A stretch of DNA of 64,000 nucleotides from an uncultured Lachnospiraceae bacterium (lineage in GTDB: Bacteria > Bacillota > Clostridia > Lachnospirales > Lachnospiraceae), in the NCBI GenBank assembly GCA_946403625.1, contig CAMJAP010000004.1, forward strand, positions 1 to 64,000. Direction: 5' to 3'. Under the pieces are notes generated by a model, which was not told the origin of the DNA, made no database searches, and saw only the letters and a list, made by a program, of their open reading frames with translations. Positions 1 to 64,000 of this stretch are shown piece after piece. The position numbers and the translations under genes are program-made. The first letter of the stretch is position 1; each line of letters starts with the position of its first letter.

Positions 1-209
1 TTGGTATGGTGCTCAGACTGCGTGTGCTGAACGGTGTAAATTCTTTTCATTCAATCCCCCCATCAGGTTGTAATGTGTCGTCAGTTCAAAACTGTTTCCC
101 GATTTTCCTTGCCGACAGATATCCCGACAAATTGCGATTGTTTTCACATACACACAAATGTAAAAAGGGATTCATTTTAAAACCATGGTAATTCCTCCTT
201 AATGCAATT

Positions 210-584
210 TTACGAATGACTATAAGTGTAGAGAATCTCCATATCACCATCCACAAAGCCAACGCCGACTCCGTTAAAACTCTTTAGCAGTTCAGAGTAT
301 TTTCCGTTGTCTAAATATTCTTGTAATATACTGAATACTTCCTGCAATATGCTCTCCCATCCGGAAACAGCAGTCCAAGCGAAGGGATTCTCGCGGGTTC
401 CGAAATCGGTTATTTCATCGCAAGCCCAATCAGAATCGGATTCGTCAAAAGTTGCTGTTCCGACAACTTCAAAGGACCAAGCGTCGTCTCCATCCTCGTA
501 TATATTAAACGCTATTCCCTTAATGTTGTCGAAAGATTGGTTTTCAAATACATGATCCAGCCAGTCTCTTATTTGTTCTTTCAT
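210..584 (-). CDS. Small acidic hypothetical protein, possible immunity protein
   Basis: ORF 210-596; the ORF's first codon is TTG. An ATG at 584 preceded by GGAG is the better start. Small, acidic, no TM, next to a SUKH-like gene. Confidence 0.55.
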   Translation of the reverse strand: MKEQIRDWLDHVFENQSFDNIKGIAFNIYEDGDDAWSFEVVGTATFDESDSDWACDEITDFGTRENPFAWTAVSGWESILQEVFSILQEYLDNGKYSELLKSFNGVGVGFVDGDMEILYTYSHS

Positions 585-686
585 TGCATTCTCCAATTTG
601 ATTTTGTATTTCTATAAAATACCTACTATTTCAAAATGTCAACATACTTAAAAGCTTCGATTTTTCCGTAGTATATATTGCCGTCC

Positions 687-1292
687 TTAGTCGTTGTCGC
701 TATACGATGTAAATATGTTCGGATGTTGAGTTAAAAGATCTTCCGGTAAAATATCACAATCCACTTTTCGGGTTGCCAGTTTATAGAGGAATTCTGTGAT
801 GGTCATATGGAACACCCGGCTGTCATCATCACCACCGCTATACGGATATACAACGATTTCGATATTTCCTTCCGTATAATTCCAATATAATTCGTCCCCA
901 AAACCGGTCATCGCCCATGGAAACAATCCCTTTCCGTTCTCATAAAATTGATACTGAAAGTCTGTCGGAAAGGACTTTTTCATGGCAAAGTATGCTTTCT
1001 TCATCGCTTTATATTGGTAATGTATATTGAGATATTGATTTTTACAAAACGGTGAAAATATCGTTAAACATTCATTGATTGAACCTGCACCATGTTTTTC
1101 GATCAGTTCTTTATAGTCCTCAGGAAAGATGATTCCGTATTCTTTTTCGGCACTTTCCCAATCAACCGCTTCATCTGTAGAACCGGAAAAACGCAGTACT
1201 CTTCTTAACTCTTTGTTCATGTTTCCGGTCTGTCTATTTTGGGGCGTTCTGGAAGAAAACTGTTTAAGCCATTCACTGATATGTTTGTACAT
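687..1292 (-). CDS. SMI1/KNR4 (SUKH) family protein, likely immunity protein
   Basis: Contains SUKH-like core 'VDWESAEKEYGIIFPEDYKELIEKHGAGSI...'. ATG at 1292 after GGAGG is preferred over the TTG at 1304. Confidence 0.75.
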   Translation of the reverse strand: MYKHISEWLKQFSSRTPQNRQTGNMNKELRRVLRFSGSTDEAVDWESAEKEYGIIFPEDYKELIEKHGAGSINECLTIFSPFCKNQYLNIHYQYKAMKKAYFAMKKSFPTDFQYQFYENGKGLFPWAMTGFGDELYWNYTEGNIEIVVYPYSGGDDDSRVFHMTITEFLYKLATRKVDCDILPEDLLTQHPNIFTSYSDND

Positions 1293-1381
1293 ATCATCCT
1301 CCAATTTGTTTTTTTATAAAGCTTATATTTTTATACCGATATCAGGCATTACATAGCCGGTTCCTTGATTAGCATTATTCA

Positions 1382-2260
1382 TCACCAGATCTCATCCAGA
1401 TAGTTTACCAAATGATCTATATATACATACTCATATGTGCCATCTGCATGGCGTAGCCTTCCAAGTACATGCGCAAAATATACATCTAATTGATCTCCGT
1501 TATGCAAGTCAATAATATACTTAACATGATGACCGGCGATCCATTCATCCGATGGATTCACCACATAATACTGCGTGGACCGAATCGTTTCCAACTGTTC
1601 GGTATCATCGCCATCCCATAGTACTTTGCCGTATTGATCTGTTACAGTGATCTGATCACCGCCTAATGTCTTGAATAAATTATTTTCATTATGCTCTTGG
1701 ACAACACGATCCAAAATAGCATACATATCCGGCGTGATTTCAAATAAATCTGCATTTGCCATCACATATCCGTATTCTTCTCCGATCAATAATATGAATT
1801 CATCATTGATCGTTAATTCATAATCGTCATAAGCAGCTGTATTATACAAATATTCTTCTTCATTTTTCGGAACAGAAAGCTTTGATAATTGATTAATCTG
1901 TTCGGACATTTGTTCCAGATCTTCACCATCCATATCAATCTGCTGACAAGGAAGCCATGCAGTAAGCATATCACCGGATGCAATATTATATCCTACATAA
2001 TAGCGTAGACTTATTGATTCAACATCCTCGGTGAATATTTTATCATCCTCTGTACTCTGAACCACAGGAATGGCTGTCGGATTTTCTGCTACCGTTACTG
2101 TCGTCTCCGGATCCTTATCCATAATCGGAGTCGGTTTCCGTTCTTCTTCCGGGCTGTTTTGCTGGATCTTCGTTTGTGTAGTATTTACTTGTTCACTATT
2201 ACCGCAAGCACATAAACTTCCGATTGCAATTATAGCGGATAATATGCTTTTAATTCTCAT
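1382..2260 (-). CDS. Putative lipoprotein, unknown function
   Basis: Signal peptide with lipobox 'SLCACGN'; 292 aa. Confidence 0.7.
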   Translation of the reverse strand: MRIKSILSAIIAIGSLCACGNSEQVNTTQTKIQQNSPEEERKPTPIMDKDPETTVTVAENPTAIPVVQSTEDDKIFTEDVESISLRYYVGYNIASGDMLTAWLPCQQIDMDGEDLEQMSEQINQLSKLSVPKNEEEYLYNTAAYDDYELTINDEFILLIGEEYGYVMANADLFEITPDMYAILDRVVQEHNENNLFKTLGGDQITVTDQYGKVLWDGDDTEQLETIRSTQYYVVNPSDEWIAGHHVKYIIDLHNGDQLDVYFAHVLGRLRHADGTYEYVYIDHLVNYLDEIW

Positions 2261-2301
2261 AAATATTTCCTTTTCGTGTAATCATCAACCGGATTAACTG
2301 T

Positions 2302-5136
2302 TTATTTTCTCACGAAGCGGAATACATTCGCTTTGTCTTCCTCTGACATTTGTTTAATATAATCCAGATACAGATCGGTCACATAATCGTTCGTTCCGGC
2401 GTTGGCGATGTCCTGTAAAGCTTCCGCAGCCTCGGATCTTCTTCCCAGATGGAACAGACGGATTGCCTCGCGAAAGGCTTCCTGATTCGCCATACGTTCT
2501 TTTCGGCCCTCTTCGGTTAAGCAATCGAGGACTTCGTAAATAGCCTTAACTTCGTTGACGCCGGCTACCTGCACAATACCGAGATATCGCAAATTCAAAG
2601 ATTCCGGATCCTGTATCCGATCGATCGTATCTTTAGAGACCAGCATGGCAGTCTTATATTGCTTGGTCAGACTTTCCAGTCTGGAACTCAGGTTTACGGT
2701 ATCCGAAATCACGGTGCCCGCCAAACGTTCTTCTTCGCCTACGATACCGATCATAGACATACCGGTATGTACTCCGATTCCGATATTGATATCACTGATG
2801 TGCAGTTCTTTTGCGGTCTGCGGATCCAGAACGATTGCCTGATACAATTCGATACCGCATCGCACAGCATCGCCCGGGTTTTCAAACAATGCCATGACCG
2901 CATCCCCGATGTACTTATCTACAAAACCGTTGTTCTTTCGAACGATTGGCCCCATCTTACCATAGATCACGTTTACAAAAGAGAAATTTTCTTTTGCCGT
3001 CATCATCTCGGAATTGATCGAGAAGGATCGGATATCGCAAAACAGAACGGTTAATTCACTGCTTTTTGCATCACCCAGTGCCAGATCCGTAAACTTTTCT
3101 TTTCCGAGCAACTCTCGAAATTTCTCGGGTACAAATTTATAGTAGAATTTCTCTGTCGCATCTTTCTCTTTGAAAAGACGTTCCAGACTTTGACCCATTT
3201 CGTTTACTTCGGAACAGATCTCGCCAAGCTCATCCTTTGATCTATAGTTAATTCTGGAGGATAAGTTCCCTTCGGAAATCTCTTTTACCGTTTTGGTAGC
3301 CTTTTTGATAACGCGTAGATTGCCTGCTGTGAGCATTACGATCAACAGCGTCATTACGGAAATGATCATGAATCCATACAAAAACACTTTAAACAGGATA
3401 GCTCTTCTTTGCAAAAAGAGCGCGCCATTATCCGTACTAACCTTCAAATAGTATCTTCCGCTCGCATCGATGTCATGGATCCTTCCATATCCGGAAATCA
3501 TACTGTCTCTGTGGCTGTCCGTCCATAAAGAGCTCACCTCATTTGAAATGAACACATCTTCTTTGGAATCCGGAGCGTCTGTGAATTTGGCAAGTTCCCG
3601 ATAATAGAGCGGCATATAGACATCATCATCCCCGCAGAGCGTGATCAGCTCTTCTTTATCGTTGCGATACACGATAGAAAAGATATATGTTCTGCTCCAG
3701 TCTTGTGAAGCGCCCAATTGTTCCAGTTTTTCGCAAATCTCCTGATACGCTGCTCCGGTATTCTCATTTGAATGTAGTAATTTCGAAAAATCGTAATCTT
3801 CAAAAGAATTCCTGCCCAATTCACAAATGATACGCATCTGATCATCCATATTCTGAGCAATCTGTTCGTCGGAATAAATGTAGATCTTTACTGCTACAAG
3901 TGCGGTAAGCGTAATAAATACCGGCAGTAAAAGGACCAAATGCTTATACAAAAGTGTTTTCTTTCGGATGATAAGGTTAATGATCAGCGCATATATGGAA
4001 ATCATCATCAGACGAATAACAACTGCATTAAGTACCATAAGTGCTGTCGGATGAAACGAAATCTGAAGCTGCCGTTCCTGCAGAGAACCATCTGCATAAG
4101 TAAAGATACCATCCTTCAAACAAATGATCAGAGCATCGCTGTCGCTTCCTGCCATCCGATAAGAATCCATAGAAACGATCGGCGAACATTTATCTTCTGC
4201 AACAAGCGACAGATCGATCGCTTTTGTGACTTTTCCGTCTTTCAAGGTATAGATGCCATCGGGATTCTGTCTCTGCGCTACATAGAGGTCACCATTTACG
4301 ATGGTTGCAATATTAAAATAGGGACGCGTAGTCGCCTCGTTCGCCTGGAGTTCAAATTGATAAATGCTTTCTTTAAAAGACTCGTTAAATGCAACCTGAT
4401 ATGCCTGCCCGTCACTGCGAAGAAACATGAAACTGCCATCCATCGGAATGACACATGCCGTATAGGTGCCGTCTTCATCCGTCGAATAAAAATCGCTTTT
4501 GGTAAGAGCCTGACTCTTTGTATCGATAGAATATAGATACACTCCGCTCCTGTCCACGGAGGCAAAAGTGATCTCGCCATTATAATAATGTAATCCACTT
4601 AGAGTTAGGCCGCGGTTCCGATCCGAGGCATCATAATCGAATGAGCATACTTCGCCCAGATATCGATACTCTTTTGATAATTTGACGATCGTATCCTTCA
4701 GACAGATCGCATTTTCATCAAAATCGCTTCGGATCGCATAAATAATGCCCTCATCGGTGATCGCCATATCATGCGGATAAAAGTAATCATCCGTTGAGAT
4801 ATCGACAGTTACATTGCTGATCGTTGCGCAGATCTGTTCATTGGTATTTATTTGCAGGACGGAAGCGGTACCATTCAGTGTCTGGTCTGTGACGATCACT
4901 GCCAGCCCCTCTTGGTTTACGGAGAACCCTTCGATATAGTCCGGTGAAAACAAGGAAACAAAACTGCCGTTTGCATCTGTGATGCCGCGTGTATACGGAT
5001 AGATGGATCCTCGCGATGTCGAAACGATTACAAGGATGGCCGTGACCACAAAGATCACAAACCACCATCTTGCTTTCCCAAATATTTTGAATATAACGTT
5101 TTTCAGTCCCTTGAGAATATTTTTAACGCCATTCAT
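2302..5136 (-). CDS. Membrane-bound class III adenylate/guanylate cyclase with extracytoplasmic propeller-like sensor and HAMP domain
   Basis: N-terminal TM, ~320 aa beta-rich repeat region, further TMs, HAMP-like 'KATKTVKEISEGNLSSRINYRSKDELGEICSEVNEM', cyclase motifs 'LFCDIRSF', 'DKYIGDAVMALF', 'ISDTVNLSSRLESL'. Confidence 0.88.
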   Translation of the reverse strand: MNGVKNILKGLKNVIFKIFGKARWWFVIFVVTAILVIVSTSRGSIYPYTRGITDANGSFVSLFSPDYIEGFSVNQEGLAVIVTDQTLNGTASVLQINTNEQICATISNVTVDISTDDYFYPHDMAITDEGIIYAIRSDFDENAICLKDTIVKLSKEYRYLGEVCSFDYDASDRNRGLTLSGLHYYNGEITFASVDRSGVYLYSIDTKSQALTKSDFYSTDEDGTYTACVIPMDGSFMFLRSDGQAYQVAFNESFKESIYQFELQANEATTRPYFNIATIVNGDLYVAQRQNPDGIYTLKDGKVTKAIDLSLVAEDKCSPIVSMDSYRMAGSDSDALIICLKDGIFTYADGSLQERQLQISFHPTALMVLNAVVIRLMMISIYALIINLIIRKKTLLYKHLVLLLPVFITLTALVAVKIYIYSDEQIAQNMDDQMRIICELGRNSFEDYDFSKLLHSNENTGAAYQEICEKLEQLGASQDWSRTYIFSIVYRNDKEELITLCGDDDVYMPLYYRELAKFTDAPDSKEDVFISNEVSSLWTDSHRDSMISGYGRIHDIDASGRYYLKVSTDNGALFLQRRAILFKVFLYGFMIISVMTLLIVMLTAGNLRVIKKATKTVKEISEGNLSSRINYRSKDELGEICSEVNEMGQSLERLFKEKDATEKFYYKFVPEKFRELLGKEKFTDLALGDAKSSELTVLFCDIRSFSINSEMMTAKENFSFVNVIYGKMGPIVRKNNGFVDKYIGDAVMALFENPGDAVRCGIELYQAIVLDPQTAKELHISDINIGIGVHTGMSMIGIVGEEERLAGTVISDTVNLSSRLESLTKQYKTAMLVSKDTIDRIQDPESLNLRYLGIVQVAGVNEVKAIYEVLDCLTEEGRKERMANQEAFREAIRLFHLGRRSEAAEALQDIANAGTNDYVTDLYLDYIKQMSEEDKANVFRFVRK

Positions 5137-5184
5137 GATCGTTCATCATCCTCGCGTTTTGAAAACTATTGCCCTGTGTCAGCA

Positions 5185-5952
5185 TTACTCAAATCTTACC
5201 GGAAACTCCTTCAGGTCATCCAAACGAAGGAAGATCATTCCGTTCTCGCGCTCGGCGGTTCCGTCGTAAAAGTCTTTCCCATAACTGCAACCACCATCGA
5301 TATCCGCCATATTGCCATTCCACAGTGCGGACAATCCAAAGGTCACCTTTTCGGGTGGCATTTCTCTTTTGGCATACTGGATCGGAACATGGCCCGTTAA
5401 AAAGGTGTAGTCGTGCTTCGAATACGGATCCAGGCCATATGCGCGGGAATCCTCACGATATATTGAGTTCCAGACTACATCATAAACAAAGCGGGGGTAT
5501 GCAAAGCGATATCGCTTATTCAGGATCCTCTCATCAAAATAAGAATGAGATAAGCAAAAAGTCTTACCGTTTACCTCTACCGTTTTGATCACATAGCGGT
5601 TTCTCAGCCATCCGAGCAGTCGTTTACGTGAAGATTCAGAAAGTTCAATATAATTTTTGAAGGTGATCTCGCCACCGTTAAAATCCAGCCAGATATTCGT
5701 TTCAAAGCCGTCGCATATCGGGGCGCCGTTCGGTTTTACCGAATACAGCATCATGAGCTCGTGATTACCGATGAGCAGATCCATGTTCTTGTGATTTTGG
5801 ATATACCGAAGGAGTTTGATGCCGTCCGGGCCGCGATCAATAGCATCGCCCAGCACATACAGAAAATCCGTATCGGAAAAACTGATCAAATCTAAACCTT
5901 TTTTAAACAAATTAAAATATCCGTGTATATCGGAAACTGCAAATATTGCCAT
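5185..5952 (-). CDS. Metallophosphoesterase, PP2A-like serine/threonine phosphatase family
   Basis: Motifs SDIHG, GDAIDRG, GNHELM. Confidence 0.88.
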   Translation of the reverse strand: MAIFAVSDIHGYFNLFKKGLDLISFSDTDFLYVLGDAIDRGPDGIKLLRYIQNHKNMDLLIGNHELMMLYSVKPNGAPICDGFETNIWLDFNGGEITFKNYIELSESSRKRLLGWLRNRYVIKTVEVNGKTFCLSHSYFDERILNKRYRFAYPRFVYDVVWNSIYREDSRAYGLDPYSKHDYTFLTGHVPIQYAKREMPPEKVTFGLSALWNGNMADIDGGCSYGKDFYDGTAERENGMIFLRLDDLKEFPVRFE

Positions 5953-6018
5953 ATTAAATAAACCTGCTTATTCTGTTAACTGCCATTTACAGCCATACGC
6001 ATCCTATTATAGCATGTT

Positions 6019-6948
6019 TTATACTTTTCCTGTGTCATTTATGTCGTGATTCATGTTTTCTAATTTTTCTCGATCAAAACGAACAAAAGAGCAAATATAC
6101 CATTTTTTATTCCTTTTTATGGTTATTATACGATAAGAGTCTTCAAATCCGTAATTTTCTTCATTTCCGACTTGTTTCATAGAATAAACATCTCCATATT
6201 TAAGGCAGGCTTCTTCTGCTTCGAAGTGCGCATAAGCCTGTAAGGCAGGCATCTTCTTTGTAAATTTAACACTCATATGGGGTATATAATTCCGAAATAT
6301 TATGCCGGATTCGCGGTTTTGTTGCGCGGTCTTGAACACTTTAGCTACAAATGTCTGCTTATCTTCATATTGTTCATCATCTATGATGATCTCCTTAGCA
6401 AAGCATCGTTCAATTTTTTCTACGGAGCAGTCATCCATAGCTTTCCAAAACGCATTAATTATACCTTCTGAAGAAGCATATCCCTCTTTGGGGAGATTAA
6501 CTGTGTCATCATTCTTTTTTAAATCTCGCAGCAAATGACAGTAGGCTTCTAACGGATCTGTGATCACTGTGATGAAGGCAATCACGATCCAAAGCAACGC
6601 ATTGATCAAACAAACGGGTATGTTGGGAATTTTTTCATACGCATGCGCCCATATGATCAAATGCAAAGAAAAGCCAAAGAAAAAAAATAATATACGGGAT
6701 TTAAAATTTACGGATACTTTATCGCCTTTCCATTTTTCATCCGATTTTTTTCGAAACACATATTTAAAATACCTCGGTTTTCTTTTGAATACGCGATATA
6801 CGAATACTTGGGCGTATTTTTCATCCGTCAACGAATAAACTACTTTTGTTTGAGGCATGGACAAAATTTTCGCCAATATAACGAGTAGTATTCCCGGTAT
6901 GAATATCATTAACTGTATAAAAATATAAACCAAAAACTCCTTAGTCAT
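6019..6948 (-). CDS. Hypothetical membrane protein with C-terminal domain shared with the lipoprotein at 7841-9097
   Basis: Three hydrophobic segments in the N-terminal half; C-terminal 'GYASSEGIINAFWKAMDDCSVEKIERCFAKE'. Confidence 0.6.
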   Translation of the reverse strand: MTKEFLVYIFIQLMIFIPGILLVILAKILSMPQTKVVYSLTDEKYAQVFVYRVFKRKPRYFKYVFRKKSDEKWKGDKVSVNFKSRILFFFFGFSLHLIIWAHAYEKIPNIPVCLINALLWIVIAFITVITDPLEAYCHLLRDLKKNDDTVNLPKEGYASSEGIINAFWKAMDDCSVEKIERCFAKEIIIDDEQYEDKQTFVAKVFKTAQQNRESGIIFRNYIPHMSVKFTKKMPALQAYAHFEAEEACLKYGDVYSMKQVGNEENYGFEDSYRIITIKRNKKWYICSFVRFDREKLENMNHDINDTGKV

Positions 6949-7073
6949 GTGCCATAAACGTTCCTTTATTCAGTAATTCAACAATCCGTTCCAGTCTGTT
7001 TTGCAATATTTCTCCACCATACCATGGCTCCTTTTTACAGACGCTAATCATAATATAAAGAAATGCCGGAATT

Positions 7074-7829
7074 TTATGCTTTCGCAATCCCGGCACTCTT
7101 CAGTAGTAGTTTCGTATATTCTTCTTTCGGATTGCGATACAGATCATCCGGTGTGCCCTCTTCAATGATGTGGCCACCGTTCAGGATCAGGATACGATCG
7201 CAAAAATGGTACATCGTACGCAGATCATGAGAGATAAACAGCATTGCAAGGTTCTTCTTTTTGTGTAATTCCTGCATCAAAGACAATACCTGCGCCTGAA
7301 TGGTCACATCCAGTGCCGATACCGGCTCGTCCGCGATCAGCAGTTCCGGTTCCGTCATCAGTGCGGTACCGATGCAGATTCGCTGCCTTTGCCCACCGGA
7401 GAGTTCTCCGGGTTTGTGGATCATATAGCTTTCGTCCAGGCCGACTTCTTTGAGCATCTCGGCTACCCGGGCTTTTCTGGTTGCAGCATCCGGACGCAGG
7501 GCTTCGGGATCCCGTTTCGGAGCCAGTTTTAACGGTTCCTGCATGATCCAGCCGATGGTTTTGGCCGGATTTAAAGAACTGTACGGATCCTGAAATACCA
7601 TCTGCGGTGCTTTTGTATTAAGGGTAATACTGCCGCTCTCTACGGGAACCATACCGAGGATCGCTTTGGCGATGGTACTTTTTCCGCTGCCGCTCTCCCC
7701 GGCAAGTCCTACGATCTCACCGCGATGTATCGCAAAAGAGATGCCGTTCAATACGGTTTTCTTTTTGTCGTTTTTTCCGAAACTGACCGATACATTATTT
7801 AATTCTACCAGAGTGTTTGTTTCTGACAT
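7074..7829 (-). CDS. Peptide/nickel ABC transporter ATP-binding protein (OppF/DppF-like)
   Basis: Walker A GESGSGKST, signature LSGGQRQR, Walker B LLIADEPVSALDV. Start MSETNTLVELNN preferred. Confidence 0.9.
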   Translation of the reverse strand: MSETNTLVELNNVSVSFGKNDKKKTVLNGISFAIHRGEIVGLAGESGSGKSTIAKAILGMVPVESGSITLNTKAPQMVFQDPYSSLNPAKTIGWIMQEPLKLAPKRDPEALRPDAATRKARVAEMLKEVGLDESYMIHKPGELSGGQRQRICIGTALMTEPELLIADEPVSALDVTIQAQVLSLMQELHKKKNLAMLFISHDLRTMYHFCDRILILNGGHIIEEGTPDDLYRNPKEEYTKLLLKSAGIAKA

Positions 7830-7840
7830 CTTGTTGTCCT

Positions 7841-9097
7841 TTACATTCCGCTTAATACGTCTTTGATGATCTCTTCCCAAGCTGCAACATCCTCAGCCTT
7901 CAGCTTGCCGGTCGATTCGTTGCCGGTTTCGGTTTGTGTCAGTTTCATATCTCCTGTGCTTCCGTCTGCATAAAGTGTGCATTCACCGTATTTCGGTGTG
8001 GTTATAAAGAATACGGAAGCGGTAGGATTGTTGAATTCTGCCGTCATTTCGGTTGCGGTGCCATCCACTTTATCGACCGCATGTGCAATCTCTGCAAGTA
8101 AAGCCATGGAATGCGCTTTGCCGGATATGGTGGATTGCTGCAACAATTCCAGATAGCTATCCGGTCCGAAACTCAGGGTCATGATCTGACGAAAAGTTTC
8201 TCGATTAAACTCACTCGAATTCTTTTCCAGAGCATCGCAAATATCGTCAAAGGTCACACCGGTAGCGATTTCACAAGAATCATCCATACCATTGACATAG
8301 ACTACTTTGATACCGGTCTTATCCGATTCAAAGGTACACCAGTCGGAAGTATCTGCGGTGCCGGACTGGGAAACGAGATCCGCCCCGGTTTCTGCCAAGG
8401 AGTCAACATACCATTTTCCGTTGACTTCGATCGTATAAATCTCGTAGATATCATTTACTTCATAATCGGCTCCGTTAATCGTCTGCGTAATCGGAATAAC
8501 CACCTCGCTGACATATGCCGAATCTACATCGGCAATCTTGGTAACATGCGAAGGAAGGTCCTCGGGATCAATACTCTCCGAATCGATGGAAATCTTGTCC
8601 GTATGAAAGACAACCGTATCTTTTATGCTTAAACTAACCTCGTACTGCGAATCAACATCTTCCGAGATTCGTTCAAACGCTTTTTCGGAAACGACATTCT
8701 CGTCCATAAAGCAAGAATACAACTGTTCTTTGGAGCAATTTGCATATCCTTTCCACAACGCCATGATAACCTCGTCCGAGGTATCGTAACCGGATGCGTC
8801 GCTTACATGAACGGGATCATTCGATTCCTTACCGCTGTCATCTTTTCCGTTATCATCTTTCCCGTTTTCTTCTTTTCCGTTATCGTCCTTGTTCGTATCT
8901 TCTTTTTTGCCGGATCCGCTTTCGTTGGTCTCATCGTCGTTCAAGGAAACCTCTACGAAACCCCCTTCGTCTTCATCGTATTCATGACGATGTCTTTCTC
9001 CGTTCACATTGGTTTCGTAATATGCCTCGCAACCTGCCAGCATACTTAACGATGCCACCATTGAACCCGTTAAAACAAACCATTTCCATTTTCTCAT
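7841..9097 (-). CDS. Putative lipoprotein with low-complexity D/K/N/G linker
   Basis: Lipobox 'SMLAGCE'; linker 'KKEDTNKDDNGKEENGKDDNGKDDSGKESND'. Confidence 0.75.
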   Translation of the reverse strand: MRKWKWFVLTGSMVASLSMLAGCEAYYETNVNGERHRHEYDEDEGGFVEVSLNDDETNESGSGKKEDTNKDDNGKEENGKDDNGKDDSGKESNDPVHVSDASGYDTSDEVIMALWKGYANCSKEQLYSCFMDENVVSEKAFERISEDVDSQYEVSLSIKDTVVFHTDKISIDSESIDPEDLPSHVTKIADVDSAYVSEVVIPITQTINGADYEVNDIYEIYTIEVNGKWYVDSLAETGADLVSQSGTADTSDWCTFESDKTGIKVVYVNGMDDSCEIATGVTFDDICDALEKNSSEFNRETFRQIMTLSFGPDSYLELLQQSTISGKAHSMALLAEIAHAVDKVDGTATEMTAEFNNPTASVFFITTPKYGECTLYADGSTGDMKLTQTETGNESTGKLKAEDVAAWEEIIKDVLSGM

Positions 9098-9368
9098 TGC
9101 ACTAATCCTCCTTTATGGGTGCTGTTCTGTTATATAAACAGATACGAAGGAGCGGTTAACTTTTTTTGCCTATACGAAGTGGAACTTTCGCAACCACCGG
9201 TTGCATTTTATGCTTTATTCTTTGATAAAATATCTCTCCGGTGATCCTACCTGGCTCGCAATAACCAAAACACTTTATAAAATTATATAATAAAATACTT
9301 TTTCTTCCACCAACCGCTGTTGGAATATCCGCAACCGCAATGCTTCGCTCACTGTTAAGAACGGTACA

Positions 9369-10166
9369 TCATAATTCCACCTGCGGAATGGCCGCGATCA
9401 GTTTCTTGGTATATTCCTCCTGCGGATGATTGAAGATCTGCTCCACATCCCCCTGCTCTACGATGTGGCCCAGCTGCATCACGATCACGCGGTGCGAGAT
9501 CTGGCGGATCAAAGACAGGTCATGGGAGATAAACAACACGGAAACCTGCTCTGTTTTGTTGATTTCCAGTAACAATCTTATAATCTGTGCCTGTACGGTC
9601 ACATCCAATGCTGTGGTACATTCGTCCGCGATCAACAACTGCGGATTGCCGACCATAGCTGCAGCGATCATCACTCGTTGGCGCATACCGCCGGACAGTT
9701 CATGCGGATAAGCCTCATATACGCGTTCCGGATCATCCATTTCCACATTTTTCAGCCAGGTCAAAGCCCGCTTTTTGCGCTCTTCCGCACTGATTTCGGG
9801 ATGATGGATGCGCAAGGCTTCTTCTACCTGCTTGCCGATCTTCATCGTGGGATTGAGCGCGGTCATCGGCTCCTGAAAGATCATGGAGATCTCATCCCCC
9901 TGCAGACAACGCAGTTTATGTCGCTCCATGGTCATCAGATCTTCCCCGAGGAACAGGATCTGACCTTCTTTTTTCAGTTTTTTACGAGGAAGCAGTCCGG
10001 CGATTGCCAGAGCAGACATGGACTTACCGGAACCGGATTCGCCGACGATGCCGAGGATCTCACCTTTTTGCAAGGTGAAGTTGACATGCTCTACCACGCG
10101 TTCCGGACGGTCATGGTCGTGGAACTCGATGCCGAAATCTTTTACTTCAAGGATGGTCTCTGCCAT
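9369..10166 (-). CDS. Peptide ABC transporter ATP-binding protein (OppD/DppD-like)
   Basis: Walker A GESGSGKSM, signature LSGGMRQR, Walker B LLIADECTTALDV. ATG at 10166 (MAETILEVKD); longer ORF reads into an intergenic repeat. Confidence 0.9.
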   Translation of the reverse strand: MAETILEVKDFGIEFHDHDRPERVVEHVNFTLQKGEILGIVGESGSGKSMSALAIAGLLPRKKLKKEGQILFLGEDLMTMERHKLRCLQGDEISMIFQEPMTALNPTMKIGKQVEEALRIHHPEISAEERKKRALTWLKNVEMDDPERVYEAYPHELSGGMRQRVMIAAAMVGNPQLLIADECTTALDVTVQAQIIRLLLEINKTEQVSVLFISHDLSLIRQISHRVIVMQLGHIVEQGDVEQIFNHPQEEYTKKLIAAIPQVEL

Positions 10167-10223
10167 GTTGGTACCTTTCTTAGGATTAAAACAATATTTA
10201 GTATTCCGTGTTGACAAATAACA

Positions 10224-10320
10224 CCTCATCCGTCGCTTCGCGACACCTGTCTCGCCTGCCGGCTCGGTCCGCGCTAAACGTGTGCCCCCGGCACACAGCG
10301 CCCTCAAGGGGAAGGCAAGG
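10224..10320. repeat. Intergenic repeat, copy A (interrupted form)
   Basis: 'cctcatccgtcgcttcgcgacacc' (10224-10247), then ~55 bp including nested hairpin GCGCT-aaac-GTGTGCC-ccc-GGCACAC-AGCGC, then 'ctcaaggggaaggcaagg'. Confidence 0.7.
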
Positions 10321-10322
10321 GG

Positions 10323-11138
10323 TTATCCTTCCGTCATGCCTTCAGCCAAAAGCGCAAATCCAAGTACCATCAGCACGATCACCAGGCCCGGGAATACTGC
10401 GTACCAGGGTGCCGTAAACAGGAAGGACTGCGCTTCCGAAAGCATACGTCCCAGGGATGCCTCAGGGGGCTGCACGCCGATACCGAGGTAACTGAGGCCT
10501 GCTTCTGCCAGCACGGCGTTGTTAAATCCGATCATAACCGAGCTCAAGAGCACCGGCACGATATTGGGCAGAATGTGCACAAAGATCAGGCGGAGATGTC
10601 CCGCGCCCATCAATCTGGCACTCTGCACATAGTCGAGGGATACCTGTTTCTTATATTCCGAACGAACGATACGGGCAAAACTGGGGATAAAGGCGATACC
10701 GAGCGCCAGGATCACATTAAAAGTACCGGTGCCGACCAAACTGATGATGACCAGAGCCAGCAGGATGCTCGGGAAAGCAAACAGCGCATCATTAATACGC
10801 ATCAGGATATCATCCAGCAAACCGCCGAAATAGCCGCAGATACTGCCCACCAAAATGCCGAATACCGTACCGATGGCAACTGTCGCCAGCGAAATAAAGA
10901 AGGTGTTTCGAATACCTTCCATGACACGGCTGAAGATATCACGGCCATAATTATCGCAGCCCATGATATGTTTGATCGTCGGCGCCGTATTCTTGAGAGA
11001 TGCGTTCATCTCGGTCGACGGATACGGGGTATAGAACAGTCCGACCACGGCAATCAAAAGGATCAGCCCGGTGATCACCGCACCCACGATCAAGTTAAAA
11101 TTCTTATGCTTTTTTAACCACTCGCGAATTGTTTTCAT
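10323..11138 (-). CDS. Peptide ABC transporter permease (OppC/DppC-like)
   Basis: Multiple TMs; inner-membrane motif region 'YVQSARLMGAGHLRLIFVHILPNIVP'. Confidence 0.9.
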   Translation of the reverse strand: MKTIREWLKKHKNFNLIVGAVITGLILLIAVVGLFYTPYPSTEMNASLKNTAPTIKHIMGCDNYGRDIFSRVMEGIRNTFFISLATVAIGTVFGILVGSICGYFGGLLDDILMRINDALFAFPSILLALVIISLVGTGTFNVILALGIAFIPSFARIVRSEYKKQVSLDYVQSARLMGAGHLRLIFVHILPNIVPVLLSSVMIGFNNAVLAEAGLSYLGIGVQPPEASLGRMLSEAQSFLFTAPWYAVFPGLVIVLMVLGFALLAEGMTEG

Positions 11139-11160
11139 AACTACCTGTCTAATTCGTATC

Positions 11161-12123
11161 CTATTCTCTGCGCATTCTCGGATCCAGCTTTCGATACAGC
11201 AGATCCACGATAAAGTTCATCAAAACGACTACAAAGGCGATCAGCAAAATGATGGCTTCCACCACCGGATAATCCCGGTGCGAAATGGAGGTCAGCAGGA
11301 TGCGCCCGATACCCGGGATATTAAATACCTGCTCCACCACAATACTGCCGGCAATGGTATCCGCTACTGCCATTCCCCAAAAGGTCACCAGCGGGATCAT
11401 GGCATTTTTGAGCACGTGACGATACAACACTTCCATTGTACTGTTGCCGCGGCTGTATGCTGTACGGACATAATCCTTATCTGCTTCCGTCAGGATCGCG
11501 CTGCGCAGCAGTTTGACCGACATCGCACATTTCGGGATGGCGATTGCAACGGACGGCAGGATCAGGTATCCCAGGAAACCTCCGAAATCCTTTTTGTAGG
11601 ATACAAAGCCGCCCGGAGTAAACCATTTCAGGATCAGGCCGAAAAACCAGGTCAGCAGGATTCCCAGGAAAAAGGACGGGATCGACATCAAGAACTGGTT
11701 TGCCACATATCCGGCACGGTCGAGTTTACTGTAAGCATATTTGGAAAGTAACAGACCCACAGGCACCGAAACCGCAACAGTAAGAAGCATCGATAGGATC
11801 GTCATGGTCAATGTAATGGGAAGTTTGTCACCGATCATCTGACTGACCGGCATATGATAACTGTAAGATTCTCCCAGATTGCCCTTTAGGCAGTCTAAGA
11901 GCCAGTCCAGATAACGAACAATAAAAGGACGGTCCAGCCCCATCTCCGCACGCAAGGCAGCGATGGCTTCCGGAGTGGCATTGTCTCCCAGTTTGGAAAG
12001 CGCCGGATCGCCGGGAATGATCTCAAAAGCGGCAAACACAAGAAAAGACACTGCCAGCAGCGTCAACAACATCGAGATCAGTTTTTTGCCGTAATGTTTC
12101 ATCTTTTGAGATGACTCCCTCAT
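11161..12123 (-). CDS. Peptide ABC transporter permease (OppB/DppB-like)
   Basis: Multiple TMs; 'DYVRTAYSRGNSTMEVLYRHVLKNAMIP'. Confidence 0.9.
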   Translation of the reverse strand: MRESSQKMKHYGKKLISMLLTLLAVSFLVFAAFEIIPGDPALSKLGDNATPEAIAALRAEMGLDRPFIVRYLDWLLDCLKGNLGESYSYHMPVSQMIGDKLPITLTMTILSMLLTVAVSVPVGLLLSKYAYSKLDRAGYVANQFLMSIPSFFLGILLTWFFGLILKWFTPGGFVSYKKDFGGFLGYLILPSVAIAIPKCAMSVKLLRSAILTEADKDYVRTAYSRGNSTMEVLYRHVLKNAMIPLVTFWGMAVADTIAGSIVVEQVFNIPGIGRILLTSISHRDYPVVEAIILLIAFVVVLMNFIVDLLYRKLDPRMRRE

Positions 12124-12171
12124 AAAACACCCGGGAACGGTCTCCCGCGCCCGGGCTTAATTATACTTTAT

Positions 12172-13776
12172 TTACTCCACAATGTACAGACTTGCAAAAT
12201 CCTGTACGTACAGCGGGTAGAACTTGTAACCGCTGTATTTCTTATTCAGTGCCACAAAGGTCGGCAGGTCCTGAATATATACATTTGCTGCATCATCTGC
12301 AAGGATCTGCAGGCAGTCCTTGTACAGTGCGGTTGCCTTGGCATCATCGGCCGTTGCGATCGCCTCAGCATACTTCGCATCGTAATCTGCAGAATTGAAG
12401 TTGATGAAGTTGTTCTTTGCATCGGATGTAAATCTGGAAAGCAGTGCCGGAGCTGTCAGAACGGATGCGTCTACACCAATCACGGTGGACTCAAAGTTTC
12501 TGCCCATATACACATCTTCCAGCCAGCTGTTCCACTCTACCAGCTTGATCTCGGCAGTTACACCGATCTTCTTGTACTGCTCTACCAATACTTCTGCGGT
12601 AGATACGTGCTGCTGATAGTTGGACGGTACGGTGATGCTGAAGCTGAATCCATCCGGATAACCTGCTTCTGCAAGCAGTGCTTTTGCCTTTTCCAGATCC
12701 TGATCATATACATGGTTTAAGCTCTCGTCATAGTACTTACCGAACGTCGGGAACATACTGCTTCCGATCTCAAATCCCTTACCGCCGGATACAAAGTCCA
12801 TAACTTCCTGCGGATCGGTTGCATAGCACAGTGCCTGACGAACACGTACATCATCAAACGGCGCTACGGCGTTGTTCAGATACAGTGCCTGTACCAGGTT
12901 CATAGCACCTTCCAGTACAACGAAATCGGAACCTGCCAGCTCTGCCGCCTGGGTATCGGTGATACGGGCGATCATATCTACAGAACCACCCTTCAGCTCC
13001 ATTACCAGGGCGTCCGGATTTGCCAGTACCTTCAGAGTGATATCCTTGATATGTGCTTTCTCACCCCAGTATGCATCAAAAGCTTCCAGGGTAATGGATT
13101 CCTGCGGAACACGACCCACATACTTGTACGGACCGGTACCGATCACATTGTGCTCAGGATCTGCATTGGACGCAGGCAATACTGCCGAAGTGCAGGCAGC
13201 CAAAAACTGTGCGTCTGCTTCGCTCAAGGTAATCTCGATCGTTTTGTCATCTTTCTTTTCAATATTGGAGATCTTCGTGAATTCCGGCTCAAGAGGCGCA
13301 TCGCCCTCTTTGCAACGGTTGATCGAATAGATCACATCCTCTGCCGTGACATCACTGCCGTCATGGAACTTCACTCCATCTCTTAAGGTAAATGTGTAGA
13401 CCAGTCCATCGTTACTGATCTCGTAGCTTTCGGCCACGGCTGCTTTCAGATCACCATTCTCGTCATACTTTACGAGCCCTTCGTAGATGTTGAACAAGAT
13501 CTCTCTGGTACCTGCCGCAGTTACCTTATGCGGGTCAAGTCCGTCCTCCAGATCCTGCGGGATACCGATCGTGATGGATCCCGTGGTTCCGGCTACTGCC
13601 GTAGTTTCCTCCTGCCCCGAAGTGCCGGCTACTGCCGTAGTTTCCTCCTGCCCCGAAGTGCCTGTTGTGATCTGATCAGAAGAAGTTCCTCCTGTCTTGT
13701 CACCTCCGCATCCGCTGAGTGCAACAGCCATCGTCGTCAGCAATCCTGCGAGTAAAAATCTTACTCCTTTTTTCAT
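12172..13776 (-). CDS. Peptide ABC transporter substrate-binding lipoprotein (SBP family 5)
   Basis: Lipobox 'ALSGCGG'; SBP5-type sequence 'LRDGVKFHDGSDVTAEDVIYSINR'. ATG at 13776. Confidence 0.9.
   Translation of the reverse strand: MKKGVRFLLAGLLTTMAVALSGCGGDKTGGTSSDQITTGTSGQEETTAVAGTSGQEETTAVAGTTGSITIGIPQDLEDGLDPHKVTAAGTREILFNIYEGLVKYDENGDLKAAVAESYEISNDGLVYTFTLRDGVKFHDGSDVTAEDVIYSINRCKEGDAPLEPEFTKISNIEKKDDKTIEITLSEADAQFLAACTSAVLPASNADPEHNVIGTGPYKYVGRVPQESITLEAFDAYWGEKAHIKDITLKVLANPDALVMELKGGSVDMIARITDTQAAELAGSDFVVLEGAMNLVQALYLNNAVAPFDDVRVRQALCYATDPQEVMDFVSGGKGFEIGSSMFPTFGKYYDESLNHVYDQDLEKAKALLAEAGYPDGFSFSITVPSNYQQHVSTAEVLVEQYKKIGVTAEIKLVEWNSWLEDVYMGRNFESTVIGVDASVLTAPALLSRFTSDAKNNFINFNSADYDAKYAEAIATADDAKATALYKDCLQILADDAANVYIQDLPTFVALNKKYSGYKFYPLYVQDFASLYIVE
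13589..13660. repeat. Two tandem 36-bp units inside the SBP linker (12 aa, ETTAVAGTSGQE)
   Basis: 13589-13624 and 13625-13660 are both 'ccggctactgccgtagtttcctcctgccccgaagtg'. Confidence 0.9.
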
Positions 13777-13970
13777 TGCTTCCTTCCTCCTTTTTGGATA
13801 TGAAATTTTTAAAGAACAATGGAGCTTTCTGCTCCGAATGCCTATTGCGTTTTGGCCCGTCTCCCGCGGTGCCCTACGCAACATTTGCATTCTATTATAT
13901 TATCGGTAAAAATGCAAGAATTATTTACATAATGCACAAAATTTGTTTTTGACTTTTATGAAATGTCACC

Positions 13971-15215
13971 TTATCTGAAATCATCAAAATAGCTTTTTGC
14001 CTCCCTGTCCGGGTAGATATATCCGGCAAATTCTACAGTACCATCCGAATAAAATCGCCATTCATCGCATCCTAAAGTAGCCTGATCTACACGATCATCA
14101 TCCATCACTTCACCCATCACCGAATATCGGCGAAAGATCAGATCGTCCTTATCCGGAATGATATACTCTCCGATATAAGTATCTGCAAATCTCTCCGCAT
14201 AAGTATAAGCCATATAATTGCGAACAAAATCTTCATTCAGTTCAAACGAAGGCCAGCTATCTTTTGTTTCATAATAGTCCTCTTTGTAGACTACCATATA
14301 TTGCTTATCTTTCCCTACAACGGTGCCGACATTTCGTGTAAAAAGCCAATATTCATCCGTCTCGCCTAACAAGTATACATCATAATATTCGTGTTCCGTC
14401 TGTTTCTTCCATTCTGCAGCCGCTATTTTTTGAGCCTCATCAATATTGCCGGCGGGTTTTTCTGCAGCAAACCCAATATACATATATCCTTCTTCTAACA
14501 CCATATTTTCATTTTCTACGCATTCCGATACACTTTCTAAACGGCCCTTACTTTCCATAAACCCTAAAAAGTAGATCTCATCATCTGTCAGATTCAGTAT
14601 CTCATCCTCTGTATAATCGGTTACAATCGTCCAATTATCTCCCGCATCCCCCAGCGAAAGTCTGATCCAGAATGCCTCCAAAGGATCTTTATATGTCGAA
14701 GATATAGAATACGACATAAAGGTTCTGTCTCCTTTAAAGATATTCACATACGGCCGATTATTTACAATATAATAAATCTCTTCACCTTCGGTATATGCCA
14801 AAAAATGTTCTTTATAATATACGCCTTTTTGCACTTCTACAGGCTCTATAACCTCCGCAATCTCACTCATCTTCATAGGTTGAAAACTTTTCACTTCTCG
14901 GATCGTAATGTATTTTAATCCTTCGTCATTCTTATTCGTTTTTATTTCTACATCCGCTATAATACAAGCAGCCTGTCCGTAATACATTTCCGGTTCCCCG
15001 ATCACCATGCCGCCTTCGAAAATCTCCGTAGCTCCCTTATTTCCCTCAATTACATAAAGTTTTCTGTCTGATTCTTCGGTATGAATAAAATTGTCATCAC
15101 GGATCTCTTCGCGCCCCATGTTCTGACTTAAATCGTCCGTTTTGTTTTCAGATCCACATCCTGTAAATAAGCAGGCAAAAAACGAAACCATGATAATCCA
15201 CGCGTATTTTCTCAT
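13971..15215 (-). CDS. Putative lipoprotein, unknown function
   Basis: Lipobox 'CLFTGCGS'; 414 aa. Confidence 0.7.
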   Translation of the reverse strand: MRKYAWIIMVSFFACLFTGCGSENKTDDLSQNMGREEIRDDNFIHTEESDRKLYVIEGNKGATEIFEGGMVIGEPEMYYGQAACIIADVEIKTNKNDEGLKYITIREVKSFQPMKMSEIAEVIEPVEVQKGVYYKEHFLAYTEGEEIYYIVNNRPYVNIFKGDRTFMSYSISSTYKDPLEAFWIRLSLGDAGDNWTIVTDYTEDEILNLTDDEIYFLGFMESKGRLESVSECVENENMVLEEGYMYIGFAAEKPAGNIDEAQKIAAAEWKKQTEHEYYDVYLLGETDEYWLFTRNVGTVVGKDKQYMVVYKEDYYETKDSWPSFELNEDFVRNYMAYTYAERFADTYIGEYIIPDKDDLIFRRYSVMGEVMDDDRVDQATLGCDEWRFYSDGTVEFAGYIYPDREAKSYFDDFR

Positions 15216-15388
15216 AAATTTCCTCCCTGAAAATCTTTCTACGTATTAGGATTTTTCATCTTTTTAAGATACGAAAGAACTATAGCATTTTTATGGACAA
15301 ATTATTTTTTTACTTTTTTATCGAAACATAGTTATATTGCCTTTTCTGTTAATGTGAAAAGTAATCCTGAAAAGGGCTGTATTTATCA

Positions 15389-15420
15389 AAAAACCGGGAA
15401 ACTTGTACGCTTCCCGGTTT
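15389..15420 (-). terminator. Rho-independent terminator downstream of the M18 aminopeptidase
   Basis: CCGGGAA (15394-15400) / TTCCCGG (15411-15417) stem with T run on the minus strand. Confidence 0.75.
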
Positions 15421-15486
15421 TCGTTATTTGGATATAGAGTGTTTGTTACTTTTCGCTCCGGTCATATATACTTTTTTTACGAAGCA

Positions 15487-16884
15487 TTACATGATTTCCT
15501 TCAAAAAGGCCTCGTAGCATTTCACGGCTTCGTAGATATCCGCTTTGCTGGAGATTTCCCAGGGGGCGTGCATATTCAGGATTGCCACGCCGCAGTCGAT
15601 CACTTCCATACCATACAGTGCCATAATATACGCGATCGTGCCGCCACCGCCCACATCTACTTTGCCGAGTTCTGCGGTCTGGTATGCAACATTTGCATCA
15701 TCCAGCACTTTGCGGATCCGTGCGATATATTCCGCATTCGCATCGTTGGAGCCGGATTTTCCGCGGGAACCGGTGTATTTGTTGAAGACGACGCCCTTGC
15801 CGAAGTAAGCGGCATTTTTCTTTTCATACGCAGATGCGTACAGTGGATCAAACGCAGCACTTACATCCGAAGAAAGCATTCTGGAATTAGACAGACAGCG
15901 ACGCAGCTTCAGTTCATCGTAGCGCTCGGTATAGCCCAGCAGCTCTGCAATCGTATTTTCAAAGAACCTGGACTGCATACCGGTAGCGCCAACGCTGCCG
16001 ATCTCTTCCTTATCCACCAGCAGACAGCAGGTCGTGTAATCGGTCTTTTCCACATTCAGCATTGCCTTTAAAGAAGTAAACGCGCAGATGCGGTCATCCT
16101 GTCCGTAACCGATCACCATGCTCTTATCCACGCCGCAGTCTCTGGCTTTTCCGGCCGGTACGATCTCCAATTCTGCGGAGATAAAATCTTCTTCATCAAT
16201 GCCGTACTTTTCATCCAGCAGTCGCAGTACATTGCTCTTTACTGCTTCTTTCTCTTTTTCATCTTTTTTGCCTTCCGAAAGCGGACGGCTGCCGATCAGG
16301 ATATCCAGAGCTTCGCCTTCGATCACTTTGGCTGCTTTTTTATCCATATTTTCGGCAGACAGATGGATGAGCAGATCGGTAATGCAAAATACCGGATCGG
16401 ATTCTTCTTCGCCGATGCTCACTTCGATGACTTTGTTATTCTTGGTCACCACTACGCCATGGATCGCCAGCGGAATAGTCACCCACTGATATTTCTTGAT
16501 GCCGCCGTAATAATGGGTATCCAGATAAGCAAGACCGCCATCTTCATAGAGTGGATTCTGCTTCACATCGATACGCGGACTGTCAATATGCGCACCCAGG
16601 ATCGCCATACCCTTTTCCAACGGCTCTTTGCCGATCTGAAACAGTGCGATCATCTTATTCATATTGACCGCGTATACCTTATCGCCGGCTTTTAATTTCT
16701 TACCGTTGCCGATGATCTCTTTCAGGTCATGATAACCGGCTTTCTTCGCCATCTCTACAGCCAGTTCCGTGCAGATGCGTTCGGTCTTTCCTTTGCTTAA
16801 GAAGTCTTTGTATTCATCACAAAGATCTTCCAATGCTCGCAAATCTTTTGCGCTGTACTCGTTCCAGGCATTTTTTCGTTCCAT
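15487..16884 (-). CDS. M18 family aminopeptidase
   Basis: 'GAHIDSPRIDVKQNPLYEDGGLAYLDTHYYGGIKKYQW' and 'VDKEEIGSVGATGMQSRF' typical of M18 peptidases. Confidence 0.9.
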   Translation of the reverse strand: MERKNAWNEYSAKDLRALEDLCDEYKDFLSKGKTERICTELAVEMAKKAGYHDLKEIIGNGKKLKAGDKVYAVNMNKMIALFQIGKEPLEKGMAILGAHIDSPRIDVKQNPLYEDGGLAYLDTHYYGGIKKYQWVTIPLAIHGVVVTKNNKVIEVSIGEEESDPVFCITDLLIHLSAENMDKKAAKVIEGEALDILIGSRPLSEGKKDEKEKEAVKSNVLRLLDEKYGIDEEDFISAELEIVPAGKARDCGVDKSMVIGYGQDDRICAFTSLKAMLNVEKTDYTTCCLLVDKEEIGSVGATGMQSRFFENTIAELLGYTERYDELKLRRCLSNSRMLSSDVSAAFDPLYASAYEKKNAAYFGKGVVFNKYTGSRGKSGSNDANAEYIARIRKVLDDANVAYQTAELGKVDVGGGGTIAYIMALYGMEVIDCGVAILNMHAPWEISSKADIYEAVKCYEAFLKEIM

Positions 16885-16961
16885 AGTGGTCTCCTTTCAA
16901 GTGTGAGTAATTTATTTTAAGGCACCGGGAATTGCCCTTTATTCAGCCTTTGGCGAACAGT

Positions 16962-17020
16962 CCTGCTAAACTTGCAAGTTTGCTAAGCAGGAACTAGTTT
17001 TCCCCTCGCTTACGGGGGGA
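16962..17020. repeat. Two adjacent hairpins downstream of murI, possible terminator/REP-like element
   Basis: CCTGCT-AAACTTGCAAGTTT-gcta-AGCAGG (16962-16991), then tcccc/gggga hairpin (17001-17020). Confidence 0.55.
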
Positions 17021-17024
17021 GGCT

Positions 17025-17798
17025 TCATTTGACATTCTCCAAATGTTCCAATAAGCTTTCATAAAACTGAAGGGTGCTTGTGTCATTAACTTCTCTGCCG
17101 GATTGATAATAGTGAATGGATAATTTTCCTTCGCTTTGTTTTCCGGCTGCGTCCATACGATGCTGCAGGTGACGTATCGTTCCTTCGCTGCCGTCGATCA
17201 TCTGAATGTTCGGTCCCAGTATGTCTCGTAATGCTTTTGCAAAATGATTAAAATGTGTACAGCCGAACACCAGCGTCTCGTATCTGGCAGGATCGATGTC
17301 TTTTAAAGATTCTTTTAAATAGGCATATACGGCCGGTGAATCAAACTCTCCCTGCTCTGCAAAGGATACTAATCCGGGCAATGCCAGCAGATCCACCTGG
17401 TGCTGGTTATCCACGCGATCGACCAGATCGTGCAGTTTCTTTTCTCTGGTAGTAAGCGGTGTTGCAATCACTAAAATACGCTTATTTCCGCCTTTCTCCA
17501 CCGCCGGTTTTACGGCCGGTTCAATACCGATCACCGGGATCGTATATTTTTCGCGCAGATAAGTTGCTGCGGCGGAAGTTGCCGTATTGCATGCGATCAC
17601 GACGGCATCACAACCCAGGCTTTCCAAAAAGCCGATGGCTGCATCGGAATAAGCACGGATCTCTTCGACGCTTTTGGTACCGTAAGGTACATGATCGGTA
17701 TCCGCATAATAAAAATATGCCTCCTGCGGAAGCATCCGTATCGCTGTATGTAAGATTGTCAGTCCTCCGATGCCGGAGTCGAACATGCCGATTTTCAT
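17025..17798 (-). CDS. murI: Glutamate racemase
   Basis: 'MKIGMFDSGIGGLTIL', 'ACNTATSAA', 'FGCTHF' motifs. ATG at 17798; longer ORF reads through a repeat. Confidence 0.93.
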   Translation of the reverse strand: MKIGMFDSGIGGLTILHTAIRMLPQEAYFYYADTDHVPYGTKSVEEIRAYSDAAIGFLESLGCDAVVIACNTATSAAATYLREKYTIPVIGIEPAVKPAVEKGGNKRILVIATPLTTREKKLHDLVDRVDNQHQVDLLALPGLVSFAEQGEFDSPAVYAYLKESLKDIDPARYETLVFGCTHFNHFAKALRDILGPNIQMIDGSEGTIRHLQHRMDAAGKQSEGKLSIHYYQSGREVNDTSTLQFYESLLEHLENVK

Positions 17799-17834
17799 GA
17801 AGTATCCTTCGTGTGATAGACTCTTGTAAATGCC

Positions 17835-17884
17835 CCTCATCCGTCGCTTCGCGACACCTTCCCCCCAGAGGGGGGAAGGCAAGA
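17835..17884. repeat. Intergenic repeat, copy B (intact hairpin form)
   Basis: 'cctcatccgtcgcttcgcgacacc' followed by perfect hairpin ccttcccccc-aga-ggggggaagg. First 24 bp identical to 10224-10247. Confidence 0.75.
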
Positions 17885-17937
17885 AAACGTTCCACATCTT
17901 GGTAACATTGTAGGGATATGACCCTAAGGGAAAGTTT

Positions 17938-18660
17938 TTATTCGTTGGCGTTCAGTCCTACAGCCTTGTATAATCGCTTGGTTTCGTCTGCGGTCAGTTC
18001 GCAGTATTCGCCCGGCTGCAGATTGCCGAGAGATACATTAACTACACGGATGCGTTTCAGCGCACGGATATAATAATGCTCCTGCGCCCACATACGGCGG
18101 ATCTGGCGGTTTAAGCCTTCCGTCAAAACCATACGCACCACGGTGCGGCTGATCTTTTCGATGCGGCAGGGTTTGGTTTTCTTTTTCAGATCGTGCAGAT
18201 ATACCCCTTTGGAGAGTTTTTCGATATCCTCTGCCATCGGTTCTTTGTTCAGATGCACGATGTATTCTTTTTCGTGACCTTTGCTGCCGGTCATCATCGC
18301 GTGGATGAGATCACCGTCATTCGTCAGTAATATCAAGCCTTCGGAATCTTTATCCAGGCGGCCGGCATAAGTTACACGGATCGGATAATCGATGTAATCC
18401 ATGATCGTCTCTTCCGCATGCGGATCCGCTTCGCTTACCAGCAACCCGGGCGGCTTATAAAAAGCCAATACCACTTTTTTCTTTGCCGGTTTGATCTCGC
18501 GGCCTTCCACGGTAACTACTTCGGTACCGTCCAGTTTCACGCCCAGTCCGGCTACACGACCGTTCACCGCCACCTTGCCGGCTTCGATCAGTTTATCTGC
18601 TTCACGACGAGAGCAAACACCGCTCTCCGCCAAATATTTGTTTAATCTTATTTCGCTCAT
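17938..18660 (-). CDS. Pseudouridine synthase, RsuA/RluB/RluF family
   Basis: S4 domain 'IRLNKYLAESGVCSRREADKLIEAGKVAVNG'; catalytic 'AGRLDKDSEGLILLTNDG'. Confidence 0.92.
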   Translation of the reverse strand: MSEIRLNKYLAESGVCSRREADKLIEAGKVAVNGRVAGLGVKLDGTEVVTVEGREIKPAKKKVVLAFYKPPGLLVSEADPHAEETIMDYIDYPIRVTYAGRLDKDSEGLILLTNDGDLIHAMMTGSKGHEKEYIVHLNKEPMAEDIEKLSKGVYLHDLKKKTKPCRIEKISRTVVRMVLTEGLNRQIRRMWAQEHYYIRALKRIRVVNVSLGNLQPGEYCELTADETKRLYKAVGLNANE

Positions 18661-18672
18661 TTTATTTACCTG

Positions 18673-19338
18673 TTAAATCTGCCAGTCTACCGGTGATACA
18701 CCGTGCTCCTGCAAAAATGCATTGGCCTGACTGAAGTGTTTGCAGCCGAAAAATCCGCGGTACGCCGATAACGGGCTCGGATGCGGTGCCTTTAATACCA
18801 GATGCTTGGGATTGTGCAGCATCTCCGCTTTCTTCTGTGCCGGAGATCCCCACAGCATATAGACGATCGGTCGATCCTGTTTGTCCACCTGTTCGATGAT
18901 GGCATCCGTAAACTGTTCCCAGCCCATGCCGCGGTGGGAATTGGCCTGATGCGCACGCACCGTCAGAACCGTGTTGAGCAAAAGTACGCCCTGTTCGGCC
19001 CACTTGGTCAGATTGCCGGTCTGCGGGATCGTGCAGCCCAGATCGTCATGCAATTCCTGATAAATATTTACCAGAGAAGGCGGGATCTTTACGTTGTCCT
19101 GTACCGAAAAGCACAGCCCATGTGCCTGGCCGTCATCGTGGTAAGGATCCTGTCCCAGGATCACCACTTTGATAGTTTCCAGCGGTGTCAGATGCAGTGC
19201 ATTGAAAATATCTTTGGAAGGCGGAAAGATCTGTCTGGTCTGATACTCTTCCAAAACTTTCTGATACAGCCGTTTATAATAATCTTTTTTAAATTCTCCG
19301 GCCAGCGCATTCTGCCAGCCGCCTGTCAGTCCTGCCAT
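18673..19338 (-). CDS. ung: Uracil-DNA glycosylase (family 1)
   Basis: 'VVILGQDPYHDDGQAHGLCFSV', 'HPSPLSAYRGFFGCKHFSQAN'. Confidence 0.95.
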   Translation of the reverse strand: MAGLTGGWQNALAGEFKKDYYKRLYQKVLEEYQTRQIFPPSKDIFNALHLTPLETIKVVILGQDPYHDDGQAHGLCFSVQDNVKIPPSLVNIYQELHDDLGCTIPQTGNLTKWAEQGVLLLNTVLTVRAHQANSHRGMGWEQFTDAIIEQVDKQDRPIVYMLWGSPAQKKAEMLHNPKHLVLKAPHPSPLSAYRGFFGCKHFSQANAFLQEHGVSPVDWQI

Positions 19339-19351
19339 TTTACTATCCTGT

Positions 19352-20113
19352 TTAAAGTCTTACGGAAACACCTTTCTCCCGCAGATATTCTTTTACTTCG
19401 CTGATCTCCAGTTCTTTGAAATGGAACAGCGAAGCCGCCAAAGCCGCATCTGCCTTTCCTTCGGTCAATGCTTCGTAGAAATGTTCTTTCGTACCTGCGC
19501 CGCCGGATGCGATCACCGGAACGGAAACATTTTCCGATACAATACGGGTTAGTTCCAGATCATAGCCGTTCTTGGCACCGTCGCAATCCATGCTGGTCAA
19601 CAGGATCTCACCGGCCCCCAGTTCGCAGCCTTTGATCGCCCATTCCACGGCATCGATGCCCATATCGACACGACCGCCGTTTTTGAAGATATTCCAGCCA
19701 CTGCCATCAGCTCTGCGCTTTGCATCGATGGCCAGCACCACGCACTGGCTGCCGAATTTGTCCGCTGCGTCGGAGATGAGCTGCGGATTCATGATCGCTG
19801 CGCTGTTCACCGCCACTTTATCGGCGCCTTCCCGCAGGATTTCTTTGAAATCGTCCACCGTACGGATACCACCGCCTACGGTAAACGGGATAAATACGGT
19901 TTCTGCAACACGTCTTACCATATCCACGACGGTCTTGCGGGCATCCGAAGAAGCCGTGATATCCAGAAAGACCAATTCATCGGCGCCGGCTGCATCATAG
20001 GCTTTGCCGCACTCCACCGGATCCCCGGCATCCACGAGATTTACAAACTGTATTCCTTTTACCACCCGTCCGTTCTTTACATCCAGACAGGGAATGATTC
20101 TTTTTGTGTGCAT
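19352..20113 (-). CDS. hisF: Imidazole glycerol phosphate synthase cyclase subunit
   Basis: '[20 protein letters not shown]', '[10 protein letters not shown]', '[11 protein letters not shown]'. Confidence 0.95.
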
Positions 20114-20114
20114 A

Positions 20115-20720
20115 TCAGATCTCCAAAAAATTCTTAAGTATCTTCAGTCCCACCTGTGAACTCTTTTCCGGATGGAACTGGGTAGCGAAGACATTGTCTT
20201 TTTCTACTGCCGCATGAATATGTGTACCGTATTCCGTGGTCGCGATCACGATATCTTCGTTCTGTGCAGCCAGATAATAGGAATGCACAAAGTAAACATA
20301 GGAGCCTTCATCAATTCCGTGCAGCAATCTGCTTTCTCGGGGAAGATGCAAGGAGTTCCATCCGATCTGCGGAACCTTCAAACCTTCCGTCGCCGGAATC
20401 CGCTTGATCTGTCCCGGGAAGATAGATAAACCTTTTGCACCCGGACTTTCTTCACTGCTGTCAAACAACAGCTGCAATCCCACACAGATCGCCAGAAAAG
20501 GCTTTCCGGAATCGATACTTTCATGGATCACATCGGTCAATGCATATTTTTCCAGATTTGCCATCGCGTCTCCGAACACGCCCACACCCGGAAGGATCAC
20601 CTTTTCGGCATTGCGGATCTGTTCCACATCGCGCGTCAATACCGCCTCCTGTCCCAGGGCTTCGATAGCTTTTACGACGCTTTTGGTATTCCCTGCGTCA
20701 TAATCCAATACTGCGATCAT
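20115..20720 (-). CDS. hisH: Imidazole glycerol phosphate synthase glutaminase subunit
   Basis: '[11 protein letters not shown]', '[16 protein letters not shown]', '[10 protein letters not shown]'. Confidence 0.95.
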
Positions 20721-20761
20721 TCTTATTGTTTCCTCTCAAAATTTTTCTTTACCGCCTGCCG

Positions 20762-23548
20762 CTAAAACTGATTGCTGTCAATCTCCAGGCTCACATTGGC
20801 ACCGTTACTGCTGGCATTTCCCACTGCCGGATTGTTCTGCGTTACGGGAATTTCCAGTGTAGTGATCGGTTCTTGTATTTCCTGCGGTGTTGCGCTTTGC
20901 TCCAGATACTGTTGCTCTTCCGGCAACAAATCCGGTAAGTTTTCCGTCCCGGTCGGTGTCGGCGCAGGAATCTCGATGGTCGGCTCTTCCTCCTCCGGCT
21001 GCGGTAAAAAGGCGGAGGGGTTCACGCTCAATTCATCCAGCACCGGCTGCAGGATGGCTTCGTTTACTTCATCCTGCATCAGTCGATACGGCTCACCTTT
21101 TGCAGCAGCCTCAACCTTTCCGGTATAATCCGTGATCGAATAGGTCAGCGTTTCTCTTGCTTCCTCTTCGCTCATATCGAAATCACCGTTCAATGCGGCA
21201 ACGATCTTGATATAGATCTCATCGAGTTCCGGAGCAACATTCAGTTCATTCGCTTTGTCTTTCAGATCGTCATATCGTTTGACGCCCTGCAGCAAAGCAT
21301 CCAATGCCTCGGCACGCATACCCATCGCACGATAGTTCTCGTAAGATTCGTACTTGCGATCCAGCGTTACCAGGAGTCTGGAGCGTTCATATATCAGGCG
21401 GTCGCTTTCGTTTAATTCCTTTCCGTACATAGTCAGGAATGCCGTCTTGTAATCCTCGTTATAGTAAGCCTTTCTGGCCTGGCTCAGCGTAAGCAGCGCC
21501 GGTACAAACATCATGATCACCATGATCACAGCCAGAACAGAGAACGACAACATAAAGGTCCGAATGATATATTTCTTCGGAATCTTTTTGGAATTGTCCG
21601 GTTCCGCAGGCTTCTTTTCTTTCTTCGGCTTTTTGGGTTTCTTTTCCTTCGGCGGCTTGGGCGGCTTTTCTTTCTTGGCCTTCTTTTCTTTCTTCTTTTT
21701 CTTTTTGCCCTTGCCGTCCTCCTCGGCATCGATCTCTTTGAGGATCGCTTCGTTCTCTTCGGAAAGCTTGGTCTGCTTGCCTTCGGGAACTGCTTCGTCT
21801 TCTTCCTCTTCCGCTGTCAATGCCTGTAATAATCTTGCAAAGAATCCGGGCTTTTTCTTGCCCCCATCGTCCGTTTCTTCCGCAGTTTCTTTCGGAGCTT
21901 TCTTCTTTCCGAACAGCCCACCGAACAACCCGCCTTCTTTTTTCTCTTTCTTTGCTTTTTTCTTCTTTTTGCCGGCGCCTTCTTCGTCTTCGGATTCTTC
22001 CTCCTCCATCGCATCCATACCGGCATTTTCCATCTGTTCCAAAATGCTGTTATCCAGCAATTCGTTATTATCGGATTTCTGCAAAAAATCTCCCAGATCG
22101 CTCAGATCCGGATCGCTCTCGCCCATTTCCTGCAGGATGGAAACCACATCCGTATCATCGTCCAGCGGATCCGGCTGTTCTGCATCTGCCGCCGCTGCAC
22201 GCAGTTTTTCCTCGATTTCATCGATGCCCATATGTTCCGCATCGTCTTCCGATCCGCCCAGAACACCTTCCAGATCAAATCCGCCGCCCAAAAGAGGCAG
22301 ATCATCCAGGGGATCATCCATATCCGTACTTCCGACATCCGCTTCGGATTCCGGCAGATTACCGTCCAGGCCCATCAGGACATTGATCTCTTCCTGGCTC
22401 ATGGAATCGTCAGCCACAGGCATATCTTCCCCGGCGTTTTCTTCACTACTCTCTTCACCACCGCCGCTCATAGAAGCCACAAGCGCCGCAATATCATCAG
22501 GATTCATGATCTTGTTGGGATCGTTATCAGACTCCGGCAATTCTTCCTCCTCAATGCTTTCTTCTACAACCGGTTCTTCTGCGGGTACATCTTCACCACC
22601 GTTCATCGAAGCCACCAGTGCCGCGATATCGTCCGGGCTCATCATTTTGTTGGGATCATCGTCTACAACCGGAGCTGCAGGTTCTTCCACAACCGGTTCT
22701 TCCGCAAGGGTCTCATCGCCGCCGTTCATGGAAGCCACCAGTGCCGCGATATCGTCCGGGCTCATCATTTTGTTGGGATCATTGTCTACAACCGGAGCTT
22801 CAGGTTCTTCTGTATCCGTTTCTTCTACAACTGCTTCTTCAGCGACCGGTCCTTCCGCAGGCGCTTCTTCACCGCCGTTCATGGAAGCCACCAATGCCGC
22901 AATATCGTCCGGGCTCATCATCTTGTTGGGATCATCGTCCACAACTGAAGCTGCAGGTTCTTCTGTAACCGTTTCTTCTACAACTGCTTCTTCAGCGACC
23001 GGTTCTTCCGCAGATGTTTCGTCACCACCATTCATTGATGCGATCAATGCGGCGATATCATCCGGATTCATCATCTTGTTGGGATCATCACTGACCACCG
23101 GTGCCGCAGGTTCTTCCGGCAACGGTTCTTCGGTAACGGTATGCGCAGGTTCTGCAGAAAAAGGAGATGCATTCACGATCGGAGCATCGGAAACTGCAGC
23201 ATCAGTATCTTCCTCCTCCGCCATGATCGTTTTGCGATAGATTTCTTCCGGGATTTCATCAAAGATCTTCATCGGGAAATTTTCGGTGGAAGGCTGATAA
23301 TCGCTGTCGGTAAACAGTTTGTCGTCAGCAGATTCCGAAAAGATCTCATCCTGCACCGCTTTCGGGACATCAAAAGAAGTCGGATCCGCATCCTCTTTTT
23401 CTGCGTGTCCGATTCTTTCCTTTTTCACGGTATTCTCAACCTGCGGGGTTACCGGCTTGGATTCGGCGGCTGTCCCCTGCCCGATGCCGGCCATCTGCTG
23501 TTGTGCAGCTTTGAGCAGTTGGTCCAGGCGGTCTTCTTCTGATGCCAT
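20762..23548 (-). CDS. Large single-TM protein with five near-identical DPNKMMSPDDIAALVASMNGG repeats plus one MSQEEINVLMG motif, lysine-rich juxtamembrane segments and helical C-terminal domain
   Basis: Continuous 928-aa ORF; repeats read directly; one TM 'FMLSFSVLAVIMVIMMFVPALLTL'. Confidence 0.8.
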   Translation of the reverse strand: MASEEDRLDQLLKAAQQQMAGIGQGTAAESKPVTPQVENTVKKERIGHAEKEDADPTSFDVPKAVQDEIFSESADDKLFTDSDYQPSTENFPMKIFDEIPEEIYRKTIMAEEEDTDAAVSDAPIVNASPFSAEPAHTVTEEPLPEEPAAPVVSDDPNKMMNPDDIAALIASMNGGDETSAEEPVAEEAVVEETVTEEPAASVVDDDPNKMMSPDDIAALVASMNGGEEAPAEGPVAEEAVVEETDTEEPEAPVVDNDPNKMMSPDDIAALVASMNGGDETLAEEPVVEEPAAPVVDDDPNKMMSPDDIAALVASMNGGEDVPAEEPVVEESIEEEELPESDNDPNKIMNPDDIAALVASMSGGGEESSEENAGEDMPVADDSMSQEEINVLMGLDGNLPESEADVGSTDMDDPLDDLPLLGGGFDLEGVLGGSEDDAEHMGIDEIEEKLRAAAADAEQPDPLDDDTDVVSILQEMGESDPDLSDLGDFLQKSDNNELLDNSILEQMENAGMDAMEEEESEDEEGAGKKKKKAKKEKKEGGLFGGLFGKKKAPKETAEETDDGGKKKPGFFARLLQALTAEEEEDEAVPEGKQTKLSEENEAILKEIDAEEDGKGKKKKKKEKKAKKEKPPKPPKEKKPKKPKKEKKPAEPDNSKKIPKKYIIRTFMLSFSVLAVIMVIMMFVPALLTLSQARKAYYNEDYKTAFLTMYGKELNESDRLIYERSRLLVTLDRKYESYENYRAMGMRAEALDALLQGVKRYDDLKDKANELNVAPELDEIYIKIVAALNGDFDMSEEEARETLTYSITDYTGKVEAAAKGEPYRLMQDEVNEAILQPVLDELSVNPSAFLPQPEEEEPTIEIPAPTPTGTENLPDLLPEEQQYLEQSATPQEIQEPITTLEIPVTQNNPAVGNASSNGANVSLEIDSNQF
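22371..23095. repeat. Intragenic tandem motif repeats encoding FliM N-terminus-like motifs
   Basis: Units begin (plus-strand reading) near 22461, 22596, 22719, 22872 and 23025; divergent sixth copy at ~22371-22411. Confidence 0.85.
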
Positions 23549-23640
23549 ATCAGGCGTCTCCCGTATGAATTTACATAATATTCTGAATAAGCCTAGTTTA
23601 TCACATTTATCGGTGTTTCACAACCTTTAATTGTGAATTA

Positions 23641-23666
23641 AAAAGCCCCCCGAAGGGGGCAAAAAA
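23641..23666 (-). terminator. Rho-independent terminator between cheV and the repeat protein gene
   Basis: aaaaagcccccc-gaa-gggggcaaaaaa; GC stem flanked by A/T runs, could work in both directions. Confidence 0.8.
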
Positions 23667-23671
23667 GCATA

Positions 23672-24574
23672 TTATTGTTCGATTCCCAGCACTTCATCAA
23701 TGGTGCGTACCAGATTGCCGATCTCCGGCTTGGTCAGCTGCGCATCCGCCCCCAGCTGCACGCCCTTGCGGCGCATCTCTTCATTGATCAGCGAAGAGAA
23801 GATGATGATCGGAATGTGTTTCAGAGTATCGTCCGTCTTCACCAATTTAGTCAGACGATGGCCGTCCATCAGCGGCATTTCGATATCGGTGATGATGCAC
23901 TGTACATGCTCCTCCAGCGTATCTTCTTCTTTCCATTCGCAGATCAAATCCCATGCCTGCTGTCCGTTCTCGGTATGAGTCAGGTTGGAATAACCGGCAC
24001 GATGCAGGGATTCCACGATCAGCTTATTGAGCAGTGCCGAATCTTCCGCGATCAGGATCGGGGTATCGTTTCTGGAACGAACGCCCATTTCATCGATCTC
24101 CTGAATCTTAAGCCCTGTTTCCGGATTAATGTCCGTTACGATCTTTTCGAAGTCCAGAATGATGATCAGTTTATTGTTCTTCTTGATGATACCGGTAGAT
24201 ACACCGTCTTCGGAATTGGAAACGGTGGAATCCGGTTTGATGATCTCTGTCCAGGAAACGCGGTGGATACCGACTACAGAATCCACATGGAATGCGATGT
24301 CCAATTCGTTAAAGTTGGTGACGATGAACAAACCTTTGGGTTCCGATTCGCCGCGCTGCAAGCAGTTCTTCAGGTCGATCGCCGTGATCATTACTTCACG
24401 CGGCATAAAAATACCTTCCACGCTGGGATGTGCATTGGGAACCGGGGTGACCGGCTGGTAAGGAATGATCTCACGGATTTTTGCAACATTGATACCGTAA
24501 GAATTGCCTGCCAGCATGAATTCAAGTACTTCCAGTTCGTTGGTACCGCTTTCCATCAAAATCTTTGATTCCAT
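23672..24574 (-). CDS. cheV: CheV-type chemotaxis protein (CheW domain plus receiver domain)
   Basis: N-terminal CheW-like 'VLEFMLAGNSYGINVAKIREII'; C-terminal receiver 'PILIAEDSALLNKLI...CIITDIEMPLMDGHRLTKLVK'. Confidence 0.92.
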   Translation of the reverse strand: MESKILMESGTNELEVLEFMLAGNSYGINVAKIREIIPYQPVTPVPNAHPSVEGIFMPREVMITAIDLKNCLQRGESEPKGLFIVTNFNELDIAFHVDSVVGIHRVSWTEIIKPDSTVSNSEDGVSTGIIKKNNKLIIILDFEKIVTDINPETGLKIQEIDEMGVRSRNDTPILIAEDSALLNKLIVESLHRAGYSNLTHTENGQQAWDLICEWKEEDTLEEHVQCIITDIEMPLMDGHRLTKLVKTDDTLKHIPIIIFSSLINEEMRRKGVQLGADAQLTKPEIGNLVRTIDEVLGIEQ

Positions 24575-24629
24575 AACCCCACACCTCGTTTCATAATATT
24601 TATTATCAGGAAAAGCCTTTGTTACCGCA

Positions 24630-25400
24630 CTACAGAAGTGTCAGTTCCGAACGCTTCTCCCCATAACGCAAGGTCATTTTGAGTGCTTCGATCGACGATG
24701 CGGTTGCTGCATCCACTTCGACGATCAGGACGGCCTCTTTGCTTCCGCCGGCCGGAATGGTTTCCAGAAACATGGAAAATTCATCCAATCGTAATGTACG
24801 CAATGCCGGCTTGGAAACACTGTTGTTAATGCGGAAATTGAACTTTGCACCCTTGCCCGCCATATCCAGGATCACATCGCTTGCACCTGTGTTTTGTATC
24901 GTATAGCGGAACACGATCAGCGAACTGCCTTCCGTTGCCCGTACAACACCCTGCCAGTCATTGGTATCGGTATTCTGCGGATAGGTGGCACACACCTCAT
25001 ACCCGGCATAGTTGATCTCGAGATCCGGTTCTTCCAGAAAATCATCGATATCGGTATAGACCGCCACCTGCGCCGGTTCCGAACCGCTGCCGGATCCGTT
25101 CTCTCCGGAGCCTTCCGGTGTTTCCGGCTCCTCCGGGATCTTTAACGCCTGATTGATCGCAATCTGCGCCTGTACCTGCGCACGGCGTTCCAGTTCCTGC
25201 CGGTGTTCTTCGATTTCTTCCGCTGTAACCGTGGTCATCTCATAGTTTGCATCATACTGTAAAAGGAGATGCGCTGCATACTCCTCCACCTGATGCATTT
25301 CTTCGTCACTCAGTTCCGGGATCGCGTTGGTTGTGCAGGCGCTTAAGCTGCACATAAGAACAGCCGCCCCGCTCAAAAACGCACATTTTAACCTTCTCAT
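24630..25400 (-). CDS. Putative lipoprotein with Ig-like/DUF4352-like C-terminal region
   Basis: Lipobox 'CSLSACTT'; C-terminal 'FRYTIQNTGASDVIL...' pattern. Confidence 0.65.
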   Translation of the reverse strand: MRRLKCAFLSGAAVLMCSLSACTTNAIPELSDEEMHQVEEYAAHLLLQYDANYEMTTVTAEEIEEHRQELERRAQVQAQIAINQALKIPEEPETPEGSGENGSGSGSEPAQVAVYTDIDDFLEEPDLEINYAGYEVCATYPQNTDTNDWQGVVRATEGSSLIVFRYTIQNTGASDVILDMAGKGAKFNFRINNSVSKPALRTLRLDEFSMFLETIPAGGSKEAVLIVEVDAATASSIEALKMTLRYGEKRSELTLL

Positions 25401-25435
25401 AATAGTATTATGTTACCACATTTTGCCTAACTTGT

Positions 25436-26947
25436 CTACACAACTATTTCAGATCCGTTCTCTAATTCGAACCAGAATTCCACGCCGTCTTCGTGATTTT
25501 TTACGCCGTAATCCTGCTTTAGGGATTCCATGATCGCCTTCACGATGGACAGTCCCAAACCGCTGCCTCCGTACTCGCGGGTGCGCGCCTTATCCACCTT
25601 GTAAAACTTCTCCCAGATGCGCTGCAGACTGTCTTCCGGGATCGGCTCACCGGTATTAAATACGCTGATGCGTATATGCTTTCCGTCTTCATTGCACTGC
25701 GCCCTGACCACGATCTCCTTCTTTCCGCCACAGTGATGCACGGCATTGGAAATGTAATTGCGCAATACTTCTTCCGTCTGGTATTCATCCGCCCAAACGT
25801 ATTTTCCGACACTTTCTTCGTAGGTGATCGTGATGCCCTGCTGCTCCGTTAACGGTGCAAAGGACTGTATGCAGTGACCGATCAGTTCGTTGATGTCAAA
25901 ACGCTCCATCTGCATCGCATCCGCGCCGGATTCCACCTGACTTAACGAGATCAAACGCTTTACCAGATGGTTCATCTTGTGCGTTTCGTCCATGATCACA
26001 TCGCAATAATAATCCAGGCTCTCACGGTCATCGATGATGCCTTCCTTCAACCCTTCCGCATATCCCTGGATCAGCGCGATCGGAGTTTTCAATTCATGTG
26101 AAACATTGGCGATAAACTCTCTTCTGCGCTCGTCCTCATTTCGTCTGGCATCCACATCCTTTTGCAGTTCGAGATTGGCGGTTTTCAAATGGCTGATGGT
26201 TTCTTCCAGACGATCGGACATCTGATTCATATTTTCGCCGAGCACCGCGATCTCGTTTTGTTCATGCCCATGATACTTGGTCTCAAAATTCAGATTGGCC
26301 ATTTCCTTGGAGATATCGGCAAGTTTCATGATGGGATCCGTGATGCGGCTGCTCACACCCCAGATCACGATCGCCGCCAACACTATGGCCGCCAGTCCGA
26401 CATAGAGCAAAAAGACATTGGACATGTGCACGCTGTCCCGGATGCTTTCCAGAGCAGTCCGGATCATAAAAAAGCAGTCCTCATCCAGATGTCCCCACAT
26501 GGTGACATATTCGGATTCCGTCACCGGATCCTGCATGTAACTCAGCGTGTAAGCACCAGTGGTAAAGATGACTTTTTTGGAAAGTGTATCCCTTGCGAAC
26601 ACCACATCACGCAATTGTCGGTTGATCTGTTCGGGATCTTTGATCGTCGAATACAGCGTCTGCGAACTGGAATCCGTGATGATAAAATTGACATTATAGA
26701 TCGTGCACAGATGATTGATCTGCGCTTCCGTCTCGGGAGAAGTAAGCGTGTTGTCGTCATGGGCCTGCTGCAACAGATGATAGACTTCCAGCAGGTTATC
26801 CCGTTTGGACTGGACATAATATTTTTCCAGAAAAAACACATTGATAAACCAGCACATAAAAATCGTGCCGCTCAGCAAAAGAATAAAAACCTTGGCCAAT
26901 TGTTTCTTGAGTGAATACCTTACCCGCTGTTTTCTGTCGGTCCTCAT
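25436..26947 (-). CDS. Sensor histidine kinase with HAMP domain
   Basis: 'FIANVSHELKTPIALIQGYAEGLKEG' H-box; 'GGSGLGLSIVKAIMES' G-box; two TMs. Confidence 0.95.
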   Translation of the reverse strand: MRTDRKQRVRYSLKKQLAKVFILLLSGTIFMCWFINVFFLEKYYVQSKRDNLLEVYHLLQQAHDDNTLTSPETEAQINHLCTIYNVNFIITDSSSQTLYSTIKDPEQINRQLRDVVFARDTLSKKVIFTTGAYTLSYMQDPVTESEYVTMWGHLDEDCFFMIRTALESIRDSVHMSNVFLLYVGLAAIVLAAIVIWGVSSRITDPIMKLADISKEMANLNFETKYHGHEQNEIAVLGENMNQMSDRLEETISHLKTANLELQKDVDARRNEDERRREFIANVSHELKTPIALIQGYAEGLKEGIIDDRESLDYYCDVIMDETHKMNHLVKRLISLSQVESGADAMQMERFDINELIGHCIQSFAPLTEQQGITITYEESVGKYVWADEYQTEEVLRNYISNAVHHCGGKKEIVVRAQCNEDGKHIRISVFNTGEPIPEDSLQRIWEKFYKVDKARTREYGGSGLGLSIVKAIMESLKQDYGVKNHEDGVEFWFELENGSEIVV

Positions 26948-27630
26948 TCTTTTTCCTTAACCTCAAATTTATACCCCAGTCCCCAGATGGTCTGGATCAG
27001 ATCTCCTTTTTCGCCCAATTTGCTGCGCAGTTTTTTGACATGGGTATCAATGGTTCTTGCATCGCCGAAATAATCATAATTCCACACACTGTTTAAGATC
27101 TTTTCGCGAGACAGCGCAATGCCCTGATTCTCCATAAAGTAGGTTAATAATTCAAATTCTTTATAGGACAGCTCGATCATTTCGCCGTCCACTTCCACGG
27201 AATGCGCGGTTTTGTCGATCACTACGCCGCCGGCTTCCATACGCCCGTCCGCGGTCGCGCCGGTGGTACGGCGCAGGATGGCTTCCACTCTGGCCACCAG
27301 GATCTTGGGGCTGAAGGGTTTGGAAATATACTCGTCCACGCCCAGCTGAAAGCCGAGCAGTTCGTCCCGTTCTTCACTTCTTGCCGTGAGCATGATGATC
27401 GGGATCTGCGAAGTTTTTCGGATCTCCTTACACACTTCCCAGCCGTCCATCTTGGGCATCATGACATCCAGAATGATGAGTGCAATGTTTTTGTCCTCAT
27501 AAAAAAGATCCAATGCGGCACTGCCGTCTTCGGCTTCCGTCACCTCGTAACCGCTCTTGGTCAAAAAGTCTTTCACCAGCTTACGCATACGTGCTTCGTC
27601 ATCCACGATCAGGATCTTGTTCTTTTCCAT
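26944..27630 (-). CDS. OmpR/PhoB family response regulator
   Basis: 'ILIVDDEARMRKLVKDFL', 'LIILDVMMPKMDGWEVC', C-terminal winged helix 'ARTIDTHVKKLRSKLGEKGDLIQTIWGLGYKF'. Overlaps the kinase gene by 4 nt. Confidence 0.96.
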   Translation of the reverse strand: MEKNKILIVDDEARMRKLVKDFLTKSGYEVTEAEDGSAALDLFYEDKNIALIILDVMMPKMDGWEVCKEIRKTSQIPIIMLTARSEERDELLGFQLGVDEYISKPFSPKILVARVEAILRRTTGATADGRMEAGGVVIDKTAHSVEVDGEMIELSYKEFELLTYFMENQGIALSREKILNSVWNYDYFGDARTIDTHVKKLRSKLGEKGDLIQTIWGLGYKFEVKEKE

Positions 27631-27701
27631 GGCAAGGTATCCTCCGAAAAAACATATTGATATATAGAATTTACACCGGAATTATGTGTAAAATGTGAAA
27701 T

Positions 27702-28352
27702 TCATTCGTTTTCGATATTTAATGCCCGTTCTTTTTCGCGAACGACCTGTTCCCGCTGTTGCAGTTCCATTTCCCATTCGGCATAACGATCCTGCAGCAC
27801 GCGTTCGTAATTCAGAATATTCGGATTGTCGCTTACCCCTGCAATGGCCAGCATGGCGATCACCGCGATCAAAAGAAATACGATAACGATATGCGAAATG
27901 CTCCTGCCGGTACGCTGCCGTTTCAGATCGGCACGCATCCGACGCATGGTGTCTTTCAGTTCATTATAACGGCTGGTGGTTTCTTTCAGTTCGGTATTGT
28001 CCTGCAGCAGATCGGAGGGCAGCCCCGGGATCTCACCGTCGATGTTCTCACGGTTGTTCTCCAGATATTCCCGGATGTGCAACAGATAGGAATAGCCTTC
28101 CGCGGTATGAAATACATTGCCTTCCAAAGCCTTCACATACAGGGTATAGACCAGCTGCGGACGGCGGTAATCCAGCTGTCGCTCCAGCCTGCGGATCTTG
28201 TCCCTCTCCGTGACGGCCGCTTCGGCGGATACAACATCCGGATACGAAAAAAATCCCTGCTCGATACGGCCGGTTGCCTTGGGCTCAACAGGTTCCTGTG
28301 CCTGCTTACGAGTCTTTTTCTCGCTTGTTTTTTCGGGCTGTTTCGTATCCAT
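27702..28352 (-). CDS. Hypothetical coiled-coil membrane protein
   Basis: Charged N-terminus, one TM 'SHIVIVFLLIAVIAMLAIAGV', C-terminal coiled coil. Confidence 0.6.
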   Translation of the reverse strand: MDTKQPEKTSEKKTRKQAQEPVEPKATGRIEQGFFSYPDVVSAEAAVTERDKIRRLERQLDYRRPQLVYTLYVKALEGNVFHTAEGYSYLLHIREYLENNRENIDGEIPGLPSDLLQDNTELKETTSRYNELKDTMRRMRADLKRQRTGRSISHIVIVFLLIAVIAMLAIAGVSDNPNILNYERVLQDRYAEWEMELQQREQVVREKERALNIENE

Positions 28353-28486
28353 CCGGATCTCCTGTTATAAAAAGTATTATAGTATTATCCTAACCGTTAT
28401 CCGGAAAAGACGCAACCATAATATGTCCATGAAATCAAAAATCCCCCCGCATAAAAGAATTACACAGGGAGACCTTTGGAAAGGAG

Positions 28487-28942
28487 TCAATCTTTATCCA
28501 GTACTTTTTTCAATTCATCCATAAAGGTGTTGATGTCCTTGAACTCACGATATACGGATGCGAAACGTACATAAGCAACCGTATCGAGTTTTTCAAGGCG
28601 TTCCATAACGATCTCGCCGATCACGCCGCTCGGAACTTCTTTTTCTTCGCGTTTGAAGATCTCGTTTTCAATATCGTTCACCAGATTGCGGATCTCGTCA
28701 GCGCTGATGGGCCGCTTGTGTGTTGCCAGTAAAATACCGTCTTCAATCTTTTTCCGGTCGTAAGGTTCCCGGTTGTTGTCTTTCTTGATGACGATCAGCG
28801 GAATGGTCTCCACTTTTTCGTAAGTGGTAAAACGCTTGTCGCATTCGTCACACACACGTCTGCGTCGGATCGAAGCATTGTCTTCGGCCGGTCTGGAATC
28901 TACCACACGGGTATTTTCGTGTCCGCAAAATGGGCATTTCAT
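28487..28942 (-). CDS. nrdR: Transcriptional regulator NrdR
   Basis: 'MKCPFCGHENTRVVDSRPAEDNASIRRRRVCDECDKRFTTYE' Zn ribbon plus ATP-cone. Confidence 0.97.
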   Translation of the reverse strand: MKCPFCGHENTRVVDSRPAEDNASIRRRRVCDECDKRFTTYEKVETIPLIVIKKDNNREPYDRKKIEDGILLATHKRPISADEIRNLVNDIENEIFKREEKEVPSGVIGEIVMERLEKLDTVAYVRFASVYREFKDINTFMDELKKVLDKD

Positions 28943-29079
28943 AAGTATTATCCTCCTTATGGACATAACGGGTATATATTGTTACCCTTACCACAAGATA
29001 TAGTATAACAGATAATAATATTATGTCAACCGAATTTATAAGAAAGATTGTATCTTTGAAAATTTCGATGAAATAACGC

Positions 29080-29658
29080 TTATTTTCGGAATGTGATCTC
29101 TCCGGTCGCGGCATCCATGCTTTCCACGATCGCCAGGGATTCCACACGTATCCCTTGTTCACGCAGTTCCTTTCCGCCATCCTGGAAGCCCTTTTCAATC
29201 GCGATTCCCACACCGCACAACTGCGCTCCTGCTTCTTTTAAGATCTGCACCAGACCGCGGATCGCGCAGCCGTTCGCCAAAAAATCATCCAGAATCAACA
29301 CCTTATCCTCCGGCGACAGATACTTTTTGGATACGATCACATCATAGACCTTCTGGTGCGTAAAGGATTGCACCTTTGCCGAATAGACGCTGCCGTCCAG
29401 ATTGATGGACTGGGACTTTTTGGCAAATACCACGGGTACCTGAAAATATTGTGCTGCCACCGCCGCAATCCCGATACCGGATGCTTCGATGGTCAGGATC
29501 TTGTTGATCGGTTCGTTTTCATACAGCCGTTTCCATTCTTTTCCCATCTCCTGAAACAGCGCAATATCCATCTGATGGTTCAAAAAGCTGTCTACTTTCA
29601 GGACATTTCCTTCTTTTACGATGCCGTCTTTTCGTATTCTTTCTTCCAGTAATTGCAT
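29080..29658 (-). CDS. xpt: Xanthine phosphoribosyltransferase
   Basis: '[31 protein letters not shown]', '[20 protein letters not shown]'. Confidence 0.95.
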
Positions 29659-29676
29659 CTTATCTATCCTCCTGCA

Positions 29677-30660
29677 TTATCGCTCTTCTCTGAAATATGC
29701 CAGGCCTAAACTTGCGGGCGGCTGTTTTTCGCGGCTGTTCTTCATACTGCTGACGACCAGCACGATGATCGTAACCACATAAGGCAGCATTTTAAAGATC
29801 TCCTGGGAAGACCGCGTCAGCCCCGGAATGTACATATACATCCAATACAGGATACCGAACAGATAGGCGCCCCAGATGGCATTGATGGATTTCCAGGTAG
29901 CAAAGATGACCAGTGCCACGGCCAGCCAGCCCAGTTTTTCGATACTGCCGTCGTTTGCCCAGGTGCCTTTGATATAGTCCATGACATAATAAACGCCGCC
30001 GAATCCGCTGATCCCGGCTCCGATGCAGATGGCAAGATATTTGTTCTTCGTTACGTTGATGCCGGCCGCATCCGCTGCCTGCGGATTTTCTCCTACGGTT
30101 CGCAGATTGAGCCCGGCTCTGGTATGCATCAAAAAGCGATGTACGATGATCGCACATAGGATGGCCAGATACACCATAAAGCCGTAGGAGAAAAATAATT
30201 TACCCACAATCCCCAGATCGGCAAGCGGCGTAATGGTCGTTCGAAATGCCGAGGAAGTCACCGGCACGGCGATCTGTTCAAATCTTCCGGCCAGGGTATT
30301 TAAGGAACCTCCGAAAAAGTTGGCCACACCGGATCCGAAAATGGTCAGCGTAAGTCCGGTAACATTTTGATTGGCCCGAAGCGTGATCGTGAGAAATGCA
30401 TAGATCAGGCCGCCCAGCGCCGAAGCACAAAAAGCACTCACCAGGGCGATCAATACGCAGACTGCTTTGCTCGGATTCTCCGTGCTGCCCTCGTAAATAA
30501 ACACGGCTGCCAGAGAAGCAATGCCGCCGAGATACATGATCCCCGGGACACCCAGATTCAGATTGCCGGCTTTTTCGGCAATGATCTCACCGATGCATCC
30601 GAACATGATCACGGTTCCGAAGAATACCGCTGCCTGTATCAGTGTTACAAATCCCTGCAT
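29677..30660 (-). CDS. BMP-type nucleoside ABC transporter permease (NupQ/YufQ-like)
   Basis: 'GEIIAEKAGNLNLGVPGIMYLGGI' typical of this permease family. Confidence 0.88.
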   Translation of the reverse strand: MQGFVTLIQAAVFFGTVIMFGCIGEIIAEKAGNLNLGVPGIMYLGGIASLAAVFIYEGSTENPSKAVCVLIALVSAFCASALGGLIYAFLTITLRANQNVTGLTLTIFGSGVANFFGGSLNTLAGRFEQIAVPVTSSAFRTTITPLADLGIVGKLFFSYGFMVYLAILCAIIVHRFLMHTRAGLNLRTVGENPQAADAAGINVTKNKYLAICIGAGISGFGGVYYVMDYIKGTWANDGSIEKLGWLAVALVIFATWKSINAIWGAYLFGILYWMYMYIPGLTRSSQEIFKMLPYVVTIIVLVVSSMKNSREKQPPASLGLAYFREER

Positions 30661-31820
30661 TATGCTGCCTCCTTTCCGCTTTTGCGAAAGATCAGTCGAT
30701 AGTTGATAAAGAATTCACTGCCCAGGATAAAGAACAGGATGATACCGATGATCATCTGAGAAGCATAATCGTTCAGTTTGCATTTGGATGCGATCTCTCC
30801 GGCACCGCTGTCCAGAAACGCCAACAGCAAGGAGATCAGCAGCATCGTAAAGGTATTAAACTTTGCAAGCCATGCCACGATGATCGCCGTAAATCCGCGT
30901 CCGCCTGCCGTGGATGTGGATATGGTGTGCGAAGCACCGCTCACGGCAATGCATCCGGCCAGGCCGCATACCGCACCGGAAAGCAACAGAGTTCGGATGA
31001 TCACGGCGCCGACATTGATCCCGGCATAGCGTGCGGTATTCTCCGATTCACCCACCACCGCGATCTCATAGCCGTGCTTGGTATAACGCAGATAAACAAA
31101 CATAAAGACGGTCAGCAACAGCACCAGCACAACGTTCAGAAAATATTGTGTTCCCAGTACCGTCGGAAACCACCCTGCCCGTGTATTCTGATTGATCACG
31201 CCTACCGTGTTGGAGCCAAAAGGATTTTCCCATTTGGCAACGGCGAACGATGTCAGCTGGATCGCCACATAGTTCATCATCAGGGTAAACAGTGTTTCGT
31301 TGGTATTCCATTTTGCCTTGAACAGTGCCGGAAGAAACGCCCACAGCGCTCCGGCCAGCATACTCGCACAAAACATCACCGCAAACAATACCGGGCTCGG
31401 CAGATCTTTTAAATAGATCATACAGCCGGCAGTCACAATACCTCCGACCAAAACCTGGCCTTCCGCTCCGATGTTCCAAAAACGCATGCGAAATGCCGGT
31501 GCCAGCCCCACCGCAATGCATGTCAGCATCAGCATTTCCTTCACCGTGGACCAGATACGGGTTCGGGTTCCGAAAGCACCGGAGATCATGGTCTCGTATA
31601 CGGTGATCGGATTGTATTTGGTAATGGCATAGATCACAATGGCGCTCACCAGCAAAGCCAGTACAATACCCGTTAAGCGTACGGCGATCCTTTGCGCAAA
31701 TTTCATATCTTCCCGCTTTACGATGCGGACGATCGGTTCCTTGAGCGGCTTGGGCTCGTGCACGGCAGGTGCTTCGTTTTCTTCGAGTTCTGTCGTTGCT
31801 GTCTTTTTCTCTTCCGTCAT
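30660..31820 (-). CDS. BMP-type nucleoside ABC transporter permease (NupP/YufP-like)
   Basis: 'AFRMRFWNIGAEGQVLVGGI'; multiple TMs. Confidence 0.88.
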   Translation of the reverse strand: MTEEKKTATTELEENEAPAVHEPKPLKEPIVRIVKREDMKFAQRIAVRLTGIVLALLVSAIVIYAITKYNPITVYETMISGAFGTRTRIWSTVKEMLMLTCIAVGLAPAFRMRFWNIGAEGQVLVGGIVTAGCMIYLKDLPSPVLFAVMFCASMLAGALWAFLPALFKAKWNTNETLFTLMMNYVAIQLTSFAVAKWENPFGSNTVGVINQNTRAGWFPTVLGTQYFLNVVLVLLLTVFMFVYLRYTKHGYEIAVVGESENTARYAGINVGAVIIRTLLLSGAVCGLAGCIAVSGASHTISTSTAGGRGFTAIIVAWLAKFNTFTMLLISLLLAFLDSGAGEIASKCKLNDYASQMIIGIILFFILGSEFFINYRLIFRKSGKEAA

Positions 31821-33394
31821 TTTGCCGCTCCTTCCTCTGATTTTTTCGCAGTTTTCTTTTTGGGCGCGGAATCATTTTGCAATTTGGTCATTCGCAAGCC
31901 GACCTCTTCTTTCTTGGCCGTTCTGCCGTCCAAGATACCGTTGACTTTGCCGCCGCACAGCACGAGGATGCGGTCGCACAGTTCCATCAGCACGTCCAGG
32001 TCTTCTCCCACATAGATGACTGCCACGCCTTTCATCTTCTGCTCATTCAGCAGATGATAGATGGTATAGGAGGTGTTGATATCCAGACCACGCACCGCAT
32101 ACGCCGTCATCAGAACCGTCGGATTCTCTGCGATCTCACGCCCGACCAGCACCTTCTGTACATTACCGCCGGAAAGCCTGCGTACCGGTGTAGAGATCCC
32201 GGGTGTCACTACCCCGAGTTCCTCGCGGATCTTTTCCGCCAGTTCCTTCGGATGCTTTTTCCCGACAAAAAACGACTTACCGCTGCGGTAGTCTTTCAGC
32301 ATCATATTTTCCGCCATGCCCATGGTGCCCACCAGGCCCATACCCAGACGGTCTTCCGGGACGAACGAAAGGTGCACGCCCAGATCACGGATCTGTCTTG
32401 GTGTCTTTCCCAGCAGAGGGATCTTTTCTTCCGCATCCGGCAGAAAATAATCGATCTGTGCTTCCGGCGCGGCACTCTGCAGTCCGGCGATGGCTTCCAG
32501 CAATTCCTTTTGACCGTTCCCGGAAACGCCGGCGATGCCCAGGATCTCACCACCGTACACGTTAAAGCTCACATCGTCCAAAACTTTCACACCTTCCGCG
32601 TTATAGCAGGTGAGATTTTGGATCGTCAGCCGCTTCTTCTTGTCCTTTACTTCCGGACGTTCGATATTTAATTCCACTTTTTCGCCGACCATCATTTCCG
32701 TCAGGATCGATTCATCGGCTTTTGCAGTTTCGATGGTATCGATATAGGCGCCCTTTCGCAGGATCGCCACACGGTCACTGACCGAGAGCACCTCATGCAG
32801 TTTATGCGTGATGATGATCACGGTCTTTCCGTCTTCTTTCATATTGCGGATCACGGCAAACAGTTTTTCCGTTTCCTGCGGCGTCAGCACGGCGGTAGGC
32901 TCATCGAGGATCAGTATCCTGGCGCCGCGGTACAATACCTTTATGATCTCGAGCGTCTGTTTTTCGGAAACGCTCATATCATACACTTTTTTCTCCGGAT
33001 CCATGCGAAAACCGTATTTTTCACAGATCCACCGCATGCTTTCCGCGATTTCCTTGCGGTTTAGTTTTTTATGTGAATCAATGCCGATCACCAGATTTTC
33101 GGCTGCCGTAAAGACATCTACGAGTTTGAAGTGCTGGTGAACCATTCCGATCCCCAGTTCATAAGCATCCTTCGGATCGCGAATGGTTACTTTGTTCCCG
33201 TCTACGAAGATCTCACCGCCGTCCGGATAGTAGATCCCGGAAAGCATATTCATCAGAGTGGTCTTTCCGCTGCCGTTTTCCCCCAGCAACGATAGGATCT
33301 CTCCTTTTCGGATCTCCATGGTCACATCATCGTTTGCAACAACGGAGCCAAAGGTTTTGGTCACATGTTTTAATGCAATTGCCGTTTCCGCCAT
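31817..33394 (-). CDS. BMP-type nucleoside ABC transporter ATPase (tandem NBDs, NupO/YufO-like)
   Basis: NBD1 'LGENGSGKTTLMNMLSG', 'SEKQTLEIIKVLYRGARILILDEPTAVLTP'; NBD2 'GVSGNGQKELLEAIAG', 'LSGGNVQKVLVGREI'. Confidence 0.92.
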   Translation of the reverse strand: MAETAIALKHVTKTFGSVVANDDVTMEIRKGEILSLLGENGSGKTTLMNMLSGIYYPDGGEIFVDGNKVTIRDPKDAYELGIGMVHQHFKLVDVFTAAENLVIGIDSHKKLNRKEIAESMRWICEKYGFRMDPEKKVYDMSVSEKQTLEIIKVLYRGARILILDEPTAVLTPQETEKLFAVIRNMKEDGKTVIIITHKLHEVLSVSDRVAILRKGAYIDTIETAKADESILTEMMVGEKVELNIERPEVKDKKKRLTIQNLTCYNAEGVKVLDDVSFNVYGGEILGIAGVSGNGQKELLEAIAGLQSAAPEAQIDYFLPDAEEKIPLLGKTPRQIRDLGVHLSFVPEDRLGMGLVGTMGMAENMMLKDYRSGKSFFVGKKHPKELAEKIREELGVVTPGISTPVRRLSGGNVQKVLVGREIAENPTVLMTAYAVRGLDINTSYTIYHLLNEQKMKGVAVIYVGEDLDVLMELCDRILVLCGGKVNGILDGRTAKKEEVGLRMTKLQNDSAPKKKTAKKSEEGAAK

Positions 33395-33499
33395 AAGTAT
33401 CCCTTTCTGGTTTTGTCCGTTTTTCTCAAAATAGTTCCGGAAACATCACAAGAAACATTGTAATGCATAACACCGAAAAAAGAAACAAAAAACGAAAAC

Positions 33500-33528
33500 A
33501 AAAAAGGGAACGTAGCGATACGTTCCCT
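33500..33528 (-). terminator. Terminator/attenuator hairpin between the BMP gene and the ATPase gene
   Basis: AGGGAACGTA-gcga-TACGTTCCCT (33505-33528) followed by T run on minus strand. Confidence 0.8.
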
Positions 33529-33545
33529 TCAACGCGTTTTTTGCT

Positions 33546-34826
33546 TTATTCTGCGGTCAGTTCCTTGATACCGTCGATACGCAGATCAAAGGAAGGTGCG
33601 GCACGCAGTTCGGATTCGTGGAAGTAGCCGTCCCAGATGGCTTCCTTGTCTTCCTCGTCCTCATTGTCAAAGTCGCCGTTCATATCTACCTTATGGCTGT
33701 CGATCTTTGCGCCGCCCACCGTAAAGCTGTCGGTGGAGAATACATGCAGGCTGCCGTCTTTGATCGCAGCGATGGTCTCGTCTACCTTTGCCTGTGTGCC
33801 TTCTGCTGCAGCAGAGCCCAGTGCGGTGATCGCTACCGCATCTGCGGAATAGCCCTTCGCCCAGTCAGTCGGGATCTTTTCACCGTTTACCAGCGCGGTA
33901 AATGCATCGGTGTAGTATACGGACCAGTTGTTGGTTGCAGAGGTCAGTGCTGCATCCGGAGCAACATTCAGCATATCTACGTTATAACCTACGGAATATA
34001 CCGGCTTGCCCTGTGCGTTGGCTGCCTGGATGGCTGCCGGAGCACCGGTGGAATCTGCGTGCTGGCCGATGATCACACAGCCGTCTGCCATCAGTGCATT
34101 GGCAGCTTCGCCTTCGGCTGCGATATCAAACCAGGAATTGGTATAGGTCACTTCCATGGAAACATTCTGGTATACGGACTGTACGCCCAGGAAGAATGCG
34201 GTATAACCGGAAACCACCTCTGCATACGGATAAGCGCCGACATAACCGATCAAGACATTGCCGTCCGCATCGTAGTTTGCATCGGTAAGCGCACCGTTAT
34301 CTACCAGTTCGGCAACCTTCATGCCGGCAACTACACCGGATACATAACGAGATTCGTAAACGCTGGTAAATGCGTTGGAGAAATTGGACAGTCCGCTCAT
34401 AGCTGCGGTATCACCGGTCATTGCAACAAACTGTACATCTGCATACTCACCGGCTGCCTGCTGCATAAAGGACTGATGGCCGTAGCTGTTGGAGAAAACT
34501 GCCTTGCATCCCTGATCTACCAGGTCAACGGCTGCTTCGTAGCAGGATTCGTCTTCCGGTACGGAGTATTTCCAAAGAATGTTGTCTTCGGAGATGCCTA
34601 CATTGGCTGCTGCTTTTTTAATGCCGTCAATGTGTGCGTAGGTATATCCTTCGTTCTCATCACCGACCAGGATCACGCCGACTTTCACATCGGATGCCGC
34701 GGTAGCCGTACCGCCGTTTTCCGTCTGTGCCGGCGTATTGCCTGCCGGAGCCGGTGTTTCGCCGCAGGCAGCAAGCGATGCTGTCATAACGGTAGCCATT
34801 AACATAGATACCAGTTTCTTTTTCAT
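33546..34826 (-). CDS. BMP family ABC transporter substrate-binding lipoprotein
   Basis: Lipobox 'SLAACGE'; 'KVGVILVGDENEGYTYAHIDGIKKA'. Confidence 0.92.
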   Translation of the reverse strand: MKKKLVSMLMATVMTASLAACGETPAPAGNTPAQTENGGTATAASDVKVGVILVGDENEGYTYAHIDGIKKAAANVGISEDNILWKYSVPEDESCYEAAVDLVDQGCKAVFSNSYGHQSFMQQAAGEYADVQFVAMTGDTAAMSGLSNFSNAFTSVYESRYVSGVVAGMKVAELVDNGALTDANYDADGNVLIGYVGAYPYAEVVSGYTAFFLGVQSVYQNVSMEVTYTNSWFDIAAEGEAANALMADGCVIIGQHADSTGAPAAIQAANAQGKPVYSVGYNVDMLNVAPDAALTSATNNWSVYYTDAFTALVNGEKIPTDWAKGYSADAVAITALGSAAAEGTQAKVDETIAAIKDGSLHVFSTDSFTVGGAKIDSHKVDMNGDFDNEDEEDKEAIWDGYFHESELRAAPSFDLRIDGIKELTAE

Positions 34827-34887
34827 AGTTGTCCTCCTAAAATGTGTATCCCGGGAGTTTGTACAGCAGAATATACAAGAATCCCGT

Positions 34888-34931
34888 CACAATATTGTCA
34901 ATATGTATAATAAACCATGGTCAATATTGTG
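34888..34931. promoter_or_regulatory. Candidate operator region upstream of the nucleoside transporter operon
   Basis: Two CAATATTG palindromes (34890-34897, 34922-34929) with outer inverted CACAATATTG...CAATATTGTG, 32 bp apart. Confidence 0.35.
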
Positions 34932-35073
34932 TAAATGTCAAAAAGTAACGATATTCGGTTATTTTATGGCTGATTTTCATGAAATTCTGATAAAAGACAA
35001 CAACAGAAAAACGCACCACATCAATAAGATATAGCGCGCCCTTCCTCCCTTCTAATGCCCGAAGGCACTAAAG

Positions 35074-35405
35074 TGGACCTGGCGGGATTTGAACCCGCGT
35101 CCGAAACATCCGCCCCTGCCCTTCTACCATCGTAGTCAGTGGATTAACATTCCCTCTGCCGCCCCGTCACAGACACCGTAGCGGTTTCAGTAGCTTCATA
35201 GATCAGCCGTATGAGCAAAGCTTAACATACGCGTTTCCTACAAACCGATGCCCTGACCCTGTCGTGTAGGTGCGTCAGGCAGGACAGCTGCCCTTAGGCA
35301 GCGAGTGCTAAATTATCTTCAGCGTTTAGTTTAATTTTGGTATTTAACGCATACCTGCGGATGGCTTCTTCAGCTTAAGATACCCCGTCGAAACCTGTCA
35401 AGCCC
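35074..35405 (-). ncRNA. ssrA: Transfer-messenger RNA (tmRNA)
   Basis: Minus strand starts GGGCTTGACAGGTTTCGACGGGG and ends GCGGGTTCAAATCCCGCCAGGTCCA; acceptor stem pairs; predicted tag AEDNLALAA-stop; adjacent to smpB. CCA not encoded. Confidence 0.93.
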
Positions 35406-35607
35406 ATATGTTTTTGTAAGGTACAGTGCATTTGGTATCATACCTTATGCGATTGTATTCGTCAACATCTGTTTGACTGTTTCTATATTCAGTATATCGG
35501 ATTATAACGGAAAATCAATAAGTCGCATAACCGATCTTTTATGACTCATGTGCCCCGAAAACCCGCATGAAACGGGCATTTTTCCGCATGAGCCCCTACC
35601 CTGAATA

Positions 35608-36081
35608 TTAGAGATTTTTTACCTTAAAATCTCGTTCTACTTCACGTCTCGCATCCTTCTTTGCGATGTCCTGACGCTTATCATAATTCTTTTTACCCTT
35701 TGCCAATCCGATCTCGATCTTGGCGCGCCCGTCCTTAAAATACACCTGCAGCGGCATAATGGTGATACCCTTTTCCGCCGTATCGCCGATCAGTTTGTTG
35801 ATCTCGGATTTGTGCAACAGCAGCTTACGTACCCGCAGCGGATCCCGGTTAAAGATATTGCCCTGCTCGTAAGGGCTGATGTTCATACCGACCACATAAA
35901 CCTCTCCGTTATCGATACGAACATACGCCTCTTTAATGCTGCATTTGCCGGCCCGCAGGCTCTTCACTTCCGTTCCCACCAAGGAAATGCCGGCTTCGTA
36001 TTTTTCCAGAATAAAATAATCGTGATATGCCTTTTTATTATTTGCGACGAGCTTTATTCCGCTTGACTGACTTTTTCCCAT
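35608..36081 (-). CDS. smpB: SsrA-binding protein
   Basis: '[45 protein letters not shown]'. ATG at 36081. Confidence 0.97.
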
Positions 36082-38227
36082 GATCTGTATCCTCATTCTC
36101 CCAACACAGCGCAAAATCGATGGTACGCAGCACGGTATCCACATCCGCTACCGTGATATGCACGTGTTCGCCCAATCGAAAACGCCGTTTCGTATATCGT
36201 CCTACCAAAGCATATTCCTTTTCGGAATAATCAAAATCATCGCCCGGGATCTTGGAGATCGGCACCATACCTTCTACCGTGTTCGGTAAGGCCACATACA
36301 TGCCCCATCCGGTCACGCCGCTGATCTGGCCTTCAAATGCCTCTCCAATATGGTTCTCCATATAAAGTGCCATCATCAGCTTATCGGTATCGCGCTCGGC
36401 ATCCACCGCACGCCGTTCCCGATCCGAGCACTGTTTTGCCACCTTCGGCAGCAGCTTCTCATAATGAGAGATCCGTTTGGCTCCCAGTTTGCCATGCATC
36501 TCTTCTTTCAGGATACGATGGATCTGCAGATCGGAATACCGACGGATCGGCGATGTAAAATGCGTATATTCCGTAGCGGCCAGGCCGAAATGTCCGACAC
36601 AATCCACATCATAGCGCGCCTGCTTCATACAGCGCAGCGCCAGCGTACGGATCATATCTTCCTCCGGACGCCCTTCGATGCCTGCCAGCATCATCTGGAT
36701 CTCCTTGGGTTTGATCTTTTCGGCTTTGCCTTTCGCATGATAACCGAAACCGGCCAGCAATGTCAACAGATCCTCGATACGGTCGGCATCCGGTGTTTCG
36801 TGGATACGATACAAAAACGGATAGCCCTGTTCGTGCATATGCGCCGCTACCGTCTCGTTGGCCGATAACATAAACTGCTCGATCATGCCCGTTGCGGCAT
36901 TTCGTTCGTAGGCTTTGATATCCGTTACATTTCCGTTTTTGTCCAAAAGGATCTTGCTCTCCGGCAGATCAAAATCGATGGAACCGCGCTTGGTACGCAT
37001 GCGCTTCAGGATATTTGCAAGTGTATTCATCTTGCGGAACATACCCACCAGCGGTTTGTATTCCTTGATAAGCGCTTCATCGCCGTCCAGAATGCCTGCT
37101 ACTGCGGTATAGGTCATACGGCGGTCCACATGGATCACGCTCTCACAGATCTCATATTCCTTGATCACACCGTTACGGCCGATGCGCATAATGCAACTCA
37201 TGGCCAATCGGTCTTCCCCGGCATTTAAGGAACAGATGCCGTTGGACAGGCGCTCCGGCAGCATGGGGATCACGCGATCCGCCAGATATACGCTGTTGCC
37301 GCGCTCCAATGCCTCTTTATCCAGATCATCCTCTTCTTTCACATAATGGCTGACATCCGCGATGTGTACGCCCAAAATGTAATCCCGATTGTCCGTTTCC
37401 AAAGATACCGCATCGTCCAGATCCTTGGTATCCTCACCGTCGATGGTCACCATCTTTACATTGCGCAGGTCCTTACGCCCTTTGATCTCCTTGGCTTTTA
37501 CCTTTTCCGGGATCTCTTCGGACAGTTTGATCACCGCCTCGGAAAAAGTGGTCGGCAGTTCGTAACCGCGTACGATGGCCGAGATATCCACGCCCGGATC
37601 TCCGGTATTGCCGATCACTTCGATGATCTCGCCGGAGGGACGATGTGCGTTGTCTCCGTAATGGGTGATGGTCGCAACGACTTTCTGGCCGTCGGTTGCC
37701 CCATGGCTTTCCTTTTTCGGAATATGTATGTCATCCGCAATTTTCTGATTGTCCGGCACCACAAAACCGAATCCCCGCTGTTCGCGGTAGGTTCCGATCA
37801 CTTCTTTGATGCCGCGCTCGAGGATCTTTACAACCCGGCCTTCCGGTTTGCGACCGTTACCGCGCAGTACTTCCACATTGACGGTATCTTTATGAAACGC
37901 GCCGTTTAACATATTGTGCGAGATAAAAATATCCTGTTCCAGCCCCTCTACCTCAACAAAGCCGAATCCTTTGCGATTCGTGACCAGTTTGCCGGTATAG
38001 ATCTCGTTGGAAGAACGATGCACTTTTCGTTCGGTCTTTTTCTTTGCCTTTTTCAGCGCGGATTTTTTCGGCAGTTCCAGGTCTTCGAGCATCACCACGC
38101 CGTACTTTTGGGTTTCTTTCTTCGTTTCTTTCCCGGTTACCTTTTTCGTTTCTTTTTTCGCTGCCTTTTTTACGCTGACTGTTTCGATGTTCTTTTTTGT
38201 CTTTTTCGTCTTTTCTTTCTTTCCCAT
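36038..38227 (-). CDS. rnr: Ribonuclease R
   Basis: '[18 protein letters not shown]', RNB domain, C-terminal S1; lysine-rich N-terminus. Overlaps the smpB start. Confidence 0.95.
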
Positions 38228-38272
38228 TTCTCTTCTTTCTCTGATGTTATGCATTGCAATGATCGTAATATG

Positions 38273-38298
38273 AAAAACCCCGCTGTTGTCAGCGGGGC
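38273..38298 (-). terminator. Rho-independent terminator between secG and rnr
   Basis: CCCCGCTG-ttgt-CAGCGGGG (38278-38297) followed by TTTTT on minus strand. Confidence 0.85.
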
Positions 38299-38304
38299 TC
38301 GTTC

Positions 38305-38547
38305 TCAAAATCTGGAAACATTCAGGACTGCCGCAAGCACGATCGCTATCACCGCAAATACACGGGTCAGCAAAATCATCATGCCTTCACGCGAACGACC
38401 TTTGTTCTTGCTCCAATAGGTATCTCCCGAGGAAGAAGAACCGGTCAGACCGCCGATGCCCTGATCACGCCCCTTCTGTGCTAAAATGATCACACAGAGT
38501 GCTACACATACTATGATAAAAATTATTGTTAAAGCTGTCCGTAACAT
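38305..38547 (-). CDS. secG: Preprotein translocase subunit SecG
   Basis: Two TMs, 'VIILAQKGRDQGIGGLTGSSSSGDTYWSKNKGRSREGMM'. Confidence 0.92.
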   Translation of the reverse strand: MLRTALTIIFIIVCVALCVIILAQKGRDQGIGGLTGSSSSGDTYWSKNKGRSREGMMILLTRVFAVIAIVLAAVLNVSRF

Positions 38548-38631
38548 GAAAAACCTCCACAAAAATGTGTTTCTTTAGCAATTCATACCAAACATTCGCA
38601 TATTAACATAAAATCGAATGCATTGCAAGCA

Positions 38632-40368
38632 TTATTTCGAAATCTCTACTTTGCCGACAATATCAGGATGGGTCGGATCACCTTCGTATTCCTCCTTTGT
38701 AGTCGGACGAATATCGTAGATATGTACCGTCTGATCCCTTCCCGCCATATTGTACAATTCGCTGGTATCCGAATTCGTCTGCAACACAAATCTTCCGCAG
38801 CCGTCGCACGAAAAGGTGACCATATTGGCGGAATTCACATAGTAAACATAGGCATCCAGTTCATTATTGTTCTTGCTCTGTCTGCGGATCTGTGCCTGTT
38901 TGGCCAGTCTTTCGGCTTCCAGCAGATCATGCAGTTCGGTTTCGTAAGGAACGATGATATCGATATCCCGTCCCTCGATCACGCCTTTGACACGATAATA
39001 CATATCGGCTTCGGACTGCGGCGGAACCTGATATAACTGCATATCCGTATTCATATAAATGAGGAACACGATATCCTTCGTTCCGTGGCGCAAACCATCC
39101 ACCGGATACCAGGTTTTAAACTCACTTCCGAGGGTGATCCCCGGCATCCCTGCCACGGCATCGATTCCCTTCATCACTTCTTCGTAATAAGGGTTATCAT
39201 CAACGATCAACAGTCCCCAGGAATTTACCAGATAATCGGTACCTATGTATCTCTCGGCTTCGATTTCCGGTATGGGTACGGTGACGACCGGCATTCCGGG
39301 AGTATCCTGTGACGGGATCTCATCTTTCACCGTTTCCTGTGTGGTCAACGCCGGCGAAGTATTCTCTCCCTTCTGAGCGGTGACCTTCAGAATGTTGCTG
39401 ACCCGGGTATATTCCCCATGATAGATCGCGTTCATATAGATCTCATTGTCATGGCCGTCCAAAACCAGCGGATTGTCCATGGTCTGATCCTTCATCGAAC
39501 GATCCAGTCGCAATTCGCCGTCGATGTAATAACGCATACTCAGATTCTCCAGCTCGACACCGTTCGCCGGCCCGTCCCAGCGGATGTATCCGTCATCATC
39601 ATAGCGGATCGTATAGATGGATTCCACCAGTTCTTCCTCGGTCGCCAGTTCTGCGCCGCCGTCAATATCATACAGCATACCGGAATTGGGATAACACCGT
39701 ATCGTATGTCCGGAAAGTTCACAGAGGCAGGGTTTCAATGCTTCATATTCTTCCGCGGAAATCTGACAGATGGGTATTCCTTTCTCATCTTCCAGGTAAT
39801 ATTCCGTAATCCTGGCAGTACCTGTGTGGCCTCTTGTGCTACCTCTCTCGGTAAAAGTCCTGCTTTCCGCCAGGACGATCCGGTCTTCGATCACCGTGAT
39901 GGGTTGCTCATCCAGATCTCTTTTAACGGCATCCCGTAAAAGAAGTATCTGATTTGTTTTGGATTCGGTAGATACAATAATTTTTCCCGCCTGAATTTCA
40001 ACGCCGGTCAGGCGAAGGGGCACGGCCGTTAAACTAAGTGCCAGACCGATTCCTGCAAGTACCAGGATCGGAAAAGGTTTGATCTCCTGATTATTGACCC
40101 GAAGATAGATCGTTCCCAACAAGACCAGAAATGCAGGCAATCCGATCAAAAGCAGTAATTGCACCGATAACAGGATCCCCAGAAAACGGTACATCTGGTT
40201 AAGCCCTTCTTCCCCGGTCATAACTGCAGGCCGGAAATTGTAACCGGCATTGCTGACATAATAAACCATTGCTGCGCCACCGATAAAGCCGATCCCGACC
40301 AACACATAAAACAGCCAGTCCGTTTTTTTCGATGCCGCCTGCCCGTTTTCGTTTTCCATCAAACCCAT
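38632..40368 (-). CDS. Hypothetical membrane protein, N-terminal TM helices and large beta-rich region
   Basis: Three hydrophobic N-terminal segments; no family recognised. Confidence 0.65.
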   Translation of the reverse strand: MGLMENENGQAASKKTDWLFYVLVGIGFIGGAAMVYYVSNAGYNFRPAVMTGEEGLNQMYRFLGILLSVQLLLLIGLPAFLVLLGTIYLRVNNQEIKPFPILVLAGIGLALSLTAVPLRLTGVEIQAGKIIVSTESKTNQILLLRDAVKRDLDEQPITVIEDRIVLAESRTFTERGSTRGHTGTARITEYYLEDEKGIPICQISAEEYEALKPCLCELSGHTIRCYPNSGMLYDIDGGAELATEEELVESIYTIRYDDDGYIRWDGPANGVELENLSMRYYIDGELRLDRSMKDQTMDNPLVLDGHDNEIYMNAIYHGEYTRVSNILKVTAQKGENTSPALTTQETVKDEIPSQDTPGMPVVTVPIPEIEAERYIGTDYLVNSWGLLIVDDNPYYEEVMKGIDAVAGMPGITLGSEFKTWYPVDGLRHGTKDIVFLIYMNTDMQLYQVPPQSEADMYYRVKGVIEGRDIDIIVPYETELHDLLEAERLAKQAQIRRQSKNNNELDAYVYYVNSANMVTFSCDGCGRFVLQTNSDTSELYNMAGRDQTVHIYDIRPTTKEEYEGDPTHPDIVGKVEISK

Positions 40369-40397
40369 TGCACATCCCCCTTTGTGTGGCTAATGTT

Positions 40398-43286
40398 TTA
40401 TTTCGATAAATATTCCTGCATTACTTTTCCGGCCACCGGTGCTGCTTTTTCACCACCGCTGCCCGCATTCTCCATGATCACCGTAACCGCGATCTGCGGA
40501 TCCTCCGCCGGTGCAAATCCCGTAAACCATGCGTGGGACTGCGCTTTGATCGAGGAGAACTCGGCCGAACCGGTCTTACCGGCTACCTGAAAAGGCAGAT
40601 CGTTTAATCGTTTACCGGTACCGGTCTGACATACACCGATCATCAGGTCCGTCAGGATCTCTGCCTCGTCCGCACTCATTACCGTTCCGTATTCTTTCGG
40701 CTCGTAGCGTTTCAGGATCCGTCCGTCCGCCGTCACCACCCGCTCGATCACATAGGGTTGCATCATGACACCGCCGTTTGCGATGGCCGCCGTCACCAGA
40801 TTGATCTGTAACGGGCTCACCTGGGTCTTGTCCTGACCGATACAGATCTGCATCATCTCATTGGTGTTCAGATCTTTGCCCATACGGATCAGACTCGGAT
40901 TGTTATCCAGATCAAACAACAGCGTTTCGTTAAAATGCATCTCTTTGAGCATGTCTGCAAAGCGCTGTTTGTCCAGAGTTACACTGATATTGGCAAACGA
41001 AGAGTTGCAGGAGTTTGCAAAGGAATCATGCAGATCCTCTTCTCCGTGTACCGATCCGTGAAAACACTGAATGGACGCATCGTCTTTGGTAAAGGAACCG
41101 ACGCAGTCAAAATGATAATCCTTATAGTCCTCCGGATTCTCGCGAATGTATTCCAGTGCCGTAAAGATCTTGAACGTGGAACCCGGCGGATAGATACCCT
41201 GGGAAGCACGGTTTAATAATACGCCGCTTTCTTCGTCACCGATCACCGTATCCCAGATCTCTTCAATGTTATTCGGATCGTAAGACGGTTTGGAAACCAT
41301 TGCCAGGATCTGCCCGGTCTTGACGTCCGTTACCACGACCGCGCCACGGTTGTTTCCCAGCGCCTCGTAAGCCGCTTCCTGCAATTCGGGGAGGAGTGTC
41401 GTATGCACATCATTTCCCGGATCCTTTTGCTCCTGCATATCGTTGCTTAATTTTTCCGTCAGCGTAATGTCGGAAGTGATCAGATATCGCTGCATTCTGC
41501 GTTCGATACCGTCACCGCCTTCCGCCGCATAACCGACCACCTGGGCAAAGGTATTTTTAAACGGATAGTTTCGTACCTCGGTTCCGTCTTTTGTAATAGT
41601 TTCCGCCAGCACGGTACCGTCAGCCGCATAGATGGTGCCGCGGGTATTGTCCTGTTCCAATATGGCAATACGTTTTCCGTTATAGGAATTGGTCATCACA
41701 TCACCGGCCTGCGTCAGCATGAAACGAACGATATTCAAAAACATCAGCACATAGACCAGTGCATACACACCGCCGTTTATGGCAATGCATCGCTTCTGAC
41801 GGTATAAGAGATCCGCTTTTTCTTCGTCATCGTCCTCTTCTTCGGCAAAGAATTCCTCTTCCCGTTCCGCCAGTTCCTCATCGCTCAGATAGGACGCTTC
41901 TTCACTGTCCAGAAACTCCTTCCATTCCGCCTCTTTGTCTTCCCTGGCATCTTCGTCCTCGTCATACTCTTCCATACGGATCATATAGATGCCCTGCAAA
42001 ACACCAAACAGTACGATGGTCACCAAAGCGGAGGTTCCGCCGTTAGAGATCAGAGGTAAGGTCACACCGGTCAGCGGAATAAATCCGGTTCCTCCGCCGA
42101 TGGTCAGAATCACCTGCACACCATAGCAGATACCCAGGCCCACGGCTACCAGACGATAAAACGGATCCCGTACACGGCCGGCCATCATCAGCGCCGCCAG
42201 TACGATGGACAAACACAGCAGGATCAACAGGATGGCAAAAAACACGCCCATCTCTTCACCGACTGCCGAGAAAACAAAATCTTCTTCCACATAAGGGATC
42301 GTCTTCGGCGAGCCGTGCCCCAACCCCATACCAAACCAGCTGCCGGTGGCCAGACCGAATAACGACTGCGTCAGCTGATAGCCTTTGTTATCAATATCCG
42401 CCCAGGGATCGATCCAGATCTTCACACGGGTCTGCACATGAGAAAACAGGAAATACGAAACCACCGCTGCGCCTGCCCCACCGATCATCCCGGCGATCAG
42501 ATAATGATGTTTGCCGGATGCTACATAGACCACGGCGACATACATCACAAAATAGATCAGCGCCGACCCCAGGTCTCTGGACGCCACCAGTGCCAGCACA
42601 TGGATCGCCGCAAGTCCCGCGGACAGAAAGACGCGCTTATGCTTTACATTCTCTGCAAGCAGACCTGCGATAAAGAACGCAAATACTACTTTGATCACTT
42701 CGGAGGGCTGAAAGATCAATCCCCAGAAATTGTAATTGAGCCTGGAGCCGTTAACCATCCGTCCGCGAATGAGCACCAGCATCAGACCACCGATACCCAC
42801 ACCGCCGTAAACCCATGGGATCCGCTTTAAAAAGGTCCATTTCTGTATGAGCATGGGAACGATCATAAAGAGAACCAGTGAGGATCCGATAATGATCAAC
42901 TGGCGTTTTCCATGATTGGGATTTAATCGTGCGAGGATCACAAAACCGATCGCCATCAGCATCTGCATCTGACAAAGCAGCAGGCGGTGCACGTCACGAT
43001 AGATGGCCCGAAAGATCATCGGGAAAAATAAAAGTACCAAAAATTCGATAAAGCCAAGCAGGGCCACCGGCCGCAACAGATCGGTATTTCCCGTCTTGGC
43101 GTGATTTAAAAAGATGTTGCCGAGGCCCAATACATAAAAGCCCAGGGTCAGTAATTCCAGCCACACATAAATACCCCGCCGGAAATCATCATCCCGACGT
43201 TTTAATGCCACAAAAGACGATGACACATAGAACGCCATCATCACAACGATCACATATTTCGAGATATCCAGTATCAAAGAACTCAT
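40398..43286 (-). CDS. Fusion protein: SEDS (FtsW/RodA/SpoVE) glycosyltransferase plus class B PBP transpeptidase
   Basis: One uninterrupted ORF. SEDS part with 'EEDFVFSAVGEEMG' and 'LPLISNGGTSALV'; PBP part with 'PPGSTFKIF' (SxxK), 'SCN' (SxN), 'KTGSAEF' (KTG). ATG at 43286. Confidence 0.92.
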   Translation of the reverse strand: MSSLILDISKYVIVVMMAFYVSSSFVALKRRDDDFRRGIYVWLELLTLGFYVLGLGNIFLNHAKTGNTDLLRPVALLGFIEFLVLLFFPMIFRAIYRDVHRLLLCQMQMLMAIGFVILARLNPNHGKRQLIIIGSSLVLFMIVPMLIQKWTFLKRIPWVYGGVGIGGLMLVLIRGRMVNGSRLNYNFWGLIFQPSEVIKVVFAFFIAGLLAENVKHKRVFLSAGLAAIHVLALVASRDLGSALIYFVMYVAVVYVASGKHHYLIAGMIGGAGAAVVSYFLFSHVQTRVKIWIDPWADIDNKGYQLTQSLFGLATGSWFGMGLGHGSPKTIPYVEEDFVFSAVGEEMGVFFAILLILLCLSIVLAALMMAGRVRDPFYRLVAVGLGICYGVQVILTIGGGTGFIPLTGVTLPLISNGGTSALVTIVLFGVLQGIYMIRMEEYDEDEDAREDKEAEWKEFLDSEEASYLSDEELAEREEEFFAEEEDDDEEKADLLYRQKRCIAINGGVYALVYVLMFLNIVRFMLTQAGDVMTNSYNGKRIAILEQDNTRGTIYAADGTVLAETITKDGTEVRNYPFKNTFAQVVGYAAEGGDGIERRMQRYLITSDITLTEKLSNDMQEQKDPGNDVHTTLLPELQEAAYEALGNNRGAVVVTDVKTGQILAMVSKPSYDPNNIEEIWDTVIGDEESGVLLNRASQGIYPPGSTFKIFTALEYIRENPEDYKDYHFDCVGSFTKDDASIQCFHGSVHGEEDLHDSFANSCNSSFANISVTLDKQRFADMLKEMHFNETLLFDLDNNPSLIRMGKDLNTNEMMQICIGQDKTQVSPLQINLVTAAIANGGVMMQPYVIERVVTADGRILKRYEPKEYGTVMSADEAEILTDLMIGVCQTGTGKRLNDLPFQVAGKTGSAEFSSIKAQSHAWFTGFAPAEDPQIAVTVIMENAGSGGEKAAPVAGKVMQEYLSK

Positions 43287-43293
43287 ACTATAA

Positions 43294-45522
43294 TTATTCT
43301 GCGCCTCTTGCCCAATGCCCTCTGGTGGTCTGTCCGTTTGCAAACGGCAGATTCGCACTACCGTTTTCCCACAGATCCGCAAAGGCACCTGCTACGCGCA
43401 ACACCTCCTTTTTTTCTTCCACGGTAAACTCCAGGCGGTATACCGCTGCCTGTCCGCGTGAACGCAATGCAGGCAATTCCGCATGTAATGATAACGGAAG
43501 GCAATTATACATTACATTATAGCAATACCGGTGATTGGGCAGGATCGGAAACGAATGTCCTTTTTCGTCCCGGATCGTATATACGCCTGCCTTCCGGTCA
43601 CATCCTTTTAACGTATTTAAAACGCAGTTGGCACTGTACATTACCGGCTGATATCCGTAGATCACGCATTCTGCCTTCTCCGGATCCGTAATATTACGAT
43701 ATTCTTTTCCCGACCATTCGGAACTGATCGTAAAATGCTCCGCATAGTCACTTAAGATCTGTTGCGTATTACGGTTAAATACATACAGCCCGGTATCTCC
43801 GTGCAATTTTTCTTTTGTAAACAAGCCTTCCGCAGCACCAAGCGCATCGATGCCGTTGACATACACACCGTCAATTGCGTAGTTTGCCGCTGTTTTCAAT
43901 CGCGTTTTGATGCGATCACTGTCTTTTTGCCGCAGTATCTCCGGCAGCCGGAGATACAACTGTTTTCCGAATCGGTGAACCTGATCGGTCAACACTTTGC
44001 TGTCCGATTCCGCAAAAACATCCAGGTCCAGGATCACGCCTTCGACGGCATTCATCTGCAGCAGTTCGTTTAATGTATCCGTATTTTTCAAACCAACACG
44101 CAATACCGGAGTGATCTGCGTATCCGTACTTATGTTATTTTGCCACAAAGACTCCGGTGTCTGTGCGGTCTGCAGATCCGTGCGTTTCGGGTATAGTTTT
44201 TCCTGCAATTGTGCCAGTGCATTGCGGCGCAGTTCATTGAGCTGTCCCACGGGAACGAAAGCATTCTGATCGGTATCGACATTGCATTCCGTCAAAGAGA
44301 AGATCGTACCGCCGGTCTTGGACAATTTTGCCGCAAACTGCTCTTCCGTCATGGCTTTGTTCTGTGCCGCCTCTGCAGGTGCGCCTTTTACGGTAACAAC
44401 GCCATCATTTGCGCTCACTTTAATCTGCACCGGTTCGCCTGCATAGACGCGTGCCTGCATCTTAACAGGAACCGTCTGCTTCTCTGCAAGATATTTTTGA
44501 AAGACCTTTTGCTTTTCCTCTTCCGAGACTTTTCCGTAAGCCGGATTGGAAAGCGAAACCATATTCTTTCCGTTATGCTGCCGTAAATAGCCTTCCTGTT
44601 TTCCGCTGCGCAGGTACAGGTCTTCCAGTTTTTTCTCGTCTTTCGGAGATACCTGATAGCTGCCGTTTTGCAAATACAGATCAATGTATTTTCGATATAC
44701 GGCAGTCACACCGGCGGTATATTCCGGCGCCTTCATACGGCCTTCGATCTTGAACGAATCGATCCCCGCATCGATCAGCGCGCCGATCTCATGCAGGCTC
44801 CACATATCCTTCAGGCTCAGCGCATACTGCGGCTTTCCGCCATCCATACGATATTGCTGTCTGCACGGCCCCGCACAGCGTCCGCGATTGCCGCTACGGC
44901 CTCCCGCAAAGGAACTGAGCAGACACCGCCCGGAATACGAATAACACATAGCACCGTGGATGAAACATTCCACCTCGATACCGCGTGCTTTGAATGCTTT
45001 TAATTCCTCATAGGATAATTCCCGCCCCGGAACCACGCGGCTGACATGCAATCGTTCCAGCCATATGGCACCGTCCGCCGACAAAACGGACATCTGCGTG
45101 CTGGCATGAAGCGGCAGCGAAGGATAACGCTCATGTAAAAACGCGAGCAATCCCAGATCCTGCACAATGATACCGTCCAGTCCCTGCTCGTACAGGGGAT
45201 CCAGAATATCCGCCACCTGTGCCATTTCGTTATCTCGCAAAAGAATATTGCATGCCAGATAGACCTTGCGACCAAAGGCATGGGCATAAGACAACGCCTC
45301 GGATAATTCCGCGGCATTCAGATTCTTGGCATACGCACGTGCGGAAAAAGCCTCGGCTCCGAGGTATACCGCATCGGCACCGGCATTGATCGCGCCGATC
45401 ACACCCGCCAGTTCTCCCGCAGGCGCCAGCAATTCCGGTTTCTTTTTTGTTATGGATAAGGCAGCCGTTGGATCAGGCTGCCTTGTAATTTTTTGCTCTA
45501 TATTATCGTCTGTTTTTTTCAT
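43294..45522 (-). CDS. Peptidase U32 family protein with DUF3656-like C-terminal region
   Basis: 'PELLAPAGELAGVIGAINAGADAVYLG', 'ECFIHGAMCYSYSGRCLLSSFAGGRSGNRGRCAGPCRQQY'. Start set at MKKTDDN; longer ORF to 45600. Confidence 0.9.
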   Translation of the reverse strand: MKKTDDNIEQKITRQPDPTAALSITKKKPELLAPAGELAGVIGAINAGADAVYLGAEAFSARAYAKNLNAAELSEALSYAHAFGRKVYLACNILLRDNEMAQVADILDPLYEQGLDGIIVQDLGLLAFLHERYPSLPLHASTQMSVLSADGAIWLERLHVSRVVPGRELSYEELKAFKARGIEVECFIHGAMCYSYSGRCLLSSFAGGRSGNRGRCAGPCRQQYRMDGGKPQYALSLKDMWSLHEIGALIDAGIDSFKIEGRMKAPEYTAGVTAVYRKYIDLYLQNGSYQVSPKDEKKLEDLYLRSGKQEGYLRQHNGKNMVSLSNPAYGKVSEEEKQKVFQKYLAEKQTVPVKMQARVYAGEPVQIKVSANDGVVTVKGAPAEAAQNKAMTEEQFAAKLSKTGGTIFSLTECNVDTDQNAFVPVGQLNELRRNALAQLQEKLYPKRTDLQTAQTPESLWQNNISTDTQITPVLRVGLKNTDTLNELLQMNAVEGVILDLDVFAESDSKVLTDQVHRFGKQLYLRLPEILRQKDSDRIKTRLKTAANYAIDGVYVNGIDALGAAEGLFTKEKLHGDTGLYVFNRNTQQILSDYAEHFTISSEWSGKEYRNITDPEKAECVIYGYQPVMYSANCVLNTLKGCDRKAGVYTIRDEKGHSFPILPNHRYCYNVMYNCLPLSLHAELPALRSRGQAAVYRLEFTVEEKKEVLRVAGAFADLWENGSANLPFANGQTTRGHWARGAE

Positions 45523-46054
45523 TACGGTTTTGTTTAAAATCCCTGATCTCGCTGATGCTTCCGGATTCTTTTGCATCCTTATCCTCCGCATCTTTGGCAT
45601 CCGATTTCTTTTCTTTGGAATCCGTAGTTTTCTTGAACTCTTCCAACTGCCGGTCTCTGTCCTTCAGTTCCATCTGAAGTTTCAAAATCGTCTTCTCATT
45701 CTCATGCTGTTCTTTTTTCAAATTTTCAATGTCTTTTTTCAGATCGTCGATCATCACGCCGCGGATGGCGCATTCATGCTTGGAATTATCCAACTGATCC
45801 AGTTTCTCTTTCAGATTCTGTTCCAGTTCTTCCACATGCATTTTCTCTTTAAAATAATTATCTGCAAAGTTCAGTTCCAGCATACGATGCTTGATATCGC
45901 TGGACGATTTTCGGAAGGTATCTGTCTTCTCGTATTCCTCGATCTTGGAATTGATGTAAGACGCTACGCGCTGCATGTACTCTTCGCTCTCGTAGCCGCT
46001 CATCGTCATAACTTTGCCGCCAATGAGCACCTTAATAACTTTTTTCTCTGCCAT
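45503..46054 (-). CDS. zapA: Cell division protein ZapA
   Basis: 'KVLIGGKVMTMSGYESEEYMQRVASYINSKIEE' then long coiled coil. Confidence 0.85.
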   Translation of the reverse strand: MAEKKVIKVLIGGKVMTMSGYESEEYMQRVASYINSKIEEYEKTDTFRKSSSDIKHRMLELNFADNYFKEKMHVEELEQNLKEKLDQLDNSKHECAIRGVMIDDLKKDIENLKKEQHENEKTILKLQMELKDRDRQLEEFKKTTDSKEKKSDAKDAEDKDAKESGSISEIRDFKQNRNEKNRR

Positions 46055-46219
46055 GTTCTCCCCTCCGACGAACGCCCCGGACTCGTTTGCAAACGCCCTT
46101 GCAGCTTCTGATAGAAATGATTGTGGGTTACATGAATAATGTTTATGTAAACCAACTTAAATCATTATAACGATAAAACAAACAGAATGCAAGTAGGAAA
46201 ATCAAGAAAATCGCTAAAT

Positions 46220-47215
46220 TTACTCTTTGGCAATCCCAAAATGCAGGTATGCTGCCTCGGTGGCTACACGGCCCTTCGGCGTGCGCTGCAGAAAGTTGTT
46301 TTGCAACAGATACGGCTCATACACATCTTCGATGGTGCCGGTATCTTCTCCCAGCGATGCCGCTAAGTGTTCCAGCCCCACCGGGCCGCCGTTAAACTGT
46401 TCGATGATGGTGAGCAGGATCCGTCGGTCCGATGCATCCAGACCGTACTTATCCACTTCCATCAGATCCAACGCATAGTCCGCTGCTTCTTTGGTGATCA
46501 CGCCGTCAAATCGGATCTGCGCAAAATCACGCACGCGTTTGAGCATACGGTTGGCCAGTCTTGGCGTACCGCGACTGCGGCGTGCCAGCTCTTTGGCGCC
46601 TTCCGGTTCGATCTGCACGGACAATTTCTTTGCCGATGCCGTGATGATCCTGGTCAATTCCTCGGTGGTATAAAACTCCAATCTCTGGATCACGCCGAAA
46701 CGATCCCGCAGGGGCGCGGTCAAAAGGCCTGCTCTGGTGGTTGCGCCGATCAGGGTGAACCTGGGCAGATCCAGACGAATGGACTTCGCCCCGCTGCCTT
46801 TTCCGATCAGGATATCAATAGCAAAATCCTCCATCGCCGGATACAATACTTCTTCCACCTGTCTGGGCAGTCTGTGGATCTCGTCAATGAACAGCACATC
46901 GCCTTCCTGCAAGCCGCTTACGATAGCCGCCAGATCTCCCGGCTTTTCAATCGCCGGTCCGCTGGTGATCTTGCAATGCACGCCCATCTCGTTTGCGATG
47001 ATGCCCGCCAGTGTGGTCTTGCCCAGTCCCGGCGGTCCGTAAAACAATGCATGGTCCAACGAATCCCCTCGTGCTTTCGCCGCATCTATATAGACCTGCA
47101 GATTCGCCTTGATCTTTTCCTGCCCCACATAATCTTTCAAAAACTGCGGCCGCAGCGTTGTTTCAATCTGCACATCCTCTTCGGTATAGCTGGTTTCGAT
47201 CATTCTTTTTGGCAT
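46220..47215 (-). CDS. ruvB: Holliday junction branch migration helicase RuvB
   Basis: '[19 protein letters not shown]', '[12 protein letters not shown]', '[18 protein letters not shown]'. Confidence 0.98.
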
Positions 47216-47231
47216 GTATCACTCCATCCCC

Positions 47232-47831
47232 TTACATCATATATCTTAAAGCAACCTTCAGCATACTTTCGGTATCGGTAACGCCTTCCTTGGATGCCTT
47301 CATCACCGCCACCCTTGCGTCTTTCACCGGATAGCCCAGTGCCGTCAACGCCTGTACGGTCTCGGCCATAACGCCGTCTTCCATACCGGCATCTTCCTGA
47401 GCCTGCGGTACAAATCCGATCGCATCCTCGGTACTGATCTTGCTCTTCAGATCTACGATCAGTCGCTCGGCATTTTTCTTACCGAAGCCCGGCGCCTTGC
47501 ATAATGTCTTTACATCCCCGGAAATGATCGCCACACGGATCTCGCCGGGTGTTAAGGTCGACAACAACGACAATGCTACTTTGGGGCCGATGCCGCTTAC
47601 CGCCAGCAACTGCTTATAAAGTTCCAGTTCGTCTTCCGATGCAAAACCGTATAATTGCAATGCATCTTCTCTGACGCTGGTATAAGTATATACCTGCACT
47701 TCACTGCCGGCCGGAGGAAGCATCGCGATCCGTCCTACCGGATAAAATACATTGTAGCCGATCCCGCCGGTCTCGATCACGATACGGTCGGTCTTTTTGG
47801 CTACCAGTTGTCCCTTGAAATATGCGTACAT
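47232..47831 (-). CDS. ruvA: Holliday junction branch migration protein RuvA
   Basis: 'MYAYFKGQLV', 'VSGIGPKVALSLLS', 'APGFGKKNAERLIVDLK'. Confidence 0.97.
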   Translation of the reverse strand: MYAYFKGQLVAKKTDRIVIETGGIGYNVFYPVGRIAMLPPAGSEVQVYTYTSVREDALQLYGFASEDELELYKQLLAVSGIGPKVALSLLSTLTPGEIRVAIISGDVKTLCKAPGFGKKNAERLIVDLKSKISTEDAIGFVPQAQEDAGMEDGVMAETVQALTALGYPVKDARVAVMKASKEGVTDTESMLKVALRYMM

Positions 47832-48088
47832 AGTGTTACCGCTCCAATTCTGTACTAGCGTGTTGCATCGGGATGTTCCGGCCGGTAATATTCGCCGGCG
47901 TTCCTCCCTATAAAATCAAAAGAAACATTATCGAACATTCATTCTATCCGACAACGTTTACATAATAGCATATATCTTTTTATCGTTCAAGTCCGTTATC
48001 AGGACAAAAGTTTCGTTCGTTTTGCCCGGTACTTTACCTGTTATTATGCCCCATGTACCGGACTTTTATTGCCGGTATGATGCCAACT

Positions 48089-48610
48089 CTATACCGTAAC
48101 CTTCCGGGAAGGAACTTTCTTCAACACATTTCCGGCGATCAGTGCATTGATGCATCCTGCCGACAATCCGCACACCAGCAGAATGGGCAGATAATTTGTC
48201 ACCCACCACACCCCTGCATGAGAGGCCCCCAATACGGCAAAGGCTACGAATAACTGTGCGATGTTGTGAGCGACACCACCGGCTATGCTTACGCCATATA
48301 GCGAAAACGGCCCTTTACAAACAATCGTCATTACAACAATGCTGCAAATTGCTCCGGCCAGGCTGTATAATAACATCGACAGATTCGTGAACAAAGCTGC
48401 GATGATCACGGTTCGCAGGATGCTGACCAGCGCGGCTTCTTTCGCCCCGTATCGAACCATCACAAACAGAACCGCGCAATTCGCCAATCCCAGTTTCACA
48501 CCGGGAATCCCGATGGACACAGGGATAACAGTTTCCACATAGCCCAGGATTACGGCTACCGCAAGAAGCAAACCCAATTCTGCAATTGTATGATTATTCT
48601 TAAGTTCCAT
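48089..48610 (-). CDS. Gx transporter family protein (heptaprenyl diphosphate synthase component I-like, ECF-S-like)
   Basis: 'GIPGVKLGLANCAVLFVMVRYGAKEAALVSILRT', multiple TMs. Confidence 0.85.
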   Translation of the reverse strand: MELKNNHTIAELGLLLAVAVILGYVETVIPVSIGIPGVKLGLANCAVLFVMVRYGAKEAALVSILRTVIIAALFTNLSMLLYSLAGAICSIVVMTIVCKGPFSLYGVSIAGGVAHNIAQLFVAFAVLGASHAGVWWVTNYLPILLVCGLSAGCINALIAGNVLKKVPSRKVTV

Positions 48611-48721
48611 AGTTTTATAATCATCGAAAGATCATGATTCCTCTGCATCGCAAGGAATCGCCAAACAAGCAGACGGAAGGCAAAGGGATTATCACCAAGC
48701 CGCGTCTCCGAATAAGCGATA

Positions 48722-49108
48722 TTATTGCGCCAATACATCCATTCCGCTATTGCCGGATGCCGAAGTGATCGTTACATGGTGCGGCAGGCAGATGATCGTG
48801 CCACCCTGTGCAGTGACCGGGGACATGTGCATGCAGTCACCTCCGGAGCAGTTCGCATCTGTGACATACGCCGTGCCGTTTTGGATGGTCAGTTCGTTGG
48901 TGCCGTAGGGCGTCTCGATCTTGACCACGGTAGCCTGTGATAATGGATAGCGACCGTATTCGGCATCGTCCACGCGTACGATAACATAGTCCGCGGATGT
49001 TCCGTAACCTCGCAGTCGGCCGCACAAAAAAAGAGCAGCTGCCGCCAGCAGTACAAGGACTGCCAGCACAACATCCGCTCTTTTGATCTGTAAATGATTC
49101 TGACTCAC
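48722..49108 (-). CDS. NusG domain II-containing protein
   Basis: One N-terminal TM; '[30 protein letters not shown]'-type motif (seen as [10 protein letters not shown]...ICLPH). Confidence 0.88.
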
Positions 49109-49596
49109 GCCTTCTTCTGGTTGATGTAGTTGATCAGGCCTTCTGCCTTGATGATCTCCTGCATGAACGGCGGGAACGGCTGCGCCTGGAAGGAAGCACC
49201 CGTGGTCTTGTCGGTGATCACACCGTTGTCAAAGTCTACTTCCACTTCATCGCCGGCCTTGATTGCCTTGGCTGCTTCCGGGCACTCCAGGATCGGCAGA
49301 CCGATGTTGATGGAGTTGCGGTAGAAAATACGTGCAAAGGTCTCTGCAATAACACAGCTGACACCGGCTGCTTTGATCGCGATCGGTGCGTGCTCACGGG
49401 AAGATCCGCAGCCGAAGTTCTTGTCCGCTACGATGATGTCGCCCTGCTTTACGTTATTGACGAAATCCTTGTCGATATCTTCCATGCAATGCTGTGCCAG
49501 TTCCTTCGGATCGGAAGAGTTTAAGTATCTTGCAGGAATGATGACATCGGTGTCGACATTATCGCCATATTTGAATACACTGCCTTGTGCTTTCAT
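49105..49596 (-). CDS. leuD: 3-isopropylmalate dehydratase small subunit
   Basis: '[18 protein letters not shown]', '[19 protein letters not shown]'. Confidence 0.95.
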
Positions 49597-49613
49597 TCGA
49601 TTAGTCCTCCTTC

Positions 49614-50873
49614 TTAAAGCGCATCCGGAGATACGATGTTACCCTTGATCGCGGTTGCTGCAGCGACTGCCGGGGATGCCAGATAAATCTCGGAATTGAT
49701 GTGACCCATACGGCCTACAAAGTTACGGTTGGTCGTGGACAGGCACTTCTCGCCGTCGCCCAGGATACCCATATAACCGCCGAGGCACGGACCGCAGGTC
49801 GGTGTGGATACAACGCAGCCGGCCTGGATAAAGGTCTTCAGATACCCCTTCTCCATACACTCCAGATAGATGGACTGGGTTGCCGGAATGATGATGCAGC
49901 GCATACCCTTTGCGATATGTCTGCCTTCGAGGATCTCTGCTGCGATGCGCATATCTTCAATACGGCCGTTGGTACAGGAACCGATCACGACCTGATCCAC
50001 CTTGATATCTGCTGCTTCGGATACCACATGGGTGTTCTCCGGCAGGTGCGGATAAGAAACGGTCGGCTGTAACTTGTCCAACTCGATGGTATACTCTTCA
50101 TCGTATTCCGCATCGGCATCTGCCTCAAATACGGTATACTCACGCTTGGTGTGTTCTTTCAGGTAAGCAATGGTCTTGTCATCTACCGGGAAGATACCGT
50201 TCTTGCCGCCGGCTTCGATCGCCATATTGGAGATGGTGAAACGATCGTCCATGGACAGATACTGAATACCGTCACCCACAAATTCCATGGAGCGATACAG
50301 AGCACCGTCTACACCGATCATACCGATGATGTGCAGGATGATGTCCTTACCGCTGATCCACTTGGCCGGCTTTCCGGTCAGGTTGAACTTGATCGCGGAC
50401 GGCACTTTAAACCAAGCTTCTCCGGTTGCCATACCGGCAGCCATATCGGTAGAACCTACACCGGTAGAAAATGCGCCTACCGCACCGTAGGTACAGGTAT
50501 GGGAGTCTGCACCGATGATCACATCGCCGGGAACGGTCAGACCTTTTTCCGGAAGCAGTGCATGCTCGATCCCCATTTCACCAACCTCAAAATAATTGGT
50601 GATCTCATTTTTCTTTGCAAAGTTACGAACGCAGCGGCAATGCTCTGCGGACTTGATATCCTTATTCGGTACAAAATGATCCGGAACCAGCGCGATCTTG
50701 TCTTTGTTAAATACGCCCTCCGTCTTCATCTTGTCCATTTCCTTGATCGCAACCGGGCTGGTGATATCGTTTCCCAAAACCAGATCGAGCTTCGCCATGA
50801 TCAACTGTCCGGCTACGACATGATCTAATCCGGCCGCACGCGCAAGGATCTTTTGTGTCATTGTCATTCCCAT
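49614..50873 (-). CDS. leuC: 3-isopropylmalate dehydratase large subunit
   Basis: '[13 protein letters not shown]', '[23 protein letters not shown]', '[11 protein letters not shown]'. Confidence 0.95.
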
Positions 50874-50962
50874 CGTTTATTCCCCTTCCTTCTTAATTTT
50901 CTTGTACTTAGCCAATCCTATATACAACCCGTAGCAACAGGTTTTTGCGGATTTCTAAAATC

Positions 50963-50983
50963 TGTTTTGCCAAAATCAAAACA
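50963..50983. promoter_or_regulatory. Candidate operator dyad upstream of leuCD
   Basis: TGTTTTG-ccaaaat-CAAAACA perfect 7-bp inverted repeat in the intergenic region. Confidence 0.35.
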
Positions 50984-51046
50984 ATGATTATGCTATCATA
51001 AACAGTTCAAAAAAACAACCGCATCTGTGATACAGAATATCTATTT

Positions 51047-52267
51047 TCAAGATTCTTCGGATCCAGTATTGCGGGTCCATTGTTCCAGATCCGTCTGCAG
51101 AACGTCCATCCCCTCTTTCGCCTTGGACTGATCGCTGTTCTGCTGTTCCACCAAAAGGCTCACCTCATTCAGTGCCCCGGCCAGTTTGGTAACATCTTCC
51201 GTCAGGGTATCCGTTGTGGAAAGCATCTGCTGGATAGCCTCTTTCTGCTCGCCCAATGCAATGCGGCTGTTCTCAAAAGCCTTGCTGCATTCTTCGCCTT
51301 TGTCCTTGCATTCTCCGGACTGGTCCATGGCCAGTTTCAGGGCATTTCTCGTACGGATCAACAGCAACAGTACATCGTCCGTTTTGCTGCCGATAGTTCC
51401 CGTCAGTTCCTTGATCTCATCCAACGCACTGATGGCAGACATGGTAATGCTGCCGGCTCTGGAGATATCGAGAGCAGTGTTCATCGCATACAGGTTCACC
51501 TGACCGGATAAGGACTGCAGCGATGTCATCTCGTTATAGATGTTATCCAGTAATTCCTCGGCATCGCTCTGCATGTTTCCCAGCAGTTCAAAGGTTCCGC
51601 CCAGCTCCGTAAAATCCGTCGCCGTGTCTTCATGCTGACGAACGCTGTTCTGGATGTTGTCGTCGATCTGCTGCATCTGGTCATACAGGCTTTCGCGGAT
51701 CTCTTTGATCTCATCTTCCAGAGGCTGTGTCATCTTGAGCAGACTCGCCATCTTGTATCCGTTCAGTTGCATCTGCTCCTGATGCTCCTGCATCTCTTCC
51801 AGATTCTCGATCAATTGCTGCGACATTTCCATTTGCTGGGAGCGGTTCTGTCTGGATTCCAGATTCGCATCGTCCAGATTGTTCTGGGTACTCTCCAGTT
51901 CCTTGGACAGGGCATCCACCTGCTCGGACTGTGCCTGCAGGGAATCCGCCAGGCTCTTGATATCCGTTCCCGGGCTGTCTGCCAGACGCTTTTCGCTCAT
52001 CAGCGCATACGCCACATCATCCAACGGTCCGAACAGGAGACGAATCTTTCTGGTCACCAGTACTGATGCAATGATATAGAGCGCCAGAAAAGCCAAAAAC
52101 ATCCCGATCGCTTTTCCGTAATAGCGCGCCGTATTTTCTTCCGTGATATATAAGAGGATCGCACTGGCGGTATAGATCACGAAAAAGGCTATGCCGAAAC
52201 TGAGCACCACCACATGATCGATCTCTTTGGAAAATGACTCTCGTTTGTTATTCTTCTTTGCGTCCAT
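51047..52267 (-). CDS. MCP-like two-TM coiled-coil protein with degenerate signalling tip
   Basis: Two TMs then long coiled coil; 'QVNLYAMNTALDISRAGSITMSAISALDEIKELTGTI' aligns by eye with MCP tip 'QTNLLALNAAIEAARAGE.GRGFAVVA.EVRKLA'. Confidence 0.7.
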   Translation of the reverse strand: MDAKKNNKRESFSKEIDHVVVLSFGIAFFVIYTASAILLYITEENTARYYGKAIGMFLAFLALYIIASVLVTRKIRLLFGPLDDVAYALMSEKRLADSPGTDIKSLADSLQAQSEQVDALSKELESTQNNLDDANLESRQNRSQQMEMSQQLIENLEEMQEHQEQMQLNGYKMASLLKMTQPLEDEIKEIRESLYDQMQQIDDNIQNSVRQHEDTATDFTELGGTFELLGNMQSDAEELLDNIYNEMTSLQSLSGQVNLYAMNTALDISRAGSITMSAISALDEIKELTGTIGSKTDDVLLLLIRTRNALKLAMDQSGECKDKGEECSKAFENSRIALGEQKEAIQQMLSTTDTLTEDVTKLAGALNEVSLLVEQQNSDQSKAKEGMDVLQTDLEQWTRNTGSEES

Positions 52268-52296
52268 GATGTATTGATCCGTTTGGCTTGATTGAC

Positions 52297-52334
52297 AAAA
52301 CAGGCGGCGTTCGATCTACCCGTTACGCCGCCTG
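52297..52334 (-). terminator. Rho-independent terminator downstream of ilvC
   Basis: CAGGCGGCGT (52301-52310) / ACGCCGCCTG (52325-52334), then TTTT on minus strand. Confidence 0.85.
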
Positions 52335-52364
52335 CTATGAATCACATTAATCTGCAGAAATGAA

Positions 52365-53402
<1,038 letters not shown>

Positions 53403-53439
53403 TTAATAAACAGGGTTTTGCCCCCGAAATGACACTTAA

Positions 53440-53943
53440 TTAATCTTCCAGCCAAACCACATCGGAACTGCCGCGGGAAAGTCCGGTGATACCGGTACGA
53501 GCCAGTTCCATAATGGTGTATCCGGACAGCAGTCCCAGGAATGCTTCGATCTTGGACTGGTTACCGGTCAGCTCTACGATCATACTGTTCTCGCTCACAT
53601 CGATGATGTTTGCACGGAAAATATTGGAGATGGAGATCAGTCCTTCTCTGGTCTGATCCGTTACCTCTACCTTGATCAGGCACAGTTCACGATAAACGGA
53701 ATCCTTCGGCTCAAGTACCTTGATGCTGCGTACATCCACCAGTTTTTCTACCTGACGCTCGATCTGCTCCAGGATATCGTCATCGCCGGATGCAATGATC
53801 GTGATACGGGAATAACGCGGATTCGCCGTTACACCTGCGGTAATGCTCTCAATATTATAACCACGTCTGGAAAACAGCCCGGAAATACGGCTGAGTACAC
53901 CTGAAGAATTTTCTACTAAAAGCTGAAATACTTTTCTGTTCAC
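53440..53943 (-). CDS. ilvN: Acetolactate synthase small subunit (copy 1)
   Basis: ACT domain 'FQLLVENSSGVLSRISGLFSRRGYNIESI'. Confidence 0.93.
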   Translation of the reverse strand: MNRKVFQLLVENSSGVLSRISGLFSRRGYNIESITAGVTANPRYSRITIIASGDDDILEQIERQVEKLVDVRSIKVLEPKDSVYRELCLIKVEVTDQTREGLISISNIFRANIIDVSENSMIVELTGNQSKIEAFLGLLSGYTIMELARTGITGLSRGSSDVVWLED

Positions 53944-54009
53944 GAAAAAACCTCCTCGTTATAGGAAACAAAAACATACCCTAAATATTAGCAATATTCC
54001 CGATAATTG

Positions 54010-55134
54010 TCAATTATCGTTTTTCTTTGCGCCAAAGATCCGTCCGAGTTCCTGCAGTACCATCCGAAACGGCAGTTCCAATACGAAATAACACAGGATC
54101 CCGACTGCCCAGGCCGCGATCGCATAGAGGATCATGACCACCGGATTCTTCAGATCCAAAAAAATATTCTCCCGCATCAGATAAAACCACATCGCGATGA
54201 TAAAAGGCACATGCCAGAGAAACACGCTGTAACTCATCTTTCCGAGAAACGGGATCACTTTCCGGCCCTTTGTTATTGCTTCTGCTTTATCCGATACCAG
54301 AAGCAGCAATACCGGCGGACAGATCACCATTGCCAGGAGCACATTGATCCAGTTCCGATAAGGTCCCGGGATCAGCAAAAAACATACCAGCGTTCCGATA
54401 CCGATCCCCAGCCAGATCAAGATGCCTTTTTGCGGGATCGCTTTCTTTTCCTGCAACTCCGCCAGCAACAGCCCCATAAAGAACGCATAATATCCCCGAC
54501 AAGAATAAATATCCCAAAACGGCACAAATCCGATCTCCGTATACAGATTCAGCCCCCAGCAGATCAGGCCGAGTACGATCATGGCCACTGAAAAGATCCA
54601 CATGGGTTTCTTAAGTTTCTGCGCCAATTTTGTCAAAATGAATAACAGGATCAAACATAAAAACAGCACACTCACATACCAGGTCGGGCTGTTGATCCGC
54701 GTTCCTTCCACAAACCACCCGCTTCCCATTCCAAGCAGCGTGATCAAAAGTCTGCCCTTATTGATGGGGATATCCATCCAGTAGCTGCCGAAACTGCGAT
54801 AATAGAAATACATCAGGGCATAACATGCCAGATCCGCGATCACCATTCCCGGAAAGAGCCGCCACACACGCTCCTTTAAGTAGGTCCCAAACGACAGACC
54901 CTCGCATATTCTTTTGTGATAGCGCCATGCCAGATATCCGGACAGTAAAAAAAGCATCTCTACAAGATACTGAAAGGGAAATCGTCCGTTGTAAAAATTG
55001 ATCCCGCCGATATGATAGATTCCGTAGATCTGCTGGTAATGATGAAATAAGATCAGCGTAATAGTAACAATACGGAGCAGTTCCACTGCTCCGTTTTTTG
55101 ACTTCTGTATGTTTTTGCCCTCTGCTTTCGGCAT
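54010..55134 (-). CDS. Acyltransferase family 3 membrane protein
   Basis: About ten TMs; 'NGAVELLRIVTITLILFHHYQQIYG' start typical of acyltransferase-3 proteins. Confidence 0.85.
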   Translation of the reverse strand: MPKAEGKNIQKSKNGAVELLRIVTITLILFHHYQQIYGIYHIGGINFYNGRFPFQYLVEMLFLLSGYLAWRYHKRICEGLSFGTYLKERVWRLFPGMVIADLACYALMYFYYRSFGSYWMDIPINKGRLLITLLGMGSGWFVEGTRINSPTWYVSVLFLCLILLFILTKLAQKLKKPMWIFSVAMIVLGLICWGLNLYTEIGFVPFWDIYSCRGYYAFFMGLLLAELQEKKAIPQKGILIWLGIGIGTLVCFLLIPGPYRNWINVLLAMVICPPVLLLLVSDKAEAITKGRKVIPFLGKMSYSVFLWHVPFIIAMWFYLMRENIFLDLKNPVVMILYAIAAWAVGILCYFVLELPFRMVLQELGRIFGAKKNDN

Positions 55135-55617
55135 TTAATCCTCCATGCACTTCTGCAGTGCAAGGGTCCCGGTACGGGCAACTTCCACGATAGATACCTG
55201 TGATAACAGACTGATCAGCAGTTTGATCTTTTCCGGAGTATCGCAGATCTGCAGGATCATCTGGTTCTCGGACATATCCACGATCTCCGCTTTCATCACT
55301 TCGCATGTTTCCATGATCTCGCGACGTGTGCCCTTGTTGTATTTCACCTTGATCAGCATCAGCTCTCTTGTGATCGCCTTGCTCTCCTCAAAAGTTTTGA
55401 CCTTGATGACATCCAGCTTCTTGTTCAGCTGTTTTTCGATCTGCTCCAGCGTCTGTTCGGTACCGGAACTCATGATCGTCATCAGAGATACGGCATGATC
55501 ATCCGTCTCGCCGACCGCCAGGGAATCGATATTGAAACTTCTTCGGGAGAACAGTCCGGCTACCTTGCACAGCACACCGGAACGGTTCTCTACCAAAACA
55601 GAAAAAATTCTTCTCAT
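55135..55617 (-). CDS. ilvN: Acetolactate synthase small subunit (copy 2, divergent)
   Basis: ACT domain 'FSVLVENRSGVLCKVAGLFSRRSFNIDSLAVGET'. Confidence 0.9.
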   Translation of the reverse strand: MRRIFSVLVENRSGVLCKVAGLFSRRSFNIDSLAVGETDDHAVSLMTIMSSGTEQTLEQIEKQLNKKLDVIKVKTFEESKAITRELMLIKVKYNKGTRREIMETCEVMKAEIVDMSENQMILQICDTPEKIKLLISLLSQVSIVEVARTGTLALQKCMED

Positions 55618-55628
55618 AGTTTGTCACC

Positions 55629-57242
55629 TCATACTAAATCCATCGGATCGATGATACATTCGCACAGACAGGATGTGTTGCCGGAAAGCAGTTCATCGAT
55701 CTTGGCATCGATGTTTTCCATATCCGTGATGCGCAAAAATTTCATTCCGTAAGCTGCCGCGATGTGTTCCAGATCCGGGCTGCCGGAAAGATCCACCACC
55801 GAGTAGTTATCTTCGTAAGTAAAGTGCTGGTACTGACGCACCATACCCAGATAGTTGTTCTTCAATACCACGATCTTGACCGGTACATCGTACTGCCGCA
55901 TGGTCGCCAGTTCCATCATGGACATCTGGAAGGATCCGTCACCGCAGACTGCAACCACCTGGCGATCCGGGCAAGCCAGCTTGGCGCCGACTGCCGCCGG
56001 AATGGAATATCCCATGGTTCCCATACCACCGGTGGTTAAAAACCGCCCGTTACGTACCACGTGATATTTGCAGGACCAGATCTGATTCTGGCCGACATCC
56101 GCTACATAGATCGCATTATCTTCCATCTTGTAGGACATCTTGCGGATCAGTTCTGCCGGATCCACAAAGCCTTCCACCGGCTTACGTACTACCGGCATCT
56201 CCTCACGGTACTGCTCCAGAGACGTGATCCACTCGCTGTAATCGCCCTCGATCTTGTATTCCGAAAGTTCCGCCAGAATATGTTTTGCATCGCCTACGAT
56301 GGGGATGGTCGCGCCGGCATTCTTGCCGATCTCCGCCGGATCCACATCGACGTGGATCAGCACGGTATCCTTCATCACGCGTTCCGGCTGATTGACCGCA
56401 CGATCTGCCACACGGGCGCCGATCATCATGATCAGATCCGCTTCTTTCATTGCACGGTTTGCCCAGGGGAAGCCGTTGTTTCCGACCATACCGTAATACA
56501 GCGGATGTTCGGTTGCCATTACGCCGATGCCCATCATGGTGGAAACCACCGGGATGCGATATTCTTCCACCAGCTGACGCAGTTCGTCCTTGGCATCGCT
56601 CAATCGTACACCGCCTCCGGCACAGATCAGCGGGCGCTTTGCTTTATTCAGTTCTGCCACGATCTTTTTGATCTGCAACGTGTTTCCTTTTACGGTCGGC
56701 TTGTAAGTACGCAGATGTACCTCTTCCGGATAAACAAATTCGCCGATCTCCTGCTGCTGAATGTCAATAGGCACATCGATCAGCACCGGGCCCTTACGAC
56801 CGGAATTGGCAATATAAAAAGCCTCTTTAAAGATCCTGGGGATCTCTCTGGCATCTTTTACCAGATAGGAATATTTTACGAAAGACTCCACGGCACCGGT
56901 AATATCCGCTTCCTGGAACACATCGGATCCGATCAGTTCGGAATTGACCTGTCCGGTAATGCACACCAAAGGAATGGAATCCGCAAAGGCCGTCGCAATA
57001 CCCGTGATCAGGTTGGTAGCTCCCGGGCCGGAGGTTACCGCACAAACGCCCGGTTTGCCGGTCAGTCTGGCCAGACCACTGGCGGAATGTGCCGCATTCT
57101 GTTCCGTACGGATCAGGATCGTCTGAATTTTAGAATCCAGGATTGAATTATAAAAAGGGCAGATCGCCACGCCGGGATAACCAAACACATATCCGACGGA
57201 CTCCTGCTCCAAAGATTTTACCATTGCATCTGCACCGGTCAT
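55629..57242 (-). CDS. ilvB: Acetolactate synthase large subunit
   Basis: 'MTGADAMVKSLEQESVGYVFGYPGVAICPFYN', TPP motif 'GDGSFQMSMMELATMRQYDVPVKIVVLKNNYLGMV'. Confidence 0.93.
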   Translation of the reverse strand: MTGADAMVKSLEQESVGYVFGYPGVAICPFYNSILDSKIQTILIRTEQNAAHSASGLARLTGKPGVCAVTSGPGATNLITGIATAFADSIPLVCITGQVNSELIGSDVFQEADITGAVESFVKYSYLVKDAREIPRIFKEAFYIANSGRKGPVLIDVPIDIQQQEIGEFVYPEEVHLRTYKPTVKGNTLQIKKIVAELNKAKRPLICAGGGVRLSDAKDELRQLVEEYRIPVVSTMMGIGVMATEHPLYYGMVGNNGFPWANRAMKEADLIMMIGARVADRAVNQPERVMKDTVLIHVDVDPAEIGKNAGATIPIVGDAKHILAELSEYKIEGDYSEWITSLEQYREEMPVVRKPVEGFVDPAELIRKMSYKMEDNAIYVADVGQNQIWSCKYHVVRNGRFLTTGGMGTMGYSIPAAVGAKLACPDRQVVAVCGDGSFQMSMMELATMRQYDVPVKIVVLKNNYLGMVRQYQHFTYEDNYSVVDLSGSPDLEHIAAAYGMKFLRITDMENIDAKIDELLSGNTSCLCECIIDPMDLV

Positions 57243-57305
57243 TCTTACGCTCTACCTCTCTTTACTTGCAATATTTTAGGTTCTGTGTTATATAATTTTA
57301 TTGTT

Positions 57306-57782
57306 ATGAAGAAAATAATATGTAAATTACAGCGGTTTGTCAAATCAAATATTCCAAAACTATCGGTATTTCTTATACTTTGTGCGCTTCTTTGCGCCTG
57401 CGGCGACAACAAACCCGATCCTGCGCTGGAAACCTACCGTAACAGCATGACGAACTTCAGCAATACGATCGCCCCCCTCGCTCAGGCCATTGATTCCATC
57501 GATCCGAACAGCCCTACGGCAAGTACCGAACTGTTATCCGACTTAGACCAGATGAATGCCGCTTTTCGCGATATGTCAGCACTCACGGTTCCGGAAGATT
57601 ATTCCGCGATCAGCACTCTCGCTTACGAAGCTGCAGCCTATATGAACGATGCTGCTGCACTGTATCACGACGCTTATAGCGAAGACGGTTATGTCGAAAG
57701 CTATGCCATCCAGGCGAAAACCCAGTACGAAAACGCAATGCAGCGCGTTAACGCCATCGGTCAGTATTTTATGGAACATTGA
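57306..57782 (+). CDS. Small helical lipoprotein, unknown function
   Basis: ATG at 57306, lipobox 'CALLCACGD', own terminator. Only credible plus-strand CDS. Confidence 0.75.
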   Translation: MKKIICKLQRFVKSNIPKLSVFLILCALLCACGDNKPDPALETYRNSMTNFSNTIAPLAQAIDSIDPNSPTASTELLSDLDQMNAAFRDMSALTVPEDYSAISTLAYEAAAYMNDAAALYHDAYSEDGYVESYAIQAKTQYENAMQRVNAIGQYFMEH

Positions 57783-57798
57783 TCTTCAGGCATAATTC

Positions 57799-57825
57799 AG
57801 GCACCCGGTAAAGGGTGCCTTTTTG
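57799..57825 (+). terminator. Rho-independent terminator of the small lipoprotein gene
   Basis: AGGCACCC-ggtaaa-GGGTGCCT followed by TTTT. Confidence 0.85.
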
Positions 57826-57845
57826 ATTGTTGTATGTATTGTATT

Positions 57846-58649
57846 TTATTTCCGGCGCATATGGTCTTTTACGAATTCCGTTGTCTGTTCCTTGACCTGT
57901 TCGGTTCGTTCTTTCACATGCTCGGCACGATCTTTTACAAATTCGTTGGTGTATTCCTGTGCACTCACCAGTCCGTGATTGATCTTGCTTCCGGCGGCCA
58001 GCGTTTTCTTTGCTGCCTTCACCACCATCAGATCGGCGAAGATATCTTTCTTGACATTAGCCCAATCAAAGATGCTCATCTTAAAGGCGATGATCTCTTC
58101 ATAGGCCTTGCACAGGGGCTTACTGAGTTTGAAGCGGTACACCGCTACCCATCCGATATCCAGCCAGAAGATCGCCCATGCAACGATCGCTGCGATCACT
58201 CTGGGATGATCCGGGATCTTAAACAACAGACTTGCAAGTAGCGGCTGCAAAAATCTGGTTGCCGCCCAAATGGCAATACCGAAGAAACATCCGGCCACCA
58301 CGCTGATGCGTCCGTCCAGATTCAACGGATAATAACTGTAATCCCAAAACCGTTTTCCAAACACCAGCTCCATCAGAATGCTGGCGATCAGTTCAAATAA
58401 TGATGTAACCGTCCCGGCCAGCAGGATCACGACCCACCAGCGCTCAATCCCCATAAACAGTTCCGTGCAAACCACCATTACTACAGAATAAATCGGGCAC
58501 CATGGAGAAATGAACATTCCGCGATCCATAAATTTACCCTGTTCACACAGCGAAAAAATTGTCGACTCAAACAGCCACCCGATGACGCCGTAAAACGCCA
58601 TGGCCAATGTGAGTGATGCCCAATCCATGCCTGCGAATACGATCGGCAT
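57846..58649 (-). CDS. Putative ABC-transporter-type permease (CmpB-like) membrane protein with amphipathic repeat tail
   Basis: 'GVIGWLFESTIFSLCEQGKFMDRGMFISPWCPIY' typical of the family; C-terminal 'EFVKDRAEHVKERTEQVKEQTTEFVKDH'. ATG at 58649. Confidence 0.8.
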   Translation of the reverse strand: MPIVFAGMDWASLTLAMAFYGVIGWLFESTIFSLCEQGKFMDRGMFISPWCPIYSVVMVVCTELFMGIERWWVVILLAGTVTSLFELIASILMELVFGKRFWDYSYYPLNLDGRISVVAGCFFGIAIWAATRFLQPLLASLLFKIPDHPRVIAAIVAWAIFWLDIGWVAVYRFKLSKPLCKAYEEIIAFKMSIFDWANVKKDIFADLMVVKAAKKTLAAGSKINHGLVSAQEYTNEFVKDRAEHVKERTEQVKEQTTEFVKDHMRRK

Positions 58650-59232
58650 TTTTTCCCTCCTCCTTTGAATGTTGCGTATCACCTGTTGTCTTTACATTTT
58701 TCAGAGCTCTCGGCCCTGTATATTTCTTTGCTTCTCTTCTGGCATTGACACGGTCCCCCACCGTTTCGCCGCCTGCACACAGCTTATCTGCAAAAATGAT
58801 CGCCCAGCCTTCTTTGGTCTTGGGCAAAAACGGAGTCATCGGGAACATATGATGTTTGATGACATCCTGCTCGATCTCGCCGATATTAAAATCACGGATG
58901 GCATTGCGCATGGACAGTCCCGGATGCGTCCAGCCGTGGATCAGATACTCAATATGAAAATCGTGCCAGTCATACAGGAAATAATCGTGTAACAGGCATC
59001 CGCGGATCATTGCCTCTTCGTCCACTTCGATGCCGAATTTGGTGGTCAAAAACAATGCCACATGTGCTACATTGATGCAATGCTTGCGAACGGTTGTGGT
59101 TCCGTGCTGCATAAACTTTTCCATATCGTCAAACTGCGAATTCTCGTGCTCGGATACTTCCTTGATCATCTTCTTCATCAGAGCACGCTTTTCTGCCGGC
59201 AGTTCCTTCATCTGCCAATTGATCTTACCCAT
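58567..59232 (-). CDS. HD domain-containing protein
   Basis: 'KHCINVAHVALFLTTKFGIEVDEEAMIRGCLLHDYFLYDW'. 3' end overlaps the next gene by ~83 nt. Confidence 0.82.
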   Translation of the reverse strand: MGKINWQMKELPAEKRALMKKMIKEVSEHENSQFDDMEKFMQHGTTTVRKHCINVAHVALFLTTKFGIEVDEEAMIRGCLLHDYFLYDWHDFHIEYLIHGWTHPGLSMRNAIRDFNIGEIEQDVIKHHMFPMTPFLPKTKEGWAIIFADKLCAGGETVGDRVNARREAKKYTGPRALKNVKTTGDTQHSKEEGKNADRIRRHGLGITHIGHGVLRRHRVAV

Positions 59233-59324
59233 TTTTCCACAATCTCCTCTATCTACTATATCGTCATGTTATGTTAATCTCTTAATTATAATAATATCAA
59301 ATTATTAAAAATATACAAGAGTTT

Positions 59325-59816
59325 TTAGAACGCCCAATCCGCTCCGGCTTTGCCACATACTTCCTTAGCGATCCCATACACCGCATCCAGCAGCTGCTGA
59401 TAATACTCCGCAAGCCTTCCCGGATTCTCGACATGCATTTTGCTGTAAAAAGCGCCGTCATATTCCTGCGCCATCTCATCGAAGCGCTGCAATACTTCAT
59501 AGGTTCCCGGCAAGGCATCGGGATCGTTTCGAAAGTCCTGCGCGGTCTTTCTTATCCCGGTGCAGATCCCGTTTACCGTCCGTTCTTCTTCCGGCGGGAG
59601 GATATTGACCAGCACGCGCACTAAGCGATCTTCTTCCGCAGCCTCCAACGTAAACTGCGCAGTCACATAGGCAATCATTTCCGGCAGCAGTGTCACCACC
59701 GGCCTTTGTCCGCCGACGGATGCCATATGCCCGTCGCTCTCCAGCTTTAACAACAGCTGTGAAATTGAAGCTCCGGCATTTCGTGCTGCCCGGATTTTGT
59801 TCTCCCATTCCCGCAT
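59325..59816 (-). CDS. Hypothetical protein
   Basis: 163-aa ORF overlapping the topB stop by 1 nt; no family recognised. Confidence 0.6.
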   Translation of the reverse strand: MREWENKIRAARNAGASISQLLLKLESDGHMASVGGQRPVVTLLPEMIAYVTAQFTLEAAEEDRLVRVLVNILPPEEERTVNGICTGIRKTAQDFRNDPDALPGTYEVLQRFDEMAQEYDGAFYSKMHVENPGRLAEYYQQLLDAVYGIAKEVCGKAGADWAF

Positions 59817-61933
59817 CAGGACGCCTTTCCTTTTCCGGTCTTGTAGAAGGCTGACGCATAATCAAAGCAGCGCCGCAATTCTCCGCTGTAATTCCGTTCC
59901 TTCACATCTTCCGTATGCTTGGTCACGAAGCGGTTCAGCTTCATGGTATATTCTTCCTTGCTGATGCTGCCGTCGGCCACACCGGAAAGCCCCATCTCCC
60001 AGCTGGCGGTCAGCTTGGGATTGAGCATAGATCCGATGGAATAACGTACCACATCAAAGATCATTTCACCGATCAGCGTCGGGGTAAAGATCTGTGTCTT
60101 TTTGTTCAGTGCCAGATACTGGTTCCGCACCAGTTTTTCCAGGATACCGGCTCTCGTTGCAGAGGTTCCGATACCGCTGCCCTTGATCATCGCACGCATT
60201 TCTTCGTCTTCGATCAGCTGTCCGGCATTTTCCATAGCCAGGATCAAACTACCGGAATTGTATCGGGTGGGCGGTTTGGTCTCGCCTTCCTTGATCGCCA
60301 GCATGCTGCAGGGAAGTTTCGTTCCCTTTTTCAAAGCCGCGAGCTTCTGCAGGAAATCCGGATCACATGCCAGCTCCTGTTCTTCGCCCTCTTTTTCTTC
60401 TTTCTCATCCTTCTCGGCATTCTCTGCCTTATCGTCGGCTTTCTTTTCAGCCTTGTCCTTAAAGAAGGAATACTTCATCACCTTCTGCCAGCCTTCGTCC
60501 TGCTGTACTTTGAAGCCGGTGAAGAACTTTTCCGTATCCATACCGATGGTCAGGCTCATCTTCTGAAATACCTGTGGCGGATAAAAGATCGCCAAAAACC
60601 TGCGAACGATCAGTTCATATACTTTTGCTGCGGTATGGGACAGGCTGCCGAGATTGCCGAATCCCTGTCCGGTCGGAATGATCGCATAGTGATCGGTGAT
60701 CTGCTTGTCATTCACATACCTTGTCTTTTCCAGGCCTTTAAACATATTGTTCTGCAGCACTTCCTGTGCAAAAGGCGCACACGGCGCATAACTGCAGAGG
60801 CCCTTGATATTCTGATGGATCACCTTCGCTACCGCCGTGGAAAGTACACGGGCATCGGTACGCGGATAGGTGGTCAGCTTTTTCTCATACAATTCCTGCG
60901 CGATCTTTAAGGTTTCGTCCGGGCTGATCTTGAAAAACTTGGAGCAGATATTCTGCAGTTCCGCCAGGTTATACAACAGCGGTGCATTCTTCTTCTCTGT
61001 CTTTTTCTCTGCCTTGAGCAGTTCGCCTTCTTTGGCCGTACGGAAGTTTTCCCCTTCGGCAGCACCGCCCAGGTACTCGATCAGAGCCACGGCATCCTTG
61101 CGTTCCTTAAAGCCGTTTTCTTTATAGAGCAGCGGAGACTCAAAATACTTTGAACCTTCCACCGCTTTCCATTCGCCGCTTACCGGTCGTCCGCCGATCT
61201 CAAAATCACCGGACACTCGATAAAACGGTGTCTTGGTAAAATTTCGGATCTCCCGCTCACGCAGAACAACCATACCGAGCACGCATGTCATAACGCGTCC
61301 CACCGCGATCACGGTGCGCTTCTCGGCTTTTAAATAATTCTGCAATGTGGATCCGTACTTTAATGTGAGCACACGGGAAAAATTGATACCCATGAGGTAA
61401 TCTTCCTGTGCCCGCAGATAGGCGGCATTGCTCAGATCGTCGTAGGCCGACAGATCTTTTGCTTCACGGATGCCTCGCTGAATTTCTTCCTCCGTCTGCG
61501 AATCGATCCAGACACGCTTGCGGATCTTGCCACTCACGTTTGCCTGCTTTTCCACCAGACGATAGATGTATTCTCCTTCGCGCCCAGAGTCGGTGCAGAC
61601 ATAGATGGTATCGATATCCTTACGATTCAGCAGTCCGCTGACGATCTGAAACTGCTTGGCCGATGCCGGGATCACTTCGTACAGATATTCCTCCGGAATG
61701 AACGGCAGCGTCTGAAAACTCCAGCGTTTCAGTTCCTCCCGGTAGACTTCCGGATAACTCATCGTTACCAGATGTCCCACACACCAGGTGATCACAGCCT
61801 CGTTGGATTCCATGTAACCGTCACAGTTACGCATATTATATTTTAATGCCTTGGCAAACTCCCTGGCGACCGACGGTTTTTCGGCGATAAAGAGTGCCTT
61901 TTTATTCGGCGTCGTTGTATTGGTCTCAGCCAT
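59816..61933 (-). CDS. topB: DNA topoisomerase III
   Basis: 'KALFIAEKPSVAREFAKAL', 'CTDSGREGEYIYRLV', 'TTYPRTDARVLS', 'GIGTSATRAGILEKL'. Confidence 0.95.
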   Translation of the reverse strand: MAETNTTTPNKKALFIAEKPSVAREFAKALKYNMRNCDGYMESNEAVITWCVGHLVTMSYPEVYREELKRWSFQTLPFIPEEYLYEVIPASAKQFQIVSGLLNRKDIDTIYVCTDSGREGEYIYRLVEKQANVSGKIRKRVWIDSQTEEEIQRGIREAKDLSAYDDLSNAAYLRAQEDYLMGINFSRVLTLKYGSTLQNYLKAEKRTVIAVGRVMTCVLGMVVLREREIRNFTKTPFYRVSGDFEIGGRPVSGEWKAVEGSKYFESPLLYKENGFKERKDAVALIEYLGGAAEGENFRTAKEGELLKAEKKTEKKNAPLLYNLAELQNICSKFFKISPDETLKIAQELYEKKLTTYPRTDARVLSTAVAKVIHQNIKGLCSYAPCAPFAQEVLQNNMFKGLEKTRYVNDKQITDHYAIIPTGQGFGNLGSLSHTAAKVYELIVRRFLAIFYPPQVFQKMSLTIGMDTEKFFTGFKVQQDEGWQKVMKYSFFKDKAEKKADDKAENAEKDEKEEKEGEEQELACDPDFLQKLAALKKGTKLPCSMLAIKEGETKPPTRYNSGSLILAMENAGQLIEDEEMRAMIKGSGIGTSATRAGILEKLVRNQYLALNKKTQIFTPTLIGEMIFDVVRYSIGSMLNPKLTASWEMGLSGVADGSISKEEYTMKLNRFVTKHTEDVKERNYSGELRRCFDYASAFYKTGKGKAS

Positions 61934-61975
61934 AGTACTGTAATAAACTCACTTTTTATTTCGGCAGATGCACGA

Positions 61976-63364
61976 TCACAGGGTATCGATATCCACCAGT
62001 TCCAGATAATCCATATTGCGGGCAGCGGCTTTTAATTCTTCCGAAAAATGTCCCGCCGTAAACAGATATACATGATCCGGAGAAAGTTTCGCATCTTCCA
62101 CGACTTTCAGATCCTTTTCCAGATCTGCCAACCCGATCTCTTCATGTTCCCAATCGCAGAAGGACAGTATGTTGTTTTCGTCCGCATCCTGCATGATCAG
62201 ATCAATGGTACCGTTCTTTCCCTGCCATTCTCCGGACTGGGTCGCACGGATCGGCAACATATTCCGCTGGTTCATCAGCTCCAGATACTCTCCGCAGACT
62301 TTGCGGAAATTGGACTGATGAAATGTCTTCATGGAACCTGCGATCACCTGTTCAAAATATTCCTCCGGAGTCATCCGCTCCAGCCAGCTCATACGGCCGA
62401 ATACAAAACGGTAATAAAACTCCAGATAACGCAGGGTGATGCGATACACACCCTTCTTTGCATTTATGGTAGATGCATTTTCGTACGGGAAAACTTTTTC
62501 CACCAGTTCGCGTTCCATCAGGTTCTTTAAATACACACTGATCTTGGCACGCGAAAACCCGGTACGAATATGCAGATCATTCAGTTTGTTATATCCCTGC
62601 GCAAGACAATGCAGGATGGCACTGTATACATTCAGTTCCCGCAGATCTCTTGCCACGATGAGCTCGCCTTCTTCCCGAAGCGGGGCACCGTTTTTCAGGA
62701 TCACATTTTGGATATTTTCTTTTAATCCCTTGCTTGCATAAAAGCATTCCCAATAGGCCGGAATACCGCCCAGCACACTGAAGATCTCCATGCACTGTCT
62801 GGTATTGCAGTCCTTGAAATAATTGACGCAATCCATAAAGCCCATCTCGGGCACTTTCAAAAATCCGCCGATTCCCAGAGCCAGACCACCGATCCTCGGC
62901 ACCAGATCCGTCTCCACAAAACTGTTGGACGACGAAAGCAACACGATCATGCAGGGTTTCTGTGCTGTCTTTACATACTGGGTGGCTGCTTCCATAAAGC
63001 CCTTGGAATACTTAACGATATTCTGAAACTCATCGACTACCAGCAGCAGCTTATCACCGTTCGACTGTGCTCCGATCGTCTCAAAGATCTGCGCAAATCC
63101 CGCTTGACCGTCCCGGTCATCATTTTGTATTTCCGTTCCCAGCTCGTAATTCCATAGCAACAGCTGTTCTTTTTCCGAGCATGCTCTTGCGGCGTAATAA
63201 TGAAAATTCGATCCGACAGTCAACTTTTCGGTGTTTTCTGCGAATCGAAATAACAGGCTGGTTTTGCCCACGCCCTTGTGACCATAAACCACCAAAATCT
63301 GACTGCCTTCTTTGTGAAAGCAGTCAGACAAATAATTCAGTTCTTTTTTTCTTCCGACAAACAT
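61976..63364 (-). CDS. AAA ATPase with DUF234-like C-terminal domain
   Basis: 'MFVGRKKELNYL', Walker A 'GHKGVGKTSLL', 'LLLVVDEFQNIVKYSKGF', C-terminal wHTH and nuclease-like region. Confidence 0.87.
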   Translation of the reverse strand: MFVGRKKELNYLSDCFHKEGSQILVVYGHKGVGKTSLLFRFAENTEKLTVGSNFHYYAARACSEKEQLLLWNYELGTEIQNDDRDGQAGFAQIFETIGAQSNGDKLLLVVDEFQNIVKYSKGFMEAATQYVKTAQKPCMIVLLSSSNSFVETDLVPRIGGLALGIGGFLKVPEMGFMDCVNYFKDCNTRQCMEIFSVLGGIPAYWECFYASKGLKENIQNVILKNGAPLREEGELIVARDLRELNVYSAILHCLAQGYNKLNDLHIRTGFSRAKISVYLKNLMERELVEKVFPYENASTINAKKGVYRITLRYLEFYYRFVFGRMSWLERMTPEEYFEQVIAGSMKTFHQSNFRKVCGEYLELMNQRNMLPIRATQSGEWQGKNGTIDLIMQDADENNILSFCDWEHEEIGLADLEKDLKVVEDAKLSPDHVYLFTAGHFSEELKAAARNMDYLELVDIDTL

Positions 63365-63365
63365 C

Positions 63366-64000
63366 TTACTTCTCTTTGATGTAGTCCATTGCCTTCAGAA
63401 GTTCAGCACATTCTACCGCACCACCTGCAGCACCACGCAGAGTGTTGTGGGAAAGACCTACGAACTTCCAGTCGTAAACGGTATCCTCACGCAGACGGCC
63501 TACGGATACGCCCATACCGTTCTCGTAGTTTACATCCAAAGCTACCTGCGGACGATTGTCCTCTTCCAGGTACTGGATGAACTGCTTCGGAGCGCTCGGC
63601 AACTGCAGTTTCTGCGGTTCGCCGGAGAAGTTCACCAGTTTCTCGATCAGCTGCTCTTTAGTTGCCTTCTGGCGGAACTTTACAAATACAGCTGCAGTAT
63701 GACCGTTCAGTACCGGTACACGGATGCACTGGCAAGTGATGATCGGGCTCTGTGCCGGAACGATCACGCCATTCTCGATCTTACCCCAGATACGCAGCGG
63801 CTCCTTCTCGGACTTTTCTTCCTCACCACCGATGTACGGGATGATGTTGCCAACCATTTCCGGCCAATCCTTAAAGGTCTTACCTGCACCGGAGATTGCC
63901 TGATATGTAGTAGCAACTACTTCGTACGGCTCAAATTCTTTCCAAGCAGTAAGAACCGGTGCGTAGCTCTGGATGGAGCAGTTCGGCTTTACTGCGATGA
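63366..64000 (-). CDS. asd: Aspartate-semialdehyde dehydrogenase, 5' end cut by window edge
   Basis: Frame stays open to position 64000 and includes 'IAVKPNCSIQSYAPVL' (catalytic Cys); C-terminal 'GLSHNTLRGAAGGAVECAELL'. Confidence 0.93.
   Translation of the reverse strand, partial: IAVKPNCSIQSYAPVLTAWKEFEPYEVVATTYQAISGAGKTFKDWPEMVGNIIPYIGGEEEKSEKEPLRIWGKIENGVIVPAQSPIITCQCIRVPVLNGHTAAVFVKFRQKATKEQLIEKLVNFSGEPQKLQLPSAPKQFIQYLEEDNRPQVALDVNYENGMGVSVGRLREDTVYDWKFVGLSHNTLRGAAGGAVECAELLKAMDYIKEK

Follow-up and report, generated by a model that had tools for sequence, protein, structure and literature searches.

In the usual view, CheY~P acts via the N-termini of FliM and FliY in the C-ring, which provide one motif per subunit. 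CheY-P binds this EIDALL motif in the alpha4-alpha5 groove, and the FliM N-terminus is described as a tether raising the local CheY-P (PMC9126983). Among the CheC/FliY phosphatases acting on CheY-P, FliY combines an EIDALL motif with a CheC domain in a single protein. ChePep, a chemotaxis regulator found in Helicobacter and other Epsilonproteobacteria, is rich in repeats and works outside the core array; it is not known to be membrane-bound or to have repeats resembling EIDALL. Little is known about flagellar placement landmarks in Firmicutes. The HubP/FimV proteins, which place chemotaxis arrays, consist of an extracytoplasmic domain, one transmembrane (TM) helix, a long cytoplasmic region that is acidic and contains variable repeats, and a TPR domain (PMC12918733).

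The 64,000-nucleotide stretch of Lachnospiraceae DNA analyzed here (the window) carries a gene, given the working label TARGET, the product of which resembles each of these systems in part. Its motifs follow the FliM/FliY pattern Hydrophobic-S-[QP/E/D]-x-[ED]-I-x-x-L-[LVF], flanked by acidic or flexible sequence, and their repeat format recurs in the internal copies present in the FliY proteins of a sister clade. Unlike those of FliM and FliY, however, the motifs are not N-terminal on a C-ring protein: five or six of them are located on a membrane protein having no CheC, FliM middle or SpoA domains, and the copies in the window show E/D, D/A and L/V exchanges. TARGET shares with HubP/FimV the presence of one TM helix, a predicted extracytoplasmic domain, acidic and probably cytoplasmic repeats, a helical domain that can be described as TPR-like and a tie to flagella and chemotaxis, whereas no LysM or FimV domain was found in it (Pfam), its predicted orientation is the opposite (N-in, with the helical domain outside, based on the positive-inside rule), its repeats are FliM/FliY-like and its host belongs to the Firmicutes. 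Like ChePep, it is repeat-rich and outside the core array, these two proteins being set apart here by their description and not by their sequence. As regards the CheC/FliY phosphatases, a second family carrying the motif (family 2, see below) adjoins cheC, whereas TARGET has no phosphatase domain. Searches of the full texts in an open-access library yielded no description of such a protein. We consider it fairly probable that TARGET is a membrane-anchored, multivalent docking scaffold of the FliM/FliY "EIDALL" type, the most likely function of which is to concentrate CheY~P close to the membrane.

Organization of the TARGET Protein

TARGET is a single-copy gene in its own genome and consists of an intact ORF of 928 aa with an ATG start (Table 1). 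The array described in the sequence-only reading, which comprised five repeats, a sixth motif, linkers, Lys-rich blocks, a TM helix and a helical domain, was confirmed in this ORF. The N-terminal element, which takes the form xE(D/E)YLDxLLxS in the family, appears to be itself reminiscent of EIDALLN. The five near-identical repeats have the consensus D(D/N)DPNK(M/I)M(S/N)PDDIAAL(V/I)ASM(N/S)GG, their DPN residues starting at positions 155, 206, 257, 298, and 343, and the sixth motif, at residue 383, reads MSQEEINVLMG. The linkers are acidic and rich in Pro, Glu, and Val (30% D/E and 4% K/R in residues 120-540). The 20 residues flanking the TM helix contain 5 vs. 3 K/R, the Lys-rich blocks being additional, which supports, as a rule-of-thumb prediction, an N-in topology with the helical domain outside.

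No real match with TARGET was obtained among the Pfam and NCBIfam models, including those of the FliM/CheC middle domain and of the SpoA (FliMN_C) domain, and PDB sequence searches run with the repeat and with the C-terminal domain returned nothing significant. The AF2 model of the C-terminal domain is all-helical, with a pLDDT >90 over most of its length and a pTM of 0.63. A Foldseek search of this model against the PDB gave no match at E<=0.001; several of the best matches, at E about 1, were designed TPRs, and there was no Pfam TPR match. Since the Foldseek matches reach only E about 1, "TPR-like" is used here to describe this domain and not to assign it to a family.

Table 1. Positions of the features of TARGET and its neighbors in the window, and of the other genes carrying the motif in their own contigs
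Feature	Position	Strand	Basis
TARGET, membrane-anchored carrier of a FliM/FliY-type (EIDAL-like) motif array	20762..23548	-	ORF and homologues
Conserved N-terminal element, MASEEDRLDQLLKA	23495..23548	-	N-termini of family members
Repeat 1, DDPNKMMNPDDIAALIASMNGG, aa 154-175	23024..23089	-	
Repeat 2, aa 204-226	22871..22939	-	
Repeat 3, aa 255-277	22718..22786	-	
Repeat 4, aa 296-318	22595..22663	-	
Repeat 5, aa 341-363	22460..22528	-	
Sixth motif, FliY-like, DSMSQEEINVLMGLDG, aa 381-396	22361..22408	-	Matrix scoring
Lys-rich block 1, aa 526-553	21890..21973	-	
Lys-rich block 2, adjoining the TM helix, aa 612-659	21572..21715	-	Predicts N-in
Transmembrane helix, aa about 663-688	21485..21562	-	Sequence; long N-terminal helix of the AF2 model
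Conserved all-helical (TPR-like) C-terminal domain, predicted extracytoplasmic, aa about 690-842	21023..21481	-	Alignments, AF2
cheV, conserved upstream neighbor, CheW domain and receiver with phosphorylation residues	23672..24574	-	Pfam, synteny
hisH, conserved downstream neighbor, followed by hisF	20115..20720	-	Synteny
Intrinsic terminator between cheV and TARGET, GCCCCCTTCGGGGGGC and T run	23645..23660	-	
FliY with internal motif copies, G298	L286:922-2403	-	
FliY with internal motif copies, G197	L277:814-2190		
Family 2 loci	L196:6064-7431, L198:5179-6627, L229:6209-7735, others (L203-L220)		

Selection on the Repeat Copies

The array was detected by TRF with a period of 123/153 bp and an 86-90% match, and a strict DNA pattern of the repeat gave 3 matches in the TARGET genome, as compared with 0 in the case of the reversed control. 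Pairwise comparisons of the repeat codons within the TARGET gene gave a pS of 0.57 and a pN of 0.056; when the copies within each of nine genes were compared and the results pooled, the values were pS 0.38, pN 0.047, and pN/pS 0.12. Linkers 1/2 vs. 2/3, which constitute a control consisting of a single pair of equal length, gave pS 0.21 and pN 0.097. Since the silent sites of the repeats have diverged while their protein sequence has remained nearly constant, each copy is under selection. Judging from these substitution patterns, the array is more than a product of chance or a merely young duplication, and the amino acid sequence of the copies is held. The number of motif copies defined by a regular expression ranges from 0 to 8 among the homologues present in the window's own genus, and since many members of the family, including close relatives, show no recognizable internal motif, the basic function of the family cannot depend on the array.

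Relationship with the FliM and FliY N-termini

The FliM and FliY N-termini of the genomes analyzed read LSQxEIDxLL and LSQDEINALL, and the window genome's own FliM starts with VGDILSQEEIDKLLSDMSKGD. When whole genomes were searched with a narrow HMM of these N-termini, FliM and FliY were found and the TARGET family was not found in the window genome; elsewhere, matches with the family were weak (E 0.14 in G017 and 2.2 in G233). Because of this weak detection, a softer matrix combined with shuffles was adopted. The motifs of TARGET and family 2 scored high with this matrix among the non-C-ring sequence windows (of about 110,000), the top of the list also including chance matches such as NrdR, CheV, and others. 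In comparisons with shuffles of each member's own N-terminal region, 46 of the 74 members scored at p<0.05 and 25 at p<0.01. The best-scoring segment of TARGET is the sixth motif (MSQEEINVLM), the closest of the six to the LSQxEIDALL pattern, and near-canonical forms occur in the family (MSQSEIEALL, MSEDEIDRLL, and MSEEEINRLL); in some of the members with a significant segment, the best score falls on the conserved YLDxLLNS element at the N-terminus instead of on an internal motif. The window repeats themselves depart from EIDALL at three places, since they read DIAALV (E to D, D to A, and the last L to V).

A converse matrix, based on the TARGET repeats alone with the SQ-type motifs left out, was run across 120,172 windows taken from other proteins. 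Ranks 1-3 (26.6, 25.6, and 22.8 bits) were occupied by internal linker repeats of a true FliY, that of G298, SNKMMSQEEIEALLAGDSAPAEPAAEE (SNKMMSQEEIEALLAG), and rank 4 (16.5 bits) by a FliY N-terminus. Next came two BMP-type lipoproteins (16.3 and 15.9) and an ABC protein (13.8); most of the remaining entries among the first 30 were FliM/FliY N-termini. Since flagellar loci were overrepresented among the proteins scanned, these ranks express a preference and not a genome-wide rate. In the sequence-only reading, the repeats were taken for a multiplied form of the docking motif of the FliM/FliY N-termini, located at the inner face of the membrane and linked to flagella and chemotaxis. This idea stands up well to comparisons at the sequence level, and the motif relationship, which exceeds chance, is strongly supported.

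Motif Copies in FliY and in a Second Family

In some Lachnospiraceae of a divergent clade having FliM and no TARGET, FliY has no N-terminal motif and carries internal copies instead (SNKMMSQEEIEALLAGDSAPAEPAAEES): three in G298 and two in G197, G122, and G287, in an acidic linker rich in Pro, Ala, and Glu. The G298 protein is a true FliY (CheC and FliMN_C domains, Pfam). These internal copies match the format of the TARGET repeats, NKMMS(Q/P)(E/D)(E/D)I(E/A)AL, and multiplication of the motif has therefore also occurred in a true C-ring protein.

A second, unrelated family of carriers was identified upon searching ten genomes with the repeat profile. Family 2 proteins have two N-terminal TM helices, a coiled coil and an acidic linker, and their extreme C-terminus reads ...SDPNKxMSPDEIAALFANM, with frequent extra internal copies. 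They were found in 21 of the 294 genomes of the order-wide set, all of which also carry TARGET and FliM, the weakest of these matches being doubtful (G307 is probably a false one); divergent members are present in G063 and G296, and there was no match in the window genome. In nine genomes of genus g35, the family 2 gene lies directly downstream of cheC (PF04509, E 5e-30), and parA-parB occur near it in several genomes. A match between family 2 and Prok_Ub (ubiquitin-like) was rejected as a local helix-cap resemblance only.

Distribution of the TARGET Family

TARGET belongs to a previously unnamed Lachnospiraceae family, for which there is no Pfam or NCBIfam model. A search with the single protein yielded homologues in 31 of 60 relatives; the genomes of the same genus in which there was no match (e.g., G021 and G032) were searched with the single protein only. 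The named contigs carrying homologues belong to Lachnospira, Roseburia, Pseudobutyrivibrio, and other Lachnospiraceae. The alignment shows a common plan, consisting of an E(D/E)YLDxLL N-terminal element, an acidic region, Lys-rich blocks, a TM helix and a C-terminal helical domain. A distant homologue, L043, the C-terminal domain of which is about 32% identical, has six motif copies, and that of G233, which belongs to another genus, has four. In two other distant members (L055 and L056), a Cys-rich, zinc-ribbon-like stretch precedes the conserved ESYLDxLL element.

A profile of the C-terminal domain was then searched against 294 genomes distributed throughout the order, each of which was at least 90% complete. 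Matches were obtained in 65 genomes, every one of them in GTDB family f1, and FliM (PF02154) was present in all 65. Among the 121 genomes of f1, 65 have both TARGET and FliM, 11 have FliM alone, 45 have neither and none has TARGET alone (Fisher p 4e-23, a value which ignores phylogeny and is uncorrected for shared ancestry). Co-loss of TARGET and FliM was observed within genera g31 and g58. In 10 of the 11 genomes with FliM alone, FliM is divergent (E 1e-26 to 1e-34), an ordinary one being present only in G188; FliM also occurs without TARGET in other families of the order. TARGET is thus a flagellum-associated gene, which accompanies the flagellar genes and disappears along with them. According to the sequence-only reading, a family occurring mainly in genomes devoid of chemotaxis genes would have refuted its proposal; with FliM as the marker, the outcome was the opposite.

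Gene Neighborhood

The order cheV-TARGET-hisH-hisF is conserved in nearly all the loci long enough to show both sides. A strong intrinsic terminator separates cheV from TARGET in the window, and the conserved order therefore does not mean that they form one operon here; co-transcription of the two genes was rejected on this account. No convincing sigma-28-type promoter was found at the right spacing upstream of TARGET.

Several other features of this region can be mentioned. In alpha4 of CheV, a strongly conserved basic sequence, MRRKGExLGADAQLxKPEIG, replaces the docking pocket of CheY, which suggests the existence of another conserved partner surface. A cluster conserved upstream of cheV in Lachnospiraceae (window 24630-28352, minus strand) includes genes encoding a TM protein (27702-28352), an OmpR-type regulator, a histidine kinase and a lipoprotein-like protein without a family (24630-25400). 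The window also carries a 996-aa ORF (40398-43388, minus strand) with FtsW/RodA/SpoVE (SEDS) and penicillin-binding transpeptidase domains, apparently a SEDS-PBP fusion, and a tmRNA gene (35071-35405, minus strand; Rfam RF00023, 125 bits).

Candidate Ligands of the Repeats

In the fliM-fliY locus of the window's genus (G000:C66 / C75, L236-L239), fliY is followed by fliO, and in other Lachnospiraceae genera by cheY. The loss of CheY from this genus, which was suspected on these grounds, was ruled out: CheY is encoded in the window genome, away from fliY (G000:C55:9022-9372). The residues of the FliM pocket, V95, F106, and V108 (E. coli numbering), are kept in all the CheY sequences compared, whereas at the same positions of alpha4-beta5-alpha5 all 27 of the CheV receivers compared have R/K95, Q106, and T/S108. 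It is therefore difficult to see the repeats docking onto the receiver domain of the neighboring CheV, the recruitment of which had been proposed in the sequence-only reading. The adjacency of the two genes is conserved, the receiver keeps its phosphorylation residues and the conserved basic alpha4 (RRKGE) could meet an acidic partner; but in an AF2 model of the in-frame cheV-TARGET read-through (with the three stops taken as residues), in which the CheV domains were well scored, helices appeared in only three of the repeats and were weak (block pLDDT about 54-57), the remaining array was below 50, and no confident docking was obtained, this being a weak test with an unpaired alignment. CheV is disfavored as a ligand because the hydrophobic FliM pocket is absent and the AF2 fold shows no confident docking, and the terminator between the genes also speaks against it; we regard this possibility as highly improbable.

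The main rival of CheY~P as a client is FlhG, which is reported to interact with FliY in B. subtilis and, in monotrichous bacteria, with FliM through the N-terminus of the latter (PMC12826062). If the motifs recruited FlhG (and flagellar assembly) instead of CheY~P, TARGET would be a landmark for the number or place of flagella comparable to HubP/FimV, the general plan and array-placing role of which (PMC12918733) fit this picture, as does the occurrence of family 2 beside parA-parB; the tie to FliM would hold equally. However, the linkage to cheV, and that of family 2 to cheC, point to the CheY branch, internal arrays are also present in FliY, which carries a CheC phosphatase domain, and the TPR-like domain of TARGET is predicted to lie on the opposite side of the membrane from that of HubP, so that FlhG seems to us an unlikely client. 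S-P-D-D is a generic helix-capping sequence. Instead of a docking motif, the repeats might be helices with generic caps, lying in an acidic region of low complexity that expands by slippage, their likeness to FliM/FliY reflecting convergence on the S-[PQ]-[DE]-[DE]-I cap, and the presence of DPNxxLSPEEI in BMP-type lipoproteins of two genomes without FliM (G281 and G311), the weak Prok_Ub match and the variation in copy number within one genus are all compatible with this explanation. It is rather improbable in view of the low pN/pS between copies, the fact that the repeat matrix ranks almost nothing else above the internal repeats of FliY and the N-termini of FliY/FliM, and the presence of the motif at the extreme C-terminus of family 2, which is found only in flagellated genomes; the chance matches, moreover, have no AALF/ALLA half of the motif. 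The CheY branch is favored by the proximity of cheC to the family 2 genes, by the arrays in FliY and by the position of cheV next to TARGET.

Possible Role and Implications

According to the CheY~P scaffold model, the N-terminal half of TARGET would be a long, acidic, probably disordered cytoplasmic region bearing several short helices like those with which FliM and FliY catch CheY. The TM helix would keep the protein at the membrane, while the TPR-like helical C-terminal domain outside probably anchors or places it. TARGET would most likely concentrate CheY~P near the membrane and serve as a buffer, a relay or a delivery platform, which may compete or cooperate with the C-ring motifs. The repeats suggest the existence of a second, multi-site catcher at the membrane, either for the CheY signal or for some other protein recognizing the peptide; if this client were FlhG, TARGET would become a candidate for a landmark positioning flagella in Firmicutes. 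The repeats are short enough to be synthesized as peptides for a simple binding assay, and a series of copy numbers occurs naturally within one genus.

More tentatively, flagellated Lachnospiraceae may have a layer of motifs interposed between their chemotaxis array and their motor, in which at least two unrelated membrane architectures, and FliY in one clade, carry multiplied EIDALL motifs binding several CheY~P at once. In such a layer, the signal would be buffered, placed or dephosphorylated on its way to the C-ring, and the number of copies would act as an evolvable gain control. The layer would comprise TARGET family members with up to eight motif copies, family 2 proteins ending in the motif and a FliY with three internal copies. 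To our knowledge, multivalent tethers for the motor signal have been described in no model organism. If this proposal is true, many dominant gut bacteria handle their motor signal through multivalent tethers of this kind.
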